A stretch of DNA of 64,000 nucleotides from Streptomyces malaysiensis subsp. samsunensis (GTDB taxonomy: Bacteria > Actinomycetota > Actinomycetes > Streptomycetales > Streptomycetaceae). A model generated the notes under the pieces. It had not been told where the DNA came from, did not search any database, and worked only from the letters and a program-made list of their open reading frames with translations. Positions 1-64,000 of this stretch are shown here, one piece after another; the first letter of the stretch is position 1, and each line of letters begins with the position of its first letter. Position numbers and translations under genes: made by a program. The stretch covers positions 1 to 64,000 of the forward strand of contig NZ_JANIIC010000027.1 in the NCBI RefSeq assembly GCF_024519315.1. The letters run 5' to 3'.

Positions 1-20
1 CCCGCACCAGGAGCACCCGC

Positions 21-212
21 ATGAACGAAGGCGACGAGTTCGCGATCGCACTACACGCCGACGACGGCACTCTGATCGTCGGCATCAGGCCGGACGGCAG
101 CATCCAACAGGGCCCCAACTACCGCCCGGACGAGGCGGCCCGCGAGTTCTGGGACGCCGTCACCCGCGCCGCACACAGCGCCGCGCCGTGGACGGAGGGC
201 ACCGATGGCTGA
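21..212 (+). CDS. Small hypothetical protein
   Basis: A 63-residue acidic protein of unknown function. It starts at an ATG 8 nt after an AGGAG ribosome site, and its stop overlaps the start of the next gene (ATGGCTGA), so it appears to be the first visible gene of the rightward glycosyltransferase cassette. The text has a strand-rich N-terminal half (FAIALHADDGTLIVGI) and a helical C-terminal half. I recognise no family. Confidence 0.6.
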   Translation: MNEGDEFAIALHADDGTLIVGIRPDGSIQQGPNYRPDEAAREFWDAVTRAAHSAAPWTEGTDG

Positions 213-675
213 CCTTCACGCCTGGACTCTTCAGCAGATCAGCAAGCGGGAAGCAACCGCGCTGGCCGCAACCGAGGGGCCATGGGTTCGGTGGGCTGAC
301 CAGGAGGTAATCCCTGGCTGGGATGGCTTCATCATGATCGGCGATGATGCGGCGGACGGTGAAGAATGCAACCCCGTCGCCAAAGTCAACATCGTCGAGG
401 ACTGTGAGCACATCACCCTCAACGATCCTGCCAGCGTGCTCCGTCGCTGTGCCGCCGATCGGAAGCTGATCGGCGACGTGGTGGCCGAGCGCCACATCCT
501 CGTTGAGGACTGTTGGTACACCTGCGCGGCAGCCACCGAAGAACGCGACGGCGGCGAGAACTGCGACGACGAGCGACGCGGAGGGGCATGCGACTGCGGA
601 CGGGACGCCCGAGTCGAACGGCGCCTCCGCATCGTCGCCGAGGGGTACGGCTGGACGGAGAGCAGCGATGGCTGA
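205..675 (+). CDS. DUF6221 family protein
   Basis: A 156-residue protein resembling the DUF6221 family, common in Streptomyces genomes and phages and of unknown function. The family layout is visible: N-terminal TLQQISKREATALAATEG, a central DPASVLRRCAADRKLI segment and a Cys-containing C-terminal part ending in AEGYGW. A GGAGGG site precedes the ATG. It overlaps both neighbours by 8 nt, so it is probably translationally coupled. A second family member lies at 4354-4698. Confidence 0.75.
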   Translation: MADLHAWTLQQISKREATALAATEGPWVRWADQEVIPGWDGFIMIGDDAADGEECNPVAKVNIVEDCEHITLNDPASVLRRCAADRKLIGDVVAERHILVEDCWYTCAAATEERDGGENCDDERRGGACDCGRDARVERRLRIVAEGYGWTESSDG

Positions 676-1660
676 CCTGGACGTATTCGGCTGGGCCGCC
701 GACGAGACAGGCTGCGGCTTCTACCGAATAGCCCTGCCCATGCAGGGTCTCACCGGGCTCGGCCACCGGGTTGCGCACAGCATGAAGATGCCGTCCGAAG
801 CCCGCGACATCCCCGGCACGGTCATCGTGGGGCAGCGGGTGTGCAAGCCCGAGCCGTCCAAGCTGTGGCAGCAGCTCGCCAAGCAGGGCCGCAAACTGAT
901 CTATGAGGTCGACGACGACCTGTGGAACGTGGACGCGTCGTCCCCAGTCGCTCACGAGTACTTCGCCCGGCCCGAGATCCGCGCCGCGCTCCAGCGGAAC
1001 ATCGAAGTGGCGACCGCCGTCACCGTCACCACCGACCCGCTGGCCGAACGCGTCGCCCAGTGGAACCCGAACGTGCACATCGTGCCCAACGCCGTGCCCG
1101 ACTGGCTCGTCGACCACCAGCCGCAGCAGCGCGACGACGGGGTCCTCACCATCGGCTGGGGCGGATCAGCTACCCACGCCATGGACTTCGACCAGGTCGC
1201 CGACCAGCTCCGCCGATTCCTCACCCGCAACCCCGGCACCGAGTTCCACTGCATCGGCAACAACTACGCCACCTGGATGCGCATCCCCGCCAACCGGGCT
1301 CGGTTCACGCCCTGGGTCGCCAACGTCGAAGACTTCCTGCGCACCATCGACTACCACGTAGGGATCGCCCCGCTCCGGCCGCACGTCTTTAACCAGGCCA
1401 AGTCTGCGCTCAAGGCGCTGGAGGCCGGGGCTCTCGGCATCCCGATCGTCGCCTCCGCCGTCCGCCCCTACGAGGACTACGTCTGGGACGGCACAACCGG
1501 ATACCTCGTCCGCCGCGACCACGAGTGGGCTGCCTGCCTACGATCCCTCGCCTACGAGCCCGACATGCGCCGCGAGATGGGCATGGCAGCCCGCGAGCAG
1601 GCCCGACAGCACACCATCACCCAGACCGCACCACTGTGGGAGAAGGCGATCCTCGGATGA
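668..1660 (+). CDS. Glycosyltransferase, GT4-like
   Basis: A 330-residue protein with the build of a GT-B glycosyltransferase. The N-terminal half carries YRIALPMQGLTGLGHRV and the segment KLIYEVDDDLW. The C-terminal half holds the nucleotide-sugar region, with TIGWGGSATHAMD, a conserved KALEAGALGIPIVAS block and PYEDYVWDGTTGYLV. These last blocks match the acidic/EAxxxGxPV signature of GT4-type enzymes. The ATG at 668 was chosen over an upstream in-frame start at 503 because it follows GGAGAG and overlaps the previous stop by 8 nt; the upstream codons give an arginine-rich shadow. The acceptor is unknown: virion protein, phage DNA or a host surface glycan are all possible. Confidence 0.85.
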   Translation: MADLDVFGWAADETGCGFYRIALPMQGLTGLGHRVAHSMKMPSEARDIPGTVIVGQRVCKPEPSKLWQQLAKQGRKLIYEVDDDLWNVDASSPVAHEYFARPEIRAALQRNIEVATAVTVTTDPLAERVAQWNPNVHIVPNAVPDWLVDHQPQQRDDGVLTIGWGGSATHAMDFDQVADQLRRFLTRNPGTEFHCIGNNYATWMRIPANRARFTPWVANVEDFLRTIDYHVGIAPLRPHVFNQAKSALKALEAGALGIPIVASAVRPYEDYVWDGTTGYLVRRDHEWAACLRSLAYEPDMRREMGMAAREQARQHTITQTAPLWEKAILG

Positions 1661-2694
1661 CCAGACACTGCTTGCTCACCGGGGCCGGGGGATTCGCCGG
1701 CTCCCACGTCCTCCGCCATCTCATGGTCAACACCGACTGGACCGTCGCCGCGCCCGTGACCTTCCGGCACAAGGGCGTCCCCAAGAGGATCGCCTCCGCG
1801 CTCGAGACGAACCCCGAATGGTGGGAGCGTGTCGACGTCGTCTACTGCGACCTGTCCGCGCCCATCGACTCGGTAACCGCGGCCCGCTTCGGGCGGGTCG
1901 ACTACCTGCTGAATGTCGCCTCGGAGTCGCACGTCGACCGCAGCATCGAGGCGCCGGGCACGTTCATCGAGAACAACGTTCGGCTCATGACCAACGTCCT
2001 CGACTACGCCCGCCAGGCTCGGCCGGCGGTAGTGCTACAGATGTCGACGGACGAGGTGTACGGCCCGGCACCGGACGGCTACGAGCACCGCGAATGGGAG
2101 GCGATCCTCCCTTCCAATCCGTACAGCGCGTCGAAGGCTGCACAGGAAGCCGTCGCGTTCTCCTACTGGAGGACTTACGATCTTCCGATCGTCATCACTA
2201 ACACGATGAACATCATCGGCGAGATGGCCGACATCGAGAAGTTCGTCCCCAAGACGATGCGGGCGCTTGCCAAGGGCGAGCCTGCGACAGTGCACGTCTC
2301 CCCCGAGGGTCGGCCCGGCTCTCGCTTCTACCTGCACGCGAGGAACCTGGCGGACGCCTGGCTGTGGCTCCTCCGCAACCACACCCCGCAGATGTACGGG
2401 CAGCACGACCGGCCCTCCCGCTTCCACATCGTCGGCGAGCGGGAGGTCGACAACATCGAGATGGTGCATCTCCTTGCCCGGTTCATGGGCATCGAGGATC
2501 CGAAGCTCGACCTCGTCGATTTCCATTCGAGCCGGCCAGGCCACGACCTTCGATACGGGCTCGACGGGCGGAAGCTGGCCGAGGCGGGCTGGACGGCGCC
2601 GCTTCCCCTGGAGGATTCGCTGCGGCGGACGGTGGAGTGGACGCTGCGGCACCCGGAGTGGCTCGGGCTTGATGCCGCAGAGGTGTCGGCGTGA
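1657..2694 (+). CDS. NAD-dependent sugar-nucleotide dehydratase (RmlB-like)
   Basis: A 345-residue extended short-chain dehydrogenase. It has the Rossmann motif GAGGFAGSH at the N-terminus, then ESHVDRSIEAPGTFIENN, the catalytic STDEVYG and YSASKAAQE (YxxxK), and a C-terminal SRPGHDLRYGLD block. These together match dTDP-glucose 4,6-dehydratase (RmlB) and close relatives. It would convert an NDP-hexose to the 4-keto-6-deoxy form and so supply or modify the donor used by the neighbouring glycosyltransferases. The start overlaps the upstream stop (ATGA), and the downstream gene starts on its stop (GTGA). Exact substrate cannot be read from sequence. Confidence 0.87.
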   Translation: MTRHCLLTGAGGFAGSHVLRHLMVNTDWTVAAPVTFRHKGVPKRIASALETNPEWWERVDVVYCDLSAPIDSVTAARFGRVDYLLNVASESHVDRSIEAPGTFIENNVRLMTNVLDYARQARPAVVLQMSTDEVYGPAPDGYEHREWEAILPSNPYSASKAAQEAVAFSYWRTYDLPIVITNTMNIIGEMADIEKFVPKTMRALAKGEPATVHVSPEGRPGSRFYLHARNLADAWLWLLRNHTPQMYGQHDRPSRFHIVGEREVDNIEMVHLLARFMGIEDPKLDLVDFHSSRPGHDLRYGLDGRKLAEAGWTAPLPLEDSLRRTVEWTLRHPEWLGLDAAEVSA

Positions 2695-3392
2695 GCCGCC
2701 CGTACCGGGTCGCGGTCATCCCCACCAGGGACCGGCACGCCATGGTCTCCGAACTCATCGACGCTCTCTACCCACAGGTAGATGAGGCCTTGGTCATCGA
2801 TAACAGGTCGGATCCACCGTTCCTGGCCGATGCGGACCGGTGGCCAGTCGATCCCGCCGGAGCGTGGGTGACGGTCTTGGCCCACGACGTGGACCCTCCG
2901 AACATCTCCGCGATGTGGAACATCGGCCTGCGGTACGCGTCCACCGTGGCTTTTCAGCATGGCGCCTCGCATTGCTACGACGTGATCGTGCTGAACTCAG
3001 ACGTGTCCGTGTCGTCTGGCTGGGTGGAGGCGCTGTCGTCGGCGATGCGGTCGACGCCCGCGGTGCTGGCCTACCCGGATCAGTTCGGCGGCAGCGAGCA
3101 GATCCTCCACACCCGCGCCGAACCGGTCGATCTGCGGCAGCGGATCACGGGCTATGCGTACATGCTGCGTGGCGAGGCGGGGCTGCGCCTGGACGAGTCG
3201 ATGGCCTGGTGGTACTCGGACGACTCGCTCGATTGGGAAGCGCGGGAACAGGGCGGCGCGCTCCTCGTGCCCGGCCTGGCCGTGGAACATCGCTGCCCGA
3301 ACGGGTCCATGCAGGAACGGCCCGAGTTGGAGGCTCAAGCCGCTCGGGATCGGGAGACGTTCATCGCCAAGTGGGGCCAGGCCCCTCATTGA
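2691..3392 (+). CDS. Glycosyltransferase family 2-like protein
   Basis: A 233-residue GT-A-type glycosyltransferase. It opens with VAVIPTRDRHAMVSELIDAL and VDEALVIDNRS, the nucleotide-binding start of GT2 enzymes. It continues with NISAMWNIGLRYA and YDVIVLNSDVSVSSGW, where NSDV stands at the metal-binding DxD position. It starts at a GTG overlapping the previous stop. It belongs with the dehydratase and the other transferases in one cassette. The acceptor is unknown. Confidence 0.8.
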   Translation: MSRPYRVAVIPTRDRHAMVSELIDALYPQVDEALVIDNRSDPPFLADADRWPVDPAGAWVTVLAHDVDPPNISAMWNIGLRYASTVAFQHGASHCYDVIVLNSDVSVSSGWVEALSSAMRSTPAVLAYPDQFGGSEQILHTRAEPVDLRQRITGYAYMLRGEAGLRLDESMAWWYSDDSLDWEAREQGGALLVPGLAVEHRCPNGSMQERPELEAQAARDRETFIAKWGQAPH

Positions 3393-3405
3393 TTGGAGGC
3401 AGATC

Positions 3406-3843
3406 GTGAAGCCGTTGGCTGAGAGATTCTGGTCCAAGGTGGATCGCCATGGAGAGTGCTGGCTGTGGACAGCAGCCGTTGATGGAAAGGGCTACGGAAA
3501 GCTCAGCGTGGATAAGAAGACCACTGCTGCTCACCGGCTTGCGTACACCCTGGGCATTGGTCCAATACCGGCGGGTCTCGTGGTGCGGCACACCTGCGAC
3601 AATCCTCCCTGCGTGAACCCGCACCACCTGATCCTTGGGACGATGGCGGAGAACTCTCGCGACATGGTAGAGCGCGGCCGACATCCGCGGATTGGGCGAT
3701 CTACCTGCACCCGGGGACACGCCCTGACGGAAGCGAACACGTACCGCCGCCCCGACAGGCACGGTGCCCGAGAATGCCGAATATGCATCGGCGTGGTCAA
3801 TCGCCGCTCGTATCGCAAACTGCGAGACGCTAATGCATCCTGA
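3406..3843 (+). CDS. HNH endonuclease (free-standing homing type)
   Basis: A 145-residue HNH endonuclease of the phage homing type. The active-site block is RHTCDNPPCVNPHHLILGT followed by MAENSRDM, as in the HNH_3 family, with a second Cys-pair region (CTRGH and CRICIG). The GTG start follows a GGAGG site 6 nt upstream. It sits between a glycosyltransferase and a methyltransferase that would otherwise be adjacent, breaks the tight-overlap pattern on its left side, and overlaps the next gene by 11 nt. This fits insertion of a selfish nuclease into the cassette. Confidence 0.85.
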   Translation: MKPLAERFWSKVDRHGECWLWTAAVDGKGYGKLSVDKKTTAAHRLAYTLGIGPIPAGLVVRHTCDNPPCVNPHHLILGTMAENSRDMVERGRHPRIGRSTCTRGHALTEANTYRRPDRHGARECRICIGVVNRRSYRKLRDANAS

Positions 3844-4357
3844 AGCGCGTGACGGGCTGGCCCGCATGCTGAAAGACTCCGGGCTGGCGCTCGGCGCCCC
3901 GTGGCGGGTGCTGGATCTGGGCGGCCGGGACGTCAACGGCAGCATCCGCGACCTGCTCCCCCACGCCACATGGGTCGGCTGCGACGTCGAGCCGGGCCCC
4001 GGGGTGGATCTGGTGCACGACGCGACACGGCCGTGGCCGATCGGCTGGGACCGCTACGACCTGGTCGTCTGCACCGAGGTTCTGGAGCACGTGCAGTTGT
4101 GGCGGTGCATCCTCCAGACCGCCTCAGAGGCCCTCCGTCCGGGTGGCCCGCAGACCCTGTTCGTCACCTGCGCCTCCGACGGCAGGCACCCGCATGGGGC
4201 CTCTGGTGCCCCGTCCCCGGCCCCGGGCGAGTGGTACCGCAACGTGTCCCCGCAGCCGCTCCAAGAGGAGCTGGAGCACCTATTCCGGCAGGCTACCGTC
4301 ACCTACAGCCCGAGACCCGGTGACGCCTACGCGTGGGCCCAAGGAGTGAAGCGATGA
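3833..4357 (+). CDS. Class I SAM-dependent methyltransferase
   Basis: A 174-residue methyltransferase. SAM-binding motif I is RVLDLGGRDVNG, the acidic post-I residue lies in WVGCDVEPG, and a motif with YDLVVCTEVLEHV follows, typical of methyltransferases acting on small molecules or sugars. The ATG at 3833 is the first start near the conserved fold. An upstream in-frame ATG at 3764 would add 23 residues that merely overlap the HNH gene. Its place among glycosyltransferases suggests methylation of a sugar or glycan. The start is less certain than the function class. Confidence 0.75.
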   Translation: MHPEARDGLARMLKDSGLALGAPWRVLDLGGRDVNGSIRDLLPHATWVGCDVEPGPGVDLVHDATRPWPIGWDRYDLVVCTEVLEHVQLWRCILQTASEALRPGGPQTLFVTCASDGRHPHGASGAPSPAPGEWYRNVSPQPLQEELEHLFRQATVTYSPRPGDAYAWAQGVKR

Positions 4358-4698
4358 ATGACGCCCTGGTGGAGTTCCTGCGAGCGCGGCTCGATGAGGA
4401 CGACGCAGAGGCGCGGCGCGTGCCGCCGAACCAGTCGCCCACCGAGCTTCGGGCGATGGTCCTGCGCGAGGGCGGCCAGCCGTTCCTCGTTGTCGCATCA
4501 GAGCGGGTGATGCGCGAGGTCGACGCCAAGCGGCGTCTCGTTGGTCTGCATGAGCGCCTGAGCGGCGATGCGCCGTTCTGCGTCACGTGCGACGCCCCAA
4601 GCGGGATCCCCGGACGCGACCACGGATGCGACACAATCCGGCTCCTCGCGCTGCCCTATTCCGACCACCCGGACTACCGCGAGGAGTGGCGGCCATGA
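4354..4698 (+). CDS. DUF6221 family protein
   Basis: A 114-residue second DUF6221-type protein. It shows the family start LVEFLRARLDEDDAEARR, the central VVASERVMREVDAKRRLV segment and a C-terminal part ending LALPYSDHPDYREEW, the position where this family usually carries a climate of Tyr/Trp residues. A Cys pair (CVTCD) is present. It overlaps both neighbours through ATGA junctions. Function is unknown. Confidence 0.75.
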   Translation: MNDALVEFLRARLDEDDAEARRVPPNQSPTELRAMVLREGGQPFLVVASERVMREVDAKRRLVGLHERLSGDAPFCVTCDAPSGIPGRDHGCDTIRLLALPYSDHPDYREEWRP

Positions 4699-5291
4699 GC
4701 GGCATCACGGTGGTGATCCCCACCCACCTGGCGAGAGTCCGGAACGGGATGACCAAGCGGGCCATCGGCTCCGTGCTGGGCCAGACCCTGCCTGCCGAGT
4801 CCGTCGTCGTCGAGCACGATCTCACCCACGCCGGAGCTCCAGCAACCCGGGACCGCGGGCTGCAGAAGGTCGTAACGCCGTGGACGGCGTTCCTCGACTC
4901 CGACGACCAGCTCAAGCCGATCCACCTGGAACGGCTCATGGAGTGCGCGATCGAGACCGGCGCCGACTACGTGTACGCCTGGTACGAGGCCGTGGGCTTC
5001 GGTGCCGATCCCCTCCCCCACTTCGGCCGCCGTTTCGATCCGGAGCGGCCGACACAGACGACCATCACGATCCTGGTCCGCACTGAGCTCGCCCAGAGCG
5101 TGGGCTTCCGGCAGCCACCGGAAGGTGCCCTCATCAACGGGGAGCGCTATGGCGAGGACTTCCAGTTCACCGTTGAGTGCGTCAAGGCCGGCGCCCGCAT
5201 CGAGCACCTACCGGAACGCACCTGGTTGTGGAACCTGCACGGCGCCAACACCTCCGGCGACCCCGACCGCGGCGACGCCCGCACCCGATAG
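4695..5291 (+). CDS. Glycosyltransferase family 2
   Basis: A 198-residue GT2 enzyme. It begins GITVVIPTHLARVRNGMTKRA, followed by a family-typical SVLGQTLPAESVVVEHDL and the donor/metal motif TAFLDSDDQLKPIHLE, with DSDD as the DxD motif. The next block is a helical acceptor-side segment. It starts on the stop of the preceding DUF6221 gene (ATGA). It is the second GT-A enzyme of the cassette, so at least two or three sugars may be added in sequence. Confidence 0.85.
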   Translation: MSGITVVIPTHLARVRNGMTKRAIGSVLGQTLPAESVVVEHDLTHAGAPATRDRGLQKVVTPWTAFLDSDDQLKPIHLERLMECAIETGADYVYAWYEAVGFGADPLPHFGRRFDPERPTQTTITILVRTELAQSVGFRQPPEGALINGERYGEDFQFTVECVKAGARIEHLPERTWLWNLHGANTSGDPDRGDARTR

Positions 5292-5300
5292 GAGACAGCG

Positions 5301-5510
5301 ATGGCCGGCCAGATCAGCATGGAAGCAGCGCTCGCCGCGTGCCGGGAGCGCATGGGCGAGCTCGTGTACGAGTCGGTGCTGCTGCGCACGAAGGTCAAGG
5401 AACTCGAGGCCGAACTGGAGCAGCTGCGTCAGCATGCACCGACCGGGCCCGAGATGATCCCTCCCCCTCCGGGGCCGGGCGGCCAGTCGGGGCTAGGCGC
5501 GGCGGAGTAG
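5301..5510 (+). CDS. Small coiled-coil protein
   Basis: A 69-residue protein with a heptad-rich segment (LLRTKVKELEAELEQLRQH) and a Pro/Gly-rich tail. A GGAGA site precedes the ATG. It is the last rightward gene before the convergent junction with the tail genes, and its 3' end overlaps a predicted leftward mini-ORF by 18 bp. Function unknown. Confidence 0.6.
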   Translation: MAGQISMEAALAACRERMGELVYESVLLRTKVKELEAELEQLRQHAPTGPEMIPPPPGPGGQSGLGAAE

Positions 5511-5558
5511 GCCGATCACGCCGACCTCGACGGACATGACGGTCTCGAACAGGGACAT
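5493..5558 (-). CDS. Predicted 21-residue peptide at the end of the tail operon
   Basis: A short leftward ORF (MSLFETVMSVEVGVIGLLRR plus one residue) begins 4-5 nt after a very strong AGGAGGGG site. It lies 8 bp downstream of the preceding tail-operon gene. Length alone gives no functional information; the sequence is amphipathic to hydrophobic. It would be the terminal gene of the late operon. Support is the ribosome site and position only. Confidence 0.4.
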   Translation of the reverse strand: MSLFETVMSVEVGVIGLLRRA

Positions 5559-5566
5559 GGCCCCTC

Positions 5567-5767
5567 CTAGATGGTGTTGGACACGACGGAGCTCTTCGTC
5601 GAGTACACCCCTGTCGCTCCGGGGATTGATTCAAAGTAGGTCTTCACTGCCTGGGCGAGGGCGGCTTCGTCGACTTCGGCGCCGTCGTTGAGGCTGAGGA
5701 CGACTTGGGGCGCGGTGTTGGGCAGGGTGGCGTTGATGAGGATGAAGGGGTAGTTGAGGTCTGCCAT
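5567..5767 (-). CDS. Small tail-operon protein
   Basis: A 66-residue protein starting MADLNYPFILINATLPNTAP after an AGGAG site at 7 nt. Upstream in-frame codons give only an Arg/His-rich shadow. It lies just downstream of the fibre-like gene at the end of the structural operon. It may be a small virion or chaperone-like accessory; I do not recognise a family. Confidence 0.6.
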   Translation of the reverse strand: MADLNYPFILINATLPNTAPQVVLSLNDGAEVDEAALAQAVKTYFESIPGATGVYSTKSSVVSNTI

Positions 5768-5775
5768 GTCGTCTC

Positions 5776-6801
5776 CTATGCGATTCGTTCTGTGACCATC
5801 CATGATCCGGCTTTGACGGTGAGGCCGGATGCGTCGGATACGTTCTGGGCCCATTGCAGCTGGAGGGTGCCTGCGGTTCCGGCGGTGACGATGATTCCTT
5901 TGATGACGAGTGCGGTCTGGCTTGTGCCGACGCCATAGCTGAGCGTCTGTGTGGGCGAAGTGGTTTGACTGGGGCGGCCTATCCATTCGGCGTTTGAGCT
6001 GGTGCCGCTGCTTAGGTCGGTGACGTGGGCGCCTGTGCCCGTCATGTGGAGGGTTGAGCTGGTGGGGATGGTGAAGGCGGTCTTGATGTCGCCGACGAAG
6101 TCTCCGGAGGCTTCGATGGTGAAGAGGACGACCTCGAAGGTGTAGGTGGCGTTGGCGGCGACGGCGGCGGACAGATGGTCGTCGTTTTGGAGGGTGGCGT
6201 TGCTGGTGAGGGTTTCGTCAGCTGTCTTACGGGCGAACTGCTTCTGCCCGATACCGGACGCGGTGAGGTTGCCTGTGACGGTGAGGTTGCCGGTGAGGGT
6301 CAAGGTTGCGGTGCCCGACCGGGCAACGCTGACGTCGGCGAAAGTGGATCCTCCGGGGCCCCAGCCTGTGTTGCCGTCGGTGTTGACGAACCAGCGGGAC
6401 ACCGTGTCACCCGGGAGCCGACCTGAAATGAGGGTTGCACTTGTGGTGCTGTTGATCACCGCGAGGTTGGCGTCGCTGGGGCTGCCGCCGACTATGAGTT
6501 GTCCGCCGCTGGTGAGGTTCAGGTCGCTGGCGAAAGTGCTGGCCGAGTTGGGTATCTGTACCCAGCCCCCGGAGGCTGGCGAGGAGCCGTTGTGGACGTA
6601 GGTGCGGGCGGTGTCGGTCTCCCTGATGGCCTTGCCGCTGTACGGCGCCGATGGGCGGGTGGTGGACGTGCAGGCTTGGAAGCCTGCCGCAAGATCGAGC
6701 TTGTCCCAGTTCTGGTTGAGGTCTTGCTGGACGTTGACGAGCTCGGAGCCGTCGTTGAGGGGCTTGTACAGGCCGAGCCTGCTGGTAGACGGTTCAGGCA
6801 T
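5776..6801 (-). CDS. Minor tail / fibre-like protein
   Basis: A 341-residue protein rich in Ser, Thr, Gly and Asn. It begins PSTSRLGLYKPLNDGSELVN, the conserved start of many actinophage tail-fibre and base-plate appendage proteins, followed by DLNQNWDKLD. The middle holds beta-repeat-like text (GNLTVTGNLTASG) and the C-terminal part reads like a beta-sandwich receptor domain. It overlaps the upstream gene by 8 bp. A receptor-contact role at the tail tip is inferred from composition and position. Confidence 0.75.
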   Translation of the reverse strand: MPEPSTSRLGLYKPLNDGSELVNVQQDLNQNWDKLDLAAGFQACTSTTRPSAPYSGKAIRETDTARTYVHNGSSPASGGWVQIPNSASTFASDLNLTSGGQLIVGGSPSDANLAVINSTTSATLISGRLPGDTVSRWFVNTDGNTGWGPGGSTFADVSVARSGTATLTLTGNLTVTGNLTASGIGQKQFARKTADETLTSNATLQNDDHLSAAVAANATYTFEVVLFTIEASGDFVGDIKTAFTIPTSSTLHMTGTGAHVTDLSSGTSSNAEWIGRPSQTTSPTQTLSYGVGTSQTALVIKGIIVTAGTAGTLQLQWAQNVSDASGLTVKAGSWMVTERIA

Positions 6802-7417
6802 GGTCGGCCTCCTCGTTCTTGCCGCTGTGGGCGTTCGCCCTGCGGGCGATCCCGGGGTCTATGGGCAGCCCGGCGCGGTCGGGTAGTTGTTCGCCACGCA
6901 GGCGGCGGCGGGTGCGGTCTACGTGTTGAGCCATGGCCGCCACCCGCTCGGGGTCTATGCCGCGCTGCCGAATCGCGTCGAACGGGTCCTTGCTCCCCTT
7001 GGGGACGGAGACCCGCACCCGGTTGGCCTTGGTGTGCTGAATGCGCAGCAGGTGCGCCTCGCGGGCCTGCTCGACCGTTTCTGCCGTGTACAGGGTTGTG
7101 GGCACCAGATCCCCTGCCCGCACTGTGCCCCGCGACACAGGCGCCATCGACATGAGCCCAGCGGCGGCTGCCGGGTCGTCGTCTGCGCTGAGCCTGTCGT
7201 CCGGGTGTGGGGTGTGCGGCTCGTGCAGGACGATGTCGAGCAGGGTGTCCGTGTCGGTCGGGTCGATGCCGTATTCGGCGGCTCTCCACTCCAGGGTGTT
7301 TTTGGGGAAGACGTGGTGCCGTACTGTCCCGGCTACGTCTTGGTAGGTGATGCTCCACAGGTCACGCTCGGTGTCCTCCGCGACGGCGGTGATCGTGTAT
7401 TCGGCAGGGGCCATCAT
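6794..7417 (-). CDS. Tail-tip accessory protein
   Basis: A 207-residue protein starting on the stop codon of the large tail-tip gene (ATGA). The N-terminal part (YTITAVAEDTERDLWSITYQ) looks beta-rich; the C-terminal part is charged and helical with many Arg residues. Proteins of this type sit between the tail-tip protein and the fibre in many Streptomyces phages, but I cannot name the family. Structural or assembly role inferred from context. Confidence 0.6.
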   Translation of the reverse strand: MMAPAEYTITAVAEDTERDLWSITYQDVAGTVRHHVFPKNTLEWRAAEYGIDPTDTDTLLDIVLHEPHTPHPDDRLSADDDPAAAAGLMSMAPVSRGTVRAGDLVPTTLYTAETVEQAREAHLLRIQHTKANRVRVSVPKGSKDPFDAIRQRGIDPERVAAMAQHVDRTRRRLRGEQLPDRAGLPIDPGIARRANAHSGKNEEADHA

Positions 7418-10218
7418 GACGTCCTAAACACCCAGAAGTTGAGGTCCCAGTTGCCGGATCCGGCTGGGCTGATGTCGACGCTGAACCCGCTGGTGGATTC
7501 CGCTACGACACCGAATGTGTGGAGCACGTTGTCGTACACGGTGACGATGGGGCGCATGAACGAATCCATGGTCGGCCCATAGCTGACGGCGATACCCGTC
7601 CCCGCGTTGATCACGATGTGGCCCGTGAACAAGCCCTCATTGCTGTCGATCGCAGCAAAGTCCTTCCAGCGCCCGTAGTGGCGGGTGATGCCGTCGTTCT
7701 GGAATCGCATGTAGTTGGCGTTGCTGCTGCCGTCCGTCCAGCCCACGTCGCCGATGTTGTCGGTGATGCGGGTGAAGCCGCCGCGAGTGCTCTGGTCATC
7801 TGCGCGAATGATCTCGAAAATGCTGACCGTGTCGGTGAGGAATAGACGCGGGGATACAGTGACGCCACCGTCGTCGTACTGGCCACCGTTGATGCCCAGC
7901 GAGGGGTACGTATCGAAACCCACAGCGTTGATGAACGCGTAGTCGCTGCCGACCGTCGGATAGAAACGGATCTCCGGGAGGTAGGTGGCGGTCGGGTTGA
8001 TCTCGATGCGGCGGCCTGTGGTGCCCGAGAAGAGCTGGCCGACGATGCTCACGTCGCCTGTGGCGGCCTCGGCGAAGAAGGTGCGGGTGCCGCCCGCGTT
8101 GTACACCTCGATGCCGTCGACACTGATGCGGGTGCGCGCCCCCGTGTCAGCAGTCTTGATCTCCCCGGCCATCACCCATGAGGCGCTAATCGTGCCCGCT
8201 GTCACCTTGGAGACGGTGAGGTCGGAGATGTGGGCGTCGTCGATCAGCAGGGCGGTCGCGGTGGCCGCATCGCTCGGCCCGCTCTTGTTGCCGGTGATAT
8301 CGACGGCGACCACCCGCACGTAGCGGGCACTGGTCTCCTCCACCGGGACGGTGGCCACGACCGGGATACCGGCCTGGATCATGCCGCTCGTGGCGGACGC
8401 CTTGGCCTTCAGTGTGTCGTCGGACGGCGTGAAGGTGGGCTCGTAGTCGATGTGGATCTCAAGGTGGTGCAGGTCGCTCTCAAGGTTGTACGTGCCCCCC
8501 GAGCTTTTGCCGAGGGTGTGGGTGACCTGCACGGCGATTCGGCTGGCCGCGACGGTCGGTGCGGCCGGCGTGCTGGGCGGGATGTTGTCCTCGGATGCGA
8601 CGAACGTGGTGACGGGCCCCCAGGCGCCGATGTTGCCTGCCTTATCCACGGCCCGGATCTGTACGTCGTAGCCCACGCCCGGCGACAGATCCTGGAGTTG
8701 CGCCGTGGATTCGCCCCAGGCGACGAACATGGTCTGCCAGTCGTCGTCGGGGGCGGCGAATGGTTGCACCCATGTTTGCAGGTCCATCCATCGCACCTGT
8801 GAGACCTGCGACCAGGTGGCCGGGTAGATCATGTCGGTGTCGATCGCCCAACGGATTTCGAAGTGATCCCCGTCCAGGACCGTGGAGCCGTCCACATTGT
8901 TGGGGGCGTTCCACGAGAGGACGACCCGGGCCCGGGTGAAGCCGCGGCCGTCCAGATAGGCGGAGCCGACGAACGGCTCCACGAAGGTCGGCACCCCCGG
9001 GACACTCGTGTCCGAGTTCGGCCGCGACCCCACCGGCTCCGTGCCGGCGTTGGTCAGGGCGCGCGCCCAGCCGCCCACGGTGACGTAGACGGTGTGGGAG
9101 CCGTCCCATTCGACGTGGTCGGTGAGGTCGTACCAGGTGCCGTCGGCTGCCCGGTAGGCGACCGTGTATCCCTCGGTGATGGGCCATCTGGCTTCGGTGA
9201 TTTGCAGTTTGATCGGGTTGAGGCGCTCCCCGCGGAAGGTGATTTCGTTGCTGGTGTCGACGAGTCCGGCGCCCGGGTCCCAGACCCACACGTAGTCGCC
9301 GACGTCGAAGCTGCCTTCGATGTAGTAGTTGTCGGTCTCTACGGTGATCTCGTCCTGGCTGGACGTGTACTGGGACAGCAGCAGCTCGGCGCGAGTGTCG
9401 GCGTTGGTGACGCTCGTGTCGCTCTCGCTGGCCAGGCGGGTGAGCTTGAGCGGGTTGCCGTGGACGTCTTTGTACGGGGTGGCCGGGCTGATGTCGGCCG
9501 CGCCTGTGGCGATGGACTCGCCCTGGCCTTCAGCGAGCAGCACAACGCGGGTGGAGTAGTCCTCCATGTCGCGGGTGACACCGAAGGCGCCGGGCACCGA
9601 CTCCAGGCCGGAGGTGTCCTTGCCTGCGCTCTTGCGGGAGATCACGCACCGGGGGCTGGTGACGTACAGGTCGCTCTCGGGGCCGGCGTCGATAGTGCCG
9701 TTGCCGTTGACGCGCCAGCCGACCTTTTCCCCGGACGAGGCAGAGAACGTGTCGCACACGTAGCTGATGGCGGTCCGCGGGGACTCGTACTGGTGTCGGC
9801 CGGAGTAGGTGCCGGGGACGCTGTAGAGGGTGCCCTCTGTTACGGCGCCTGAGGCGGGTAGTAGTGCGCGGATGGTGTTGGCGAACGTGGCGGAGGCGGG
9901 TTCGACAGCGTTCTCGTACACCGAGCCTTTGTCGTCTTCGTCGCCGAGCCACATGGCCATGCCGACGCCGTTGAGCGCGTACCCCTGTTCGACGATCTTG
10001 GTGCGCCGGTCGTCGCCTGTGGTGTCGCGGCCACGGACGACGCCGACGTAGCGCGCCGCGGTGAGGAGGTTGTCTCCGTACTGCTGGGGGTCTATGCGGC
10101 CGGGGATGAAGGCGACATGCCCGAAGTAGTCGATGTGGTCCCACAGGTCGGGTGGGGTCGTGGTTTTGAGGGTGAACTCCCACGAGCCGAGAGCGGAGAG
10201 TACCTGCGTCACGGTCAT
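7414..10218 (-). CDS. Tail-tip / hub minor tail protein
   Basis: A 934-residue protein. The first 350 or so residues look like a hub domain of the gpJ/Tal type (SALGSWEFTLKTTTPPDLWD at the start). The middle contains fibronectin type III-like stretches (PGVGYDVQIRAVDKAGNIGA and a second RYVRVVAVDITGNKSG). The C-terminal third resembles a collar or spike domain (YFPTVGS-like beta text). Size, order after the tape measure and Dit-like genes, and FN3 domains fit the tail-tip protein that contacts the host. It overlaps the next gene by 4 bp. Confidence 0.85.
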   Translation of the reverse strand: MTVTQVLSALGSWEFTLKTTTPPDLWDHIDYFGHVAFIPGRIDPQQYGDNLLTAARYVGVVRGRDTTGDDRRTKIVEQGYALNGVGMAMWLGDEDDKGSVYENAVEPASATFANTIRALLPASGAVTEGTLYSVPGTYSGRHQYESPRTAISYVCDTFSASSGEKVGWRVNGNGTIDAGPESDLYVTSPRCVISRKSAGKDTSGLESVPGAFGVTRDMEDYSTRVVLLAEGQGESIATGAADISPATPYKDVHGNPLKLTRLASESDTSVTNADTRAELLLSQYTSSQDEITVETDNYYIEGSFDVGDYVWVWDPGAGLVDTSNEITFRGERLNPIKLQITEARWPITEGYTVAYRAADGTWYDLTDHVEWDGSHTVYVTVGGWARALTNAGTEPVGSRPNSDTSVPGVPTFVEPFVGSAYLDGRGFTRARVVLSWNAPNNVDGSTVLDGDHFEIRWAIDTDMIYPATWSQVSQVRWMDLQTWVQPFAAPDDDWQTMFVAWGESTAQLQDLSPGVGYDVQIRAVDKAGNIGAWGPVTTFVASEDNIPPSTPAAPTVAASRIAVQVTHTLGKSSGGTYNLESDLHHLEIHIDYEPTFTPSDDTLKAKASATSGMIQAGIPVVATVPVEETSARYVRVVAVDITGNKSGPSDAATATALLIDDAHISDLTVSKVTAGTISASWVMAGEIKTADTGARTRISVDGIEVYNAGGTRTFFAEAATGDVSIVGQLFSGTTGRRIEINPTATYLPEIRFYPTVGSDYAFINAVGFDTYPSLGINGGQYDDGGVTVSPRLFLTDTVSIFEIIRADDQSTRGGFTRITDNIGDVGWTDGSSNANYMRFQNDGITRHYGRWKDFAAIDSNEGLFTGHIVINAGTGIAVSYGPTMDSFMRPIVTVYDNVLHTFGVVAESTSGFSVDISPAGSGNWDLNFWVFRTS

Positions 10219-10225
10219 CCGGTCG

Positions 10226-11431
10226 TCACCGCCTCACCGCGTAGATCGTTTCGGGTAGGGCTCCGATGTACTGGTTCCGCAGGTCGAGTGCGGTGTCGCC
10301 GGCCGCGGCGGATGCGCCCCCTGCGGCGACTCCGATCCAGAAGTCCAAGGATGTGGTGGCCGTCTTCTGGATGCCACCGTTGGGGTGGGCAGTGAAGGTG
10401 CGGGCGCTGCCGCAGGCGAACCGATTACCGTCCGCATCATCGCCGCTGGCGACGACGTAGCCGGACGCGGCGGCGCTCGTGTTGGTCTCCAGCGTGCTGC
10501 GGTAGGCGGCGAGGGTGTTGGAGGTGCTGGTCTGGAGGTAGCCCTCGACGGTGCGGGCGCCGCGGCGCAGCGCGAGGTCCAGTGTCGCCCGGCCCGGGTT
10601 GAGGCCCTTGGTGAGGCGGAGGATGGCGTGCTCGCAGTCGTTGCGGAGGAGCGTGGCCCCGTCCCAGCCGCTGATGCTTGAGGCGCTCCCGGCAACGGAG
10701 ACGTTCCATTCCTTGGAGTGCCAGGCGCCGCCCGTGTACGCCTGTACATCGAGGGTGCCGCTGGCGCCGGTGGTGATGTTGACGAGCCCATTGGTGAGCG
10801 CCCACCCGGCCGGTTCGAGGCGCTGGTCTGCGCCGCACAGTTCCGTGGCCGACGAGGTGAGACGTACCCGGCCGTCGAGGTAGTTGGTGGGGTCGCAGCC
10901 CCAGCGCGGCGAGGTGGCCGGGGGGATGCTGCGGTATACGGTCATGGCCCCATCGGCGCCCGTGCGGGTCATGGTGGTGGGGTTGCTGCTGCCGGTCTGG
11001 TAGCCGTAGTGGCCGATGGGCGGGGCATGCCACCGCTCTCCAGGCAGGCTGAAGTCGTTGACCCGGGCCACTCCGGTGAGGCGCGACTGGAGGTCGATCT
11101 CTGTGTCCGTGCCGAGGCGGTTGAGGCTGAGCTTCCAGTCGGAGGTGACGATGTCGGTGCGCCACTCGGTGTACTCGGCGGAGACCGAGGCCACGTAGAC
11201 GTAGCAGTTGCGCTCGGGCTTGTCGGTGAACGTGACCGGGTGGACGCAGCCTGTGTCGAGGGCGCACAGGTTGTCGTGCCGCCACACCAGTTCGGCCCGG
11301 GTCAGGGGCGGGCTCGACTCCTGCCCTTCCAGGTCGATACTGCGGCTGTCTCCGCTGGACTCGGCCGCCTTGAACGTCTCTCGGAGGAGAAGGCGGCCGA
11401 TGCGCAGGTCTCCGTAGTCGCCTTGGGGCAT
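10226..11431 (-). CDS. Distal tail (Dit-like) minor tail protein
   Basis: A 401-residue protein encoded directly after the tape measure gene, the position of distal tail proteins. The N-terminal region (GDYGDLRIGRLLLRETFKAA) and following beta-rich domain carry several paired Cys residues (NLCALDTGC). The C-terminal region looks like a carbohydrate-binding or jelly-roll type domain. The ATG at 11431 overlaps the tape-measure stop (ATGA); 54 upstream in-frame codons are a shadow. Dit assignment rests mainly on position. Confidence 0.75.
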   Translation of the reverse strand: MPQGDYGDLRIGRLLLRETFKAAESSGDSRSIDLEGQESSPPLTRAELVWRHDNLCALDTGCVHPVTFTDKPERNCYVYVASVSAEYTEWRTDIVTSDWKLSLNRLGTDTEIDLQSRLTGVARVNDFSLPGERWHAPPIGHYGYQTGSSNPTTMTRTGADGAMTVYRSIPPATSPRWGCDPTNYLDGRVRLTSSATELCGADQRLEPAGWALTNGLVNITTGASGTLDVQAYTGGAWHSKEWNVSVAGSASSISGWDGATLLRNDCEHAILRLTKGLNPGRATLDLALRRGARTVEGYLQTSTSNTLAAYRSTLETNTSAAASGYVVASGDDADGNRFACGSARTFTAHPNGGIQKTATTSLDFWIGVAAGGASAAAGDTALDLRNQYIGALPETIYAVRR

Positions 11432-14400
11432 CAGCGCCTCCGTTCCTTGTCGCGATTGCGGAGGGCCTCGGAGACCTCGGCTGCGAGGGCTTCGGCTACG
11501 CGGCGACGCTCCGCGGGGGACGCCATGTCGAAGCTGCCGGACACGGTCACATTGAGGTTCTGGATGGTGGTCATGGCTGCGGCGTTTTGCCATGCCTGGG
11601 GCGGGCTGGAGGGTGTGACGAGCCGCATGGTGCCCGGTGTGGTGATCAGGCTCTTGCGGGATGTGAGTCCCTGGTTGAAGCCGTCGACTGTGTGCTGGCC
11701 GAGCTTGGCCATGACTCGGCTGGGGCTGCGGATGCCGAGGGCGGATTTGATGGCCCGCTCCATGCTCTTGGCGATGGTCATCATTTGGGCTTCGATGGCC
11801 TTCTGCTTTTCCGTGAGTCCCTTCACCAGTCCGTCTGCCGCCTTGATGCCCGCCCCGTACATGCTGTCGGCGACGGTGGTTCCGGCTTTGTCGGCGGAGG
11901 ACACGAGCTGTGCCTGCAGAGCGTTGATCTGGGCGATCTGCTCTGGTGTGGCAGTGAGGAGGGATTGGGCTGTGGCCATTCCGCCGCCGGTGACGCCCGC
12001 CGCCGCAATATCGGAGATCATCTGGGCGTTGAGTCCGCGCTTCTTCAGCTCGTCCAGTTGCTTGGCGAAGTCTCCGGTGCGGGTGGTGTCGGACTTGAGC
12101 TGGTTGATGAGCGTTGATGCCGAAGTCCCGTACTTGCCGATCTTGGTGATGTTGCCGAAGCCGACCAGGCTGGACTTGACCGAGGTTTTGAGGCTGTCGA
12201 ACTGGCCCTTGAGGTCGTTGAGCTTGTCCTTGGCCGAGTCGAGGGCCTTGCTGTTGGCTTCCGCCGAGTCCCGCAGTTTGAACAGCGACGACGCCGAGCG
12301 GGTCAGCTGGTTCAGGAGCCGTGTTTCGGTCGCCCCCGCGAACGATCCCTTGATCTTCGTTTGGAGGCTGTACAGCGACGAGATCAACGCCGACTCGTCA
12401 GCGGGCTTGGCGAGCATGCCCCGGATCTCCGGGTTCACCCAGCCCGCGATCGTCGACATGTTGCCGAGGGTCACGGCCCCACGCAGCGACGACCGGGCCT
12501 CAGCCTGCTTCCGCGCGGCCTCCTTCTGCTTCTCCGTCAGCCCGCCCTTCGCGAAGCGAGGCAGACGCCCAGCGTTGACCGCATCCATGAAGCCGACGCC
12601 GTACTTGGCGACCGCCGCGGCCCGTACCACATACTCCGCGTTCGACACCCGGGCCGGGCCGTTCGCGAACAGGCCCAGAATGCTGTCCGACGTACCCGTG
12701 CCCGGCCCCTGGATCAGGCCGCCGCCCGGGAACGCCTGCATGTCCACATGCCCGCCGGAGGCGTAGCCGCGGAGCAAACCGCCCCGTGCGTTGGCGGGGA
12801 TACCGCCAGGGCCGGCGTGCCCAGGCGGCTTGCCCACCTGCCGGTACATGGTCGTGATCGTGATGGTGCGGTTCTGTAGCCCGTCGCGCGCCCGCTTGAC
12901 CGCGGCCAGGTTGGCCAGTGCCGTCCCGGTGAGGGCGGTCACCTTGACTGACCCATCGGGCAGGCGCTTGACCTTGAATCCCACGGCCTCCAGCGCCGCG
13001 ATGGCCGAGTTGGTCAAAGACTTCACGGTGATGCTCTTGCTGCCCGGTGTGGCTTTGATCTTCGAGATGACGGCGTTCAGGCCCGCGATGGCGTCCTCAC
13101 GCTGCATCTCGATCTTGGTCTTGTGGGAGTCCGGGATCTTCAGGATCTGAGACGCGAGCCGGTTGGCCTCGGTACTGCTCAGGCCCATCTGTATGGCGAA
13201 ATCGATCAGCTTCTCGCGGCCCCGCGAGTAGATGGCGTTGACCGACTCCCAGCTCTGGCCGGACTCACGGGCCTTGGTGGCGGCGTCATCGGTCTTGGTG
13301 GCCAGGTCCTGCAGAGCGGTGGACGCGTCCCGGGCCTTCTGGCTGTTCAGGTCGAGCTCGCCATGGACCATGCGGAGCGAGTCAGCGTTGGTCTTCGCCG
13401 CCTTCGCGGCGTCGTCGATGGCCTGCTCGAAGCCGATCATTCCGCCGAGTCCGGCGCGGTTCACCTCGTTCAGCGCGACGATCGACTGTCGCAGCCCGTC
13501 AGTCGACCGCTTCTGCTCGTCGAGCTTGGCCTTCGTGCTCATGGCTTGCTGCCCGAAGAGCCCCATGCCCTGGGCGGCAAGCTGCTGGTCGGCTTTCAGC
13601 GCAGCCACGCTTGCCTTGTACTCCGGAAACAGCTTGTTGATCTCTTTGGTGGAGTACCCGGCATCCGACATGGCCTTCTTGATCCGGTCGAAACCGGAGG
13701 CGGCCTGCTCTGCATTGCCGGAGCTGACCATCTGAGCCATGGACTTGTCGAGCGATTCGAAGTCCTCCTGGAGCGCCTTGAGAGACTTCCCGCCCATGAC
13801 CAGGTCATCGACCTTGCCCGACACCCAGTGCGCCACATCGTCCAAGACGGGGACTTTGATCCCCAAGACATTCTTCTTGCTCGCCTCGGTGGCCTTGTCG
13901 AGCTCCTTCACCTTGGCGATCAGGCCGTCCATGTTGCCGAACGTCTTCTGCAACTCGCCCGTGAACTGGCCCGAGCTGGCCAGGTTCTTCAGCGAGGTGG
14001 TGAGCTTGTCCACATCCGGTGGCGCACCCCTCGCCTTCTCCGCCAGCTTGGAGATGCCATAGGCCACGCCGCCGAGGATGCCGAGACCGGCGGCGACCTT
14101 CTGCATGCGCGTCATGTTCTGCACCGCGCCAGACAGGGCGCCGGACAAGCCGCCAAAACGGGCCGCGCGCACGAAGTTGGCAAGGTTGGTGGCTGCCGCA
14201 GAGGTGGTGACCGCCGTCAGAGCTGCCGCACCCAGCCGGGCCAGCTTGAACGCCGCATACAACTGCAGGAAGTTGGAGATCACGCCGCTGGGCACAGCGT
14301 TGACGAGCTTGGCCAGCCCGTTCGCCACGGTCAGCAGGGTGACACCGAGATCCCCACCAGAGTCGACGAGATGCAGCGCGGCCTTGGCAATGTTCCCCAA

Positions 14401-15096
14401 GGTTTCGGCGATCAGTGGGCCCATCTCGCGAGCCCGCGTCATGAAGTCATCGAACCCCCCGCCCGCAGCGAACGAGGCGAGCTTCTCCCCCAGGTGAACG
14501 ATGCCGTCCAGCATGAACCGCAGACTCTTCTGCGCGAAACTGTCCACCTTCACCATGAACGCGTCGAACCCGGGCGACGCCACCCCGCCGGCGATCAGGG
14601 TCACGAACCGATCCAGCTCCGTCGACGCGGTCTTTACCAGCGGGCTCATCTTCGGCAGCAGCGCCTGGAACAACTGCAAGCTGTGTGTGACGGGCTTCAT
14701 CGTGTCGTCAGCCAAACTGTCCGACCACGCCTTGTAGGAGTCCTTCAGCGACACGAACGCCGCAGTCGCCTCCCGGGTAGCCTGCGGCATCTTCGACAGC
14801 GTCTGCTGGTACTCGTTCTCGGCCTTCGCCGCCTCCTGTGAGGACTTGCCTGACTTCTCGACAGCGTCCTTGTATTTGCCCTGAGCCTTGACCGCGTCGG
14901 ACATTTTGGAGATCTGCGGGATCACCGCTGCCCCGAACGCGGCCAGCGAGGTGCCTGCGGCGGCGATCCCCGCGCCAGCAACAGCGGCAGCCGGCCCGAC
15001 CGCCCCCAGTGCCCCGATGACGCCGAGGATGGCGGCCTCGGCCTTCTCGGTGCGCGCATCAACCTGCACATGGCCGGAGGCGACAAGGAACGACAT
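11431..15096 (-). CDS. Tail tape measure protein
   Basis: A 1221-residue protein, the longest in the window, setting tail length. It has long Ala/Lys-rich helical stretches, a hydrophobic central segment (VAAGLGILGGVAYGISKLAE), and near the C-terminus the characteristic SALGIRSPSRVMAKLG block found in tape measure proteins of Gram-positive and actinobacterial siphophages. At about 3.0-3.5 residues per nm of tail helix-type scaling, it implies a long flexible tail. A GGAGG site precedes the start, 5 bp after the chaperone frameshift product stop. Confidence 0.95.
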   Translation of the reverse strand: MSFLVASGHVQVDARTEKAEAAILGVIGALGAVGPAAAVAGAGIAAAGTSLAAFGAAVIPQISKMSDAVKAQGKYKDAVEKSGKSSQEAAKAENEYQQTLSKMPQATREATAAFVSLKDSYKAWSDSLADDTMKPVTHSLQLFQALLPKMSPLVKTASTELDRFVTLIAGGVASPGFDAFMVKVDSFAQKSLRFMLDGIVHLGEKLASFAAGGGFDDFMTRAREMGPLIAETLGNIAKAALHLVDSGGDLGVTLLTVANGLAKLVNAVPSGVISNFLQLYAAFKLARLGAAALTAVTTSAAATNLANFVRAARFGGLSGALSGAVQNMTRMQKVAAGLGILGGVAYGISKLAEKARGAPPDVDKLTTSLKNLASSGQFTGELQKTFGNMDGLIAKVKELDKATEASKKNVLGIKVPVLDDVAHWVSGKVDDLVMGGKSLKALQEDFESLDKSMAQMVSSGNAEQAASGFDRIKKAMSDAGYSTKEINKLFPEYKASVAALKADQQLAAQGMGLFGQQAMSTKAKLDEQKRSTDGLRQSIVALNEVNRAGLGGMIGFEQAIDDAAKAAKTNADSLRMVHGELDLNSQKARDASTALQDLATKTDDAATKARESGQSWESVNAIYSRGREKLIDFAIQMGLSSTEANRLASQILKIPDSHKTKIEMQREDAIAGLNAVISKIKATPGSKSITVKSLTNSAIAALEAVGFKVKRLPDGSVKVTALTGTALANLAAVKRARDGLQNRTITITTMYRQVGKPPGHAGPGGIPANARGGLLRGYASGGHVDMQAFPGGGLIQGPGTGTSDSILGLFANGPARVSNAEYVVRAAAVAKYGVGFMDAVNAGRLPRFAKGGLTEKQKEAARKQAEARSSLRGAVTLGNMSTIAGWVNPEIRGMLAKPADESALISSLYSLQTKIKGSFAGATETRLLNQLTRSASSLFKLRDSAEANSKALDSAKDKLNDLKGQFDSLKTSVKSSLVGFGNITKIGKYGTSASTLINQLKSDTTRTGDFAKQLDELKKRGLNAQMISDIAAAGVTGGGMATAQSLLTATPEQIAQINALQAQLVSSADKAGTTVADSMYGAGIKAADGLVKGLTEKQKAIEAQMMTIAKSMERAIKSALGIRSPSRVMAKLGQHTVDGFNQGLTSRKSLITTPGTMRLVTPSSPPQAWQNAAAMTTIQNLNVTVSGSFDMASPAERRRVAEALAAEVSEALRNRDKERRR

Positions 15097-15100
15097 CGGG

Positions 15101-15412
15101 TTACACCTCCGCTCTCTCTATGAGGCCAGGCACGATCAGGTTCATGGCATCGACGTCCACTTGCTGCGGCTGGTCTGGGCTGACCGGTCCGTTCTGCGCG
15201 GACTGCTCCTTCTGTTGTTCGGCGGCTACCACGGCGGTCATGGCGCCGTCGTAGGCGGGCGTGCGGTTGGCCAGAGCGAGGAACCGTTTGGCGTCCACGA
15301 CCCTGGTTTCGAGGTCGATGCCGTAGATGGCGAGGAAGTCGGCGTCCAGGTCGGCGCGGTGGTCGACGATCCAGGCGTGCTCGGCGACCGCGGTTACGAA
15401 GCGGGCGAACCT
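15101..15412 (-). CDS. Tail assembly chaperone, -1 frameshift extension (gpT-like)
   Basis: This reading frame is reached by a -1 shift at GGGAAAA (15412-15418) in the upstream chaperone gene. Reading on from the shift gives RFARFVTAVAEHAWIVDH, then a stretch to VVDAKRFLALANRT, ending at a TAA at 15101. The fusion product would be 127 + 103 = 230 residues. The region has no start codon of its own at its beginning; a GTG at 15298 gives only the last 65 residues. The fusion is the usual gpG/gpGT arrangement needed for tape-measure folding and tail assembly. Confidence 0.85.
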   Translation of the reverse strand, partial: RFARFVTAVAEHAWIVDHRADLDADFLAIYGIDLETRVVDAKRFLALANRTPAYDGAMTAVVAAEQQKEQSAQNGPVSPDQPQQVDVDAMNLIVPGLIERAEV

Positions 15413-15792
15413 TTTCCCACCGTCTCGGGCTCGTTCATGTGGTCGAAGAACCGCTGGCTGACCAGGGCGGTGACCTGGTCGAAGTTGTCCTGGGTGAGTG
15501 CCTGCGCCTCGTACAGCTCCAGCAGGCGCACGTATTGGGCCTTGCCGAGGAGGAGTTCCAGGAGCCGCATGCTGCTGAACACGGCGCCCTGTTCGCGGAT
15601 GCTGTTCATGGCGAGGAACACGAGGCGGGGCGGGATCACCTTGGGGACGGTGAACTCTTCCCCGTCGATGGAGAACAGGGGCTCTCGGGCCTCATCGACC
15701 GGCTTCTCTCTCGTGGTGGTGATCTCGAGGATGCCGGTGTCGGGCTCTTCCGCGACCGGAGCGGTGCGGGTTCGGGGCGCTCTGGTGGCCAC
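15394..15792 (-). CDS. Tail assembly chaperone (gpG-like)
   Basis: A 132-residue zero-frame chaperone between the major tail protein and the tape measure. It has a variable N-terminal part, then FSIDGEEFTVPKVIPPRLVF and a helical region (SMRLLELLLGKAQYVRLLEL), typical of actinophage chaperones. Translation starts at a GTG with an AGGAG site 5 nt upstream and ends with GKGSPAS after the slippery site. A fraction of ribosomes should shift at codon 127 to make the 230-residue long form. Confidence 0.88.
   Translation of the reverse strand: MATRAPRTRTAPVAEEPDTGILEITTTREKPVDEAREPLFSIDGEEFTVPKVIPPRLVFLAMNSIREQGAVFSSMRLLELLLGKAQYVRLLELYEAQALTQDNFDQVTALVSQRFFDHMNEPETVGKGSPAS
15412..15418 (-). other. 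Programmed -1 frameshift slippery site
   Basis: On the minus strand the heptamer reads G GGA AAA in the frame of the upstream chaperone (Gly126, Lys127), a canonical XXXYYYZ slippery sequence. Zero-frame reading ends five codons later at TAA 15394-15396. The -1 frame stays open for 103 codons and encodes protein-like text. Position between the major tail protein and the tape measure matches known chaperone frameshifts. Confidence 0.85.
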
Positions 15793-15800
15793 GGTGTCTC

Positions 15801-16361
15801 CTAGCTGGTTGCGTCGATGAGCTTGAACGGGGCGATGCCGCTGGTCACGAAGAACCCGGACCACTTGACCGTGAACAGGGTCTGTGAGTCCTTCTTGTAG
15901 GTGGACTCGACCTTGTCGCTGGACAGGCACTTGCGGACGAGGATGCGCCGGCGCAGCTGGTTGGGGCCATAGCCGTCGAGAAGGATGGCCCGGTAGGTGG
16001 GCTGGGTGGCGGAGCTGGCGTAGATCGGCTCAAAGCTCTTGAAGCCGGAGCCGGAGGCCGCGGTGCCGTCGTTGAGGATGTATCGCAAGTTCTCAAGCGT
16101 CGGCTCAGCCAGGTTGGTCTCGATGGTGAACACTCGCTTGGTGAGGCGGGCGCCGACAACGTCGACCGCCTGGTCGACCTCGAGGTCGGTGTACGTCTGG
16201 TCGATGGTGAGCTTGCAGCCGTCCTGGGTGCCGCCGAGGTCGGTCCACGCGGACGCGGCCGGCGCGTCGTTGACGGCGGTGTCGGTGGGCTCGGTGGCGC
16301 CGAAATCGGCGAGGTAGAGAGTCGCCGGGCCCATGATCAGATTGGTGGTCGTGACGCTCAT
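15801..16361 (-). CDS. Major tail protein
   Basis: A 186-residue protein starting SVTTTNLIMGPATLYLADFG. It has a beta-rich body (TDLGGTQDGCKLTIDQTYTD and RVFTIETNLAEPTLENLRYI) typical of major tail tube proteins in actinophages. It lies just upstream of the chaperone pair and downstream of the tail terminator, the expected place. Multiple hexameric rings would form the tail tube around the tape measure. Confidence 0.9.
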   Translation of the reverse strand: MSVTTTNLIMGPATLYLADFGATEPTDTAVNDAPAASAWTDLGGTQDGCKLTIDQTYTDLEVDQAVDVVGARLTKRVFTIETNLAEPTLENLRYILNDGTAASGSGFKSFEPIYASSATQPTYRAILLDGYGPNQLRRRILVRKCLSSDKVESTYKKDSQTLFTVKWSGFFVTSGIAPFKLIDATS

Positions 16362-16531
16362 CGGTCAGCCTCCTTGGCCTTTGCCGAGGTGGGGGTCTTG
16401 GCCGGTGCGGCGGCAGGAGCGGAATCGGACGGGCGCTGGACGAGGAGGCCCTGGCGCTCGAGGTCGAGCAGCTCGGCGTCGTTGACCTCGACGTCGATGT
16501 GGGGCTGCATGGTGGTTCGGACTCGGTGCAC
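16358..16531 (-). CDS. Small virion-operon protein
   Basis: A 57-residue ORF too short for many gene finders. It starts at a GTG preceded by TAGGAGGAGAC, reads through TTMQPHIDVEVNDAELLDLE and ends in an Ala/Lys/Pro-rich tail, with its TGA overlapping the major tail protein ATG. The acidic core and strong ribosome site support a real gene. Function unknown; similar small proteins often precede the major tail gene in Streptomyces phages. Confidence 0.6.
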   Translation of the reverse strand: MHRVRTTMQPHIDVEVNDAELLDLERQGLLVQRPSDSAPAAAPAKTPTSAKAKEADR

Positions 16532-16539
16532 GTCTCCTC

Positions 16540-16992
16540 CTAGAGGGAGATCCAGTGGAGCTGAAGGTCAGCCCCGTAGCGGGCATAGGAGGAGTCGTCG
16601 CTGGGCATGCGGCGCGGCTCCGTGAGGAAGTGAGCGGTGAGCACCCGGGCCTGCGGGTAGCCCGCCAGTAGGGTGAGGGTGCGCTGCATGCGCGCCTCGT
16701 CGTATGTCGCGGCCACCACCAGCTCGGCCAAGCTGGCGGCCTTACCCCACGGGGGCTTCCCCGAGCTCGGATTGACGGCATAGAAGTCGACCTGGACGAC
16801 GGGTTCCCGCAGGGCGTAGTGCAGTTGCGGCGACCCGCCGACCGCCGGACACACCTGCACGAAGCCATTCGCCGCCCACGTGGACACGTCCGCGGGGAGT
16901 GTGGTCGCGACCTGGCCCGGTTCCATGCCCTCAGCGCCTTGCAGCCAGGCCACGGCCACGAGCTCGGTGTTCGCGCGCTGGGTGACGGTCAT
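16540..16992 (-). CDS. Tail terminator / completion protein
   Basis: A 150-residue protein between the connector genes and the major tail gene, the slot of the tail terminator. The text (TELVAVAWLQGAEGMEPGQV and PVVQVDFYAVNPSSGKPPWG) is the alpha/beta type seen in gpU/TrP1-like proteins. The ATG overlaps the upstream stop. The terminator ring caps the tail tube before head joining. Assigned from order plus sequence style. Confidence 0.72.
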   Translation of the reverse strand: MTVTQRANTELVAVAWLQGAEGMEPGQVATTLPADVSTWAANGFVQVCPAVGGSPQLHYALREPVVQVDFYAVNPSSGKPPWGKAASLAELVVAATYDEARMQRTLTLLAGYPQARVLTAHFLTEPRRMPSDDSSYARYGADLQLHWISL

Positions 16993-17366
16993 CAGCGACC
17001 ACCCCGCCGCCGGTAGAGGGCAGGTCTCAAAAATGGCTGAGCGGGGGTGCCGGGGTGGTTGACCTTTGCCACGGGGTGCCGGGCGCCCGGCCAGTACAGG
17101 GCCTTGGCGTTCTTCGGGGTGATGATGTGCGGCCCAGACCCGTACTCGACGGTCATCCAGTAGTCGACGTGCCGGACACCGACGCGCAGCTCGCCGCGGT
17201 TCACCTCGTGATACATGCTCGCCCGGAGTCGGCCGGTCTTGACGGGGGCGAGGCGCTCGGCGTCGTTCTGGATCTCGCGGCCCAGCTTGTGGAGGTAGCG
17301 GGTGACCTCGTTACGCAACCAGCCCCGCCAGCCGTGGTTGACCACGACGCGGTAGTCGACGCTCAT
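16992..17366 (-). CDS. HK97 gp10-like neck / minor capsid protein
   Basis: A 124-residue protein with the HK97 gp10 pattern: an N-terminal helix (LHKLGREIQNDAERLAPVKT), then GRLRASMYHE and the conserved YWMTVEYGSGPHIITPKN, ending in FLRPALYRR. Proteins of this family sit at the neck between head and tail. It has a GGAGG site and overlaps the next gene by 1 bp. Confidence 0.82.
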   Translation of the reverse strand: MSVDYRVVVNHGWRGWLRNEVTRYLHKLGREIQNDAERLAPVKTGRLRASMYHEVNRGELRVGVRHVDYWMTVEYGSGPHIITPKNAKALYWPGARHPVAKVNHPGTPAQPFLRPALYRRRGGR

Positions 17367-17461
17367 CGCCCTGCACCTCCTCTACGTCGGCGGGCTGTGC
17401 TTGCCCCTGTTGGCTGGCCGTTTACGGGCCGTGGCGCCATCGGGGCGGGTGTGTCGGAGCC

Positions 17462-17797
17462 TCAGGCGGCTCGTCCTGTGCGTTTCAGGTCCAGGCGCAG
17501 GGGCTGCGCCATGACCGGGTTGGCGTTGCGGGTGGCGGAGACGACGATGTAGATCTCGCTGGTCTGCTCGTCCCGGATGCGGTCGTTCTCTGTGACGTCC
17601 GTGCTCGGCGGCAGGCGGCAGACATGCGTGCGGACGATCCGCGGTGTCCCTGTGACGGGCTCTTGCGCCTGTCGGCTGGATTCCATCAACGAGGCGGAGA
17701 TGCCGGATGCGGCGACCGTGGGCAGGTCTGTCTCGTCGCCAAAGGCGTCCGTGTCGCTGCCGCGGAGGATGCTGACGGTGGTCGTGGCGAGGTTCAT
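17462..17797 (-). CDS. Head closure / stopper protein
   Basis: A 111-residue beta-rich protein of the gp16/head-closure type. It has the signature NDRIRDEQTSEIYIVVSATR near the C-terminus, as in head-tail joining proteins (R/DxI...GxxYxV). The start overlaps the preceding connector stop (ATGA). It would seal the portal-connector channel after packaging. A 95-bp untranslated gap separates it from the gp10-like gene. Confidence 0.72.
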   Translation of the reverse strand: MNLATTTVSILRGSDTDAFGDETDLPTVAASGISASLMESSRQAQEPVTGTPRIVRTHVCRLPPSTDVTENDRIRDEQTSEIYIVVSATRNANPVMAQPLRLDLKRTGRAA

Positions 17798-18240
17798 GCG
17801 CCACCGCCCATCGGTGTCCAGGTCTGGGTGTCATCCGAGGCGTCCGACAGGGGATCGAGACCCCAGGTGCCGCCGTCTTCGAACGGCGACCGAACATGGA
17901 TGGTGCGGGATCGCATCCACGAGATGCGGCGCAGCGCCCTCGCGGCCATGGGGGCGAGGACCATGGCGTGCTCGCCGAGCGACGCCACGACCCCGTCCTG
18001 CTGCACCTGGCTCGACTCCAACCGGGTGTTCACGTCGAACTGGCCGACCAGCCAAGCAGCCTGGAAAGCGACCGCCCGGCCGAGCCAGTACACGTCCCGG
18101 GGGCGGATCCGCGCCGTGTCCGCGTAGATGCGGTTGCAGAACACCTCGACCGTGGCCTGCGCCTGGGCAAGCTGCGCATCGGTCACGGTCACGCCAGTGG
18201 TGTCGATGACCTGCTGCGGAGTCGCCCAGGCGTCAACCAT
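17794..18240 (-). CDS. Head-tail connector (adaptor, gp6/gp15-like)
   Basis: A 148-residue helical protein that follows the major capsid region. It reads AWATPQQVIDTTGVTVTDAQ, then QAQATVEVFCNRIYADTARI, matching head-tail connector proteins that begin with a phage-typical ATxxxVxxxTG element and a helical bundle. It should bind the portal ring. Overlaps both neighbours. Confidence 0.75.
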   Translation of the reverse strand: MVDAWATPQQVIDTTGVTVTDAQLAQAQATVEVFCNRIYADTARIRPRDVYWLGRAVAFQAAWLVGQFDVNTRLESSQVQQDGVVASLGEHAMVLAPMAARALRRISWMRSRTIHVRSPFEDGGTWGLDPLSDASDDTQTWTPMGGGA

Positions 18241-18590
18241 CAGCCCTCGCCCTCGATCACCTTGCGGGGCGTGGTGGTCTCCCCCGGCTGGTCGTCGACC
18301 GCAGACGGCACCATGGCGACGCTGTAGGCGTAGGCCCGTGACAGGCCGTCGGCGGCGTTCTCAACCCCATCCAAGCGGACGTCACCGCGCGGGTGCAGGC
18401 CACGCTGGAGCGCCTCCTGAACGCACGCCACCTTGTTGGCATCGTGCTCCGGCCCATCCTGTTCGGGCAGGGAAGAGCCAGCGAGGACGAATATCTTCTC
18501 GTGTCGGGTCCCATCAGCGCCGTCTGCACTGCGCTTCTCGACCTCCACCGCCTTGTCCTTGGCGGCGGAGCTCTTCTTCGCCGTCGCCAT
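18240..18590 (-). CDS. Head-operon hypothetical protein
   Basis: A 116-residue charged protein immediately downstream of the capsid gene. The N-terminus is Lys-rich (ATAKKSSAAKDKAVEVEKRS), and the body ends in PRKVIEGEG. It overlaps the adaptor gene start. Proteins in this slot are often small head or connector accessories; no family recognised. Confidence 0.55.
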   Translation of the reverse strand: MATAKKSSAAKDKAVEVEKRSADGADGTRHEKIFVLAGSSLPEQDGPEHDANKVACVQEALQRGLHPRGDVRLDGVENAADGLSRAYAYSVAMVPSAVDDQPGETTTPRKVIEGEG

Positions 18591-18592
18591 GA

Positions 18593-19453
18593 TCAGGCCC
18601 CGACGAGGACCGACGCGGCCTTCGGGTGGCCGAGCGCGAAACCACGCCTGGCGCGCATCTTCAGGATCGACTCGTCCGTCAGCGCCGACAGGCCGTCGCG
18701 CCCGTCGATGAAGATGGACTCTGGGCCGGAGCGGCGGCCGAGGCGCAGGAAGTCCCGGTTGACGACGATCAGTAGCGGCTTCCCGGACGGGGAGTCCGTC
18801 GCGGTGGCCGACACCTTCGCGCCCAGAGACCAGTGCACCGGCAGGTCGAACAGGGTGTCCGGGGAACCGGCGTCGCCCTGCTGCCCGCGAACGAACACCG
18901 GCATGCCCTGGTCGTCCTTGATCTTCCGCAGGACGCCGCGGAATGCCGGATGGGCGATGACGACAGTTCGGGACAAGTCGAAGTAGTCGCCGCCCTCCAC
19001 GTCGCCGAGAACGTCGGACAGGTCGTTGTAGGTGACGCCGCCGCTCCCCGCGGTGGTGACGTTGTCGTTCGCGGTGTAGCCAAGGCCGCTGTCGGTCTGG
19101 GTGAGCTGGTAGTAGACACTCGTGAACGGCACGCCGGTCCCGGGGGCCGCGCTGACGGCGAGGGTGGCGTTGTCAATGAACTTGGCGTAGCTGGTGGCCC
19201 AGTCGACCTGCTTGGTCGAGATGATGTTCGCCAGCGAGTCGTCGATGTCCTCTTCGGCAATGCGGATCGCCTTGCCGAACTTCTTCGCGGTCAGCGTGAT
19301 GTCGTCGTTGGACGACACGTCCTCGCTGTAGGCGCCGCCCTTGTCGACCAGTGAGACGCCCACGCCAGCCGAGCGCGGGATGGACTTGGAGTTGGACGAC
19401 ATCGGCTCGGGGGAGGCGAACGCCTCGACCGCCGAGACCTGGTTGACGCGCAT
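18593..19453 (-). CDS. Major capsid protein (HK97 fold)
   Basis: The 286 residues from the first ATG carry a clear HK97-type capsid: KKFGKAIRIAEEDIDDSLAN, FIDNATLAVSAAPGTGVPF, YFDLSRTVVIAHPAFRGVLR and a C-terminal ALGHPKAASVLVGA. However, conserved capsid text continues upstream in frame (YEAWIPEEDSSEVI), so the real N-terminus lies before 19453. The open frame extends to 19552 but has no ATG, GTG or TTG. An ATC at 19508-19510 follows a GGAGGG by 8 nt and would give MARNTYEAWIPEED and 305 residues. The alternative is a split gene joined by splicing around the upstream HNH gene. Confidence 0.88.
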   Translation of the reverse strand: MRVNQVSAVEAFASPEPMSSNSKSIPRSAGVGVSLVDKGGAYSEDVSSNDDITLTAKKFGKAIRIAEEDIDDSLANIISTKQVDWATSYAKFIDNATLAVSAAPGTGVPFTSVYYQLTQTDSGLGYTANDNVTTAGSGGVTYNDLSDVLGDVEGGDYFDLSRTVVIAHPAFRGVLRKIKDDQGMPVFVRGQQGDAGSPDTLFDLPVHWSLGAKVSATATDSPSGKPLLIVVNRDFLRLGRRSGPESIFIDGRDGLSALTDESILKMRARRGFALGHPKAASVLVGA

Positions 19454-19512
19454 GATGACCTCGGAGGAGTCCTCCTCCGGGATCCAAGCTTCATACGTAT
19501 TCCTTGCGATGG

Positions 19513-20154
19513 CTACTGCCCTCCAGTGGAGACCGCCCGCTTCGGGCGGTAGTCAATGACCTTGATGAACTTGCTCTTGTTGCAGGTCGAGCAGAGCGGC
19601 TGGACGTTGTCCGCCGTGTGCTCGCCACCCTGCGAGAGCGGGATGATGTGGTCGACCGTCAGTTGATCCGGGGATCCGCAGGCGAGGCATACGCCGCCAT
19701 GCTGCTCGACGATCTCGAACCACTCGTCCTGGGTCAGGTCTCCTGCCGCGTAGCGGGCTCTGCGGAGTCGCGAGCGCTGCGTCACCGTGAACTTGTTCGC
19801 CTCGTACCAGGCATGCTGGAGTTCGGCGATCCGGTCACGATTGGCCAGGTAGTACGCCTTACTCATCTCCGGGTTGCGGCCCTTCGAGATGCGGTCGCGC
19901 ACCTCTGGGTTTCGTCGCCAGTAGTCCTTGACCCTGTCGACTTCGCGTTCCCGGTTCTGGGCGTATCGGGCGCGAGCATTCTCGCGACGACACTCGATGC
20001 ACCGCGGAACACCGCTGTGCATCACGTACTGCCCTGCGTGGCCTCTGCGGCACACGCGCGTGCTGAGGTCCAGTTCGGGCGAAGGCGCATCACTGATGAG
20101 CGCGGACGCTGCCACAGGAACCTCACAGAAGGAGACCGGATGGGGATTTAGCAT
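19513..20154 (-). CDS. HNH endonuclease between scaffold and capsid
   Basis: A 213-residue protein with a C-terminal HNH domain: CLACGSPDQLTVDHIIPLSQ, GGEHTADNVQPLCSTCN. Upstream are Cys pairs (CRRGH and CIECRRENARARYA) and a basic helical linker (NREREVDRVKDYWRRNPEVR). A GGAG site 5 nt before the ATG supports the start. It ends 3 bases before the first usable capsid codon and interrupts the otherwise tight head operon. It is probably a homing nuclease, either free-standing or encoded within an intron. Confidence 0.85.
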   Translation of the reverse strand: MLNPHPVSFCEVPVAASALISDAPSPELDLSTRVCRRGHAGQYVMHSGVPRCIECRRENARARYAQNREREVDRVKDYWRRNPEVRDRISKGRNPEMSKAYYLANRDRIAELQHAWYEANKFTVTQRSRLRRARYAAGDLTQDEWFEIVEQHGGVCLACGSPDQLTVDHIIPLSQGGEHTADNVQPLCSTCNKSKFIKVIDYRPKRAVSTGGQ

Positions 20155-20200
20155 TGAGCTCCAGCCCCATCACGGGTGCCTTCGCAAGAAAGGTCACCAT
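20123..20200 (-). CDS. Possible 25-residue leader ORF or 5' capsid exon
   Basis: A short leftward ORF (MVTFLAKAPVMGLELNAKSP then five residues) between the scaffold stop and the HNH start, overlapping the HNH start in another frame. Its ribosome site is weak. It is listed because the capsid gene lacks a normal start and its 5' portion could lie here if the HNH region is an intron. There is no direct evidence for splicing. Confidence 0.2.
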   Translation of the reverse strand: MVTFLAKAPVMGLELNAKSPSGLLL

Positions 20201-20240
20201 CTCGTCAGATCACCTGACTTGAAGGCTTCACGACCAATAT

Positions 20241-20250
20241 ACCTTCGATT
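20241..20250 (-). promoter_or_regulatory. Late-operon motif copy C (CGAAGG type)
   Basis: On the minus strand the text reads TTGACAATCGAAGGTATATT, just after the scaffold stop and upstream of the HNH-capsid genes. It shares ATCGAAGGT with the motifs at 23667 and 26061. A TTGACA lies immediately before it. A late promoter is possible but no convincing -10 follows at 17 bp. Confidence 0.3.
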
Positions 20251-20251
20251 G

Positions 20252-21010
20252 TCAAGCCGTGCGGCCGAGGACGCGCAGCGCGTGCTGCTCCGCCGACGAC
20301 TTCGGCTTCTCCTCGGCGGGCTTCCGGTCCGCCGCCGTCGGCCGCGCCTTCGGCTTCGCCTTCGCCGGGGCCTGGAAGAACTCCGGATACTCCTCCTTGA
20401 CGCGCGTGACTTCGGCGTCCAAGCCGACGATGTCCCCCTCGTCATCCACCGACAGAGCGTCCATGTCCACGAGTCGCAGCACGCGGTCCGTCGACCCCGA
20501 CACCCCAGCCTCCGACAGAGCCACGCGGGCCGCGGCCTTCACGAGGGGGGTGCGGAAGCGCTTCTCGCCCTCCTCGCGGGCTTCGCGCAGCGCCTTCTCG
20601 TGCTCCGTCTCTCCCGCCCGCGCCTTCTCCTCCAGCTCCTTGGCGCGGAACCTGTTGCGCTTGGCGTCGTCGTTGGCCTTCTTCAGCGCGGCCTGGGTCC
20701 GCTGCCACTCGTCACGGGTCGGCGGCGCCCACTCGTCGCCCTCGTCCTTCTTGGCGGGCGGCTTGGGCTTGGGCGCCTCGTCCCGCCCCGCCTCTTCGTC
20801 CCCGCCGTCGCCCGGCTCGGCGTCATCGTCCTCGTCGTCGGTCGAGTCGTCGTCACCGCCGCCGTCGCCGGAGTCCTCGTCGCTCTCACCGCTGCCTCCG
20901 GCGATGTTGTACACGGGGCGGCCACGGATGACGCCGATGATGGTGCGGGGCGGCAGGCTGATCCCGGGGCGCGGGTCGAGCTGCTCGGTGATGTCGGTGT
21001 GGTTGTTCAC
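20252..21010 (-). CDS. Scaffold protein
   Basis: A 252-residue, highly charged protein: acidic N-terminal third (long Asp/Glu/Gly runs), a helical middle (RTQAALKKANDDAKRNRFRA) and a Lys/Pro/Ala-rich C-terminal part. This is the usual scaffold composition, and it lies just before the capsid gene. The GTG at 21010 is chosen because GGGAG lies 5 nt upstream; a GTG at 21052 overlapping the upstream stop is possible and adds 14 residues. It is expected to guide prohead assembly and then leave or be degraded. Confidence 0.82.
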   Translation of the reverse strand: MNNHTDITEQLDPRPGISLPPRTIIGVIRGRPVYNIAGGSGESDEDSGDGGGDDDSTDDEDDDAEPGDGGDEEAGRDEAPKPKPPAKKDEGDEWAPPTRDEWQRTQAALKKANDDAKRNRFRAKELEEKARAGETEHEKALREAREEGEKRFRTPLVKAAARVALSEAGVSGSTDRVLRLVDMDALSVDDEGDIVGLDAEVTRVKEEYPEFFQAPAKAKPKARPTAADRKPAEEKPKSSAEQHALRVLGRTA

Positions 21011-21048
21011 AGGTGCTCCCATCTCGGGGTTACGGGTTCGTGCGCCCA

Positions 21049-22083
21049 TCACGGGCGTCCAGTGGGCACGTTGCGGTCAGTGAAGCGGCCGGCCGCGATG
21101 GCGGTGGCGGCGTATGCCTCCACTGAGCGGGGCAGATTGGCGCCTCGGCGGAGAAGTTCTCGGGCAGCCCTGATGCGGGCCGCGTTGGACTCGGTGGGCA
21201 GCGAGAAGCCGCGGGCCACAGAGCGACGTGCCTCACGGCGTAGCGCCTCGGGGAACGACGGCACGCCCGTCTCGGCCCATTCCTCGCGCCAGGCGACTAC
21301 ACGACACCTGCATGCGGGGTGGAGAGGCGGCGCCGGAAGGGGCTCGCCTCGCCCGCGCTGCTGCGGGTCCCAGGACAGGCCGCCGGGGAAGTCGTCGCCC
21401 ACGTCCGCCACCAGTCCGGCGTAGGCGGCGCAGCGCACGCAGGCGTCCTGCTCCGCCACCCACAGCTTCTGTGCGCCGGCCGCCCGAATCCCAGCCATCA
21501 GCCCCTCGTTGACCGCCTGGCCGACCACCCATGTGATGTGCGAGCGAACAGCGGAGAGGGCGCCGCGGGCGGTTCCGATGCTGGTAAGCACCTGAGACCA
21601 GCGGCGGGAGACGGCAGGCCGGAGCATGGCGAGGGCACGGTCGCGGCGATCGGCCACCAGGTCCCTGACGTGCGCAGCAGCGTCCCGCAGGGGTCGGCGT
21701 GAGCGGGGCGGGGGCGTACCCGGGTTGCGTCCGGTGGCGTCACGGACGAACGCCGCATGCTGTCGGGCCCCCAGCAGCACGGCGTCCGTGAGCGTGTCGT
21801 CCAAGGCCCGCTGTGCCCGCGGCCCGAGCGGGGCGAGGAGGCGGCGCACGGCGGCCCTGACGGAGGCGAGGATCCGTCGCAGCGCCGGGTCGCTGGTCGC
21901 GTCCCCGGTGGTGCCGCCGAATGCGGTGGTCCAGGCGGCGAGGGTGCGGCGGACCAGGGTGGTGAAGTCGTCGTCGAGGTTGCCGAGGGCGCGCTGCGTG
22001 ACCCGGTCTTCGAGCCGGATGACCGCGTCGGTTTGCTCGCCCTGGATGAGGTGGGCGAGGCGCTCATTGAGGCTGCGGGCCAT
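21049..22083 (-). CDS. MuF-like minor head protein
   Basis: A 344-residue protein with the Mu gpF signature in its second half: KLWVAEQDACVRCAAYAGLV followed by PPLHPACRCRVVAW, the conserved Cys/His cluster of phage head morphogenesis proteins. The N-terminal half is helical and Arg-rich. It lies directly after the portal gene with an ATGA overlap, the standard position. It is thought to act inside the head or on the portal during maturation. Confidence 0.85.
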   Translation of the reverse strand: MARSLNERLAHLIQGEQTDAVIRLEDRVTQRALGNLDDDFTTLVRRTLAAWTTAFGGTTGDATSDPALRRILASVRAAVRRLLAPLGPRAQRALDDTLTDAVLLGARQHAAFVRDATGRNPGTPPPRSRRPLRDAAAHVRDLVADRRDRALAMLRPAVSRRWSQVLTSIGTARGALSAVRSHITWVVGQAVNEGLMAGIRAAGAQKLWVAEQDACVRCAAYAGLVADVGDDFPGGLSWDPQQRGRGEPLPAPPLHPACRCRVVAWREEWAETGVPSFPEALRREARRSVARGFSLPTESNAARIRAARELLRRGANLPRSVEAYAATAIAAGRFTDRNVPTGRP

Positions 22084-23630
22084 CAGGTGGTCGCCTCCAC
22101 CCCGGCCAGCAGCTCAATGTCCGACAGAGCGCCAGTCAGCAGGGCCTGCACCTGCTCGCTGGTGACCACGCCGAGGGCTGCTGCCGCGCCGAGTTTCTGG
22201 GCGGAGTCGGCGACAGTGGCGAGGATGTCGACGCGGCGGGCCAACTCGGCGTCATCGACGCCCTCAAGCCATTCGTCGACCTGCTCCTCGCGGTAGCCGG
22301 ACTCCAGGAGCACCTGACGGCGGGGTACCCCGTTGCGGACCTTGAGGCCGTTGGTTTCCCATCCGGTCTTGTCCTCGACGGTGGCAATGGGCGCCCAGCG
22401 AATGTCAACGATCGCGTCGGGGATGCCGAGCAGTCCGAGGATGAACACCCACATGGCGCGGTGCTCGGCGCCGAAGAGGCGCTGCCGATGGCGGATCTTG
22501 TGGACGAACTCGGCTTCCTTCTGCCGGCGGGACTCGCCGGAGATCTCTTGCCCTGTCTGCGTGTCGAACATCGACAGCGGAGTCTTGGTGATCTGCGCCA
22601 TCGCCCGGATGTAGAAGGTGATCGGGTCGAGGAACGTCTCTGGTTTCGCGGCGTCGAACTGGCCCACGCTTTTGAATCCGCGCAGCAGCCACACTTCACC
22701 CGCTCCGGCTTTGAGGCTGGAGTCGTCGCCGGAGTCGGTGGGGCCGGTGGCGTTGTCGTCCTGCGGGAAGTCGTCCCAGTCTCCAGGCTCCAGGTCACTG
22801 GTGTCGGTGGTGGCAGCGTCGGTGAGGGCGTAGCGCTGCGGTGCGCCTTGGTAGTCGACGGTGCCCATGTGTGTGATCGCCAGTTTGTTGATGGCGTTCT
22901 GTGGGCCGTAGGCGCCGTAGTGTTCGGGTTCGCCGTAGGGCCGGTCGGTACGGAAGTGGAAGACAGGCGGCCTGCCCCAGTCGTGGGGGATGGTCCACGA
23001 GTCCTCGTCGGGCTCCTCACCGTCCTCGGGGGTGGCGGTCCAGTGGATCCAGTCGCCAGCTTGCGCGCCCTTGGCGCCGGGCTTGGTGGTCCAGCGTTCG
23101 ATGCGGTCCGCGTAGTACAGCTCGGCGCGTTGTACGAGGCCGAGGCTGGTGCGTTGCGCCCACCGCTTGATCACGTAGTCGATCTCTCGTGGGTTTTCCT
23201 CCGAGTAGATCGCCCGGACGGTGAGTGGCGAGTTGTAGTGGATCTCGACACCGGTGATGTTCTCCTGGTCGTCTTCGATGGGGAGGACGATCAGGTAGGC
23301 GTCGCCGAAGTAGTCCGTCTTGCGGTGGAGATCGGGGATCTCCAGGTCGAGGGCGTTGGTGTCCCATACCTGCGAGATGATCTGGTTGTGGTCCTCGTTG
23401 GCGCTGGTGACGGCAGAGATCTCCAGGCGGTTGACGACGGCGTCCACCGGGGTTTTGGCGAAGTTGAGATCAAAGTCGATGCCGGTGGCGGCGAGGGCGG
23501 CCCGGAGGCGCGAGGATGCGAAGACTTCGGGGACGGTGCCCCGGTACATGTTCTCGGCGAGGCGGTAGTCGGGGCGTGCGTCGTCGAGCTGTTCGATGCC
23601 ATGCATCAGGTCGACCTTGTCCGCAACCAC
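22083..23630 (-). CDS. Portal protein (SPP1 gp6 type)
   Basis: A protein of about 515 residues with portal hallmarks: DYRLAENMYRGTVPEVFASS, TPVDAVVNRLEI, FGDAYLIVLPIED, HMGTVDYQGAPQRYAL and a C-terminal stem/wing region with TKTPLSMFDTQTGQEISGES. It forms the dodecameric DNA channel at the head vertex. GTG 23630 has GAAGG about 9 nt upstream; GTG 23639 adds three codons but is nearly on the ribosome site. It is separated from the terminase by a 45-bp gap carrying a repeated motif. Confidence 0.92.
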   Translation of the reverse strand: MVADKVDLMHGIEQLDDARPDYRLAENMYRGTVPEVFASSRLRAALAATGIDFDLNFAKTPVDAVVNRLEISAVTSANEDHNQIISQVWDTNALDLEIPDLHRKTDYFGDAYLIVLPIEDDQENITGVEIHYNSPLTVRAIYSEENPREIDYVIKRWAQRTSLGLVQRAELYYADRIERWTTKPGAKGAQAGDWIHWTATPEDGEEPDEDSWTIPHDWGRPPVFHFRTDRPYGEPEHYGAYGPQNAINKLAITHMGTVDYQGAPQRYALTDAATTDTSDLEPGDWDDFPQDDNATGPTDSGDDSSLKAGAGEVWLLRGFKSVGQFDAAKPETFLDPITFYIRAMAQITKTPLSMFDTQTGQEISGESRRQKEAEFVHKIRHRQRLFGAEHRAMWVFILGLLGIPDAIVDIRWAPIATVEDKTGWETNGLKVRNGVPRRQVLLESGYREEQVDEWLEGVDDAELARRVDILATVADSAQKLGAAAALGVVTSEQVQALLTGALSDIELLAGVEATT

Positions 23631-23666
23631 GGCCACCACCCTTCGTTAAGGCGATAATAACCCTTC

Positions 23667-23686
23667 GCCTTCGAATCAAAGGTAGC
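23667..23686 (-). promoter_or_regulatory. Late-operon motif copy B
   Basis: On the minus strand this reads GCTACCTTTGATTCGAAGGC, spanning the last codons and stop of the large terminase and lying just ahead of the portal gene. It shares GATTCGAAGG with copy A and CTACCTT with the operator region near 40785. Candidate late promoter or binding site. Confidence 0.35.
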
Positions 23687-25226
23687 TTGCACTCGATACC
23701 TTCGGAATGGCCTTCGGCTTGGGTGGGAAGAAACGCTCCACCGCGCTCACCACCGCATCCAGCACGTCGTCATGCGGAGCTTTCGGGAACGCACACATCT
23801 GCTCCTCCAAGTCCCGCAGCCGCCGCGCATGCAGAACCCGGCCCCGCTGGTAGTGGTTCAACACCCGGGCAGCCCGAACCTCCTTCGGCGCCGACTGATG
23901 CACCGTCCGCAACTTCACCGGCAGGTTGTGCAAAATGTGCGGCCACACCTCGCCGCCCTGGTTGTCCTCCACCAGCACCAGGCCGATCTGCGGGAACTCG
24001 TCCAGCATGGCCAGCACCTTCTCTCGCAGCGCGGCCGGCGCCAGCTTCACCTGCGTTGCCTCGTGCACAGTGCAGCGGCGCCGCTCCGGGCAATGCGACA
24101 CGACCGCAAGACCGGTGAAGTCCGAGGTCACCTTGGAGGTGACGGCGGGGTCGATGGAGAGCATCATGCGGGGCGCCGGGTCCAGGTCCTCGCCGGGCTC
24201 GGGGTAGCGGAAGTCGTCGGGCGCCCAGTAGTCGCCGTCTGCACCGAGCGGGCTGTTGTCGTAGTTCTTCGCGAAGCTGCGGGTGTGCCGTATGGACTGG
24301 AGATATTCGATGGACCATTTGGCGGGCCAGATGGATCGCTCGGTGCCGTCGTCCCGTTTGATGATGGGCCGGTAGTGGCGGACCTGGAAGTTCTCGTCGC
24401 GGATCCAGTCGGCGGTCTCGATGCCCTGGGCGTGCTTGGACAGTTGGTGCACGATGCTTCCTGGCATCGTCACCGTCCCCACCAACAGCACCCTGGCGAA
24501 GACGTTCAGGGGCAGCACGGCATCCTGTAGGGTCGTCAGCCGCTTGGCCGCCTGATAGCGGCTGTAGGACGACTCGTCGGGCTCCACGTCGTCCGCGAGC
24601 AGGAGGTCCGGCCGCTGCTCCCCCACCTTGAGGCCGAGGCTGGATGCGTCGATACCACGGGCCGCGAACACGAAGCCGCTGCGAGAAATGAACATCGACT
24701 GGGTGTCCGCCATGTTCGCGCCCGACGGGCGCTTGCCCGGGGCACAGAGATCGGGAAAGTCCTGGCGCAACAACTCGTTGGTATCGAGCTCCCGCTTGAA
24801 CGTGGCCAGGTGCGTCTCGGCCTGAATCGCCGAGTCGGCAAACGCGGCGATGAACCGGGCGAAGCCGTGTGCCGCGGCCCACGCGGGCAGGGCGAGAAAC
24901 GCCATGGTGCTCTTGCCGCACGAGCGGGGGGCGATCCACGCCATGCGGTCCTCGGCGGGGGCCTGCACGGGGCGCACCCATTGGCGGGCCTGCCGGAACC
25001 AGTCGAGGTGAGCGTCAGCGAACGTGACCTCGCCTTCGCGGCCTTTGAGGTGGTGCCGGAGGTAGACGAGGCTGAACAGTAGGGGGTCGAGTCGGGTGAG
25101 GGTGCGTCGGCCTTCGGGGTCGGCGAGGAGCCGCGGGTCGAGCTGGGCGAGGTACCGGTCGAGGTCGAAGGTTTCGGCGTCGAGCCCGGCCAGGTAGCCG
25201 CCGCGGGTGCGGGTCGCGGTGGTCAC
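23676..25226 (-). CDS. Terminase large subunit
   Basis: A 516-residue packaging motor. The ATPase domain has a Walker A-like APRSCGKST, a Walker B with LLLADDVEPDE and a coupling region VLLVGTVTMPGS. The nuclease domain has MLSIDPAVTSK, LVLVEDNQGG and APHDDVLDAVV, the three acidic clusters of the RNase H-like fold. It starts at a GTG after GAGGG. It cuts concatemeric DNA and drives packaging through the portal. Confidence 0.95.
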   Translation of the reverse strand: MTTATRTRGGYLAGLDAETFDLDRYLAQLDPRLLADPEGRRTLTRLDPLLFSLVYLRHHLKGREGEVTFADAHLDWFRQARQWVRPVQAPAEDRMAWIAPRSCGKSTMAFLALPAWAAAHGFARFIAAFADSAIQAETHLATFKRELDTNELLRQDFPDLCAPGKRPSGANMADTQSMFISRSGFVFAARGIDASSLGLKVGEQRPDLLLADDVEPDESSYSRYQAAKRLTTLQDAVLPLNVFARVLLVGTVTMPGSIVHQLSKHAQGIETADWIRDENFQVRHYRPIIKRDDGTERSIWPAKWSIEYLQSIRHTRSFAKNYDNSPLGADGDYWAPDDFRYPEPGEDLDPAPRMMLSIDPAVTSKVTSDFTGLAVVSHCPERRRCTVHEATQVKLAPAALREKVLAMLDEFPQIGLVLVEDNQGGEVWPHILHNLPVKLRTVHQSAPKEVRAARVLNHYQRGRVLHARRLRDLEEQMCAFPKAPHDDVLDAVVSAVERFFPPKPKAIPKVSSASYL

Positions 25227-25229
25227 GGG

Positions 25230-25472
25230 TCAGCCCTCGCCGACCTCGACGTCGAACTCCTCGACGACGCATTCGGCGCGCAGCAGGATCATGCCGACCG
25301 GAGGTGGCACGGGAGTGTCCCCCTGGAGGATCCGCACGGGACCGGCCGGCTCGTATCCCTGCGCCGTGATCCGGTCTACCAGGTGCTGTTGGAGGGCGTT
25401 GCGGTAGCCGCTGTCGTGGAGCAGCCAGGACGGGACGAGGCTGTCGATCCAGCAGATGGTGCGGGCGGTCAT
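25230..25472 (-). CDS. Small protein between terminase genes
   Basis: An 80-residue protein starting MTARTICWIDSLVPSWLLHD, with its ATG on the stop of the small terminase gene and its own stop 3 bp before the large terminase. It has a Trp/Leu-rich N-terminal part and an acidic end. Tight packing in the packaging operon supports a real gene. Function unknown. Confidence 0.65.
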   Translation of the reverse strand: MTARTICWIDSLVPSWLLHDSGYRNALQQHLVDRITAQGYEPAGPVRILQGDTPVPPPVGMILLRAECVVEEFDVEVGEG

Positions 25473-26017
25473 TCGCTGGCCTCTCCCCGCAGGAGGGCGG
25501 CTTCTTCGGCTGCGACCTTGGCCTTGGCCTCGCGGATGATCTCCTGCATCTCCAAGTCCTGCTGTGTTACCTCGGTAACCTGGGCTTCGATCTTCGTGAC
25601 GTGGATGCCGAGGACCTTGGACTCTTGCTCCACCACCCGGGCCATGCCGTTGAGGGCCCGGTCGACGGCGAGCGCGGCGGCCACCTCGGGGCCCTTGTCC
25701 TCCGATCCCATGGCGCGCTGCCAGTGTGCGTCGCGGAGTGCGCGGTGGTCGCGGAGGACGCCTTCGAGGCGTTCGATCTGGATGGCGCGCCACTCGTCGA
25801 CCTTGGGGTCGACTCGGCGTGCGGCTTCGGCGTGGATGAGTTCGCCGACTGTGCTGGCTGCGATGCGTTGTCCGCCGGTGGGCCCGTCGGGTGCGGCGGT
25901 GATGGCTTCGATGGCCCGGTAGCTGAGGCCCTGTGTCTTGAGGTCGAAGACGATGGCGGCCTGCTCGGCTGTGGCCGCGCCGTTCTTGCGCCGTGAGGGG
26001 CTGGGGCCTGCCGCCAT
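25469..26017 (-). CDS. Terminase small subunit-like protein
   Basis: A 182-residue protein opening the late operon. An N-terminal helix-turn-helix type segment (TQGLSYRAIEAITAAPDGPT, AASTVGELIHAEAARR) is followed by long helices (RLEGVLRDHRALRDAHWQRA) and a Glu-rich tail, as in DNA-recognising small terminases. An AGGAG site precedes the ATG by 8 nt. It would recognise the pac or cos site and recruit the large subunit. Confidence 0.75.
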   Translation of the reverse strand: MAAGPSPSRRKNGAATAEQAAIVFDLKTQGLSYRAIEAITAAPDGPTGGQRIAASTVGELIHAEAARRVDPKVDEWRAIQIERLEGVLRDHRALRDAHWQRAMGSEDKGPEVAAALAVDRALNGMARVVEQESKVLGIHVTKIEAQVTEVTQQDLEMQEIIREAKAKVAAEEAALLRGEASE

Positions 26018-26060
26018 GCTGCACTCTCCTCGGTCCGGCGATTCGCAAGAATCAGAGCGT

Positions 26061-26081
26061 TCCTACCTTCGAATCATAGGA
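26061..26081 (-). promoter_or_regulatory. Late-operon motif copy A, likely late promoter region
   Basis: On the minus strand the text is CCTATGATTCGAAGGTAGGA, 44 bp upstream of the small terminase. It contains TATGAT, a plausible -10 element, and the GATTCGAAGG core shared with copy B. The site also has imperfect dyad symmetry around TTCGAA. Its place in the divergent gap that starts the whole late operon makes a promoter or activator site likely. Confidence 0.45.
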
Positions 26082-26164
26082 TAGTTGTGTCGATTCTGAG
26101 GTGAATCCCTATCGAAGTGGCCACTGTGGGCGCACCATGGAAGGCAGCGGAAGGGAGAGAGGTC

Positions 26165-26395
26165 GTGGCCAAGTCCCCCAAGATGACCGCCAAGCGCCGC
26201 AAGCGCCTGCCCAAGTCCTCGTTCGGTGTGCCATCCAAGCGCAAGTACCCGCTGGACACGAAAGGCCGGGCCAGGAACGCCCTCGCGCGGGTGGCACAGC
26301 ACGGATCGAGCAGCCAGAAGGCCCAGGTTCGGAAGGCGGTCCGCCGCCGCTACCCGTCCATCGCCGTGGGCGGCCGGAAGCAGGGGAAGCACTGA
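26165..26395 (+). CDS. Small basic protein
   Basis: A 76-residue protein very rich in Lys and Arg: KSPKMTAKRRKRLPKSSFGV then KRKYPLDTKGRARNALARVA, a pattern widespread in phage proteins of the DUF6582 type. The GTG follows GGGAGAGAGG. It is divergent from the terminase operon and overlaps another basic protein. Nucleic-acid binding is likely from charge alone. Confidence 0.7.
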   Translation: MAKSPKMTAKRRKRLPKSSFGVPSKRKYPLDTKGRARNALARVAQHGSSSQKAQVRKAVRRRYPSIAVGGRKQGKH

Positions 26396-26583
26396 TGGTG
26401 TCCGATCGCGGGGGCCGCTGGGGCTTCGTCTATCGCAGCAGGCAGGCCGCATACAGGGCGCTGCGCCGTCAGGGTGCCAGCAAGTCGAAGGCGGCCCGTA
26501 TCTCCAACGCGGGCCGCTACTTCGCTGGCCGGTCCCGCATGGCCCGCAAGGCGGCTCGGACGCGGCGACGGCGGGGCAGATAG
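26395..26583 (+). CDS. Small basic protein with KSKAARISN motif
   Basis: A 62-residue, strongly basic protein: AAYRALRRQGASKSKAARIS, then NAGRYFAGRSRMARKAA and a terminal run of Arg. Its ATG overlaps the stop of the previous gene (TGATG). The KSKAARISN helix recurs in small actinobacterial proteins of unknown function. A DNA-condensing role is conceivable. Confidence 0.65.
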   Translation: MVSDRGGRWGFVYRSRQAAYRALRRQGASKSKAARISNAGRYFAGRSRMARKAARTRRRRGR

Positions 26584-26650
26584 GTCAAGTCTCTCCCCCT
26601 ACATCCACTCATGCCGTAGCTTCTCCGCATCAAGCACAGGAAGGTACGAC

Positions 26651-27154
26651 ATGAGACGCCACATGATCGCCGCGGTTACTGTGGGCCTGCTGCTCGCCGG
26701 ATGCGGAAGCAGCGGGGGCGATAAGCCCGAGCCCAGCGGCAAGCCGTCCAAGGAGTCGCCGGCCGCGGCTGCGCCGAAGAAGACGAAGAAGCTGTCCACG
26801 GAATGGATCCCGAAGATCGACGCCGCGACTGGCTCGGGTACGCAGGGCGTGTGCGCGACTGTGGGGATGGATCGCTGCGCGCAGCACCTGACGCGGATCG
26901 CCGAGGTGGTGATCGACCTGGAGGTCGCGATCGATTCCGCGGATGCGAGGGCCCGCTATCCGCGGTCGGTGAAGGACATCGACAAGGTGAGTGCGGCCTC
27001 AAACGGGTACGCGACGGACGGTTGCCTGGGGGATCCTTCCGCTGATTTGGATGGTTCGCCGTGCTTCAAGTACAGCGCGGACATCATGGTTGGCGCGTCC
27101 TCGTTGACGCTGGATCTGGGGACGGACGAGTTGCGCACCGAGTTGGGCGGTTAG
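26651..27154 (+). CDS. Phage-encoded lipoprotein
   Basis: A 167-residue predicted lipoprotein. The signal reads MRRHMIAAVTVGLLLAGCGS, with lipobox LLAGC and Cys18 as the lipidation site, followed by a Gly/Ser/Pro/Lys linker. The exported domain has three further Cys pairs' worth of residues (GVCATVGMDRC and GCLGD...PCFKYS). A GGAAGG site precedes the ATG. Lipoproteins of phages commonly block superinfection at the cell surface; that role here is inference. Confidence 0.75.
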   Translation: MRRHMIAAVTVGLLLAGCGSSGGDKPEPSGKPSKESPAAAAPKKTKKLSTEWIPKIDAATGSGTQGVCATVGMDRCAQHLTRIAEVVIDLEVAIDSADARARYPRSVKDIDKVSAASNGYATDGCLGDPSADLDGSPCFKYSADIMVGASSLTLDLGTDELRTELGG

Positions 27155-27198
27155 CCGAAATACCCTCGCTCCCCCGCCTTGCCCGTCACACTGCTGCT

Positions 27199-27378
27199 AT
27201 GGCCGTGACGGTGGTGGTGTTGACGGAGTCGGAGGCTGAGGCTCTGGCGTGGCACCAGCGGGTGTGTGAGGTACTGGGCCTGGAGCCGCTTGGCCGCCCG
27301 TCGCAGGCTCTGGGCCGGGACCGGTGGATGGCCCGCGCCCAGGTTCCGGCACCGCAGCCCGCCGCAGGGCACGAGTAG
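27199..27378 (+). CDS. Small hypothetical protein
   Basis: A 59-residue ORF (AVTVVVLTESEAEALAWHQR onward) after the lipoprotein, ending at the convergent terminator. I see no clear ribosome site before its ATG, so it is less certain than its neighbours. Function unknown. Confidence 0.45.
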   Translation: MAVTVVVLTESEAEALAWHQRVCEVLGLEPLGRPSQALGRDRWMARAQVPAPQPAAGHE

Positions 27379-27404
27379 GCCCCGCCCGGGATCCGAGCGG
27401 GGCC
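27378..27404. terminator. Hairpin between convergent genes
   Basis: GGCCCCGC (27378-27385) pairs perfectly with GCGGGGCC (27397-27404) across an 11-nt loop. It lies between the rightward lipoprotein block and the leftward RapZ-like gene. No U-tract, as is common in Streptomyces. Confidence 0.65.
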
Positions 27405-27426
27405 GAGGTGGGCGGGGCGGGTGTCC

Positions 27427-27867
27427 TTACTTCAGGATCGGCCGGTTGATGTGGCGGTGCTCGACCTCGCATCCGATGCCAGAGGCCCGCAGGTAGGCGG
27501 CGATCTCCTCGGCGATGGCCACGGAGCGGTGGCGGCCTCCGACGCAGGCCACATGAATATCGATGCGCTTCAACTGGCCGCGGCGGGGCCGACGAAGCAG
27601 GGCGATGGCTTTTTCTGCGTTCTCCTTGACGAGGCGCTTGGCGCCCGGTGTGGCCATGACGTAGCGGCGCACTTCGGGGTTGAGCCCGTTGGAGTGCAGC
27701 ATGCGGTCGCGGACTTTGGGGTCGTCGGGCGGGTTGCGGAGGATGCGGGTGTCGACTCGGATGGCTGTGCCGGGCGGGTTGTCGTGGTGGCCTTCGCCGT
27801 ATGAGGTGATGACGGTTTGTACATGCCTGTTGTCGTACAGGCTGCTGAGGTCGTTGGGTGCGGGCAT
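27427..27867 (-). CDS. RapZ C-terminal-domain protein
   Basis: A 146-residue protein matching the C-terminal domain of RapZ (formerly YvcJ): VDTRILRNPPDDPKVRDRML, then HVACVGGRHRSVAIAEEIAA, the diagnostic GGRHRSVA block. Full RapZ is about 285 residues with an N-terminal P-loop ATPase domain, absent here. In Escherichia coli the C-terminal domain binds small RNA and senses amino-sugar phosphate; no such role is shown for the phage form. An AGGAGG site precedes the ATG. It is the last gene of the long leftward early operon. Confidence 0.8.
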   Translation of the reverse strand: MPAPNDLSSLYDNRHVQTVITSYGEGHHDNPPGTAIRVDTRILRNPPDDPKVRDRMLHSNGLNPEVRRYVMATPGAKRLVKENAEKAIALLRRPRRGQLKRIDIHVACVGGRHRSVAIAEEIAAYLRASGIGCEVEHRHINRPILK

Positions 27868-27951
27868 GCGGTAATCCTCCTGATTATGTTGGGGTGGTGA
27901 CCGGTTGGGCGGGTTTCCTGTTGCCTCTTTGAGCCTCAGGGCCAGGGATTG

Positions 27952-27984
27952 TCTCGGCCCGCTCGGGAGCCGGGCGGGCCGAGA
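27952..27984 (-). terminator. Strong intergenic hairpin
   Basis: TCTCGGCCCGC (27952-27962) pairs perfectly with GCGGGCCGAGA (27974-27984). It lies 20 bp downstream of the DUF4236-like gene on the minus strand. No clear U-tract; terminator or processing signal. Confidence 0.6.
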
Positions 27985-28003
27985 TGGGTGGCGGTCAGGG
28001 TGG

Positions 28004-28282
28004 TCATCGCCGCCTCCCGTGCCGGTGGTTGTGCCTCCACCCGAGCGGCCCGGGGAGGTCCATGGAGGTGGTGCGGCGCCCGGTCGAGCTGATCGTGTGA
28101 CGCGGGCCGCCGCGGGCGCCGAGGGTTATCGACCACGAGAAGCGGTTGATGTTGAGCGTGACGCCGGGGAGGATGCGGATGGACTTGCGGAACGTGATGG
28201 CCATCAGGTGGTCACCTCGGAGTATGAGCCCTTCGTCCGGAACGACGACCTTGGCGGCCCAGATGTAGTGCGACTCGTTCAT
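28004..28282 (-). CDS. DUF4236-like protein
   Basis: A 92-residue protein whose main part (AITFRKSIRILPGVTLNINR, FSWSITLGARGGPRHTISS) follows the DUF4236 pattern of a FRK...PGVxLN start and Gly-rich beta repeats. Function of the family is unknown. The ATG at 28282 has an AAGGAG site; an internal ATG at 28204 would start right at the domain and has a weaker site. Confidence 0.65.
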   Translation of the reverse strand: MNESHYIWAAKVVVPDEGLILRGDHLMAITFRKSIRILPGVTLNINRFSWSITLGARGGPRHTISSTGRRTTSMDLPGPLGWRHNHRHGRRR

Positions 28283-28297
28283 GGCTGCTCCTTGGTG

Positions 28298-28858
28298 TCA
28301 GCGGATGGCCTGCTGGAGTGCGGGCCACAGCCGGTCGTCGCGGCCCCACACGGGGTCGATGAGTTCGAGGTAGGTGGAGCGGCGGAGTTCATTGGTGGCG
28401 TGTCGTCCGATGCCGCTCCACTCGGAATTGATCACTCGTCGGTGTCCGAGGTAGTCACCCGCAGCCATCTGGATCTCGCCGTCGGCATCGGTGAGTGGAA
28501 TCCAGTTGCCGCCGCGACTGCTGGGTCCGTGTGCGATAGCCGTCATCCCGGCACGCTTGGCCGCGGCACGGATCAGGGCGAGGAGTGCCCCATCGACGAT
28601 CCAGCCCTCAACGAAGGCGCGTTGTCGCCACATGCGCCCGTCGTAGCCGCGTTCGGGCTTGACGCCCGGCTGGGAGTTGGTGGTCACGAACCCGGCCCGA
28701 CAGAGGGCAGCCAAGGTGAGGATCAGATGGTTGGTTTCCTCGTCCGGCCGCGTGTCGCAGTAGCCGGGGGTCCGTCCGCCGAGGCGGCCTTCCAGCCAGT
28801 CGGCCATCAGGTTGCCGAGATCGGCGACGGACTCGGCCTTCTTCCACGGGTTGCCCAT
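28298..28858 (-). CDS. DUF6919-like protein
   Basis: A 186-residue protein like DUF6919 proteins of Streptomyces: PWKKAESVADLGNLMADWLE at the start, then LAALCRAGFVTTNSQPG and FVEGWIVDG. Function unknown. The ATG at 28858 overlaps the upstream stop, and the long in-frame extension upstream is a shadow. Confidence 0.75.
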   Translation of the reverse strand: MGNPWKKAESVADLGNLMADWLEGRLGGRTPGYCDTRPDEETNHLILTLAALCRAGFVTTNSQPGVKPERGYDGRMWRQRAFVEGWIVDGALLALIRAAAKRAGMTAIAHGPSSRGGNWIPLTDADGEIQMAAGDYLGHRRVINSEWSGIGRHATNELRRSTYLELIDPVWGRDDRLWPALQQAIR

Positions 28859-29163
28859 CAGCTCCACTCCCACGGCTGCCGGGCGGTGGCCGCACGCTGG
28901 GCCGCATCGGCGAGGGATGCCACTTCCGTGCGCCACGCAATCGGCATCAACGAGTGCCCGGCCGCCTTCTCCAAAACCGCCGCCATACGCCCCGCCTCGC
29001 GCGCCGGGATCGTGAATGGTCCGTCGGCCCGGTTGGCGAGCTGGAACAGGGGCTGCACTGTCCGCCAGTCTTTTCCGGTGGCGACGTGCGCAACCTGCTG
29101 TCCCACCTCCTGTATGGCGTCGGCGGACCGGTGTGTGGTGTCGTGACTGGTGCTCCAGCCCAT
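28858..29163 (-). CDS. Hypothetical protein (Streptomyces family)
   Basis: A 101-residue protein starting MGWSTSHDTTHRSADAIQEV, a start I associate with small Streptomyces phage/chromosomal proteins, possibly DUF7739. Helical, with a VLEKAAGHSLMP middle. Placed between the zincin-like gene and DUF6919-like gene. Function unknown. Confidence 0.65.
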   Translation of the reverse strand: MGWSTSHDTTHRSADAIQEVGQQVAHVATGKDWRTVQPLFQLANRADGPFTIPAREAGRMAAVLEKAAGHSLMPIAWRTEVASLADAAQRAATARQPWEWS

Positions 29164-29165
29164 GG

Positions 29166-29705
29166 TTAGTGTCCTCTCGGGAGTTGTCGGGCGAGGGATT
29201 CGAGACCTTCGGCTTCGCATTCGCGGGCGTCGATGAGCCGTTCGTAGTTGCGCAGGAACGCCCGGTCGGGCGCGTATCCCGCGCACATGCGCAGATAGGT
29301 GATGTGCCGCTCACGGGCGCCGGGCAGGTTGAACTGCACTGCGTGGACGAGCTCGTGGACGACGGTGCGGTCGAATTGGTGCAGGTTCCCGCGATGCTCT
29401 GGCCCGTTGATGAGGATGAGGACGCCGCTGTGGGTCATGGCGGTAGACGCGAAGGCCCGCCGGGCCTTGATCTTTGTGGCGATGCGGCCGCGAATGGTGG
29501 TGGGCTTGCCGGGTCCGCCAAGAGCGGCGTGCGCTTGGTGGAGGAGCCGGTCGACTCCGACCCCATCGGTGAGGACGAATTCGACGTCGGGCAGTGGGGC
29601 CTTGAGGCGGCGACTGATGAGGTTCCCGGCTGGTATCGCAATCTGCTCCAGGCGGATGGCCATCTGTCGAGAGCCGCGGGCCTGGCCGTGGACAGTGATG
29701 TTCAC
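29166..29705 (-). CDS. Zincin-like metallopeptidase domain protein
   Basis: A 179-residue protein with a zinc-binding helix VVHELVHAVQF (His117, Glu118, His121), the HExxH motif of zincins. A possible third ligand lies in the downstream helical region (ECEAEGLES). It starts at a GTG overlapping the preceding stop. The substrate is unknown; small SprT- or anti-restriction-type peptidases occur in mobile elements, but no specific class can be assigned. Confidence 0.7.
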   Translation of the reverse strand: MNITVHGQARGSRQMAIRLEQIAIPAGNLISRRLKAPLPDVEFVLTDGVGVDRLLHQAHAALGGPGKPTTIRGRIATKIKARRAFASTAMTHSGVLILINGPEHRGNLHQFDRTVVHELVHAVQFNLPGARERHITYLRMCAGYAPDRAFLRNYERLIDARECEAEGLESLARQLPRGH

Positions 29706-30307
29706 TGGCCCGCTGCCCGGATAGCTTCGCGCAACAGATAGAGCACGTCGCCTTCGTCGCGACCCGCATGGTCGTTCCACTCCCAGTAGTGGGCCCGAAT
29801 GCCGCGGGCGGCGAGGATGCGGTCCATGACGCGTCCGGCGGCCATGGCTGTGTCCTGGTCGCCGTAGCCGAGCCGGTACAGCACGGCCTGGGCGCCGAGA
29901 ATGCAGCGCCGGCCGGAGCGGGACCGGAGGCCGCGGCCGCACCAGCCGTACCGCTGGATGACGAGCGCGGTGAGCTGGAGGTGTTCGGTTACGGTGACCT
30001 GCCGCCGGGCGCCGCGGCGGGCGGTCAGGGCCCAGTCGGGCAGCATCCGCCACAGCCCGCCGGGCAGCTCCCCGCCCTTGGTCTTCGGCTGCTTCTTGGT
30101 GCGGGGTGCGGGGCCGGTGACGATTCCGGCTTCGGCGATCAGCTCGTCCACGGGCGGCAGGTCGATGCCGCTTCCCCGTGCGGGCTTCGGGGCAGGGATG
30201 GTGGGGCGGCGTGCGGGCTGGGTGGCGAGGAATTGTTCGATCTCGCGGACGAGTTGTTTGGCGTCGGCCGATAGCTGGCTTGCGCCTACGGGGGCATGCG
30301 TGGTCAC
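29702..30307 (-). CDS. DUF6197-like protein
   Basis: A 201-residue protein. The C-terminal half resembles DUF6197: HLQLTALVIQRYGWCGRGLR, GRRCILGAQAVLYRLGYGD and HYWEWNDHAGRDEGDVLYLL. The N-terminal half is Pro/Ala-rich. Function unknown; this family is frequent in actinobacterial phages and mobile elements. Confidence 0.75.
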   Translation of the reverse strand: MTTHAPVGASQLSADAKQLVREIEQFLATQPARRPTIPAPKPARGSGIDLPPVDELIAEAGIVTGPAPRTKKQPKTKGGELPGGLWRMLPDWALTARRGARRQVTVTEHLQLTALVIQRYGWCGRGLRSRSGRRCILGAQAVLYRLGYGDQDTAMAAGRVMDRILAARGIRAHYWEWNDHAGRDEGDVLYLLREAIRAAGQ

Positions 30308-30392
30308 CTACTGGTGCTCCTTCATCTTTGGGTGGGGTGAGTGGTTGGGGGCGCCCCGGTTGCTGCCAGGCGAGAGGGGCGCCCCGCTGTGG

Positions 30393-30599
30393 CTAGACCT
30401 TTGCGGCGCGGGCGATGACGGTCTTGCCACCTTTCAGGTACGGATGCGCACTAATGATCATGTCGGTGGTGGCCTGGATGACATCGCGCTCTGTCGGCTC
30501 ACGGCTACCGCTGATCATGTTGCTGGTGTCGTTGTAGTCGGCGTACCGTCCGCCCTTCTCGATGCGCACGTGCACGCGCCAAGTAGTCGAGCCCGCCAT
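30393..30599 (-). CDS. Small hypothetical protein
   Basis: A 68-residue protein with an N-terminal beta-type segment (TTWRVHVRIEKGGRYADYND) and a helical part (ERDVIQATTDMIIS). An AGGAGA-type site precedes it. Function unknown. Confidence 0.6.
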   Translation of the reverse strand: MAGSTTWRVHVRIEKGGRYADYNDTSNMISGSREPTERDVIQATTDMIISAHPYLKGGKTVIARAAKV

Positions 30600-30678
30600 G
30601 AGTTCTCCTTCAATTGAGTGGTTGGATTACTAGCTGGTGCCCCAGTTGCTGCCATGCGGGTGGGGTGCCCCGGCTTAG

Positions 30679-30864
30679 CTACTGCGGGGCGTGGGCCGCC
30701 TGCCAGACATCTGTGTCGGTCCATCCGGCGGCGATGGCCGCATGCAGGGCGGGCATGACCTTTGCGTAGTCCGGGTGGTCGGCGTCGGCGCCTTGAGCGT
30801 TCAGCTCAAGTCCGCGCCGCATGGCGTCCGCGGCGGTCTTGAGGAGCTGTTCACGGGTGGACAT
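30679..30864 (-). CDS. Small hypothetical protein
   Basis: A 61-residue helical protein (STREQLLKTAADAMRRGLEL). The ATG at 30864 follows GGGGAG by 8 nt and is preferred to a GTG three codons upstream. Function unknown. Confidence 0.55.
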   Translation of the reverse strand: MSTREQLLKTAADAMRRGLELNAQGADADHPDYAKVMPALHAAIAAGWTDTDVWQAAHAPQ

Positions 30865-30869
30865 GACGG

Positions 30870-31061
30870 TCACTCCCCTTCGCCGAAGCGGACGTGCATG
30901 GTGGCGTGCAGGAGCTGCGCGGCCTCGCTGCCGTCGGTCTGGCGGGTGGCGAAGCGGGCCTGGACCTCGGCGATGATGCGGTCGGTGGTCTTCTTGTCGC
31001 CGCGCTTCTTCGCTGCGATGTAGTCGCGCACGGACTGGTGAGTGATCTCCAGGTCGGGCAT
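30870..31061 (-). CDS. Small hypothetical protein
   Basis: A 63-residue helical protein (HQSVRDYIAAKKRGDKKTTD then IIAEVQARF) with a clear ribosome site. Part of the run of small early genes. Function unknown. Confidence 0.6.
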   Translation of the reverse strand: MPDLEITHQSVRDYIAAKKRGDKKTTDRIIAEVQARFATRQTDGSEAAQLLHATMHVRFGEGE

Positions 31062-31086
31062 TGGGCTCTCCTTCGGTTCGGCTTGG

Positions 31087-31332
31087 TCACTTCTCGCGCA
31101 GCGAGTAGCGCATGATGGTGACGTCGGAAACGGGGATGCCGTTGTGCTCCGCGTACCAAGATTTGATCCACGCGAGGAGGCTCCCCACGGTGGCGCCGGG
31201 CCGCGGGGTGCAGGTTCCGGCGCATTCCTGGGATGGGTTCATTCCGTAGCGCACGGGTCCGCGCACGATCGTGGCCTGCCAGTCGCAGCGGCGGCCGGTG
31301 AGCGGGGTGTCCGGGTTGCTGTAGTCGGGCAT
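31087..31332 (-). CDS. Small hypothetical protein
   Basis: An 81-residue protein with three Cys residues (GRRCDWQ and ECAGTCTPR) and a conserved-looking end (SDVTIMRYSLREK). The ATG follows TAGGAGA. Function unknown. Confidence 0.6.
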   Translation of the reverse strand: MPDYSNPDTPLTGRRCDWQATIVRGPVRYGMNPSQECAGTCTPRPGATVGSLLAWIKSWYAEHNGIPVSDVTIMRYSLREK

Positions 31333-31354
31333 GAGTTCTCCTAGTTGGGGTGTC

Positions 31355-31777
31355 TCAGGACGTTGAATCCATAGCTGCGGCGAGGATGTCCGCGTGATCG
31401 AACGCGAGCGGAGGCAGAGCATCCAGCGGCCACCACTGGGCCGTGCGGGCGTCGTCCCCCGCCACGATCGGAGTGCCAGCGGGAACGACGGCGAGGTAGG
31501 CGTCAGTGCTGTACCTGCCTCGTGGGTCGCGGCCGGGCTGGTTCCATGTGCCGATCTCGCGCAGGTCGCCGGGGGTCACGTGAACACCTGTTTCCTCAGC
31601 GAGCTCCCGGGTGGCGGCCTCGCGACTCGACTCCCCCGGGTCGACATGGCCGCCGGGCAGGGCCCAATGGCCCTCGAAGGGGTCCCAGCCGCGCTCGATC
31701 AGCAGCACGTTCCCGTTGGTGTCGATGATGACGACGTCGGCGGTGTAACGGATGGTCTCGGCGTAACGGTCGGACAC
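31355..31777 (-). CDS. Nudix hydrolase
   Basis: A 140-residue Nudix protein. The Nudix box at residues 42-64 reads GGHVDPGESSREAATRELAE then ETG, with the metal-binding RELAEE glutamates intact. The domain is complete and of usual length. It would hydrolyse a nucleoside diphosphate linked to another group, perhaps cleaning nucleotide pools; substrate cannot be read from the sequence. Confidence 0.88.
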   Translation of the reverse strand: MSDRYAETIRYTADVVIIDTNGNVLLIERGWDPFEGHWALPGGHVDPGESSREAATRELAEETGVHVTPGDLREIGTWNQPGRDPRGRYSTDAYLAVVPAGTPIVAGDDARTAQWWPLDALPPLAFDHADILAAAMDSTS

Positions 31778-31793
31778 GGTTTCTCCTTGGTCG

Positions 31794-31955
31794 TTACTGG
31801 TCCCGGATCTCGTCGAGCGAGATCCCGGCTTTGCGGGCGGCTGTGGTGGCGGCGCGGGCGGCGACGTAGTCCTCGTCGGTGCCGGACTTCACGTATGCGC
31901 GCCAGGCGCGGCGCGCTTCGGCGAGCAGTTGGTCTCGGGAGGTGGTTGCGGCCAT
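31794..31955 (-). CDS. Small hypothetical protein
   Basis: A 53-residue helical protein starting AATTSRDQLLAEARRAWRAY and ending AARKAGISLDEIRDQ. Its ATG overlaps the preceding stop (ATGA) and it leads into the Nudix gene. It is absent from a length-limited gene list but is well supported by spacing. Function unknown. Confidence 0.6.
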   Translation of the reverse strand: MAATTSRDQLLAEARRAWRAYVKSGTDEDYVAARAATTAARKAGISLDEIRDQ

Positions 31956-32362
31956 CAGATCCACCGGCCGCGCCGCTTGGTCTTGCGGCGTTCATCGTTG
32001 GCCTCGCGCACCTGCTTCTCCAGGCCCCGGATCTCGGTCTCGTCCAGGTAGCGCTCGGTGTCGCTGCCGAGGGGCCCGGCGACCTGGGGGCTGGGGCTGG
32101 CGACGTCCCGCAGCCCCGGCGGCTGGGATGAATAGACCGTGCCGTACTTCAGTACCAGGTCACCGGCGCTCACCGTGCCGGCAACCATCGGCTTGCCGAA
32201 GACCTTGCTCCAGTGGGTGACGGGGAACTTGCTGGCCAACTGGGCGTCCTCGTAGGGGGCGACTCGCTTCTCGACGTCGACGACGACCCAGAGGACGTCG
32301 CCGACCTTCGCAGTGCGGTCGAGATCCTTCGCGCCGCGCTTGTCGGTCCATGTCTTCACCAT
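31955..32362 (-). CDS. Hypothetical protein downstream of the octamer array
   Basis: A 135-residue protein, first gene after the symmetric octamer array. It has a beta-rich N-terminal half (AKVGDVLWVVVDVEKRVAPY) and a basic helical C-terminus (LEKQVREANDERRKTKRRGR). AAGGAG precedes the ATG. The basic tail could bind nucleic acid. It is a candidate partner of the array or the motor gene; no family recognised. Confidence 0.65.
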   Translation of the reverse strand: MVKTWTDKRGAKDLDRTAKVGDVLWVVVDVEKRVAPYEDAQLASKFPVTHWSKVFGKPMVAGTVSAGDLVLKYGTVYSSQPPGLRDVASPSPQVAGPLGSDTERYLDETEIRGLEKQVREANDERRKTKRRGRWI

Positions 32363-32405
32363 GTTGATCTCCTTCAGGTTGATGGAACATATATGGATGA
32401 ATGGG

Positions 32406-32581
32406 GTGCTCTCGGGCCTGCTCAGCCCTGCTCAGGGATGCTTCGTTGCAGGTCAGAGCTGCTCAGGGGTCTGCTCAGGGGCTGCTCAGAGCGGAGGTTG
32501 AGCAGGGCTTGAGCAGAGGGTTGAGCAGCGCTGACCTGCGGAAACGTCACCTTGAGCAGGCTTGAGCAGGGGGATGATCAG
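32406..32581. repeat. Mirror-symmetric octamer array downstream of the FtsK/TraB-like gene
   Basis: Ten octamers: CTGCTCAG at 32418, 32428, 32459, 32471 and 32482, then TTGAGCAG (the reverse orientation) at 32498, 32509, 32521, 32552 and 32562. A 9-mer GCAGGTCAG at 32448 is mirrored by CTGACCTGC at 32531. Every element and gap (2, 12, 2, 4, 3 bp from outside in) is matched across a centre at 32493.5, while spacer sequences differ. A degenerate outer pair lies at 32406 and 32574. Conserved spacing with diverged spacers points to protein binding. Confidence 0.9.
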
Positions 32582-32591
32582 GGCATTACGG

Positions 32592-34748
32592 TCACAGAAG
32601 GCGGTCCAAGGCGTCCCGCTTGAAGCCCCTCGGGTTGGCCAAGTTGTCCAGCGGGCCGAGCGTCACAGGCTTGCCGACGCCCGCCTTCACGAACAGCTCC
32701 TTCAGCGACTCGGCCGTCATGTCGCCGTAGGCGTCGGGGTCATGCTCGGCGAGCTTGGCGACGAGAGTCTCCGTGCGCATCCGATCCACCCCAGCCTTGT
32801 CCATCAGGTCGACAACGTCGGCGATCACAGCGGTGGTCTCCTCGGTCACCGTCCCAGCCGGAGGCTCCGCGTCGCACAGCTTTAGCAGTTGATCCCAGGT
32901 CAGCAACTCGACGGGGGCTTCCTTCTTGAGGTTGCCCTCGATGTCAACCACGGGCTCCACGTACTCGGGCGGGTCGACGGTCGCCATGGCGTCGAGGCTG
33001 TCCTGGTCGGGCTCCACGAGCCCGGCCTCCAGCCGCTCGGTAGCCAGCTTCCGCAGGGTCGCCGACGGCACCTCGTGGACCTTGTATTCGATCGGCTCAT
33101 CGGGCATGCCGGGCACGCCCTGGATGAAGATGTGCCCGGCATCCTTCGGGTCTGTGTCGGTGGCGGGTGCCAGGCGGTGCGGCAGCCAGCCCTCGTTGAC
33201 GGACCCGTCGCCGAACACGGCTCGGGTGTCGCCGACCTTGCACGGGCCGATGCCCTTCAGCGCCATCATCTGGGCGATGTTCTCGCCCAGGTACAGCTTC
33301 GTGCCGCCCTGCGAGGCGATCTCGACCTCGATCAGCTCCTTGCGGCCGACGAGCAGCAGGTCGAAGGCGAGACGCTTGGCCAGCTCGGTCGCCTTCGGGA
33401 ACTCGTCGAAGAAGATCGTGACCGCCGGGTGCGTCTTGCTGGCCTTCCACTTCCGACCCATGCCCAGCGTCTTGCGAAGCCGGGCACGCGCCTTGGACAT
33501 GACCAGGAAGAACAGGAGCACGGCTTCGATCTGCTCGTGGGTGCGGGCCGTGATCCTTACGGCGTCGTGCAGGTCTTCGAGGCCGTCGCCGTGCGGGTCG
33601 AGGTCGATGGTGATGTTGTCGTAGCAGGCGGTGGTTCCCTCGGCGAGACCCTGGAGGATACCGGTCTTGCCGCCGCCGGATGCTGCCACCCACAGGCCCA
33701 TCACACCCGCCAGGGATACCTCCAGCGGGTCACCGCCGACGGAACTCCCGATGCGGAACTTGTCAGTGATCGACATCGACTTCGGGGCCCGGTACGGAAG
33801 GCCAGGCGCCGATGCGAACGGATCCGCGCCTCGGTCCACCATCCGCATCACCGCACACGCCCGCCGCTCCTTCATAGGCGAGGGGCGCACCCCGTTGGCG
33901 GCGAGGTCGAACCGGGTCTCCAGGTCGCCGGCCGCCTTGATGATCGCCTCGGGGGTGCCTTCGCTGACGCGGACCACACACTGCCAGCCCCACGACAGCC
34001 GGATCACGTCCGTCACTTCGGCGACCGGTACGTTCTCGGCGATCAGGGCTCGCAGTACGCATTCTGCGAGCTGCTGCGGGGTGCGAGCCTGGGCGATCGG
34101 GAACGGGCTGCCGCCCTCGGGGAGCTGGTCGACGGTCATGAAGACCTGCCCCGTGTCCTGCCCGAAGTCGTTGTCGGACTGCTCGATGATGGACAGCGGC
34201 GACGCAGAGACCTCAACCTCGGCCGGCTCGGGTCGTCCGTGGTAGGCGCCGAAGACTGCGCCGCCGACCGCCATGCATGCCTCGATCAGGGTTCCGCCGA
34301 CGATGGCGCCGGTCGCTGCCCCGGCCACGCCTACGGCGCTCCAAAGGGCGGTCTTGATGTCGTGGCGCTTCTTGTGCTCGCGATACTCGTCCCGGCGCTC
34401 TTTCACCAGCTCCTTGGCGCTGCCCTCGGCTGCCGTGTTGCCCTTGGCGGAACGCAGCTCGGCGACAGCAGACTCGATCATCTGCGGGTAGTCGTCGCGG
34501 CGGGCGTCCAACCAGCGGCGGCCCAGGTTCTTGTAGCCGCGGGCGGACCATCCGAGGTACAGCTTGTTGTCGACGACGTGGTCCTTGGCGGCGGTGGCGC
34601 GGGCAGCAGCGGCCTCGATCCAGCGGGGCCGGACCGGCTGACCCTGGTGCTTGACGACGGCGCCTTCGACGGGCTCGACGGTGGTGTCGGGCTGGTCTTT
34701 GACGAGGCTCAGGTTGGGCTGGCGGATGGGGTGCGGTGCGGTGGTCAT
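32592..34748 (-). CDS. FtsK/SpoIIIE/TraB-like DNA translocase
   Basis: A 718-residue motor protein. A hydrophobic segment at about residues 133-170 predicts membrane anchoring. The RecA-type ATPase has Walker A AASGGGKTG (about 355-363) and Walker B TIFFDEFPKA (about 444-453). The C-terminal region (about 640-718; VDRMRTETLVAKLAEHDPDA, then NPRGFKRDALDRL) looks like a winged-helix DNA-recognition domain, as in Streptomyces plasmid TraB and some FtsK relatives. The octamer array starts 11 bp after its stop. The next gene upstream encodes an SpdB-like protein. A motor that moves double-stranded DNA is the best reading; packaging terminase is encoded elsewhere. Confidence 0.87.
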   Translation of the reverse strand: MTTAPHPIRQPNLSLVKDQPDTTVEPVEGAVVKHQGQPVRPRWIEAAAARATAAKDHVVDNKLYLGWSARGYKNLGRRWLDARRDDYPQMIESAVAELRSAKGNTAAEGSAKELVKERRDEYREHKKRHDIKTALWSAVGVAGAATGAIVGGTLIEACMAVGGAVFGAYHGRPEPAEVEVSASPLSIIEQSDNDFGQDTGQVFMTVDQLPEGGSPFPIAQARTPQQLAECVLRALIAENVPVAEVTDVIRLSWGWQCVVRVSEGTPEAIIKAAGDLETRFDLAANGVRPSPMKERRACAVMRMVDRGADPFASAPGLPYRAPKSMSITDKFRIGSSVGGDPLEVSLAGVMGLWVAASGGGKTGILQGLAEGTTACYDNITIDLDPHGDGLEDLHDAVRITARTHEQIEAVLLFFLVMSKARARLRKTLGMGRKWKASKTHPAVTIFFDEFPKATELAKRLAFDLLLVGRKELIEVEIASQGGTKLYLGENIAQMMALKGIGPCKVGDTRAVFGDGSVNEGWLPHRLAPATDTDPKDAGHIFIQGVPGMPDEPIEYKVHEVPSATLRKLATERLEAGLVEPDQDSLDAMATVDPPEYVEPVVDIEGNLKKEAPVELLTWDQLLKLCDAEPPAGTVTEETTAVIADVVDLMDKAGVDRMRTETLVAKLAEHDPDAYGDMTAESLKELFVKAGVGKPVTLGPLDNLANPRGFKRDALDRLL

Positions 34749-34766
34749 GGCGGCGTCTCCAGGGGG

Positions 34767-36095
34767 TCAGTTGGCGTCGCCGCGGACGGCGTTCTTGGCG
34801 GTGGTGGACGTCTGCTCGAGGGCCGCCTGCTTCTTTGCGCCCTCGGTGTACGGCTGCGTGTCTCCGGGCCTACGGAGGGGCGGCGTGCCACCGTTGGAGC
34901 GACGCCTGTCGGGGGCGTTCGGGTCGGCTTTGGCGCGGGGACCCTTTTGGGATTCGAGCAGCGACAACGGTCCGAATACCGGTGTCTCGGTGGCGCCCTT
35001 CATGCGGGTCTCTGCAGCCCGCGCGTCGGCCTCGATTTTGGCGGTGATGCCGACCTTCCGAGTGCCGTGCACGAGGTGCCAAGCGTCGCCCCAGATCTGC
35101 TCGGTGACGGTCGCCGAACCCCTCGCCGAACGCAGAGCCTCGGCCACCTCCCACACCTCGGGGTGGTGCTTCTGACGGTCCTCATCGCGCCGCTCCTGCT
35201 CGGTCTCCGCCTGCAGCTGCTGGGCCGCTTTCTCGGCCTTGGCCTTCGCGTCGGCGGCCTGCTTCTCGGCCTTGGCTTCGGTCCGCGCCGCCTCCTCGGC
35301 TTCCTTCTCCTTCTTGGCCGCACGCTTCTCCCGGTACGAGGGAATGCCATCGGCCTTCTGGGCGATGCCGTGCTCGTAGGCCATGAGGACGATCGGCCCG
35401 ACGAGGGAGGCGATGGCGCCGACGAGACCGGCGTTGAAGCCGATCGCGGGGTTGGTCATACCGCCTCGCATGTTGATCGTGGCGGCGATGGCGGCGCCGA
35501 GCATGATGCCGATCCGATACGGGAGAACGTCCCGGCGGTGTGCGACGGCCCAGGCGGCTCCGCAGGCGAGGACGAGGGCGATGCCTTCGAGCATGGCGGG
35601 GGCGGCGACGAGGAACTTGCGGGCCGGGTCCCAGAAGTCGAGGAACTGCACCGGGGCGGCGATGATGAGGCAGACGGCGTAGATGCCACGAGCACCCCAC
35701 TTCCACATCCGCTGGGTGCGCTCCTTCTCGGCGGTCCGCTCGGACTCCCGATCGGCCTCCTCTGCGTCAGCTTTCTCGGCCTTCTCCTTGGCGGCCTTCT
35801 CGCGAGCCTCCTTGGCCTCCTTCTCGGCGAGGTACGCCTTGTGGGCGGCCTGGTCCTTCTCCAGCTTCATGCGGGCGCGCTCGTTGGCGAGCCGCTGCTT
35901 CTCGGCTTCTTCGGTGGCGAGGGTCTGGGCAGCCTTTGCTTTGCCTTCGGCTTCGATGCGTAGGGCTTGGGCTTGGGCGTCGGCGCGCTTCCGGATCGCC
36001 TCCGCCTCGGCCAGGGCCACGGGATCGAACCGGGGCTCGGCGTGCGAGGCAACGGGCGTTCCGTTGACCTGCTTCTCGACGGATGTGGCGGTCAC
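34767..36095 (-). CDS. SpdB-like spread/membrane protein
   Basis: A 442-residue protein with a long charged coiled-coil N-terminal region (about 25-125), four likely membrane segments (about 130-250: IYAVCLIIAAPVQFLDFW, MLEGIALVLACGAAWAVA, and following) and a second charged helical region. The membrane block resembles the DUF2637/SpdB-type proteins encoded next to traB on Streptomyces plasmids, where they aid intramycelial spread. It lies directly upstream of the translocase gene. Coiled-coil flanks of this length are unusual. Confidence 0.75.
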   Translation of the reverse strand: MTATSVEKQVNGTPVASHAEPRFDPVALAEAEAIRKRADAQAQALRIEAEGKAKAAQTLATEEAEKQRLANERARMKLEKDQAAHKAYLAEKEAKEAREKAAKEKAEKADAEEADRESERTAEKERTQRMWKWGARGIYAVCLIIAAPVQFLDFWDPARKFLVAAPAMLEGIALVLACGAAWAVAHRRDVLPYRIGIMLGAAIAATINMRGGMTNPAIGFNAGLVGAIASLVGPIVLMAYEHGIAQKADGIPSYREKRAAKKEKEAEEAARTEAKAEKQAADAKAKAEKAAQQLQAETEQERRDEDRQKHHPEVWEVAEALRSARGSATVTEQIWGDAWHLVHGTRKVGITAKIEADARAAETRMKGATETPVFGPLSLLESQKGPRAKADPNAPDRRRSNGGTPPLRRPGDTQPYTEGAKKQAALEQTSTTAKNAVRGDAN

Positions 36096-36124
36096 GGTGC
36101 TGTCCTTTCGGGTGGTGGGGGTGG

Positions 36125-36337
36125 TTACCGGGCGGGGAGGTTGCGCAGGTACTCGCGGATCTGGGCGTCGGTGATGCCGTGCTGGCGGGCGGCGTCCTGG
36201 TAGCGCTCGAAGGCGGCCTGCTCTGCGGCGGTCAGCGGCTTGCCCCGCTGCTCGCGGGACTCCTTCAGGCCGATGGCGACGGCCGCCCAGTGGATCGCGG
36301 CGTCCCGGTCATCGGTCGGGGTGTGGTTCGTGGTCAT
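36125..36337 (-). CDS. Small hypothetical protein
   Basis: A 70-residue protein (DRDAAIHWAAVAIGLKESRE then ITDAQIREYLRNLPAR) upstream of the SpdB-like gene in the same leftward operon. Helical; function unknown. Confidence 0.6.
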   Translation of the reverse strand: MTTNHTPTDDRDAAIHWAAVAIGLKESREQRGKPLTAAEQAAFERYQDAARQHGITDAQIREYLRNLPAR

Positions 36338-36352
36338 GGCGTTGATTCCTCT

Positions 36353-36574
36353 CTAGGCGGCGGTCTTGTAGTCGTCGGGGCCCTTGGTGCGCACGTAGTG
36401 GCGGCTGATCTTGTCCTCGTCGATCAGTCCGTCGAGGACGAGCGCGACCAGGACCAGCAGGCCGAGGCCGAGGCGCATCCACAGCGGCGGGACCACGCCG
36501 AACAACCAGCTCAGCCCGGCGATCATCAGGGCGATACGGAGACGGGCAAGCCCGGCGAGGACTGTGAGGCTCAT
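36353..36574 (-). CDS. Small membrane protein
   Basis: A 73-residue protein with two membrane segments (RIALMIAGLSWLFGVVPPLW and LGLGLLVLVALVLDGLI) and a charged C-terminal tail. Its ATG overlaps the upstream stop. Position near the SpdB-like and motor genes suggests a membrane complex, but this is inference. Confidence 0.65.
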   Translation of the reverse strand: MSLTVLAGLARLRIALMIAGLSWLFGVVPPLWMRLGLGLLVLVALVLDGLIDEDKISRHYVRTKGPDDYKTAA

Positions 36575-36792
36575 CGGTCCCCCTCGCCGATCACGCGAGC
36601 CGCGTTACGGGCCGAAGCGACGAATTGAATGCTCATCCACTGCTGGTCGACGCCAGGCCCGGTGAGGTACCAGCCGTCGACACCGTCGATCGCGGCCAGT
36701 CGAAGGGTCCAGCCGCCCTCCGTGAACCAGCGGGTCCCGGGGGTGTTGGTCTTCCACGTAATCCCGCTGATGGTCTGCCAAGCTGCGGTCAT
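36571..36792 (-). CDS. Small hypothetical protein
   Basis: A 73-residue protein (TAAWQTISGITWKTNTPGTR, then DGWYLTGPGVDQQW). ATG 36792 follows AGGAGA; a longer start at 36852 has no such site. Function unknown. Confidence 0.6.
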   Translation of the reverse strand: MTAAWQTISGITWKTNTPGTRWFTEGGWTLRLAAIDGVDGWYLTGPGVDQQWMSIQFVASARNAARVIGEGDR

Positions 36793-36874
36793 CGCGTTCT
36801 CTCCTGGTTTGGTGTGTGTCTGGTGGGCTTTCCACCGCCGCCCGGAGTGCAAGGCCGGACGGGATGGGCTGCCG

Positions 36875-37075
36875 TCAGGCGCGGCGAAGCTGGTGCGGGG
36901 CGTAGCTGCGGTAACCCCTGACGGCCTCGGTGAAGCGGCCGTCGATGCCCTTCACGCAGACCAGGCCGTCGTCGTCCGGTCCGGGGTAGAACACGGTCCC
37001 GGCCCGGCCTTCGGTGCCCGGGTTGTCGGTGCCGCCGTCGATGACGACGACCTTGTCTCCCTTGCGGTACTGCAT
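36875..37075 (-). CDS. Small SH3-like hypothetical protein
   Basis: A 66-residue protein with SH3/KOW-like text: YRKGDKVVVIDGGTDNPGTE, GRAGTVFYPGPDDDGLVCV. Function unknown; small beta-barrel proteins of this style occur in many phages. The long upstream in-frame extension is a shadow. Confidence 0.6.
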   Translation of the reverse strand: MQYRKGDKVVVIDGGTDNPGTEGRAGTVFYPGPDDDGLVCVKGIDGRFTEAVRGYRSYAPHQLRRA

Positions 37076-37122
37076 GGCGATCTCCTTTCGTGGTCGAGTT
37101 GTTGAGCGGGAAGGGCTGCCGT

Positions 37123-37314
37123 TCAGCTCGTGCGCTGGGCCTTGAAGCGGGTGACCCGGCCTCCGGTGACCCGGAGACGCTGCGTGACGTCGTTCGCGAT
37201 GCCCGGCAGGATGCTCTCGGCCGTTGCGGAGGCGGCGGCGATGGTTTCGCCTCGGGCAGTGCCCGAGCGCCGACCGTTGTCGACCGTGATCTCCCACTTC
37301 CAGGTGCTACTCAT
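37123..37314 (-). CDS. Small hypothetical protein
   Basis: A 63-residue protein (SSTWKWEITVDNGRRSGTAR onward), preceded by a ribosome site. Probably beta-alpha. Function unknown. Confidence 0.55.
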   Translation of the reverse strand: MSSTWKWEITVDNGRRSGTARGETIAAASATAESILPGIANDVTQRLRVTGGRVTRFKAQRTS

Positions 37315-37410
37315 CTCGGTCCTCTCGGCTAGCTGGTTGGATGTCTGGCGGGCTTACCAACCCGCAGGTGCGGGACCTACGGGAAGGGCTGCCGTCAGGC
37401 AGCGGGGTGG

Positions 37411-37674
37411 TCAGCTGACGTCGGGCGTGATGTTGATGCTCTGGATCGTGTACTTGGCCTTGGGCTGCTCGGCCATGCAGAAGCGGAGGAAGTTGGCGGC
37501 GAGGCTCTTGTCGGTCTCCTTCTTCACGGCGCGGATCGGCATCGGCCCGAACGTGACAGTCGCCGTGTCGCCGCTGTACTGGAACCTCTCCGGCCTGTAC
37601 ATCTGGCGGGCGACCTTGGCGGGCATCGTGGCGGTGACGGAGATCTTGTAGTTGCCGGGCTGGTAGGTGGTCAT
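37411..37674 (-). CDS. Small hypothetical protein
   Basis: An 87-residue protein (YQPGNYKISVTATMPAKVAR, then GDTATVTFGPMPIRAV). Predicted beta-rich. Function unknown. Confidence 0.55.
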   Translation of the reverse strand: MTTYQPGNYKISVTATMPAKVARQMYRPERFQYSGDTATVTFGPMPIRAVKKETDKSLAANFLRFCMAEQPKAKYTIQSINITPDVS

Positions 37675-37797
37675 GCTGGTCCTTTCGTTTGGTTGTTGGT
37701 GTGCTGGACTCCGACGGGCAGATCAGGTTGTCGTCAGGCGCCGGAGCCACGCCGCCACTTGGGCAGGTTCTTCTCGGCGGCGATGACCTTGCTGTTG

Positions 37798-38010
37798 TCA
37801 GGGCTTGCCGCTGCCGGGGAGGCGGCGTTCGCACTCCTCCATCAGCTCGGAGGGGCTGATCCCGGCACCGAGGGCAGCCAGGACGGTGTCGCCGTTCTCC
37901 TCCTGCGCCCGCTTGTGCTCGGGCGAGTCCTCGCCGTAGACCTGTTCGGCGGTGTACACCGCGTTGGCTGCACGGACGGCCGCATCCTTCACCTGGCTAC
38001 GAGTCGGCAT
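37798..38010 (-). CDS. Small hypothetical protein
   Basis: A 70-residue helical protein (PTRSQVKDAAVRAANAVYTA, ending ECERRLPGSGKP). ATG 38010 follows GGAG by 6 nt and is preferred to the in-frame start at 38025. Just downstream, another frame contains VIAAEKNLPKWRRGSGA without a start codon, perhaps a remnant. Confidence 0.55.
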   Translation of the reverse strand: MPTRSQVKDAAVRAANAVYTAEQVYGEDSPEHKRAQEENGDTVLAALGAGISPSELMEECERRLPGSGKP

Positions 38011-38065
38011 AGTGATCTCCTGCATTCGAAACGGATGGTTGATGTTCTTCGCTCAAGTGGGGCTG

Positions 38066-38239
38066 CTACCGGAGGCCGAGACGCTTCTCCAGCTCGACCT
38101 TCCCTGCCTGCAACTCGGCGGTGGTGAACTGGTCGGCGCACTGCCGGACGGCCTGCGCGACCTGCTCCGGGCTGGCGTTCTTCAGGTTCACGGACGCCGA
38201 AGCGGTGATGATGCGGGCGACCTCACGGCCAGAACGCAT
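38066..38239 (-). CDS. Small protein, tandem paralogue 1
   Basis: A 57-residue protein, MRSGREVARIITASASVNLK to TAELQAGKVELEKRLGLR. The C-terminal 18 residues match the neighbour at 38359 closely. GAGGAG precedes the ATG. Too short for most ORF lists. Function unknown. Confidence 0.6.
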   Translation of the reverse strand: MRSGREVARIITASASVNLKNASPEQVAQAVRQCADQFTTAELQAGKVELEKRLGLR

Positions 38240-38358
38240 GCGGGCTCCTCTCGCTAGACGAAGTGGTGGGGGTGGCGCTGATCCTCAAAGCGCTGCCGGA
38301 CTGTCCGGCCACCGCACCCCACGCCCAGACCGGCACGTGGAGCACGGGGGCGGGACGG

Positions 38359-38547
38359 TCAGCGCAGGCCGAGCCGCTTCTCCATCTCGACCATCCCGGC
38401 CTCCAGCTCCAGGCGGGTGAATCGCGAAGCCAGGCTTTGGACGGCCTTCTTGATCTGCTGTTCCGGGGAGCGAGTGAGGTCGCCTGCAACCACGGTGGCA
38501 GTGAGCATGTCGGCCACCTGGGCGGCCGTATACGTGGGACGAGACAT
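38359..38547 (-). CDS. Small protein, tandem paralogue 2
   Basis: A 62-residue protein with the C-terminus TRLELEAGMVEMEKRLGLR, nearly identical to the end of the gene at 38066. The two lie in tandem about 120 bp apart, indicating duplication. A helical dimerisation end is plausible. Function unknown. Confidence 0.6.
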   Translation of the reverse strand: MSRPTYTAAQVADMLTATVVAGDLTRSPEQQIKKAVQSLASRFTRLELEAGMVEMEKRLGLR

Positions 38548-38606
38548 GAGAGTCCTCTCGAATGAATGAGTTGATTAAGGGGACCGTGCTTGCCGGGCCG
38601 CGGAGG

Positions 38607-38819
38607 TCAGGCGTCGGGCCCGTGCTTGCTGTGGTCGACGGCGAGGTTGCGGAGCCGCTCCAGTTCGGCATCGCTGCTGCCGACGGCCTGGATCGAGACA
38701 CCGCAGCCCTTGACCGGGCAGGCGTAGATGGTGGTCCGGTGGCTCTCGCTGAGCCGCCGGATGAAGTACATGCAGGCGAGGCAGGCGGCCATACCGAAGG
38801 CGTAGAAGACGAGGAGCAC
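38607..38819 (-). CDS. Small membrane protein with Cys pair
   Basis: A 70-residue protein starting at a GTG after AGGAAGGG. One N-terminal membrane segment (LLVFYAFGMAACLACMYFI) is followed by a cytoplasmic CPVKGCG pair and a helical end. Upstream in-frame text is a Pro/Arg shadow. Function unknown. Confidence 0.55.
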   Translation of the reverse strand: MLLVFYAFGMAACLACMYFIRRLSESHRTTIYACPVKGCGVSIQAVGSSDAELERLRNLAVDHSKHGPDA

Positions 38820-38908
38820 GGAGAAGCCCTTCCTGGGCGGGTGAGGTGGGGAGTCGTGCCCGCGGGGCCGCGGGGGATCGGAATCCCGCGGGCACGACGA
38901 CCAGGGGG

Positions 38909-39172
38909 TCAGATAGGGCCGCGGTAGCCGGTCTCGTGGACCCACGGGAACGGCGGCAGCGCACGGGCCAGGTTGTAGACCTCGATCGCAGCCCCGTCAT
39001 GCCCGGCCAGCGGATAGACGCGCGGCCGGATCAGCGACGCGTACAGGCGGGCACCGTGGTGGATACAGGCCGACACGCCCGTGCCCTGCTGATCCACCAC
39101 CCGAACCACCTGCCCGCCATCACACGGTGTCGGATCCTCGACGTGAGCAGCCGGGCAACGGTCCGCTGTCAT
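38909..39172 (-). CDS. Small hypothetical protein
   Basis: An 87-residue protein (HVEDPTPCDGGQVVRVVDQQ to PWVHETGYRGPI). Starts on the stop of the upstream gene. Function unknown. Confidence 0.6.
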   Translation of the reverse strand: MTADRCPAAHVEDPTPCDGGQVVRVVDQQGTGVSACIHHGARLYASLIRPRVYPLAGHDGAAIEVYNLARALPPFPWVHETGYRGPI

Positions 39173-39366
39173 CAGCCGGTCTCCGGCTGCTCGCTGTACT
39201 CGGCGGCCGTCTCGAACGCGGCACGAGCAGCCTCCCGATACAGAGGCAGGCTCCCGTTCGACGGGTTCGACGGATCCGAAGCGATCTGCACGATCCGCGC
39301 CGTCAAACCCTCGCCACGCGCCTGCTCTTCGGCGGCCAGCGCCGGCGCCTTACCGAAGCGGGCCAT
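39172..39366 (-). CDS. Small hypothetical protein
   Basis: A 64-residue helical protein (ARFGKAPALAAEEQARGEGL to EYSEQPETG). The ATG overlaps the upstream stop as TGATG; a GTG one codon earlier is possible. Function unknown. Confidence 0.6.
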   Translation of the reverse strand: MARFGKAPALAAEEQARGEGLTARIVQIASDPSNPSNGSLPLYREAARAAFETAAEYSEQPETG

Positions 39367-39533
39367 CACGCCACCTGCTCGCGGGGCACGATGCGGAACA
39401 CGTCCCGGCGGGCGTTGTACACGACCTCGACGTCCTCGCCCCGGGCCCGCAGCCCGTCGGCGATCGCGTCCAGCATCGGCAGGTTCCGGGAGTCACCCGC
39501 GGGCAACTCACGCACCATTTCGGCGGCAGTCAT
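39366..39533 (-). CDS. Small hypothetical protein
   Basis: A 55-residue protein (TAAEMVRELPAGDSRNLPML then EDVEVVYNARRDVFRIVPRE), packed between two overlapping genes. Looks like a beta-hairpin fold with a short helix. Missed by length cutoffs. Function unknown. Confidence 0.6.
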   Translation of the reverse strand: MTAAEMVRELPAGDSRNLPMLDAIADGLRARGEDVEVVYNARRDVFRIVPREQVA

Positions 39534-40126
39534 CACGCCACCTCCGGCCCGTAGCGGCGGGCGAACTCGGCCGTCACCATCAACAGCCCGCGCACCTCAT
39601 CGAAGGTCCGGCCGTGCCTCTCCGCCCACGCATCGGCACAGGCGTAGGAGGTCCCAGACTGGGCGCACAGCACCAGCTCCATGCAGTCGAGCGCCTTACG
39701 CCGACTGTCACGGTCCATGTCGCCGAGCGCCTGTCCCAGCGTCAGGCCCGGCTCCGTCTTGGCCACCAGCTCCTGGCCGGAGTCCTTCACCGCCCACGAC
39801 ACCAGCCGAACCAGATAACGCAGCAGCGAACCGGTCGACGCCGACTCGTCCGGCTCCTCCGGAGCCTCCTTCTCCTCGCCGACCCACTCGTAGGAGGTCT
39901 GCGCCCGGTCCCGACGCCACCCCTCCGTCTCCAGGCGCTCACGGGCCGCATCCAGAACCTGGGCGACCTCCTCACCCGTGAACAGCGTTCCCGACAGGCC
40001 GAACCAGAACCTCGTCGGAGAAGTGCTGAAGCGGGCTTCCTCGGCGAGCAGCTCACCCGCCGCCTCCAGAACCTCAGCGCGCTCCAGCGCAGGCTTCACG
40101 GCGACAGCCGACACGACGGTGGTCAT
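39533..40126 (-). CDS. Hypothetical protein
   Basis: A 197-residue acidic protein with an N-terminal helical part, a Glu/Pro-rich linker (EEKEAPEEPDESA) and a C-terminal helical domain (ALDCMELVLCAQSGTSYACA). Tight overlaps on both sides. Function unknown. Confidence 0.6.
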   Translation of the reverse strand: MTTVVSAVAVKPALERAEVLEAAGELLAEEARFSTSPTRFWFGLSGTLFTGEEVAQVLDAARERLETEGWRRDRAQTSYEWVGEEKEAPEEPDESASTGSLLRYLVRLVSWAVKDSGQELVAKTEPGLTLGQALGDMDRDSRRKALDCMELVLCAQSGTSYACADAWAERHGRTFDEVRGLLMVTAEFARRYGPEVA

Positions 40127-40434
40127 CACGCCACCTCCGCCAGGTCACCGACACCGGCCGCGTCCAGCTCGGCCACCAGCGACGGCTCACCCGGGCGGGC
40201 CGCATCCATGTCCGCCGCCGCCAGATAGGCGGTAGCCATCGCGTCGATGTCGCCCTGGTCGCGGGCCGTCACGTAGGCAGTGACGATGTCGGCGCCGGCC
40301 CGGTCCTCGCTGTCGAGGTCGGCGACCAGTGTGACCGCACGCAGCTTCTTGATCTTCAGTGAGTCGGACGCCGCATCGGCGTCGAACAGACGGGTAAACG
40401 GCGGGGGCGGGGTCAGAGTCGTACTACGATTCAC
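40126..40434 (-). CDS. Hypothetical protein
   Basis: A 102-residue protein starting at a GTG with GGAG 6 nt upstream. It has TRLFDADAASDSLKIKKLRA and an acidic helical end. Second gene of the leftward early operon. Function unknown. Confidence 0.6.
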   Translation of the reverse strand: MNRSTTLTPPPPFTRLFDADAASDSLKIKKLRAVTLVADLDSEDRAGADIVTAYVTARDQGDIDAMATAYLAAADMDAARPGEPSLVAELDAAGVGDLAEVA

Positions 40435-40520
40435 GGTGATCTCCAGTTGCTCAGCAGGCTTCAGGTGGTCAGGCCCCGGTCCATACGGCGTTGGCGCGCC
40501 GGGCCGGGGTTTCGTGCGTT

Positions 40521-40730
40521 TCAGGCGGCGTCGGTTACGGGGGTCGCACCGAGGACGGTGTCCGTCGAATTCAGGACGGACTCGGGGATCCGGAGGGCGC
40601 CGGTCGCACCATCCCCGGGCTTGTAGGGCTGGCCATTCCTGTACGCAGGGAGAAAGCCCTGGTGGATCCAGCGGTAGACGGTCGCTGGGTGCACTCGGAA
40701 GTGCGCCGCGACGTCTCGAACTCGCAGCAT
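40521..40730 (-). CDS. MerR/excisionase-type HTH protein
   Basis: A 69-residue DNA-binding protein: MLRVRDVAAHFRVHPATVYR, WIHQGFLPAYRNGQ, GALRIPESVLN, the winged-helix of excisionase/BldC-like proteins. ATG 40730 follows GGAGG; an upstream TTG would add 12 residues without a usable site. It opens the 13-kb leftward operon and diverges from the GntR genes, so it may be an excisionase, although no integrase is seen here, or an early regulator. Confidence 0.8.
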   Translation of the reverse strand: MLRVRDVAAHFRVHPATVYRWIHQGFLPAYRNGQPYKPGDGATGALRIPESVLNSTDTVLGATPVTDAA

Positions 40731-40773
40731 TACGCCTCCGATCGAGTGCTTCGCATCTGTCGACAACCTTAAA

Positions 40774-40798
40774 GGCTTGCCGAATAAGGTAGCAAGCC
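40774..40798. promoter_or_regulatory. 25-bp operator O1 with divergent promoter region
   Basis: GGCTTGC (40774-40780) and GCAAGCC (40792-40798) form a perfect inverted repeat, extended to 8 bp by A40773/T40799. It lies between the leftward HTH gene and the rightward UTRA genes. On the minus strand TTGCTA followed at 16 bp by TTTAAG gives a possible promoter for the leftward operon overlapping the repeat. A site of the same length lies at 42258. Confidence 0.6.
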
Positions 40799-40903
40799 TC
40801 GCGGCGCACTTTTGGCCAGGGAGCCACCGATAGGCGTAAGCATCAAGGGCTTAAGGTTGGGAGGTCAGGAGAGGCATCGCCAGCAGGAGAGGAGGCGCAA
40901 GAG

Positions 40904-41434
40904 ATGGCTGATATGCAGCGGCAATCCGACTCGCTCGCCTACATCACGCCACGCAGCGACGGGCAAGCAGACACCTGGAGCGAGGAGGCGCGGCACCGAG
41001 GAGGGCAGCGGCTGACCGATGTCGCAGAGGTCATCCCTTCGAACGAGGTGGCAAGCGCGCTGCGCCTCTCTCCAGGCGAGAAGGCGGCTGTGCGGCGTCG
41101 CGCGATTCTCCTCGACGGCGACGTCATTGAGCTGGCGGACTCGTACTACCCGCTGTCGATCGCCCGGGGAACCGCCCTCGCCGAAAAGCGGAAGATCAAG
41201 GGCGGGGCACCCACGCTACTCGCCAAGCTGGGATTCCAGCCGCACCACGTAACCGAGGACCTTGAGTTCCGGGTCGCCGACGAGCTCGAGCGAGCGGCAC
41301 TCGCCCTGCCAGAGGGCGCCAGTGTCCTCACCCTGCTACGCATCACATCCGCCGAAGACGGGAGCCCCCACGAAGTGCAGTTCATGGTCATGAAGGCGCC
41401 TCGCCGCCTCCACTACGAAATCGAGGTCGACTGA
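40904..41434 (+). CDS. UTRA-domain protein lacking the GntR HTH
   Basis: A 176-residue protein made of a UTRA ligand-binding domain only: VIPSNEVASALRLSPGEKAA, YYPLSIARGTALAEKRKIKG, LLRITSAEDGSPHE. The usual winged helix is missing; instead there is a short N-terminal segment without DNA-binding character. It is clearly paralogous to the UTRA part of the next gene, one base away. It may heterodimerise with the full repressor or sense its ligand. AGGAGG precedes the ATG. Confidence 0.82.
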   Translation: MADMQRQSDSLAYITPRSDGQADTWSEEARHRGGQRLTDVAEVIPSNEVASALRLSPGEKAAVRRRAILLDGDVIELADSYYPLSIARGTALAEKRKIKGGAPTLLAKLGFQPHHVTEDLEFRVADELERAALALPEGASVLTLLRITSAEDGSPHEVQFMVMKAPRRLHYEIEVD

Positions 41435-41435
41435 C

Positions 41436-42197
41436 ATGCCCGAGCCGCACGAGGACAAGCGCCCCCTCGCCGAGCGGATCGCCGCCGAGATCAGAAAACT
41501 GATCATGTCTGGAGAGTGGGAGCCAGGCAAGAAAGTCCCCACGAACGAAAAGCTCAGGGAACAATTCGAGACGTCGAACGTCACCATCCAGCGCGCACTA
41601 AAGATCTTGAAGGATGAGAAGTTCCTCCAAGGCCAGACGGGTGTCGGCGTCTTCGTTCGAGGCGAACGCGCGCAGACGATCCAGCCCGCCCACTACATCG
41701 CACCCTCAGAGCCAGACCAGGCGTACCGGTGGCTCACCGAGGCCACGAAGAGGCAGCAGCGCGGGAAGTACCGCATGCTCGAAGTCGGCGAGGTTGTTCC
41801 GCCAATCGAAGTTGCGCGCGCCCTTCGCCTCGAAGAGGCCAGCACCGCGATGCTGCGCTCCCGTATCGGCTTCCTTGATGACCAGCCGGCCGAGCTGGTG
41901 CACTCGTACTACCCGATCGAACTGGCACGGGGAACCCGCCTGGCGGATCGTCGCCTCATTCCCGGCGGCTCTCCCGCCCTACTCCAGGAGATGGGCTACC
42001 CGACGCGCTCGCAGGATGACGCGGTAGCCGCCCGCCCCGCGACGACCGAGGAGTACGAAGCCCTTGAGATCCCTCGCGACGTGCCAGTCCTGGAGATCTT
42101 TCGCATCGTCTACAGCGACGACGAGAAGCCCATCGAGGTATCGGTCCTGACCAAGCCCGCCCACCGCTTCAAGATGGGCTATCACATCGAGCTCTGA
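41436..42197 (+). CDS. GntR-family regulator with UTRA domain
   Basis: A 253-residue regulator. Residues 10-75 form the GntR winged helix (LAERIAAEIRKLIMSGEWEP, KVPTNEKLREQFETSNVTIQ, RALKILKDEKFL). Residues about 95-253 are UTRA (VVPPIEVARALRLEEAS, YYPIELARGTRLAD, ILxFRIVYSDDEK-type end). Such repressors control transfer genes on Streptomyces conjugative elements. It probably binds the 25-bp inverted repeats at 40774 and 42258 that flank the pair, so autoregulation plus control of the leftward operon is likely. Confidence 0.88.
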   Translation: MPEPHEDKRPLAERIAAEIRKLIMSGEWEPGKKVPTNEKLREQFETSNVTIQRALKILKDEKFLQGQTGVGVFVRGERAQTIQPAHYIAPSEPDQAYRWLTEATKRQQRGKYRMLEVGEVVPPIEVARALRLEEASTAMLRSRIGFLDDQPAELVHSYYPIELARGTRLADRRLIPGGSPALLQEMGYPTRSQDDAVAARPATTEEYEALEIPRDVPVLEIFRIVYSDDEKPIEVSVLTKPAHRFKMGYHIEL

Positions 42198-42213
42198 CGC
42201 TCCGCCAGCACGC

Positions 42214-42237
42214 GCCCCCGGCCCGAGAGTCGGGGGC
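42214..42237 (+). terminator. Terminator after the GntR gene
   Basis: GCCCCCG (42214-42220) pairs with CGGGGGC (42231-42237), followed by CTTTGT. It lies 16 bp after the regulator stop. Confidence 0.7.
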
Positions 42238-42257
42238 CTTTGTGCATCCAGACAGCG

Positions 42258-42289
42258 GGCTTGATACAAATGCGAATAAGCCTTACGGT
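42258..42289 (+). promoter_or_regulatory. 25-bp operator O2 with promoter
   Basis: GGCTT (42258-42262) and AAGCC (42278-42282) bound a 25-bp site, the same length and end sequence as operator O1. A promoter TTGATA (42261-42266), 17-bp spacer, TACGGT (42284-42289) overlaps it, placing transcription start near 42296 for the mini-ORF downstream. Binding here would block the promoter. Confidence 0.55.
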
Positions 42290-42334
42290 CGTCTCGTGAG
42301 CGTGGCGGAAGCACCACGCACCGTAAGGAGGCGC

Positions 42335-42406
42335 ATGTCCGAATCGCCCGAGCGCATCACGCCCTACCGCCTCTACGACCCCGACGGCGATCTGTTGTAC
42401 AGCTGA
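42335..42406 (+). CDS. Predicted 23-residue peptide under operator O2
   Basis: A short ORF (MSESPERITPYRLYDPDGDL then three residues) behind TAAGGAGG, one of the strongest ribosome sites in the window, and a promoter overlapping operator O2. A 13-bp hairpin lies 117 bp downstream. It may be a regulatory peptide or simply the start of a leader region. No homology recognised. Confidence 0.45.
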   Translation: MSESPERITPYRLYDPDGDLLYS

Positions 42407-42522
42407 AGCTCAGCAGCCGTCGCCGCCGATGCATTGGGCCAGCCCGATAAACACGTTAAACACCTCAGAGCCCGACTGGTCTAGCACGACACTCGGCGGC
42501 TGCACCAGCCTGGTCAAGAGCA

Positions 42523-42555
42523 CGGCGGCCGGGTGCTACCAACACCCGGCCGCCG
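42523..42555 (+). terminator. 13-bp hairpin ahead of the DUF6907-like gene
   Basis: CGGCGGCCGGGTG (42523-42535) pairs perfectly with CACCCGGCCGCCG (42543-42555) over a 7-nt loop. It separates the mini-ORF leader from the next gene. No U-tract; terminator or attenuator. Confidence 0.6.
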
Positions 42556-42617
42556 CAAGAACCAGCGAGTTCGTACCTCGCTGATCAGTGATCCGTCTCC
42601 CCAAAGAAGGAGTCCTC

Positions 42618-43043
42618 GTGACTGTACTACCCCCTACCCTGGCCCAGCAGCCCGCTGCGACGTCGGTCACCCCGCCGCCGGTCTCCCCCCGCCTCGTCGC
42701 CGCTGTGGTGCGTGGCCAGCGGATCGCCATCCCTTGCTTTGACTGGTGTGTGCGTGACCATTCGAAGGAGGATCTGGCGTTCTTGGAGGATCTTTCCCAC
42801 GAGGGTGAGGAGATCGCTCTTGCCGCGCCCGAGTTCGGCGGGGTCACCGAGGTGCTGGTCGCCTCGATCCGGCAGTGGCCGTTCGTGAACGACGAGGACC
42901 GGGGCCTGCCCTACCTGGGGCTGGATGCGACGGGTGAGGGCGAGGCCGAGAACCTGCAGAAGGGTGCCGCACTGGCGTTCGCCGACCAGCTCGTCGCGCA
43001 CGCCGCTCGCATCCGGCAGCTCGCCGAGAACATGCCCGACTAG
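42618..43043 (+). CDS. DUF6907-like protein
   Basis: A 141-residue protein with CFDWCVRDHSKEDLAFLEDL, then SHEGEEI, and a C-terminal LAFADQLVAHAARIRQLAEN, matching the DUF6907 pattern seen in Streptomyces mobile elements. Function unknown. GTG start follows AAGGAGTCCTC. Confidence 0.7.
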   Translation: MTVLPPTLAQQPAATSVTPPPVSPRLVAAVVRGQRIAIPCFDWCVRDHSKEDLAFLEDLSHEGEEIALAAPEFGGVTEVLVASIRQWPFVNDEDRGLPYLGLDATGEGEAENLQKGAALAFADQLVAHAARIRQLAENMPD

Positions 43044-43216
43044 CGTTCGTGGCGCACGTGGGTCAAGATGCGGCCCACGCGCGCAGGGGACTGGGGCCTC
43101 GAGTCCAGTGAACGTACAGGGGGCAGCCACACCTGATGTCACCCGGCCGGGTGGCCGCCCGCCCGGCCGGTTCTTCATAGACTGTTCCGTCTCCACCGCC
43201 AAGGAGGACCATCCGT

Positions 43217-43618
43217 ATGCGCCCGATGCGTTTCGAGGAGTTCGCTGTTGAGCTCGCGACCAAGGACCCGGCCGCGGGCAAGGCAAGGAAGATCAAGGAG
43301 GCTGGGGAGTCGAAGTACCCCTACGGCTTGTCGGTCGTCTTGCAGGGCCGTGAGGCCCGCTTCCAGTTCATCGCCCAGTCGGCTGCGGGCGACCGTTTCG
43401 ATCAGCCTGAGACCCCAGTGGAGGGCGAGCCTGGGCCGTTGGATGAGCGGCGCGCTGACGGGCCGGAGGGGTGGCTGGCTGGGCTGCTGGCAGCGAGCGG
43501 CAGCCGGGAGATCGCGGGTATTGAGCAGTGGTCGCTGCGGGAGGATCCGAATGATCGCCGGAATGGGTTGACGGTGGAGTTTTTCAGCGGCGCGAAGATT
43601 TACGCACGCGCCCTCTGA
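43217..43618 (+). CDS. Hypothetical protein
   Basis: A 133-residue protein (RPMRFEEFAVELATKDPAAG, YPYGLSVVLQGREARFQFIA, GLTVEFFSGAKIYARAL). The C-terminal beta-type block is orderly. AAGGAGG-type site upstream. Function unknown. Confidence 0.65.
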   Translation: MRPMRFEEFAVELATKDPAAGKARKIKEAGESKYPYGLSVVLQGREARFQFIAQSAAGDRFDQPETPVEGEPGPLDERRADGPEGWLAGLLAASGSREIAGIEQWSLREDPNDRRNGLTVEFFSGAKIYARAL

Positions 43619-43682
43619 CACGCCTCCTGTACGCCCCGTGCCTGGGTGCATTCTGCGGGTAGCCGATCCGAGGGAGGCGCCC

Positions 43683-43832
43683 GTGAGGTTCGATCCCGGC
43701 GTGCTCGCCGCCAACTGCCCCGTCTGCGGATGCTCAACCAGCGCACAGAGTGGCGAGCCGACGCCAATGCACCAGCCGAACGGCGACCAGAGCAAGGGCA
43801 CGTGTTCCGGCTCCGGTCAAACCGCCCGATAG
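43683..43832 (+). CDS. Small Cys-rich protein
   Basis: A 49-residue ORF with CPVCGCST near its N-terminus, starting at a GTG after GGGAGG and ending just before a terminator. One zinc-ribbon half is visible and a later Cys. Function unknown. Confidence 0.5.
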   Translation: MRFDPGVLAANCPVCGCSTSAQSGEPTPMHQPNGDQSKGTCSGSGQTAR

Positions 43833-43840
43833 CTCAGGTC

Positions 43841-43870
43841 GAGGCCCTCACCCGCTTGGGTGGGGGCCTC
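43841..43870 (+). terminator. Rho-independent-type terminator
   Basis: GAGGCCC (43841-43847) pairs with GGGCCTC (43864-43870), with inner CACCC/GGGTG pairing, just after the small Cys-rich ORF stop and followed by GCTGTTT. Confidence 0.75.
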
Positions 43871-43965
43871 GCTGTTTCCGCCATCCTGTCCGGTTCCTGC
43901 TCTTTCCGCCTGGGGCTGTTGCGGCCAATCTGTACCCCTATTGTCTGACCAGAGGGGGATCCGGG

Positions 43966-44322
43966 ATGGGGCAGGCGTGCCCGAAGTGCCAGCGGTCGGA
44001 TCAGGTGTTGAACCTGGCCGAGTTTTGGAGATCGCTTTCGCAGGATGCGGAGCTGAAAGTGTCGCTGGCGCAGCCGGCCCCGTATGAGATCCGCTGGGTG
44101 GTGCCGGTTGTGCTGGGGGTTGTGGCTGTCTTGTGTCTGACGGCTGGCTCGGCCGCGAGCATTCTGCTGGGCGTGGTGCTGCTGTTGGTCACAGCCGGGA
44201 CCGTGGTATGGATTTGGCGGGAGTCCGCTGTCCGGGCGGCTAGCCGCGGCGCCTGGTCGACGCTGCTGTATTGCAGGCGCTGCCCTAACCAGTTCCCGCC
44301 GGACAAGGCCCTGGCCGCATAA
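43966..44322 (+). CDS. Zinc-ribbon membrane protein
   Basis: A 118-residue protein with an N-terminal CPKCQRSD, two membrane segments (RWVVPVVLGVVAVLCLTAGS and ILLGVVLLLVTAGTVVWIW) and a C-terminal CRRCPNQFPP. The split Cys pairs would form one zinc ribbon on one membrane face. GGGGG lies before the ATG. Function unknown. Confidence 0.7.
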   Translation: MGQACPKCQRSDQVLNLAEFWRSLSQDAELKVSLAQPAPYEIRWVVPVVLGVVAVLCLTAGSAASILLGVVLLLVTAGTVVWIWRESAVRAASRGAWSTLLYCRRCPNQFPPDKALAA

Positions 44323-44330
44323 GCGGCACG

Positions 44331-44359
44331 ACGCCCCCAGCCATCATGGTTGGGGGCGT
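44331..44359. terminator. Bidirectional terminator
   Basis: ACGCCCCCA (44331-44339) pairs with TGGGGGCGT (44351-44359), with inner CCAT/ATGG pairs. It lies between convergent genes ending at 44322 and 44375. Confidence 0.75.
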
Positions 44360-44374
44360 TCGCGTTTGGCTGGT

Positions 44375-45208
44375 TCAGTTGCTTGCCCCGACTGGGGGCC
44401 GGTCGTCGATGACGATGCGGGTGAGCGGTAGGCCCGGTTGATTGGACTCTGCCGTCTCGTCTCGGCGGGTCGGCTCGGTGGCGGCTGGCTTGGCTTTGGC
44501 GAGGGCTTCGCCGATGCGCTGGTAGAAGACGCGGGCGAGAGCTTGTACGCCTGGCGGGGTCGCTGCCTCATGCTGGAGCGCCCAGAGGGCTTCGAGGGCG
44601 GCGGTGAGGGTGGGCCCGGATGTGTGGACGGAGATGCGGCCGTCGGCTTGTTCTGTGGTCTTGCCGGGGAGCCGGAAGAGGTCTCCGTTGACGGCGTGTT
44701 TGACGAGGAAGTTCCACATGTCTCGGTGGCAGGTGATCTCGGCGGAGCTGATGCTGGCCGCCTGGGTGAGGTGCTCGCGATACTTCTGCTCGTTCGACTC
44801 GCCGTTGCGGGTTGTCGCGTCGAGGGTTTCTGCGGGCGCGGCCGGCGGGGACTGGGCAGCATGGCGGGCTTCTGCAAGGTCTGCTCGCCAGCCTTCGATG
44901 GTGGCCCGGAGGTCGGCGATTTCGCGGAGGAGCCGGTCGTCGGCTGCGGCACCGGTGGTGGTGACGCTGGCGCGGAGGTGTTCGATGTCGGTGTGGAGTG
45001 TTTGGATCTCGGTGTGAAGGTTGTCGACTTTGCGGCTGATGGCGCCTGCGGATTCGCTGGTGCGCTGGGCGGCGCCGCCGATCTGGTCGATGGTGGTCTT
45101 GATGTCGGCGAGCCCTTGCTTGATCGCGTTGGTCAGGGTGGTTTGTAACCCTTCGACACTGGTCTTCAGTTTGTCGACGGCTTGCTGAACAGCGCCAATT
45201 CCGAACAT
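44375..45208 (-). CDS. Coiled-coil protein
   Basis: A 277-residue protein starting MFGIGAVQQAVDKLKTSVEG, with an N-terminal coiled coil through about residue 115 (VDNLHTEIQTLHTDIEHLRA) and a C-terminal globular domain (ALEALWALQHEAATPPGVQA). ATG 45208 has a G-rich site; upstream in-frame codons are a shadow. Chemoreceptor-like helices without membrane segments. Function unknown. Confidence 0.65.
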   Translation of the reverse strand: MFGIGAVQQAVDKLKTSVEGLQTTLTNAIKQGLADIKTTIDQIGGAAQRTSESAGAISRKVDNLHTEIQTLHTDIEHLRASVTTTGAAADDRLLREIADLRATIEGWRADLAEARHAAQSPPAAPAETLDATTRNGESNEQKYREHLTQAASISSAEITCHRDMWNFLVKHAVNGDLFRLPGKTTEQADGRISVHTSGPTLTAALEALWALQHEAATPPGVQALARVFYQRIGEALAKAKPAATEPTRRDETAESNQPGLPLTRIVIDDRPPVGASN

Positions 45209-45327
45209 ACTTTCCCCCCTTGCCGGTTGCGGCATTTGCCGGTGGAAGGCTCCCCACGGGGGCAGGGTGCGACGCGACAGGATCCGGCCGATGTGGGCGA
45301 GGCGAGTGGGGCTCCGCGGCGCAGCAA

Positions 45328-45357
45328 AAAGCCCCCGACTGCGAGGGGTCGGGGGCT
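45328..45357 (-). terminator. Rho-independent terminator of the toxin gene pair
   Basis: AAGCCCCCGAC (45328-45338) pairs with GTCGGGGGCTT (45347-45357). In the leftward direction it ends in a run of five T, 11 bp after the toxin stop. Textbook form. Confidence 0.85.
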
Positions 45358-45368
45358 TCAGATTTCGT

Positions 45369-45614
45369 TCACCCGAGGTGCTTGAGATCAAGAATGCGCA
45401 CTCGCTGTACGGGGTGCTTGAAGACGAGGAGCAGTGCCCGGGTGTGGTTGAGGATGAGGAGGCGCTTGATGTCGCCGTCGCCCGCGTGGGGCGTGGTGCG
45501 CGCGTAGGGGTCCTCGCATACGGCGAGGATGGCGTGGTCGAATTCGACCCTGGCATCGTCGGGGAGGGAGTCCCAGACTGCCTCTACGCCAGGCGGGTAA
45601 CGGAGCGAGTACAC
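45369..45614 (-). CDS. RelE/ParE-fold toxin-like protein
   Basis: An 81-residue protein with the RelE-like layout: YSLRYPPGVEAVWDSLPDDA, a middle helix EFDHAILAVCEDPYA, then beta strands IKRLLILNHTRALLLVFKHP, VQRVRILDLKH. Length fits. An ORF of 94 residues lies 18 bp upstream as a candidate antitoxin, and a strong terminator follows. Toxin activity is inferred from fold-like text and arrangement. Confidence 0.65.
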   Translation of the reverse strand: MYSLRYPPGVEAVWDSLPDDARVEFDHAILAVCEDPYARTTPHAGDGDIKRLLILNHTRALLLVFKHPVQRVRILDLKHLG

Positions 45615-45632
45615 GCCGTACAGGTTGCCAGG

Positions 45633-45917
45633 TCAGGCTGCTCCGCGTGCACCGATTCGGTCAACCAGGTCCCGAATCCGCTGATCTCCGTCAATCCACT
45701 CACCGGGGGGCTCTTCGCCATCAGCCTCACAGGTGATGATCTCGTCTGCTTGTTCGAGGGATGCGATCGTGTCCTGGGCGATTCGCTGCCACTTCGCAAA
45801 CGTGTTCAACAGCTCGTGGGCCGGCGTCCGATAGATCTCGGCTAGGAATCGTCGGGCCAGGTCCGGATCCCCCAGGGCTGCGCTGATACTTTCGATCGTC
45901 CAGGGCGCGTCGCTCAT
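45633..45917 (-). CDS. Candidate antitoxin
   Basis: A 94-residue helical, acidic protein (SDAPWTIESISAALGDPDLA, RRFLAEIYRTPAHELLNTFA) directly upstream of the RelE-like gene. ATG 45917 has GGAG 6 nt upstream; the GTG at 45959 does not. No obvious DNA-binding domain, so the assignment rests on pairing. Confidence 0.5.
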   Translation of the reverse strand: MSDAPWTIESISAALGDPDLARRFLAEIYRTPAHELLNTFAKWQRIAQDTIASLEQADEIITCEADGEEPPGEWIDGDQRIRDLVDRIGARGAA

Positions 45918-46094
45918 ACGGGACTCCGGGCTGCTGATATCTGTCGTGACGGCATCCACGGTAGCGAGTGATATCGCGTTGTCACAGGATCCTCATCCAC
46001 GAAACCCCCACAAATCCTTGTGCGGGTTGCTACTCGACTTCGAATCGAGCAGCTCACGCCGTAATCACTACGTCTCACAACCGGACAGCAGTGC

Positions 46095-46132
46095 GCCCCG
46101 CGACCGGAATGGGTGCGACCGGGCCGCGGGGC
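46095..46132 (-). terminator. Hairpin after the small-gene operon
   Basis: GCCCCGCG (46095-46102) pairs with CGCGGGGC (46125-46132), with inner CCGG pairing. It lies 50 bp after the gene stop at 46182 and before the toxin operon. No U-tract. Confidence 0.55.
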
Positions 46133-46181
46133 ACAGTGTCACGTGCAGGTCTGCGCTGTCTGAGCCTCCTGCTCTGGGAGG

Positions 46182-46457
46182 TCAATCGAAGGTGACGCTC
46201 ATGGCGTCCGGTCCGGGCCTAATCTTGCCGTCCTGTTCGCGTGCCCAGTCGTGTAGCGGGTCGCGGCGCCAGCAGACGAGTTGGCCGGTGGGTCGCTGGT
46301 ACCAGGTGTCGGGCAGTTCGGCCTGGTCGCCGAGGGCAAAGTCGAGGGCTTCGGCTTCGGTGTCGAAGTGCGGCTGGCCGCCGTCGTGGTCGCGGGTGTT
46401 GCCGCAGTCGTGGATGTCGCAGACGGCGATGACGCAGGTGATACGGCGGAAGGCCAT
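46182..46457 (-). CDS. Small hypothetical protein
   Basis: A 91-residue protein with RITCVIAVCDIHDCGNTRDH and QPHFDTEAEALDFALGDQAE, ending WRRDPLHDWAREQDGKIRPG. Several Cys/His residues suggest a small metal site. Common in Streptomyces mobile elements; function unknown. Confidence 0.6.
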   Translation of the reverse strand: MAFRRITCVIAVCDIHDCGNTRDHDGGQPHFDTEAEALDFALGDQAELPDTWYQRPTGQLVCWRRDPLHDWAREQDGKIRPGPDAMSVTFD

Positions 46458-46636
46458 CAGGATTCCCTGCCAGCGGGCTGCTCGAATGCCTTCACGATCC
46501 GGAGTAGCAGCCCCTCGGCTTCTATGAGCTGCCCGAGGATCTGCGGGGCGGCGGTCGCGTTGATGGGCCCGATGGCGGCAACGTAGGCGCGAGCTTCCTT
46601 GATGAGCGCCGTTTGCTCGGCGGCGGGGCTGTTCAT
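46457..46636 (-). CDS. Small hypothetical protein
   Basis: A 59-residue helical protein (NSPAAEQTALIKEARAYVAA). GAGGAG precedes the ATG; its stop overlaps the next start. Function unknown. Confidence 0.6.
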   Translation of the reverse strand: MNSPAAEQTALIKEARAYVAAIGPINATAAPQILGQLIEAEGLLLRIVKAFEQPAGRES

Positions 46637-46700
46637 TCGGGCTCCTCTGCGGGTTGGTGGTGCGGTTGGCGGTGGTGGGCGACAGTGCGGTGAGAGGCTG

Positions 46701-47261
46701 TCAGGCAGCGTTGGGGAGGATGACCTGCCCGGGTGCGGCGGGCGCATCGTTGCTCTCGACTTCTTCGACACCGTCAGGGCTGGCCACGATGACCAAAGCG
46801 TCCGTGGAGTCGCCGTAGGGGCGCTGCGCATTGATCGCCTGCTGCACCTCTGCATGGGTGCGGAAGTTGCGGAGCATGTACTCGCCAGAGGTCGTGTTGA
46901 AGAAGGCTGCCTGGTAGATCGGCTCGTAGATGCCCTCTAGCCAGTTGTCGCCGGCGGTGAACTCCGGGCGGCGCTCGACCCAGAAGGCGTGGGCCTTCTC
47001 GTATCTGGGCCGGTCGTACAGTTCGTTGAATCCGTGCTGCTCGACCATCTCTCGCCAGGACTGCCGTACTTCGTCGTAGGCGCGGCGGGAGAGATCGTAG
47101 CCGCTGCTGGGGTCGATGTCGTCTATGGCGACGCCGTTGGCGATGCAGAGGGCTATGCGGGCGTCTGCCATTGCCCCATGACGGTCGGCCTCAGCGACCG
47201 GGTCGCTGGTGATTACGCGGGCGTAGTGGAACAGGACGCCGCGGCAGGGGTGGCGGGCCAC
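46701..47261 (-). CDS. Hypothetical protein
   Basis: A 186-residue protein starting at a GTG after GGGAGAG. It has aromatic-rich middle text (FNELYDRPRYEKAHAFWVER) and a C-terminal acidic part. No family recognised. Confidence 0.6.
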   Translation of the reverse strand: MARHPCRGVLFHYARVITSDPVAEADRHGAMADARIALCIANGVAIDDIDPSSGYDLSRRAYDEVRQSWREMVEQHGFNELYDRPRYEKAHAFWVERRPEFTAGDNWLEGIYEPIYQAAFFNTTSGEYMLRNFRTHAEVQQAINAQRPYGDSTDALVIVASPDGVEEVESNDAPAAPGQVILPNAA

Positions 47262-47275
47262 GGTGAGACTCTCCC

Positions 47276-47524
47276 TCAGGAGTCGCCGAAGGTGGCGCGC
47301 AGTTCGGTGTGTCGATCTGCGATGGCGGTCATGGCATCCTCTTCGCCGAGCCGGCCGCTGGTCCAGTTGGCCCAGATGGCCATGACGTCGGCGGTGAACT
47401 GGCGGTAGGCGTCGAGGTCGGACAGCATCATGTCGGCGATCTCACGGGCTGCTGCTGTCGGGACGGGGGTGCCGTACCGGGTGGTGCAGCCCTTGATCTT
47501 CTTGATGAGGTCGGCGTTGTCCAT
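47276..47524 (-). CDS. Small hypothetical protein
   Basis: An 82-residue helical protein (NADLIKKIKGCTTRYGTPVP, then DLDAYRQFTADVMAIWANW). Function unknown. Confidence 0.6.
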   Translation of the reverse strand: MDNADLIKKIKGCTTRYGTPVPTAAAREIADMMLSDLDAYRQFTADVMAIWANWTSGRLGEEDAMTAIADRHTELRATFGDS

Positions 47525-47557
47525 GCGTCTTCCTTCCTTTCCGTGAAAGCGTTGCTG

Positions 47558-47728
47558 TCAGTCGTCGAGCCCGAGTTCCCGGCGGAGCCTGCGGAGGGCG
47601 TGCTGCCGGGTCTGCTCGCGGTTCTCCCGCCGAGCCCGCTGCACGACGTGCGGCGGGTCGGGGCGCAGGTCGAGTTCGTCCAGGGCTTCGGCCAGTTCAA
47701 GGCTGAGCGGGTTCTTGGTGTTCTGCAC
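47558..47728 (-). CDS. Small hypothetical protein
   Basis: A 56-residue basic helical protein (QNTKNPLSLELAEALDELDL, then QRARRENREQTRQHALRRLR) starting at a GTG after GGGGAG. Missed by length cutoffs. Function unknown. Confidence 0.55.
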   Translation of the reverse strand: MQNTKNPLSLELAEALDELDLRPDPPHVVQRARRENREQTRQHALRRLRRELGLDD

Positions 47729-47764
47729 GGCGATCTCCCCTGTGGTGCGGCGGGTTGGGGTGGG

Positions 47765-47786
47765 GCCCGGCCACGAAGGGCCGGGC
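47765..47786 (-). terminator. Intergenic GC hairpin
   Basis: GCCCGGCC (47765-47772) pairs with GGCCGGGC (47779-47786) with a 6-nt loop, between two leftward genes. One of a series of similar intergenic hairpins in the right half. Confidence 0.5.
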
Positions 47787-47794
47787 GGAGCGGG

Positions 47795-48103
47795 TCAGAC
47801 GAGGGGCCGGTGGGGATCCTTGGCGGCGATGCGCGCCATGTCCTCGTAGGTGGCCGCGACACCAAGGACCGTGCGGTTCATCTCGTCGTGGACGAGCCAC
47901 CCGTCAACGCCGTCGGCGGGTGCCGCATACACGGGCGAAACCCACGGCCGCCAGGCGTCGGACATGGCCAGCTCGGCGGCCGTGTGGCGCGGAAAAGCGC
48001 CGAAGACGTTCCAGGCCGAGTTCCTCGGGTCCAAGCCGATGCGGATCACCTCGTACTTGCGGCCGTCGATGGTGAACGTGGCCACGGTCTCGTTGTCGGC
48101 CAT
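47795..48103 (-). CDS. Small hypothetical protein
   Basis: A 102-residue protein (ADNETVATFTIDGRKYEVIR, then WLVHDEMNRTVLGVAATYED). Beta-alpha type. Function unknown. Confidence 0.6.
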   Translation of the reverse strand: MADNETVATFTIDGRKYEVIRIGLDPRNSAWNVFGAFPRHTAAELAMSDAWRPWVSPVYAAPADGVDGWLVHDEMNRTVLGVAATYEDMARIAAKDPHRPLV

Positions 48104-48174
48104 GTCGGTCTCCCCTGTGCTGCGGTTGGCGGTGGCGAGTGAGGGCCCGCCCCGAAGGCCGGGCGGCGTGGGGT

Positions 48175-48549
48175 TCAGATGTCGATTTCGCGCTCACTAC
48201 GGAGGTCGGCGTTGTACTGGCCGAGATCGGCCTGCATTCCGGCCCACACGGCGAGGTACATCTCGGCGGCCACAACACGGGTGAGTGTCATGCGCTGCAC
48301 GATCGGGTTACTCGCGGCCTCGCACTTCTCGACGGCCTCGGCACGGATACTCTGGAACTTTCCCGTGATCCATGTCGGGGAGCAGCCGTCACGCCGCCAC
48401 TCGGCGAGCATGCTGCGGACGAACGGCAGGCCGACCTTGATGATCTGGTTGGCGTTACGACGGTCGATGACGCCCTCGCGGACCTTACGGTTGAGGAGGT
48501 CGCGGGCGGCCCGCTCGCTGTGGTCCACCTTCGGCTTCGCGTTCGGCAT
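48175..48549 (-). CDS. Hypothetical protein
   Basis: A 124-residue basic protein (PNAKPKVDHSERAARDLLNR, ITGKFQSIRAEAVEKCEAAS). It is the first gene of a leftward unit and faces the HTH gene at 48682 across a dyad-bearing gap, so it could be under that regulator. GGGGAGA precedes the ATG. Confidence 0.6.
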   Translation of the reverse strand: MPNAKPKVDHSERAARDLLNRKVREGVIDRRNANQIIKVGLPFVRSMLAEWRRDGCSPTWITGKFQSIRAEAVEKCEAASNPIVQRMTLTRVVAAEMYLAVWAGMQADLGQYNADLRSEREIDI

Positions 48550-48598
48550 CTGCGGTCTCCCCTGTGGTGTGGTTGGCGATGCGATATCGATCATTGGT

Positions 48599-48617
48599 AG
48601 CGATACCTTGCATCGCT
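48599..48617. promoter_or_regulatory. 19-bp inverted repeat in a divergent gap
   Basis: AGCGAT (48599-48604) and ATCGCT (48612-48617) form a perfect inverted repeat with a 7-bp spacer, between the leftward gene at 48549 and the rightward HTH gene at 48682. A second ACCTTG, as in the spacer, recurs at 48670-48675. Likely operator for the HTH protein; binding not shown. Confidence 0.5.
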
Positions 48618-48681
48618 CCCGACTCCTCAAAGCTACTCCTGAGGGGATGGCAGCGCAACCCAGTTGCGGTACCTTGTTGTC

Positions 48682-48969
48682 ATGACAGCCGACGAGATCC
48701 CCGAGCAGCCGACCCTCGAAGACCTCGAGGCCGCTGGTGCGCGCCGCAAGCGGGACGAGGAGCGCCTCAAGAAGTCCAGCGAACGCCTCAAGGAGTTCGT
48801 CCTCACCGCCCTCCGCGACGGGGAGCACCGCCCCACCGATGTCGCGAAGGCGTCCGGCTGGACACCCGCCTACGTGCGGAAGATGGCCCGCGAGAACGGC
48901 ATCGAGCCCGACGAGCGCTACCGAGACCGCGCCGAACGCCTACGCCGCGCCGCTCAGCCCGACGCCTGA
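48682..48969 (+). CDS. Small HTH DNA-binding protein
   Basis: A 95-residue protein with a charged N-terminal coiled region (RKRDEERLKKSSERLKEFV) and a HTH: LTALRDGEHRPTDVAKASGW, TPAYVRKMARENGI. The ATG at 48682 has no ribosome site, suggesting a leaderless or weakly translated message. Lone rightward gene with its own terminator, in the usual style of a switch regulator. Confidence 0.7.
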   Translation: MTADEIPEQPTLEDLEAAGARRKRDEERLKKSSERLKEFVLTALRDGEHRPTDVAKASGWTPAYVRKMARENGIEPDERYRDRAERLRRAAQPDA

Positions 48970-48974
48970 CCCCT

Positions 48975-49006
48975 GTGCCGCACACCCCTCCCCCGGTGTG
49001 CGGCAC
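48975..49006. terminator. 12-bp bidirectional terminator hairpin
   Basis: GTGCCGCACACC (48975-48986) pairs perfectly with GGTGTGCGGCAC (48995-49006), between convergent genes ending at 48969 and 49021. Confidence 0.75.
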
Positions 49007-49020
49007 ACGTGCGTCGGGGG

Positions 49021-49497
49021 TCACCCGAACCCGTGGTGGGCGCAGGCGCACAACCGCCCGGTGTACTTGTTGTTGATCCTGCACCGGTCGTGCATTCGCC
49101 GGGCCCACTCCCCCAGCCCCGCCTGCCGCTCCGGATGCTCGGCCACCGCCTGCTCGAGAAGCTGCGCTGTTTCGCAGGCGGTGGACAGGTACGGCGGCGG
49201 ATCGATCAACGCCAGGATCTCGTCCGGCAGCTGCTCCTCCGTCGAGCCGGGAGGCGGCGGGAGGAACGCGGCATCGCCCTGCGGCAGGGTGCCGTCCCGC
49301 TGGTAGTCGATCGCCGCCTCGAGCCCCCAGAACGCATTGACCGTGTGGGCGATGTCGATCCGGTGCGCGGCGGCCATGCCCTCGTTGACCCAACGCGCCT
49401 CCTCGCCACGGCACAGCGGGGCGTTGCGCTCGGCCTTGGCCCGCTCGGCCTCCAGGCGGGCCAGCAGGGTGCGGTACTGGGACTGTGTGTCGGTCAT
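49021..49497 (-). CDS. Hypothetical protein with C-terminal Cys cluster
   Basis: A 158-residue protein with an N-terminal helical part (SQYRTLLARLEAERAKAERN) and a C-terminal RCRINNKYTGRLCACAHHGF segment. The four Cys/His residues suggest metal binding. Last gene of the replication operon. Function unknown. Confidence 0.6.
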   Translation of the reverse strand: MTDTQSQYRTLLARLEAERAKAERNAPLCRGEEARWVNEGMAAAHRIDIAHTVNAFWGLEAAIDYQRDGTLPQGDAAFLPPPPGSTEEQLPDEILALIDPPPYLSTACETAQLLEQAVAEHPERQAGLGEWARRMHDRCRINNKYTGRLCACAHHGFG

Positions 49498-49889
49498 CGT
49501 TCGGTCTCCTGGTCGAGAATCTGGCGGGCGACAGCGAGCGCATGCGGGTCAGGGCCGACCTGCCCGGCGTCCTCGACAGCACTGTCGAGCCAGGCGGCGA
49601 GGGCGAAGCCGACGGTCGGGTCCATGGCGGCGATGTACTCGCCGTGGCGGGCGGCCAGGTGCGGGCGCAGGCCGCGCCCGTGGGGGCCGCTGGATCCGCC
49701 GCGGAGAATCCTCGCGCCGGGGCCGGTGGGGTTGGCGGCGTAGAGGTAGCCGGAGTCGTGCCTGCCGTGCTCCGTGAAGTACCAGCGGGCGGTCGGTCGA
49801 CCGGTCTCGTCGGTGGAGGCGGCGGTGGCGAGGGCGCGTAGCAGTTCGGCGGCGGCGCGGATCTGGTCGGTGGGGTTGGTGCCGGTCAT
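49494..49889 (-). CDS. Hypothetical protein
   Basis: A 131-residue protein (TGTNPTDQIRAAAELLRALA to PHALAVARQILDQETER), with an AGGAG site and a stop overlapping the next gene. It resembles small Streptomyces proteins with a helix-AMDPxVGxAxAxWLD motif (here AAMDPTVGFALAAWLDSAV). Function unknown. Confidence 0.65.
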   Translation of the reverse strand: MTGTNPTDQIRAAAELLRALATAASTDETGRPTARWYFTEHGRHDSGYLYAANPTGPGARILRGGSSGPHGRGLRPHLAARHGEYIAAMDPTVGFALAAWLDSAVEDAGQVGPDPHALAVARQILDQETER

Positions 49890-50271
49890 TGGCTCTCCTG
49901 GGTCTGGTAGCTGTCGATGTCGGGTGTGGTGTCGATGGCCCGTCCGCGGCGGCGTGCGGACGGGATGGGGCGGGCAGGAGCATGGCGGCGAGGAGCTCGG
50001 GCGGGAGGGTGAGCTGCACCGGGGCCGCTGTGCGGCTGTCTGTGGCCCGTTGGGCGGGTGGCTGGTCCCGGGTGCCATCCGACGGCTGTGGGCCGCTCTG
50101 AGGCCCGCTGTGGCCGCGCGACGGGGTGTCGGTGGCGGAGGTGTCGCCAACGCGGGCAGCTGAGCGGGCGTCTGACGGCCTCTCGCCGGTCCAGACGACC
50201 CGAGGTCCGGAATCCCCCTCCGAGGCGCTCAGGCGGGCGCACAGCGGCGCTCCCGGGGTATCGGCGTCCAT
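49886..50271 (-). CDS. Hypothetical protein with an apparent -1 frameshift
   Basis: From ATG 50271 one frame gives natural-looking text (RVVWTGERPSDARSAARVGD, then PVQLTLPPELLAAMLLPAP). The C-terminal text (RRRGRAIDTTPDIDSYQTQE then SQ) sits in the -1 frame and ends on the next ATG. The switch would fall near 49975-49995. Without it, the first frame runs on to 49549 as an Arg-rich shadow under the next gene. Either an indel, sequence error or programmed shift. Confidence 0.45.
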
Positions 50272-50516
50272 CACGCCGCCTCCCGCTGCTCGGCCGCGGG
50301 GATCAGCCCGTGCCGCCGGGCCACCCGCACCGCCTCGGCCCGCCGCTCATCCCGCGGCAGCCACAACACATCCAGCGCCCGGTACGCCTCGCTCAGCCGA
50401 GACGCGACCTGGGTGCGGGTCGTGCCCAACCGGGTAGCGACCGCCGACAGCGGCACGCCATCGGCGGCAGCTGCCAGCACCAGGGCCTGACGCGGGGAAA
50501 GGTGCGGGGCGGTCAC
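50271..50516 (-). CDS. LuxR/sigma-region-4-like HTH protein
   Basis: An 81-residue protein with a HTH: LSPRQALVLAAAADGVPLSA, VATRLGTTRTQVASRLSEAY, RALDV. This is the LuxR or sigma region 4 type. GTG start overlaps the upstream stop. Probable small transcription regulator in the replication operon. Confidence 0.65.
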   Translation of the reverse strand: MTAPHLSPRQALVLAAAADGVPLSAVATRLGTTRTQVASRLSEAYRALDVLWLPRDERRAEAVRVARRHGLIPAAEQREAA

Positions 50517-50893
50517 GACGCCTCCCGCTCGCCGTGCTGGGCGAGCTGCGCCTCGAACTCGGCCACGGCCCGGCGGTCGATGTCGCTGACCCACGCCTGG
50601 ATCACAGCCGCGCACTGGATCAACTCGGTGCGCAGCGCGTGCGGGTCCGTCTCGGCAAGCGCCTTGTAGACCTCCTCCAGCAGGATCAGCGCCCACGGCG
50701 AGCCGTTCTCGCGGTACTTGGCGGCTTGCTGGCAGATGTCGCGGGCCTCGTCAGCCATCGCGACGTAGTACTCGGCGCCGGTGCCATCGGGGTGCTGCTG
50801 GTCGCCCCGCTTCGCCAACTGGCGCTGGCGTTCGGCGTCGATGGCTTCGGCGAACTGCTTGAGGCCGGGGATGGTGAACAGGGTCGGGTACAT
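50513..50893 (-). CDS. Conserved phage hypothetical protein
   Basis: A 126-residue helical protein (IDAERQRQLAKRGDQQHPDG, ICQQAAKYRENGSPWALILL, ELIQCAAVIQAWVSDIDRR). The ERQRQ-xxxxGxQ...H-xDG start and AAVxxAWxxDIDRR end are very common in actinobacterial phage proteins of unknown function. Not a convincing MazG. Confidence 0.7.
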   Translation of the reverse strand: MYPTLFTIPGLKQFAEAIDAERQRQLAKRGDQQHPDGTGAEYYVAMADEARDICQQAAKYRENGSPWALILLEEVYKALAETDPHALRTELIQCAAVIQAWVSDIDRRAVAEFEAQLAQHGEREAS

Positions 50894-50942
50894 CAGGGTT
50901 CTCCGTCCGTCATTCAGCGTGCGAGGGGTGTGGTGGTGGCGT

Positions 50943-51032
50943 TCATGCGGCGGTGTCCTCGGTGCGCGCCTGCCACAGCGGGCAGTGGGTGATCGGCCGC
51001 TCGAGGGGTTCCGGCCCGTCGTCGGCAGTCAC
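50943..51032 (-). CDS. Predicted 29-residue peptide
   Basis: A short ORF (TADDGPEPLERPITHCPLWQ then eight residues) whose GTG overlaps the upstream stop (GTGA). Coupled arrangement is the main support. Function unknown. Confidence 0.4.
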   Translation of the reverse strand: MTADDGPEPLERPITHCPLWQARTEDTAA

Positions 51033-51604
51033 CCGCCCTCCCCCGTCTGCTGCGCCTCGTCGGCCAGACGGCGGAGTTCGGCCTCGTAGTTGTCTGCGCG
51101 ATGCTCCTGGCCCCTGGCTGCGGCCTGCATCTCCTTGCGCCAGGCTCGTTCACGTGCGAGTTCCGTGTCCGCGACGGCCATGGCGGCTGCACCAAAGCGC
51201 CAGTAGCCCTCTTCGTAGAGTTCGACGCCCACGTCGGCCTGCCGCAGTGCCGCCGCGTACCGCTCGCGGCGTGCCTCGTCCACCGGCTCGCGGAGGTCGG
51301 TGTCGGCGGGCGCGGCCAGCGGGCTGGGCGGGCTGGCCTGGTACTCGCCGTAGAGATCCCCGGCGTCGTCGACCCAGACCGCACTGTGGTCCGGAGTGGG
51401 GCGCTCGGCCATGGGGGTGATCCCGGACTCGACGGCGGCGCGCAGCCACATCGCGGCATCCGCCAGAAGCCGGTTCTGCTCGCGGCCGGTCAGGTCACGC
51501 CAGGGCTGGGGCGCAGCAGACTTCGGCTGGATGGATCCGTGGTACGCCTCGGCAAGCTGGACGATGCGGGGGTCGGTGGCGGGGGTGATCGGGTTGCGGT
51601 TCAT
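51029..51604 (-). CDS. Hypothetical protein
   Basis: A 191-residue helical protein (TDPRIVQLAEAYHGSIQPKS, DLTGREQNRLLADAAMWLRA, and a C-terminal coiled region ending RLADEAQQTGEGG). AGGAG-type site. Function unknown. Confidence 0.6.
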   Translation of the reverse strand: MNRNPITPATDPRIVQLAEAYHGSIQPKSAAPQPWRDLTGREQNRLLADAAMWLRAAVESGITPMAERPTPDHSAVWVDDAGDLYGEYQASPPSPLAAPADTDLREPVDEARRERYAAALRQADVGVELYEEGYWRFGAAAMAVADTELARERAWRKEMQAAARGQEHRADNYEAELRRLADEAQQTGEGG

Positions 51605-51634
51605 GGTTCTCCTCGTGTGGTGTGATCAGTGGGT

Positions 51635-51662
51635 GGCCGCCCCGATAGCCCCGGAGGCGGCC
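51635..51662 (-). terminator. Intergenic GC hairpin
   Basis: GGCCGCC (51635-51641) pairs with GGCGGCC (51656-51662), just after the methyltransferase stop at 51672. Member of the intergenic hairpin series. Confidence 0.5.
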
Positions 51663-51671
51663 CGCAGTGCG

Positions 51672-54299
51672 TCAGGCGGCGGCGTGGAAGTCGGCCGTCG
51701 GCTCGTGGCGGGAGATCTCCTCGCCGGTGATGGCCTCGACGAGGGCGCACAGCAGCACCTCGGCCGCGTTCGGCGTGACGGCGTTGCCGTATTGGCGGAC
51801 CCGCTCACGCTTGGAGCCGAGGACCTTGTAGTCGTCCGCGAACGACATGGCCCGGCCGATCTCGTGCGGCTCGAGCATTCGGAACCGCACGTCCTCGATG
51901 GCGGGCTTGCCGTGCACCAGGGCGTACCGGTCCCTGGTGGTGAGCGCCCCGATCGGCTCGACGACCGGGCGGGCGCCGCTGGCCCCGTAGTACGGGATCA
52001 GCATGTGCTCCGACACGTGGTTCGGCGTGACGAGCCCGTGGTGGTTGCCGGACGCGGTGACGGTCGCGAGCGCCTCGGACACCGACCGGGCCACCGATCC
52101 GCCACCACGGAGCTCGGCGATGAACGGCAGCCACGCCAGGCCCGTCTCGTTGCGGGTGGTCTGGGTGCGCAGCGGCAGGTCCGCCGACAGGGCTTCCTTC
52201 CCGTCCCGCCCCTCGACGGGGATCATCAGCGGCGGGATCGCCAGCGCGTCGTTCTCGCGGGTGGTGCGGGTCGGCATCGGATCCAGAACGCTGGTCGCGT
52301 CGTTCCGCCACGTACCGCCGGCCGGGACCATCATCGGCACCGGTCGGGCGAACCGCTCCAGCCCCGCCTGGATCCTCGCCAGGGTCTTAGCAGCGAGCGG
52401 CTTCGTGCGGTCGCCGATGCGCTGACCGGGCAGGGACCAGTCGATCGCCGCCAGCGCGGGCAGCGCCTCCGGCTCCACCACGCTGTTGCGGCACGAGGTT
52501 CGCGGGCACCGGTACACGTACTGCTGCCGGTACCGACCCATGTCGACACCGGGACGCTTCCATGCCTGGACGGCCTGCACCCACTCGCCGCACGGCTCAC
52601 ACCAAGCGCGGGGCCGCAGCCACTTGTCCCAGTCGGGGGCGCGGTTGAGGGACTCGTGCCAGTAGCCGACGTACAGCCGGTCACGGGACTGGGGGGCCTT
52701 GTGCACGGTGCGCGGGTTGGCGTGCATCGAGTTGAGGGCGATGATGCGCGTCTTGTAGCCCATCTTGTGGATCTCGCCGATCCACCGGCCCCACTCGTCC
52801 CACGCGCGGACGTCGACCACGTTCTCGACCACCCCAGCCTTGACCAGGCCGCCGCGCTCTATGACGCCCCGCAGGTACAGCGGCACCTCCTCCATCAAGG
52901 CCCGGGACTCCTCCTCGAGGGACGGCCCGCCATCGTCGTCGGCCTCGAACTTCTGCTGCTCCATCTCCGCGTACAGGTCCAGCAGGTCGCCCTGCATGGC
53001 GTTGATGAAGTCCCGCTTCTTGCCCTTCGCTACGGACCAGTTGGTGCACTCCGGGCTGGCCCAGAAGATGTCGGTCACGGGCCACGCCCACACGGGGGCC
53101 TGGCGGATGTCGCCGCGGTAGTGGTCAGTCTCCGGGAAGTTCGCCGCGTGGGATTCGATCGCCCGCTCCCAGTGGTTCGCGGCACGGGTCACGCGGAGTC
53201 CGGGCACGGCGTGCGCTCCCTGGCTGGAGCCTCCGGCCCCGCAGTTTCCGGTCCAGTGCACCAGGCCGTTGCGGCGGCACAGCCACGTCCCGTGCTCGAC
53301 GGTGGGGCACCAGACGGTGCCGGTGTAGGTGGTCCACTCGGCGACTGCCTGACGAAGTGGCTTGGCGGTGACCCGCTCCAGGAGCGACACCCGCCACATC
53401 GGGTAGGCCGCGCCCTTGTGCTGCATCTCCCATCGGTGGATCGATGTCGCCCGCCCGGCGAGGATGGCGGCGAACTGGAGCCCTTCCGCGCGGTCCTGCC
53501 GGTTCTGCGAGAGGGACGAGTCTCGCGCGCCGTCCCGAACCCGCGTGGTGCCGTCGGCGAGCATCGACGTCTCGATGAGCAGGTCCAGTTGGTCTGCGGT
53601 CAGAGCGAGCAGCCAGGCCGGGTCAAGGACGTGGTCCGGAGCGGCGGCGAGGATGGGCGCCGCGGCAGCGACGTTGAGCCGCCAGTACCGGGTGCCCTCG
53701 TAGTCCGCGACGTTCCAGGCTGGCTGACTAACCCGGCGGCCGGCTCGGCCCATGGGCGACCCGTAGAGCGCGGTCAGCGCCCGCTCGATCCGGTCGCACT
53801 TACCCGGGTTCACCGAGGGCGACTGCGAGAGGTGCAGCCCGCCGTTCTCGCGGTAGCTGCCCTCGGTCCATGCCCAGCCGACCAGCTCGACCAGCGCGTC
53901 ATCGTGGCTGCTGTGCGTCGGGGCCTCGAAGGGGGCGCTCCGGACGACCGAGGATTCCAGCGTGAGCTGGTCAGAGGTTCGCACCTGCCAGGCGAGGCGG
54001 CGGGCGGACGTCTTGCCGACGCGCTGCTGCACGGGCCAGCGGTGGCCCTCCGTCACCAGCGCCGAGAGCGCCTTGCCCTCCACCTTCAGCATCTTCGCGC
54101 CGGCCACCTGGAAGACATTCATCCTCTGGACCGGCACCCAGCGGGCGACGCCGTCCTCGGTGTTGAGGCTGGCCACCAGGTCTCCGACCTGCACCTCGTC
54201 GTAGCGCCGCCATCCATGGGCGGTCAGGATCTCGGTCTCGATGTCGGCGCAGAACCAATCCATGACGGTGAGGGCGTCGTTGTCGTGGCGGTAGCTCAT
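51672..54299 (-). CDS. DNA (cytosine-5) methyltransferase with intein
   Basis: An 875-residue precursor; the extein is 539 residues. Spliced, it starts MSYRHDNDALTVMDWF joined to CGAGGSSQGAHAVPG, the SAM-binding motif I. The catalytic motif IV is FWASPECTNWS, with the Cys in the PxC position. The C-terminal part has a target-recognition region and a final RYGNAVTPNAA-type motif X (VRQYGNAVTPNAAEVLL). ATG 54299 overlaps the upstream stop; AAAGG upstream. It may protect phage DNA from host restriction. The intein splits motif I, so splicing is needed for activity. Confidence 0.9.
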   Translation of the reverse strand: MSYRHDNDALTVMDWFCADIETEILTAHGWRRYDEVQVGDLVASLNTEDGVARWVPVQRMNVFQVAGAKMLKVEGKALSALVTEGHRWPVQQRVGKTSARRLAWQVRTSDQLTLESSVVRSAPFEAPTHSSHDDALVELVGWAWTEGSYRENGGLHLSQSPSVNPGKCDRIERALTALYGSPMGRAGRRVSQPAWNVADYEGTRYWRLNVAAAAPILAAAPDHVLDPAWLLALTADQLDLLIETSMLADGTTRVRDGARDSSLSQNRQDRAEGLQFAAILAGRATSIHRWEMQHKGAAYPMWRVSLLERVTAKPLRQAVAEWTTYTGTVWCPTVEHGTWLCRRNGLVHWTGNCGAGGSSQGAHAVPGLRVTRAANHWERAIESHAANFPETDHYRGDIRQAPVWAWPVTDIFWASPECTNWSVAKGKKRDFINAMQGDLLDLYAEMEQQKFEADDDGGPSLEEESRALMEEVPLYLRGVIERGGLVKAGVVENVVDVRAWDEWGRWIGEIHKMGYKTRIIALNSMHANPRTVHKAPQSRDRLYVGYWHESLNRAPDWDKWLRPRAWCEPCGEWVQAVQAWKRPGVDMGRYRQQYVYRCPRTSCRNSVVEPEALPALAAIDWSLPGQRIGDRTKPLAAKTLARIQAGLERFARPVPMMVPAGGTWRNDATSVLDPMPTRTTRENDALAIPPLMIPVEGRDGKEALSADLPLRTQTTRNETGLAWLPFIAELRGGGSVARSVSEALATVTASGNHHGLVTPNHVSEHMLIPYYGASGARPVVEPIGALTTRDRYALVHGKPAIEDVRFRMLEPHEIGRAMSFADDYKVLGSKRERVRQYGNAVTPNAAEVLLCALVEAITGEEISRHEPTADFHAAA
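53244..54251 (-). other. Intein with LAGLIDADG homing endonuclease in the methyltransferase
   Basis: A 336-residue intein at residues 17-352 of the precursor. It begins at Cys (CADIETEILTAHGWRRYDEV, block A), has a block B TxxH (LVTEGHRWPVQ) and ends TVEHGTWLCRRNGLVHWTGN before Cys+1 of the extein. The penultimate residue is Gly instead of the common His. Between them lie two LAGLIDADG-like helices (ALVELVGWAWTEGSY and LDLLIETSMLADGT), so a homing endonuclease domain appears complete. Confidence 0.9.
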
Positions 54300-54490
54300 C
54301 AGGCGGCCTTTCGGGTGGGCCGCTGGGCGCGGCGGTGGTGGATGTCGGAGTAGGCGGGGAGGTGGCGGGTCGTGGCCCAGGTGGCGCCGCATCCGGGGCA
54401 GTGGTAGCCGTGGACGATGCGGACGCCACGCCAGCGGGTCGCGGCGGGGGCTATGTCGCGGCGGCAGCACGACGGGCAGGAGTCGGTCAT
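54299..54490 (-). CDS. Small zinc-ribbon protein
   Basis: A 63-residue protein with TDSCPSCCRRDIAP and YHCPGCGATWATTRH, a four-Cys zinc ribbon. It sits between the methyltransferase and another small Cys protein, all linked by ATGA overlaps. Function unknown. Confidence 0.65.
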   Translation of the reverse strand: MTDSCPSCCRRDIAPAATRWRGVRIVHGYHCPGCGATWATTRHLPAYSDIHHRRAQRPTRKAA

Positions 54491-54726
54491 CGGTCCGCTC
54501 CGTTCTGGCCGCAGTTGGGGCAGTCGCACACGGCGGGTATGGGCCCGCTGGCGGCGGTGCCGATGGGCCAGGCCCCGGGCCGCGGGATGACGTAGTGGAC
54601 GACGTCCGGCTTCTCGACGGTCGGCGGCTTGGGGGCGGCCTTGCCGGTGAGGAGGCGAAGGAATTCCTCAAGGCTGCCTTCGGCGCGCATGGCCGCAATG
54701 TCGGCGGCGTCGAACTGGGCGGTCAC
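54487..54726 (-). CDS. Small protein with Cys motif
   Basis: A 79-residue protein starting at a GTG on the DnaB stop: TAQFDAADIAAMRAEGSLEE, FLRLLTGKA, ending VCDCPNCGQNG. One Cys cluster. Function unknown; co-transcribed with the replicative helicase. Confidence 0.6.
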   Translation of the reverse strand: MTAQFDAADIAAMRAEGSLEEFLRLLTGKAAPKPPTVEKPDVVHYVIPRPGAWPIGTAASGPIPAVCDCPNCGQNGADR

Positions 54727-56090
54727 GTCGCGGCCATGTCGACAAAACGACCATAATGCCCTTGAAAAGCACACGTGATCGTCGCCGTGGGCCCCCCGCG
54801 ATGCTTGCCCACGATCAGGTCCGCTTCGCCGGCTCGCGGGGATTCCTTCTCGTAGGCGTCCTCGCGGTGGAGCAGGATCACGATGTCGGCGTCCTGCTCG
54901 ATCGACCCGGATTCGCGCAGGTCGGACACCATCGGCTTCTTGTCGGTGCGGCCCTCGGGGCCGCGGTTGAGCTGGGCGAGCATGACGACGGTGATGCTGA
55001 ACTCCTTGGCGAGGAGCTTGAGCCCGCGGGACAGCATCGACACGGCAACCTGTCGGGATTCGGCGCGGGGTGCCTGCATGAGCTGCAGGTAGTCGACCAC
55101 CAGGAGGCGCAGCCCGGCGGTGCGGACGAGGTTGCGGACGGTGGCGCGCAGGCCGGGCAGGGTGACGAGCGGGCTGTCGTCGATGTGCAGTGGTGCGGCG
55201 GCCAGCTCCGGGGTCTTGGATGCGGCGCGGGCCATGGCGGTGTCGTCGACGATGCCCTGCTTGAGGTGGTGCAGCGGGATGGTGACGGCCGCGCACATGA
55301 TGCTCGCCGCGAGTTCGTCCTTGCCCATCTCCAGTGACGAGAAGTAGGTGGGGATGTTGTTGGTGACCGCGGCGGCGCGGGCGAAGTTGGAGGCGATCGT
55401 GGTCTTGCCCATGGCGGGGCGGGCCCCGATGACGACGAGTTGCCCGGGGGCCCAGCCGCCGCACAGCAGGCCGTCGAGGTCGATGAACCCGGTGGGGATG
55501 CGGTTTTCGGTGCTGGGCGGGGTGACGGCGCGCATCAGCACGTCGGGCAGCAGGTCTCCGAGCGTGGACGCCTGCGACATGGCGGCCGGCCGGATCAGGT
55601 TGTCGATCTCGGTCTGGAATGCAGCAACGTCGGCCTCCGGGTCGAAGGCCGGGCTGGTGGCTTTGACGCGCATGACGACGCCGAGTGCGGCGGCACGGGC
55701 TGCGACAGCGGTGTCGGTGATGCGTTTGGCCCAGTAGTCGGCGTTGCCGGGCATCGCCTGGTTGTACAGCTCGGCGAGCTGCTCGCTGTTGAGCGGAATG
55801 GTGACCATGCGGCCTTCGGCGTGCCAGGCGGCGAGCTTGCGGGCGACCGCCTCCCAGCGGATCTCCCCGGCGGCCAGGTCGCTCGAGAGGTCTTCGACGG
55901 CGTACCAGATCCAGCGGTAGCGCTCGTCGCCGATGTCGGCGGGGTCGAAGCCCTTGGCGGCGAGGTCGTCGACGAGCTGGGTGCGGGCCATGACCGACGC
56001 GGCGAGGATCTTCTCGGCCTCGAGGTCGTGGGGCGTGGACGACACGGGTGCGGCGTCGTCGGCCCCCCAGAGTTCGACGTCGGTGGTCAT
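54723..56090 (-). CDS. dnaB: Replicative DNA helicase (DnaB family)
   Basis: A 455-residue DnaB-type helicase. The N-terminal domain (about 1-160; HDLEAEKILAASVMARTQLV) is followed by a linker and the RecA-type domain: Walker A GARPAMGKTT (about 222-231), Walker B LLVVDYLQLM (about 330-339), the SGSIEQDADIV motif and an Arg finger region. Full usual length. ATG 56090 overlaps the J-domain gene stop. It would unwind phage DNA, loaded by the adjacent DnaC-like ATPase. Confidence 0.93.
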   Translation of the reverse strand: MTTDVELWGADDAAPVSSTPHDLEAEKILAASVMARTQLVDDLAAKGFDPADIGDERYRWIWYAVEDLSSDLAAGEIRWEAVARKLAAWHAEGRMVTIPLNSEQLAELYNQAMPGNADYWAKRITDTAVAARAAALGVVMRVKATSPAFDPEADVAAFQTEIDNLIRPAAMSQASTLGDLLPDVLMRAVTPPSTENRIPTGFIDLDGLLCGGWAPGQLVVIGARPAMGKTTIASNFARAAAVTNNIPTYFSSLEMGKDELAASIMCAAVTIPLHHLKQGIVDDTAMARAASKTPELAAAPLHIDDSPLVTLPGLRATVRNLVRTAGLRLLVVDYLQLMQAPRAESRQVAVSMLSRGLKLLAKEFSITVVMLAQLNRGPEGRTDKKPMVSDLRESGSIEQDADIVILLHREDAYEKESPRAGEADLIVGKHRGGPTATITCAFQGHYGRFVDMAAT

Positions 56091-56479
56091 GCGGCGGCTC
56101 CCTTGTGCGCATCGCGGGCGCGCTCGTAGCGCTCGCGGGCGGCGATGAACTCGGCGTCGGTGCCGCCCCGGTCCGGGTGGGCGTCGGCCATTGCCTTCCG
56201 CAGTTCCGACAGAGACGGCTTCTTCGGACGACTGGGGATCTCCGGCGGCGCCAGGTGCAGACGGCGGCGCGTGTAGCCGTTGTAGATCTCTCCATCGGCT
56301 TCGAGTTGCTGCCGGTCCACGCATCCGGGACGGCCGCTGACGTAATCGAAGTAGATCCGCTTGGCGGTCTTCTTCCTGATCGGGTGGCGGAGGATCTTGT
56401 AGTTGCCGAGGGGACCGTTGTCCCAGTTGGCGTCCCAGACCTCGTAGAGGTACTCAACGGCTTTTGGTGTGGCGTTCAC
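56087..56479 (-). CDS. J-domain-like protein in the helicase-loading operon
   Basis: A 130-residue protein. Residues about 86-128 read LSELRKAMADAHPDRGGTDA, then EFIAARERYERARDA, giving helix II, the HPD loop with following DRGG, and helix III of a J-domain. The N-terminal part (NATPKAVEYLYEVWDANWDN) is a different domain. J-domains stimulate DnaK ATPase. It lies between the helicase and its loader, with overlaps both sides, so a role in releasing the helicase from the loader via host DnaK is suggested. Confidence 0.75.
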   Translation of the reverse strand: MNATPKAVEYLYEVWDANWDNGPLGNYKILRHPIRKKTAKRIYFDYVSGRPGCVDRQQLEADGEIYNGYTRRRLHLAPPEIPSRPKKPSLSELRKAMADAHPDRGGTDAEFIAARERYERARDAHKGAAA

Positions 56480-57096
56480 GCGGCGGCTCCCGTCCGGCGG
56501 TCGTCGCCCTCAAGGAGCACGACGCTGTTGCGACACATCTCGGCGAGACGCGAGGCGACTCGCGGCCCGGTCACCTCGGACAGTTCGTTGGGCAGCACAT
56601 CGCACGTGATGATCACGGGGCGGCGGTTGATGTACCGCTCGTCGAACAGCTCGAACAACCGCTCCTGCGTCCATGTCGACGCCTTGGCCGCAGCAAGGTC
56701 GTCGATGAACAGCAGGTCGCACTCCTGCAGTTCGTGCACCAGCGACCGGCCCTCGCCCCCGGGGGCATCCGGGCGCAGCGCGTCGAACAGGGCCGTCGAC
56801 CGGTAGGTCTTGACCAGCGGGCTGCCCTGCCACGGCTCGCCGGGGGCGTACTGGGCCTGGAGCCAGCGGCGGCAGGTGTGCCACGCGGTGTGCGTCTTCC
56901 CGACTCCGATCGAGCCGGTGAGGAACAGGCTGCCGCCGCCCCATCCGGCGATCCAGTTGGCAATGTCCTCGTGGAGGTCGATGGGCTGGCGGTAGATGAC
57001 GGGGATGCGGTCGTCGAATCGGTTGAGGACGTGGGCGCGGCGTTCGATGAGGACGCCGTCGCGGGGGCTGGGTGTGTCAGCCGAACTGAAGTGCAC
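56476..57096 (-). CDS. DnaC/IstB-like helicase loader ATPase
   Basis: A 206-residue AAA+ ATPase of the DnaC type. Walker A is LTGSIGVGKTH (about 59-69), Walker B CDLLFIDDLAAAK, followed by a sensor region PVIITCDVLPNELSE and the Arg-finger segment GPRVASRLAEMC. Placed between initiator and helicase genes, it should load DnaB at the phage origin. Confidence 0.88.
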   Translation of the reverse strand: MHFSSADTPSPRDGVLIERRAHVLNRFDDRIPVIYRQPIDLHEDIANWIAGWGGGSLFLTGSIGVGKTHTAWHTCRRWLQAQYAPGEPWQGSPLVKTYRSTALFDALRPDAPGGEGRSLVHELQECDLLFIDDLAAAKASTWTQERLFELFDERYINRRPVIITCDVLPNELSEVTGPRVASRLAEMCRNSVVLLEGDDRRTGAAA

Positions 57097-57973
57097 GCTT
57101 CTTCTCCTCGTCGGTCATGGTTCGGGGCGCGGTAGATGGGCCGCTCTTGCTGGGGCCAGGGCGGCGGATGGCGGTGAGGGCGATGTCGAGGGTTGCGCCG
57201 GAGATGGATCGGCCCTCGCGGGCGACTCGGTCGAGGGCTCGCGCGAGGTCGTTGCGCTCGACGCCGTTGCCGATGGCGGTACGGATGACGCCGCGGACGG
57301 CGAGGTATGACTGGGCTCGGCCCTTGCCGTGCCGCTCCCAGAAGGCGCTGGTGAGTTCATCGGCGGTCTCGTGTGCGCCGGGCTTCTTCTCGCCCGCCTT
57401 ACGGATGACCTTCTTCGCCGCCTTCTTGGCGGCAGCGGGGACGTCCGGCTCGTCCGGCGGCTGGGGTTCGTCGCTGTTGTCGGTGGACTGCTCGTTGAAC
57501 GCGTCAGCGGAAGAAGGTGATGTGTGGAGTGTGGAATGTGGGGAGGGGGGAGCGGGGGCTCCTTCTGAGTGAGCCGTGGCTCCTTCTGAGTGAGCCGCGG
57601 CTCCTTCTGAGTGAGCCCCCGCTCCCCCTTGGGTTCCTTCGCCAGAGTGAGCCGTGGCTCCTTCTGGCGGGTGGGGGACACGGAACTCCATGGATCGGCC
57701 GGGGACCGCGTAGAGCACCCGCCCGTCCTTGCCCTTGCCGATGGCGACCCGGAACTCCCAGCCAGCTTCGGCCAGTCGCTTGAGCGCGTTGCGGACGACG
57801 GCTGTGTCTTTGGCGCCAGTCCATCGGGCCAGGTCTTTGAGCGATGCCTTGCTCCGGCGCCCATCGGCGTCGTGGCGCGCGTCATCGGCGATCTCCAACG
57901 CGACGGCGCGCTGGAGGCCCGTGACGTTGGGGCCCAACGCCTCGCGGATCTCGCGTCGGAGCTCGTAGCCCAT
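57077..57973 (-). CDS. Replication initiator-like protein with internal iterons
   Basis: A 298-residue protein with an N-terminal winged-helix (about 15-95: NVTGLQRAVALEIADDARHD, KASLKDLARWTGAKDTAVVR), a middle repetitive stretch (about 103-140, repeating the heptapeptide pattern AHSEGAx), a Pro/Lys linker and a C-terminal helical domain (LTSAFWERHGKGRAQSYLAV). This is the architecture of phage initiators such as lambda O, upstream of loader and helicase genes. The repeats in its DNA (57558-57666) likely mark the origin. Confidence 0.78.
   Translation of the reverse strand: MGYELRREIREALGPNVTGLQRAVALEIADDARHDADGRRSKASLKDLARWTGAKDTAVVRNALKRLAEAGWEFRVAIGKGKDGRVLYAVPGRSMEFRVPHPPEGATAHSGEGTQGGAGAHSEGAAAHSEGATAHSEGAPAPPSPHSTLHTSPSSADAFNEQSTDNSDEPQPPDEPDVPAAAKKAAKKVIRKAGEKKPGAHETADELTSAFWERHGKGRAQSYLAVRGVIRTAIGNGVERNDLARALDRVAREGRSISGATLDIALTAIRRPGPSKSGPSTAPRTMTDEEKKRALQFG
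57558..57666. repeat. 21-bp direct repeats inside the initiator gene (candidate origin)
   Basis: A 21-bp unit beginning GCTCCTTCTGAGTGAGCC is repeated at 57558-57578, 57579-57599 and 57600-57620, then appears in degenerate form at 57621-57656 and partly at 57657-57666. The repeats are in frame (7 codons) but nearly identical in DNA, more than the protein would need. As in lambda, iterons within the initiator gene suggest the replication origin. Confidence 0.7.
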
Positions 57974-58175
57974 CGGATCTCTTCTCTCAGGAGGGGGTTC
58001 GCTGCTGGTTTCGGCTGCGTGCGGGCAGCGCTCATGGAGGCTTCAGCAGGGCACGGTCCTTGCCCTCCGGCTGCGCCAATCCTACCTCAAGGTGCCCGTG
58101 CACCCGAGATGCAACCGAGAGGCACTCGGCGCGGTGAAGGTGCCCCTCGTGTGTCAGGTCAGCTATGGTTGTGCC

Positions 58176-58352
58176 ATGACGACGAAGGGGACCCCCGGCC
58201 GCGTGATTCGCGTGGATGAAGAGACGTGGGCGGCTTACGGCGAGGTGTGCGAGGCCAAGGGCCTGTCGCGCGCCGCTGACCTGCGCGTCTACATCAAGCG
58301 CGAGGTGGCCGCGTTCCGGCGCCGGCAGAAGGCCGAAGCCTCCGAGTCCTGA
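58176..58352 (+). CDS. Small ribbon-helix-helix-like protein
   Basis: A 58-residue protein (TTKGTPGRVIRVDEETWAAY, GEVCEAKGLSRAADLRVYIK, REVAAFRRRQ), with the strand-helix-helix pattern of RHH regulators. There is no ribosome site; TATGGT lies 7 bp before the ATG, so a leaderless transcript is likely. A terminator follows. Lone rightward gene facing the replication operon: a possible repressor of it. Confidence 0.7.
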   Translation: MTTKGTPGRVIRVDEETWAAYGEVCEAKGLSRAADLRVYIKREVAAFRRRQKAEASES

Positions 58353-58373
58353 CCTCATCCCTGTCCCCTCCTT

Positions 58374-58392
58374 GCCCCGCCATCGGCGGGGC
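58374..58392 (+). terminator. Rho-independent terminator
   Basis: GCCCCGCC (58374-58381) pairs with GGCGGGGC (58385-58392) over a 3-nt loop, then TTTGT. It lies 22 bp after the RHH-like gene. Confidence 0.85.
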
Positions 58393-58516
58393 TTTGTCGT
58401 GTGCGGCTACAGCTGGCTGTTGATCGACTCTTGTCAGCGCTAGGCCGTCTGACCAGGTCTTTTCGCCGGTCTTCTACCGGCCCTTTGTGCGCCCTTTCGG
58501 GGGGCTGGTCCGGGCA

Positions 58517-59458
58517 TCACGCCGCCTCTTGGTAGCCGTCGGGGTGGCGTTTGAGGGTCTGCCGCAGGTGGTCTTTGGTGATGCCGAGGCTCTCGGCGGC
58601 GGCGTCGTGGCTGTAGCCGAGGTCGAGGAGTTCGCGGGCTTCGTCGGCGAGGTCGGCGCCTCGGCTGGAGGCGGCGGCGCGGGCTTTGCCGAGGGCGGCG
58701 AAGCGTTCGCTGTGGCTGACGGGGCCGAGGGCCTTGAGCCATTCCTGGTGGGCGGTCTCGCAGCGCTGGCAGGTGGGGATGTGGTTGAGGGAGTGGAGCC
58801 ACCAACCGTGGTCAGTGCCGCAGTGCCCGGTCCAGTCGGGCTGGGCCTGCGGGTCGTCGATGGTGTCTTCGTCCCAGGCTCCGGGGTCTTCCCAGCCGTA
58901 CTGTGCTGCCGCGTTGCGGGTGCGGCTGGCTACCCAGGCGCTGATTCCGTGGTCTTCGGGCTTCTGGACGGAGGCGTGGTTGTAGTGGTCGCGGACGGCG
59001 CGTGCGAGGCGGGCGCGGACGCGGGGGTTGAAGCGGGCTCGTTCGATGGTGGAAATGGTGACGAAGTCGATGTGCTGGTGGATGGCTCTGGCTGGCCAGC
59101 CGATGGCGGCCAGTGCGCGGAGGCGGCGGTTGGTGCCGGTGGCGTTGATGATGGCGCCGTCGAAGTAGTCGTCGAGGGTGGGCCAGTAGGCGAGGAGGGT
59201 TTGTGCGGCTTCGGTTCGGATGTTGGCGGGCTGGGTGTGTTCCTCGTCGCCGTACAGGAGGTAGTCGAGGGTGGAGACGGTGACGCCGGTGGCGGCTGCG
59301 ATGTTCTTGACGGACATGTCGGCGGCTTGGATGGCGCGGACGTGGGCGCGGACGGGTTCGGCGTTGGTGAAGGGCTGCCATTGGCCGTAGCCGATGAGGC
59401 GTCGGCGGCGGCGCTGCCAGCGGGCTTTGGCGTCTCGGATGGCCTGGTCGGTGGTCAT
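58517..59458 (-). CDS. Large multi-HTH hypothetical protein
   Basis: A 313-residue protein with several helix-turn-helix-like segments: MSVKNIAAATGVTVSTLDYL near residue 48, RAIHQHIDFVTISTIERAR in the middle and LLDLGYSHDAAAESLGITKD near the C-terminus, plus a Cys pair (PTCQRCETAHQEW). DNA-binding regulator or replication factor; many actinobacteriophages carry one of this style near replication and recombination genes. Confidence 0.7.
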   Translation of the reverse strand: MTTDQAIRDAKARWQRRRRRLIGYGQWQPFTNAEPVRAHVRAIQAADMSVKNIAAATGVTVSTLDYLLYGDEEHTQPANIRTEAAQTLLAYWPTLDDYFDGAIINATGTNRRLRALAAIGWPARAIHQHIDFVTISTIERARFNPRVRARLARAVRDHYNHASVQKPEDHGISAWVASRTRNAAAQYGWEDPGAWDEDTIDDPQAQPDWTGHCGTDHGWWLHSLNHIPTCQRCETAHQEWLKALGPVSHSERFAALGKARAAASSRGADLADEARELLDLGYSHDAAAESLGITKDHLRQTLKRHPDGYQEAA

Positions 59459-59667
59459 CGGTCCCCCTGGGTGGTGGGGAGTGCGTGGATGTCGTTGAGG
59501 GTTTGGCGGGCCCAGCGGGGGTCGTGGTGGCGAAGCAGGAAAAGTTCGCGGGTGAGTCGGGCGCGGGCTTTGGCGCGGCGATGGCGGCGCCGGATGGCCC
59601 AGGTGGCGGCCCAGCCGATGAGGATTCCGGCGGCCATGTGGAGGGCGAAGGCCACGGCGGGGCTCAT
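59455..59667 (-). CDS. Small membrane protein
   Basis: A 70-residue protein with one membrane segment (VAFALHMAAGILIGWAATWA) and a very basic C-terminal part (RRRHRRAKARARLTRELFLL). Overlaps both neighbours. Function unknown. Confidence 0.6.
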   Translation of the reverse strand: MSPAVAFALHMAAGILIGWAATWAIRRRHRRAKARARLTRELFLLRHHDPRWARQTLNDIHALPTTQGDR

Positions 59668-60089
59668 GCGGCCTCTCCTCGCTGTGCGGCGCGGGTGCCT
59701 TTCCAGGTGCGGACGCCGCTGTGGTGGGCGGTGGGCCGGTTGGTGCAGGCCCAGCCGGCGGTGCGCACGTAGCCCTCGTCCTTCAGCAGGGTCATGAGCC
59801 GTCCCCAGTGGGCTTGGGGGTTGGGCGGGTCGGGCAGCTGGTGGGCGTCGGCTATTTCGAAGCAGGTGAAGACGCGGCCGGACTCGGCGGCCTGCACGTA
59901 CTTGGGCCAGACGATGTCGAGCCAGGTCTCGTAGTCCTCGGAGCGGGGGCGGGGCGCGGGCTTGGGGTCGGGTTCGGGCATGCCGTCGAGTGCGGGCTGG
60001 ATGTGGTTGGCCATATCCCCCATTGGCGCCACGGCACCGACACAAGAGGACGTTTCACGATCTCCGAGATGTTTCACGATCTTCGTCAT
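59664..60089 (-). CDS. Hypothetical protein with winged-helix-like C-terminus
   Basis: A 141-residue protein. The C-terminal part reads RVFTCFEIADAHQLPDPPNP, AHWGRLMTLLKDEGYVRTAG, like a small winged helix with an aromatic tail. The N-terminal 40 residues are poorly conserved-looking, and an internal ATG at about 60014 could be the true start. Function unknown. Confidence 0.6.
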   Translation of the reverse strand: MTKIVKHLGDRETSSCVGAVAPMGDMANHIQPALDGMPEPDPKPAPRPRSEDYETWLDIVWPKYVQAAESGRVFTCFEIADAHQLPDPPNPQAHWGRLMTLLKDEGYVRTAGWACTNRPTAHHSGVRTWKGTRAAQRGEAA

Positions 60090-60298
60090 GGCGGGTTTCT
60101 CCAGGTCACGCGGCCCGAGCGCGGATGCCGCAAGATGTCCGTCTCTTCGTCGAGGAAGTACTCGAGGTGTGCTTCTCTGGGTGGTGGGCTGCCGCCGGTT
60201 CGGTCGGCGGCAGCCCGGGGTGGGTCAGATGGCGTCGTCCTGGTCGAGGTACTCGTCGATGGCGTCGTCCTGGTCGCGGTATGCGGAGCACTGGCCAC
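60086..60298 (-). CDS. Uncertain ORF ending on the next start
   Basis: The last 30 or so codons encode protein-like text (EAHLEYFLDEETDILRHPRS, GRVTWRNPP) and the TGA overlaps the next ATG, implying coupling. But the only in-frame start, at 60298, lies inside the preceding gene, and a 12-bp hairpin falls within the frame. The true start may be non-standard. Low confidence. Confidence 0.3.
   Translation of the reverse strand: MASAPHTATRTTPSTSTSTRTTPSDPPRAAADRTGGSPPPREAHLEYFLDEETDILRHPRSGRVTWRNPP
60186..60216 (-). terminator. 12-bp intergenic hairpin
   Basis: GGGCTGCCGCCG (60186-60197) pairs perfectly with CGGCGGCAGCCC (60205-60216), just after the Cys-rich gene stop. Series member; no U-tract. 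Confidence 0.6.
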
Positions 60299-60509
60299 CG
60301 TCCTCGGCGCTGACGAAGTCGAGGTCGCAGCCGGTGCCGCAGTCGGGGCAGCCCCAGCCGTTGCAGCCGGGCGACTCGCAGCCGGAGTCGTAAGCGGGCT
60401 GGCCGCAGTCGGGGCAGCCGCGCTCGTCGGGCTCGGTGTGCGGGCGGTTGGGATCGAGGAAGACGACCTCGGTGATGGTTCCGGCGGTGAGTTCGATGGG
60501 CTGGCTCAT
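60225..60509 (-). CDS. Cys-rich small protein with acidic repeats
   Basis: A 94-residue protein with GCPDCGQPAYDSGCESPGCN and GWGCPDCGTGCD, enough Cys for two zinc ribbons, and a C-terminal acidic repeat DQDDAIDEYLDQDDAI. The 18-bp direct duplication behind that repeat is visible in the DNA. Function unknown. Confidence 0.65.
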   Translation of the reverse strand: MSQPIELTAGTITEVVFLDPNRPHTEPDERGCPDCGQPAYDSGCESPGCNGWGCPDCGTGCDLDFVSAEDGGQCSAYRDQDDAIDEYLDQDDAI

Positions 60510-60544
60510 GGCGGGTGTCCTTCCGGGTGTGGTTCCGTGGAGGG

Positions 60545-60573
60545 GGGCCGCCCCGATTCCGGCGGGGCGGCCC
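60545..60573 (-). terminator. 11-bp intergenic hairpin
   Basis: GGGCCGCCCCG (60545-60555) pairs perfectly with CGGGGCGGCCC (60563-60573), just after the RecT-like gene stop. Series member. Confidence 0.6.
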
Positions 60574-60582
60574 TGGTGCCGG

Positions 60583-61443
60583 TTAGGCGGCGGATCCGGG
60601 CTGGGCGGTCTCGGGCCAAGAGGTCGGCTCTTCCGTCTGGGCGCCCTGCTGCTGGCGCTGGCCCTGAATCTCGGCGGCGGTGATGCGCTCGGGCGGGAAC
60701 GCCTCGTCGCGGCTCATCTCGCCCCGCTCGACGGAGCGGAAGATCGTGCCGAGCTTGGCGACGTCCTGCTCGTCCCACTTCTGGCGCGGCCGGCCGACCT
60801 TCGTCTCCAGCTGCTTGACGCTGACACCGACCCGCTCGTAGCGGCTGACCTCCTGCTCGATGCGGTCGTCGAGGGAGGCGCCGTCGCCCTTGGCGAGGGT
60901 CTGCTGGCAGATCTGGATGGCCTCGGCCGTGTAGTAGTCGGGCAGCACCGCGTAGATCGCCTCGCGCAGCCGTCGGGCGCCGAGGTTGGCGTTGTTCTCG
61001 TACACGTCGCGCAGGTCGGTGAGGTTCTTCTTGCCGCTGCGGGTGTCGCGCACGTGGGGTGCGATGAAGATCTGTGAGCTGCGGGAGTTCCGCTCGAGGT
61101 CCCAGGCGTAGGCGAGGATCTCGGACTGGCCGAGGGCGGTGTCGCGGGACAGCTCCATCGTGCCGTGCTGGAGGTTGCCCCAGATGAGGGCCAGTTCGCG
61201 GGCGAGGTGGACGGACGGGCCGGAGACGGTCTGCCCGGCCTTGGGGTAGGAGAAGAACGCCTTCTCGGCGATGGCGAGCTGGTTGCAGGCGAACCGCATC
61301 TCTTCCTGCGCGGCCTGCCGGTTGCGCGGATTCTGCTTGGCGACGAACACCGCGGCCTTGACCTCGGCCTCGGCACGGGACAGTTCGATCGCGGTGGCCT
61401 GCCCGATGTGGTTGGCCGGCTGGGTCTGGGCGGGGAAGTTCAC
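60583..61443 (-). CDS. RecT-like single-strand annealing protein (candidate)
   Basis: A 286-residue protein coupled (GTGA) to a RecE-like nuclease gene, the standard two-gene recombination unit. Text includes AEVKAAVFVAKQNPRNRQAA, AIAEKAFFSYPKAGQTVSGP, SVHLARELALIWGNLQHG and a C-terminal disordered Gln/Glu tail. I place it among phage annealing proteins by partner and general pattern; the family is not certain. Preceded by AAGGAG. Confidence 0.6.
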   Translation of the reverse strand: MNFPAQTQPANHIGQATAIELSRAEAEVKAAVFVAKQNPRNRQAAQEEMRFACNQLAIAEKAFFSYPKAGQTVSGPSVHLARELALIWGNLQHGTMELSRDTALGQSEILAYAWDLERNSRSSQIFIAPHVRDTRSGKKNLTDLRDVYENNANLGARRLREAIYAVLPDYYTAEAIQICQQTLAKGDGASLDDRIEQEVSRYERVGVSVKQLETKVGRPRQKWDEQDVAKLGTIFRSVERGEMSRDEAFPPERITAAEIQGQRQQQGAQTEEPTSWPETAQPGSAA

Positions 61444-62306
61444 AGGTAGATCTCCTTGTCGCGGTTCTCGGCCCACCCGGGCAGCGAGAGGTAGTTGGGT
61501 TCGTCGCCGTAGCCGGGCCAATTGCCGGTGGCCATGCAGTCCGCGAAGGTTTCGATGGCGGCCCGGTTCTTGCCGCGGCCTATCTCGCGGGACATGAAGT
61601 CGACGCCGATGACGTTGACCAGGTAGGGGGCTGTCTTCTCCTGGACGATGAGGAGCATTTCGGTGTCTTTGCCGCCCAGGTCGAGGGCTTGTGCGGCTTC
61701 CTCGTACCAGGCGGCCTGGCAGTTGTAGCCGTACTTGGCGATGTCCTTTTCCATGGCGTCGTTGCTGGCGTCGGTGGTGGTCTTGTAGTCGGGGATGATC
61801 AGTGGGCCGGAGTGGATGGACGGCAGCCAGTCGAAGCGGACCCGTCGCCGGATGCCGGTGGGGCCGTCGATCCAGAACCCGGACTGTTCGGGGGCGCCGT
61901 AGGCGGGGTCGAGGAGTGCGGCGGCGAGCGGGTGGCGGCGGATGGCGGCGGCCATGGCGTGGACCATGTCGATCTCGTGCTGCTTGAGGGGTATGCCGCC
62001 GCGGGCTCGGGCTTCGGCGACCTCGGCTTTGGCGGCCTTGGTGGTCCATGCCGGGCGGTCGACGAGAATCAGTTCGGGCCCGTTGCCGAGGACGAGCTTG
62101 TGGGCGGCGTTGCCGTAGTCGAACGTCTTCTTGGCGGGCTGGGGGTGGTCCTGCTCGTAGCGGAACTTGGCGGGGCAGGACGGGGGCAGGAGCTTGCGGG
62201 CGCCGGACGAGGAGAGGCTGGTCTTGTCGGCGTGGTACTCCTCGTTGGTCAGGTCGTCGTGCAGGCCGAGGGCCGGGGCTATCGGCGTGTCCAGCGTGGC
62301 GGTCAC
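61440..62306 (-). CDS. RecE/Cas4-like PD-(D/E)XK exonuclease
   Basis: A 288-residue nuclease. The N-terminal part reads GLHDDLTNEEYHADKTSLSS, SGARKLL, then FDYGNAAHKLVLG, as in phage exonucleases of the DUF3799/RecE type. Motifs II/III appear as LIIPDYKTTTDAS (PD...DYK) with a RecB-type QxxxY (CQAAWYEEA). GTG 62306 follows GGGAAG. It should resect double-strand ends to feed the annealing protein next door. Confidence 0.82.
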   Translation of the reverse strand: MTATLDTPIAPALGLHDDLTNEEYHADKTSLSSSGARKLLPPSCPAKFRYEQDHPQPAKKTFDYGNAAHKLVLGNGPELILVDRPAWTTKAAKAEVAEARARGGIPLKQHEIDMVHAMAAAIRRHPLAAALLDPAYGAPEQSGFWIDGPTGIRRRVRFDWLPSIHSGPLIIPDYKTTTDASNDAMEKDIAKYGYNCQAAWYEEAAQALDLGGKDTEMLLIVQEKTAPYLVNVIGVDFMSREIGRGKNRAAIETFADCMATGNWPGYGDEPNYLSLPGWAENRDKEIYL

Positions 62307-62413
62307 TTCTTCCCGTCCTTCTTCTTGTCGGCGCAGTCTTCGCAGAGGTGGCGGCCGTTGACGCGGACGAAGGGGCCGCTGGTGTCGCCGCAAGGGCAGG
62401 TGATGGGGCTCAT
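62303..62413 (-). CDS. 36-residue zinc-finger-like protein
   Basis: A very small protein, MSPITCPCGDTSGPFVRVNG then RHLCEDCADKKKDGKK, with a CxC...CxxC ribbon. It overlaps the RecE-like start and the upstream stop. Often found as a tiny ribbon protein in actinophages; function unknown. Confidence 0.6.
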   Translation of the reverse strand: MSPITCPCGDTSGPFVRVNGRHLCEDCADKKKDGKK

Positions 62414-62640
62414 CAGAACGGGGCCTCCGGGTAGTAGCTGGGGTTGCGGCGCCAGAGGGGCAGTCGCCAGGTGCGGAGCTGGTCGAGGCACGGGCATTCG
62501 CCCCAGTCGGCGCCGGTGCTTTGGGGCTGCCAGCCGCCGCGGGACCCGGTGCAGTCGGGGCAGTTCGGGTCGGGTTCGCGGGTGATGTAGATGGCGCGCT
62601 GGTGGAGTTCGATCTGCCAGCGGCCGATGCGGGTTCGCAT
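62413..62640 (-). CDS. Small Cys-containing protein
   Basis: A 75-residue protein with IELHQRAIYITREPDPNCPD, CTGSRGG and GECPCLDQLRTWRLPLW. Two Cys pairs suggest a zinc ribbon. AAGGAG precedes the ATG. Function unknown. Confidence 0.6.
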   Translation of the reverse strand: MRTRIGRWQIELHQRAIYITREPDPNCPDCTGSRGGWQPQSTGADWGECPCLDQLRTWRLPLWRRNPSYYPEAPF

Positions 62641-62654
62641 GGGGTCTCCTTGGT

Positions 62655-62685
62655 GGCCGCCCCGCGGTGGGGTGACGGGGCGGCC
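62655..62685 (-). terminator. 10-bp intergenic hairpin
   Basis: GGCCGCCCCG (62655-62664) pairs with CGGGGCGGCC (62676-62685) between two leftward genes. Nearly the same stem as at 60545. Confidence 0.55.
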
Positions 62686-62705
62686 AGCTCGGGCCGGAGG
62701 TTCGG

Positions 62706-63167
62706 TCAGGCGACGGGCTTGAGGCCGAGAACTCGGCAGACGGTCTCTCCGACCGCCTTGCGAAGCTCGGCCATCAGCTCGTCGCGGGCGGCGGGGATCA
62801 GGTCGTTGGCGGTGGCGACCTGTACGGCGACGTCGTAGCCGCCGGTGGTGGACTGCCAGGCCATCGCGGGGTGCGGGGTGAGGCTGGCGGCGCTGAGCTG
62901 GATGGCCCATTCGGAGACGTCGGCGGCATCGCGGATGAGGTCGTCGATCTGCTGGCGGGCTGCGAGGAACTCGGTGGTGTCGAGGCCGTCGCCGTTGAGG
63001 AGTTGCTCCCAGGTGCGGCCGTTTCCGTCGCCGGGGTTAGTGGACTGGACGTAGTTGCGGTCCATCCGGTCGGCGATCTCGCTGGGGGTAATTTCCCGGA
63101 TGGCGGTGGCGACGACTTCGGCGGCGGTCGCGCGGAGGTCGGCGTTGGTGTACGGGTGGTCGGTCAC
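62706..63167 (-). CDS. Hypothetical protein
   Basis: A 153-residue helical protein (DLRATAAEVVATAIREITPS, EFLAARQQIDDLIRDAADVS). No family recognised. AAGGAG precedes the ATG. Confidence 0.6.
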   Translation of the reverse strand: MTDHPYTNADLRATAAEVVATAIREITPSEIADRMDRNYVQSTNPGDGNGRTWEQLLNGDGLDTTEFLAARQQIDDLIRDAADVSEWAIQLSAASLTPHPAMAWQSTTGGYDVAVQVATANDLIPAARDELMAELRKAVGETVCRVLGLKPVA

Positions 63168-63186
63168 GTGTTCTCCTTGGTCTGGG

Positions 63187-63217
63187 CGCCCCCGCCGAAT
63201 TCGCCTCGGCGGGGGCG
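63187..63217 (-). terminator. 12-bp intergenic hairpin
   Basis: CGCCCCCGCCGA (63187-63198) pairs perfectly with TCGGCGGGGGCG (63206-63217). Series member. Confidence 0.6.
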
Positions 63218-63227
63218 TTCCTGTGGG

Positions 63228-63434
63228 TCAGGCGGTGAGGTCTTCGTTGCACTCGGCGCAGCGGGAGTGGGCCCCGGTCACGGCCCCCATCTCGTCGTGC
63301 AGGTGGACGAGGAGTACGTCGCCGCCGCAGCCGGCGTGCTCGACGTTCTCGGCTCGGTAGGTGCGTTCGAGTCCGCCGCCCCAGTCCTCGGTGTTGATGA
63401 GGGTCCAGGCGATCTCGTCGGGGAGCTTGGTCAC
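63228..63434 (-). CDS. Small hypothetical protein with Cys pair
   Basis: A 68-residue protein with TYRAENVEHAGCGGDVLLVH and SRCAECNEDLTA; CGG plus CAEC could bind zinc. AAGGAG precedes the ATG. Function unknown. Confidence 0.6.
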   Translation of the reverse strand: MTKLPDEIAWTLINTEDWGGGLERTYRAENVEHAGCGGDVLLVHLHDEMGAVTGAHSRCAECNEDLTA

Positions 63435-63462
63435 GTGCGTTCTCCTTGGGTTGTGGCTGGTG

Positions 63463-63505
63463 GCCCGCGCCCTCGCCGCCCGGTGTCATGCGGCGGGGCG
63501 CGGGC
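63463..63505 (-). terminator. Long GC hairpin
   Basis: GCCCGCGCC...CGCCGC (63463-63479) pairs with GCGGCG...GGCGCGGGC (63490-63505) with a single bulge, just after the gene stop at 63509. Series member. Confidence 0.55.
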
Positions 63506-63508
63506 GGC

Positions 63509-63799
63509 TTAGAGACGGAGCCAGGTGACGGGGAAAGCGCCGGGATCGTCGGCGTCGGATCCGACCGTCCACTGGCCGTCGGACCGGTCCTCGAAGCGGG
63601 CCCAGCCCGTCTTCATGTCGCGCTCGGGAACGATGTCGATGTCGACGAGGCGCTCGCTGCAGTAGTGGCGGTGGAAGGCGTTGAGTGCCGCTATAGCTTT
63701 CCGTCGGTCGTGGGTGCAGGCGGCTTCGTGGTCTTCGAAGTCGAGGACTCCGACGCCGTAGTAGATGTCGGCGACCTCGTCGCGGGTGGGGGTGTACAT
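63509..63799 (-). CDS. Small hypothetical protein
   Basis: A 96-residue protein (PTRDEVADIYYGVGVLDFED, RRKAIAALNAFHRHYCSERL). The N-terminal EVADIYYGVG pattern is repeated in many actinophage small proteins. ATG overlaps the upstream stop. Function unknown. Confidence 0.6.
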   Translation of the reverse strand: MYTPTRDEVADIYYGVGVLDFEDHEAACTHDRRKAIAALNAFHRHYCSERLVDIDIVPERDMKTGWARFEDRSDGQWTVGSDADDPGAFPVTWLRL

Positions 63800-64000
63800 C
63801 AGGCCGCCTCCTGTGTGGCCTGTACGGGCACCGGGTACGGGAGCTGCACGTGGCTGGCGTCACCGCCGTGGGTTGCGGCTGCAGTGATGCGGGGTTGGGC
63901 GTTGGCCAGCTCCCGGCGGAGGCGCGCCTTCTCGATGGCGTCATTGATCCGCTGCTGCTGGAGCCGGCGGATCTCGGCGACGGTGGCCTCGTACCGCTGC
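63799..64000 (-). CDS. Partial gene at the right edge (C-terminal part)
   Basis: The last 66 codons of a leftward gene whose start lies beyond the window: a helical stretch (EIRRLQQQRINDAIEKARLR) and a Pro-rich end. Its TGA overlaps the next ATG. Function unknown; it shows that the leftward unit continues outside the window. Confidence 0.6.
   Translation of the reverse strand, partial: QRYEATVAEIRRLQQQRINDAIEKARLRRELANAQPRITAAATHGGDASHVQLPYPVPVQATQEAA

Follow-up and report, generated by a model that had tools for sequence, protein, structure and literature searches.

A mirror-symmetric array of 7-bp words behind an FtsK-fold motor gene of a Streptomyces prophage, a probable clt-type loading site

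To our knowledge, how TraB-type motors move uncut circular duplex DNA and how they choose their substrate are open questions. Both are raised by a locus of Streptomyces malaysiensis subsp. samsunensis at which ten short repeats lie behind the gene of a putative DNA motor, and we asked which protein reads these repeats and what they serve. The window, by which we mean the whole stretch of DNA analysed (bases 1–64000 of a 124,615-bp contig; genome 11.05 Mb), carries the array inside an integrated prophage with portal, terminase, tail, DnaB and DnaC genes and with host-like genes on either side; a phage integrase is encoded at 70554–71834 of the contig. The initial annotation had described five octamers set against five about a centre at 32493.5, and this description proved exact: CTGCTCAG occurs five times (starts 32418, 32428, 32459, 32471, 32482) and TTGAGCAG five times (starts 32498, 32509, 32521, 32552, 32562). 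The mirrored spacer lengths and the inner 9-mer pair that it reported are likewise present, with start-to-start spacings of 10/31/12/11 on the left and 11/12/31/10 on the right, and with GCAGGTCAG at 32448–32456 and CTGACCTGC at 32531–32539. The inner gap between the 8-mers of this pair is 76 bp. The elements of the array are as follows.

32418..32489, + strand: left arm, CTGCTCA words at 32418, 32428, 32459, 32471 and 32482, reading toward the axis
32448..32456, + strand: constant element GCAGGTCA(G), left copy
32493..32494: mirror-symmetry axis (32493.5)
32498..32569, − strand: right arm, CTGCTCA words (TGAGCAG at 32499, 32510, 32522, 32553 and 32563), reading toward the axis
32531..32539, − strand: constant element GCAGGTCA(G), right copy, the + strand reading CTGACCTGC
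32575..32581, − strand: outer degenerate word CTGATCA with one mismatch, found at the same place in many relatives

The 230 bp 3′ of the motor stop received 5+5 with no wrong-order words in a motif-free score for mirrored arrays, and none of 200 dinucleotide shuffles matched this value. When 120 kb of the contig (124 kb counting a 4-kb overlap) were scanned with a sliding, motif-free score, this array alone reached at least 5. The array words were not enriched elsewhere in the 64-kb window, which holds one CTGCTCAG and one CTGCTCAA outside the array (2.9 and 1.4, respectively, expected by chance in the window as a whole), and the genome contained no second copy of the array DNA at E 0.001. FtsK and SpoIIIE read words on the 8-bp scale (KOPS and SRS, respectively) through a C-terminal winged helix; KOPS are polar and scattered over the chromosome, whereas the words in the window are confined to a single array and not distributed along the replicon. 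The conserved unit is the 7-bp CTGCTCA. The initial annotation had drawn attention to the end base, G in the left arm and A in the right; the difference is present here, but the eighth base varies between relatives, and the asymmetry is therefore incidental as judged from these alignments. Seven of the 14 aligned cores have exactly CTGCTCTGAGCAG at the centre of the array, an extra abutting half-site, which is degenerate in the window array. Neighbouring words in the CTGCTCA class are spaced in clusters at 10–12, 21 and 30–31 bp, that is, by whole helical turns.

The array lies between the motor gene, which ends 22 bases from the first exact word, and a gene for a 135-aa protein. The relevant genes are listed here.

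31955..32362, − strand: 135-aa gene past the array, of a family also found behind motors with other words
32592..34748, − strand: FtsK-fold DNA motor, 718 aa, with a motor part at residues ~200–620 and a C-terminal winged helix
32595..32828, − strand: C-terminal winged-helix domain of the motor, residues ~641–718, the proposed word reader
34767..36095, − strand: DUF2637/SpdB-like membrane protein, 442 aa, encoded immediately upstream of the motor gene, an arrangement shared with plasmid pFP11
40904..41434, + strand: second UTRA-domain gene, adjoining the GntR gene
41436..42197, + strand: GntR/UTRA regulator, kin of the pFP11 and pIJ101 GntR proteins, divergent from the motor gene

Among named relatives of the motor, the closest (81%) is from S. 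sabulosicollis. Sequence comparison gave no FtsK match in Pfam or NCBIfam and one weak FtsK match in the PDB (E 0.4); the motor matches PHROG 12531 'FtsK/SpoIIIE-like' at 1.9e-70. Its AF2 model aligned with FtsK at a Foldseek E of 1.3e-13 and a VIA-align Z of 27.2 (rmsd 3.1 over 338 residues), and on this modelled structure the motor has the FtsK/SpoIIIE fold. One hydrophobic segment (~147–167, Kyte-Doolittle) falls in the N-terminal part, in a low-confidence region of the model. The motor's final ~80 residues form a winged helix in the model (pLDDT 85), and their best PDB matches are winged-helix domains; because the Z is middling (7.4) and no Foldseek E is below 0.18, the predicted tail is assigned to the winged helix at the fold level only.

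The 442-aa membrane protein has no DUF2637 match by Pfam; a single hhalign comparison with the DUF2637 proteins of pFP1, pFP11 and NBC_00285 gave a probability of 99.6. BLAST matched the GntR protein to those of pFP11 (E 9e-10) and pIJ101 (2e-8), and a similar gene order is found in pFP11 and in the plasmid-phage ZL12. Judged by these similarities, the SpdB-like and GntR genes fill out a set of genes already familiar from Streptomyces plasmids. A member of the 135-aa family lies behind the array in 16 of the 19 loci L003–L021 (some of them duplicates). No ParB or Rep gene was recognised beside the array among the genes scanned. Two minor features of the window may be recorded: of the adjacent UTRA-domain genes at 40904–42197, the first lacks a GntR domain match and looks like a partial duplicate, and the 1008-aa protein at 51672–54698 has the pieces of a C-5 cytosine methylase widely separated in one frame.

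Relatives of the motor came from 6 genome loci and 13 viral loci and, further, from at least 44 of 392 genomes of the genus; the genome relatives gave 30 loci including the window's own, plus 17 further stretches, three being repeats. Phage (4 of 89 records examined) and plasmid records supplied others. Few first-look candidates were scored per genome (2; 10 with the array model used below), so the counts are lower bounds and a motor may have been missed. The mirrored-array score exceeded all 200 dinucleotide shuffles in 41 of 64 different motor 3′ flanks, including the nearly one-sided arrays of L048 (6+1) and L011 (4+1). It did not do so in the other 23 (L005, L008, L018, L036–L038, L040, L042, L045, L046, L056, L057, L060, L062, L063, L067–L069, L071–L074 and L076), with L005 (1/200) and L037 (2/200) as near misses. 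With word-score thresholds that were set after the family had been seen, a score of at least 5 was reached by 32 of the 64 motor flanks as compared to 0 of 189 flanks of other genes, these controls being drawn from the window contig and L003–L021. Nine further plasmid flanks gave such a score twice (L125 and pFP11) and a lower one seven times, and no such array was seen by eye after the stop of pIJ101 TraB or of the ZL12 motor.

Phages that keep the motor and lack an array were the case that the initial annotation had set against its own reading, and four were found. The Streptomyces phages L071–L074 encode a motor of ~600 aa that matches the window's up to about residue 607, and no array follows it. 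Their motors are without the winged-helix domain, however, so the missing arrays fit the idea of a loading site, which survives this comparison.

The repeated word differs between classes of array, which were assigned by eye. The window's class has CTGCTCA or CTGCTCG, and the other words are CTGATC, CTGCTA, GTGACG/GTGACA, GGAACA/GGAACC, CTCTAC, CCGTCTA, CCGGAC, AGGTCTG and others. Inside many arrays sits the pair GCAGGTCA...TGACCTGC. When the best match to each half was taken, the inner gap was 76–77 bp in the CTGCTC class, 88 in GTGACG, 97–98 in GGAAC and CTCTAC, and 78 in L067; a gap of 22 in L007, L016 and L017 arose from a tie with a one-mismatch decoy, and the remaining flanks yielded no consistent pair in this search. 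The pair occurred at those gaps with at most one mismatch per half in 37 of 64 flanks (20 at 76, 6 at 77, 5 at 88, 4 at 98, 1 at 97 and 1 at 78), the gap values counted being taken from the earlier best-match search of the same pair. Exact GCAGGTCA was present in 34 of 74 flanks and exact TGACCTGC in 43, both in 29 and neither in 26; the reversed order was seen in 0 of the 29. Searched for alone, the pattern GCAGGTCAN{72,102}TGACCTGC matched 156 of 392 genomes, but a backward-read control also matches many, so most of these matches look like chance and were rejected as array markers. The pattern did lead to one new motor with its array (L109), and no motor was recognised beside the matches L108 and L110–L112. 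The matches in G032, G057, G203 and G364 share a recurring CTTCCGGGACATCTGA-like sequence, perhaps an insertion-sequence end matching by chance.

We compared the words (6-mers present at least 3 times) with the similarities of motor body and tail (normalised BLAST scores) in 58 proteins. Word similarity correlated with winged-helix similarity after motor similarity was removed (partial r 0.407; none of 2000 label permutations reached this value), although its magnitude is only indicative because the permutation test ignores phylogeny; with motor similarity, after the winged helix was removed, the partial r was 0.205. For 1371 pairs with distant motors the word correlated at r 0.33 with the winged helix and at -0.006 with the motor. 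A word was shared by 18 of 31 pairs with distant motors and similar winged helices, by 1 of 11 pairs with near motors and dissimilar winged helices, and by 129 of 1151 pairs distant in both. Individual loci appear to have exchanged the combination: in L044, L047 and L109 other motor bodies end in a CTGCTC-type winged helix, and the words are CTGCTC/CTGCTA. Apart from each other, the motors of L044 and L047 are nearest those of L042, L043, L062 and L063, whose words are CCGTCTA, and the L109 motor is nearest those of L056, L057 and L068, with winged helix and words of the CTGCTC type. These data indicate that the repeated word follows the winged-helix tail more closely than it does the body of the motor.

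The tail of L058 is CTGCTC-like by alignment, and its ORF was too short for the correlation test. At this locus (G375:C2) the N-terminal and C-terminal motor matches lie apart, with a 201-aa ORF over the tail and the array behind it, and the motor gene is perhaps broken or frame-shifted. The tails of L056 and L057 are winged helices of the CTGCTC kind in which NPNG replaces NPRG, and their words look GGTCG-like by eye, a possible single-residue change of specificity.

The array is thus probably a clt-type loading site of the adjacent motor, read by the motor's winged helix, that would serve the transfer of duplex DNA. The initial annotation had proposed a recognition or loading site of this motor, and the linkage of arrays to motors and the coupling of word and winged helix support this part by comparison; L057, which has a related winged helix and no significant array, and six loci with arrays and no motor detected nearby (see below) do not agree with it. 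Comparable sites are known from plasmids. The clt of pWTY27 is reported to comprise 16 bp at the traA end and the following 159 bp; TraA binds it in gel-shift and footprint assays, and clt loss lowers transfer ~1000-fold. In reviews TraB is described as recognising 8-bp repeats in clt and as a mover of duplex DNA, with Spd proteins acting in spread. In these accounts the clt/TRS systems of pSVH1, pJV1, pIJ101 and pWTY27 share with our locus an FtsK-like motor, a C-terminal winged helix and repeated, element-specific words of 7–9 bp, the motors of the plasmids being membrane proteins. In pWTY27 the site also lies directly behind the stop of the motor gene, and the footprinted binding is that of pWTY27. 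The same accounts give direct repeats, along with some inverted ones, for clt/TRS, whereas the array described here has opposed arms, mirrored spacing and the GCAGGTCA pair at quantised gaps, and is found in a prophage rather than in a Streptomyces TraB plasmid. The plasmid-phage pZL12, for which transfer is reported, is a phage-like element with FtsK, membrane and divergent GntR genes in the same order, but its motor is only distantly related and is followed by no mirrored array by eye. In plasmids pFP1 and pFP11 the FtsK gene is followed by a mirrored array (with CTCTAC and CCTGGA, respectively, as the word) and preceded by a DUF2637 gene, and the TGACCTGC element is present; these plasmids differ from the prophage in their words and winged helices, and their annotation shows no phage structural genes. 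In searches of the open-licence literature we found no description of the pFP1/pFP11 arrays, nor did we recognise any account of mirrored arrays at motors, of array banks such as those described below, or of the GCAGGTCA pair. The site is most likely a new, mirror-symmetric variety of clt-type locus carried by prophages, as far as comparison of sequences can tell.

We also considered whether the array serves a protein other than the motor. A partition centromere or a multi-site operator, read by another protein of the element such as the 135-aa neighbour or the GntR regulator, would suit the position of the site just upstream of the 135-aa gene, the presence of that family after the array in many loci, and the existence of arrays without a motor. 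Neither protein tracks the word, and both were rejected as its reader: the 135-aa homologue of L043 is 47% identical to the window's and its words are of another class (CCGTCTA), the family was not found in the stretches of up to 1.5 kb searched behind the GTGACG, GGAAC or L044/L047/L058 motors, and L003 and L004 keep CTGCTCA words with GntR proteins that are no more than 26–29% identical. We consider this explanation improbable. A replication origin with iterons would account for repeated and helically phased words, and the origin of pWTY27 is reported to have mirrored repeats as well, bound by RepA. Here, however, the site stays with the motor in loci where other neighbours differ, the recognised replication genes (DnaB and DnaC) are 22–24 kb away, and the word follows the tail of the motor, so an origin is very unlikely.

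The possibility that the array acts as an RNA or cruciform hairpin, a terminator or 3′ regulatory structure after the motor gene, draws on the folding of the transcribed strand (-98.9 kcal/mol, z -9.0) and on facing spacer positions that are complementary at 0.337 against 0.239 predicted from composition. In 26 CTGCTC-type arrays, facing positions were complementary in 884 of 1045 cases when both lay in words, 198 of 677 when one did and 215 of 638 when neither did; because complementarity falls mainly within the words, the pattern that protein-binding sites would give, the hairpin was set aside and is given very little credence. A docking site through which the motor segregates prophage or chromosome into spores, rather than between cells, is an unlikely alternative: FtsK and SpoIIIE, which share the fold, do this in cells, but the neighbouring genes resemble those of plasmid transfer (SpdB-like and GntR), and the closest studied sites are reported to serve conjugation.

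Under the clt-type reading, the array would be a cis-acting loading site for the adjacent FtsK-fold motor, and the winged helix of the motor would read the 7-bp word. The ~5–6 helically phased words of each arm, with the constant GCAGGTCA pair, may assemble motor rings on double-stranded DNA. Together with the SpdB-like and GntR partners, these could carry duplex DNA from hypha to hypha or through septa, moving the prophage itself or mobilising the chromosome beside it. We infer binding, ring loading and transfer in this way, and also a role for the opposed arms, on which two rings would load facing opposite ways, so that pumping could proceed along the two arms of a closed, uncut circle or on either side of the integrated prophage. 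A large natural collection of motors that have exchanged reading heads and carry words to match would make substrate choice a readable code, and a mirrored site of fixed, helically quantised geometry offers a concrete two-motor model for the movement of circles.

Arrays were also sought independently of motors, with a sequence model of 14 array cores applied to 392 genomes (10 candidates scored per genome). At least 19 places matched at E ≤1e-7; by their coordinates 12 adjoin known motors, and 7, in 6 loci (L155–L160), do not. Weaker matches included the known motors of G118 and G371:C1, and also L161 and L162, which look like chance and were rejected as array loci. Protein comparison at E 1e-3 found no motor-like ORF within ~3.3 kb in L155–L160. 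A looser tblastn search without composition correction gave scattered matches there, the best of them (E 5.5e-18) to an N-terminal portion of the L020 frame; all are regarded as low-complexity matches. A CTGCTC-type winged-helix profile had no match at E 0.01 in G037 and G249 (150 of 171 and 150 of 195 candidates scored), and in the other four genomes its only matches lay on another contig or at a distance of at least about 1 Mb. Judged against the 120-kb background of the window contig, L155–L160 contain, in order, 5, 3, 2, 4, 3 and 4 mirrored arrays at score 5 within 0.4–1.1 kb, the arrays of a bank differing in their words; motor-linked loci had one array each in 10 of 10 looked at. A pattern derived from these banks, searched in viral contigs, returned one further bank (L170) and two loci without arrays, and no motor match was found in L170 at E 1e-8 within 10.5 kb. 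The banks are the following.

L155:2911-3770: array bank, terminase small subunit nearby
L156:3401-3990: array bank, sharing the tape measure protein of L159
L157:3231-3670: array bank, HNH endonuclease nearby
L158:2411-3470: array bank, tape measure nearby
L159:3061-3670: array bank, tape measure nearby
L160:2931-4070: array bank, capsid gene nearby
L170:2951-3830: array bank of four arrays, on a viral contig

Some bank words are also seen beside motors (CTGCTC, CCGTC(T), CCGGA(C), CTGCTA, GTGAC) and others are unlike the motor classes (CCCGGC, CCCTGC, CGGTAC, GGCGAT, GCCCGC); some of the latter may reflect composition. Motors resident in the same genomes ranked 15, 18, 11 and 16 of 61 in word match to the banks, and 30 control positions gave similar summed word scores (mean 0.53, maximum 0.67); because the ranks are low and the controls score alike, this measure gave no support for a match of bank words to co-resident motors. 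In our reading the banks serve in trans as docking sites, as if collected for foreign motors, the alternative being that another factor reads all arrays, banks included. It is conceivable, and we put it forward tentatively, that Streptomyces prophages exploit a shared docking-site code, either with their own motor and one matching array or with a motor-less bank of two to five arrays, several bearing the words of different motor families, usable by any conjugative element in the same cell, the mirror symmetry loading two motors back to back on an uncut circle. If true, motor-less banks would correspond, for double-stranded DNA, to oriT-only mobilisable elements and would open a new route by which phage and chromosomal genes flow in antibiotic producers. 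Blast of one bank gave no match in phages and one short match in plasmids. One L159 array retains the frame GCAGGT...CTGACCTGC, and L155 is 84.7% identical to the window over 203 bp, beyond the motor stop region, and then runs into the next array.
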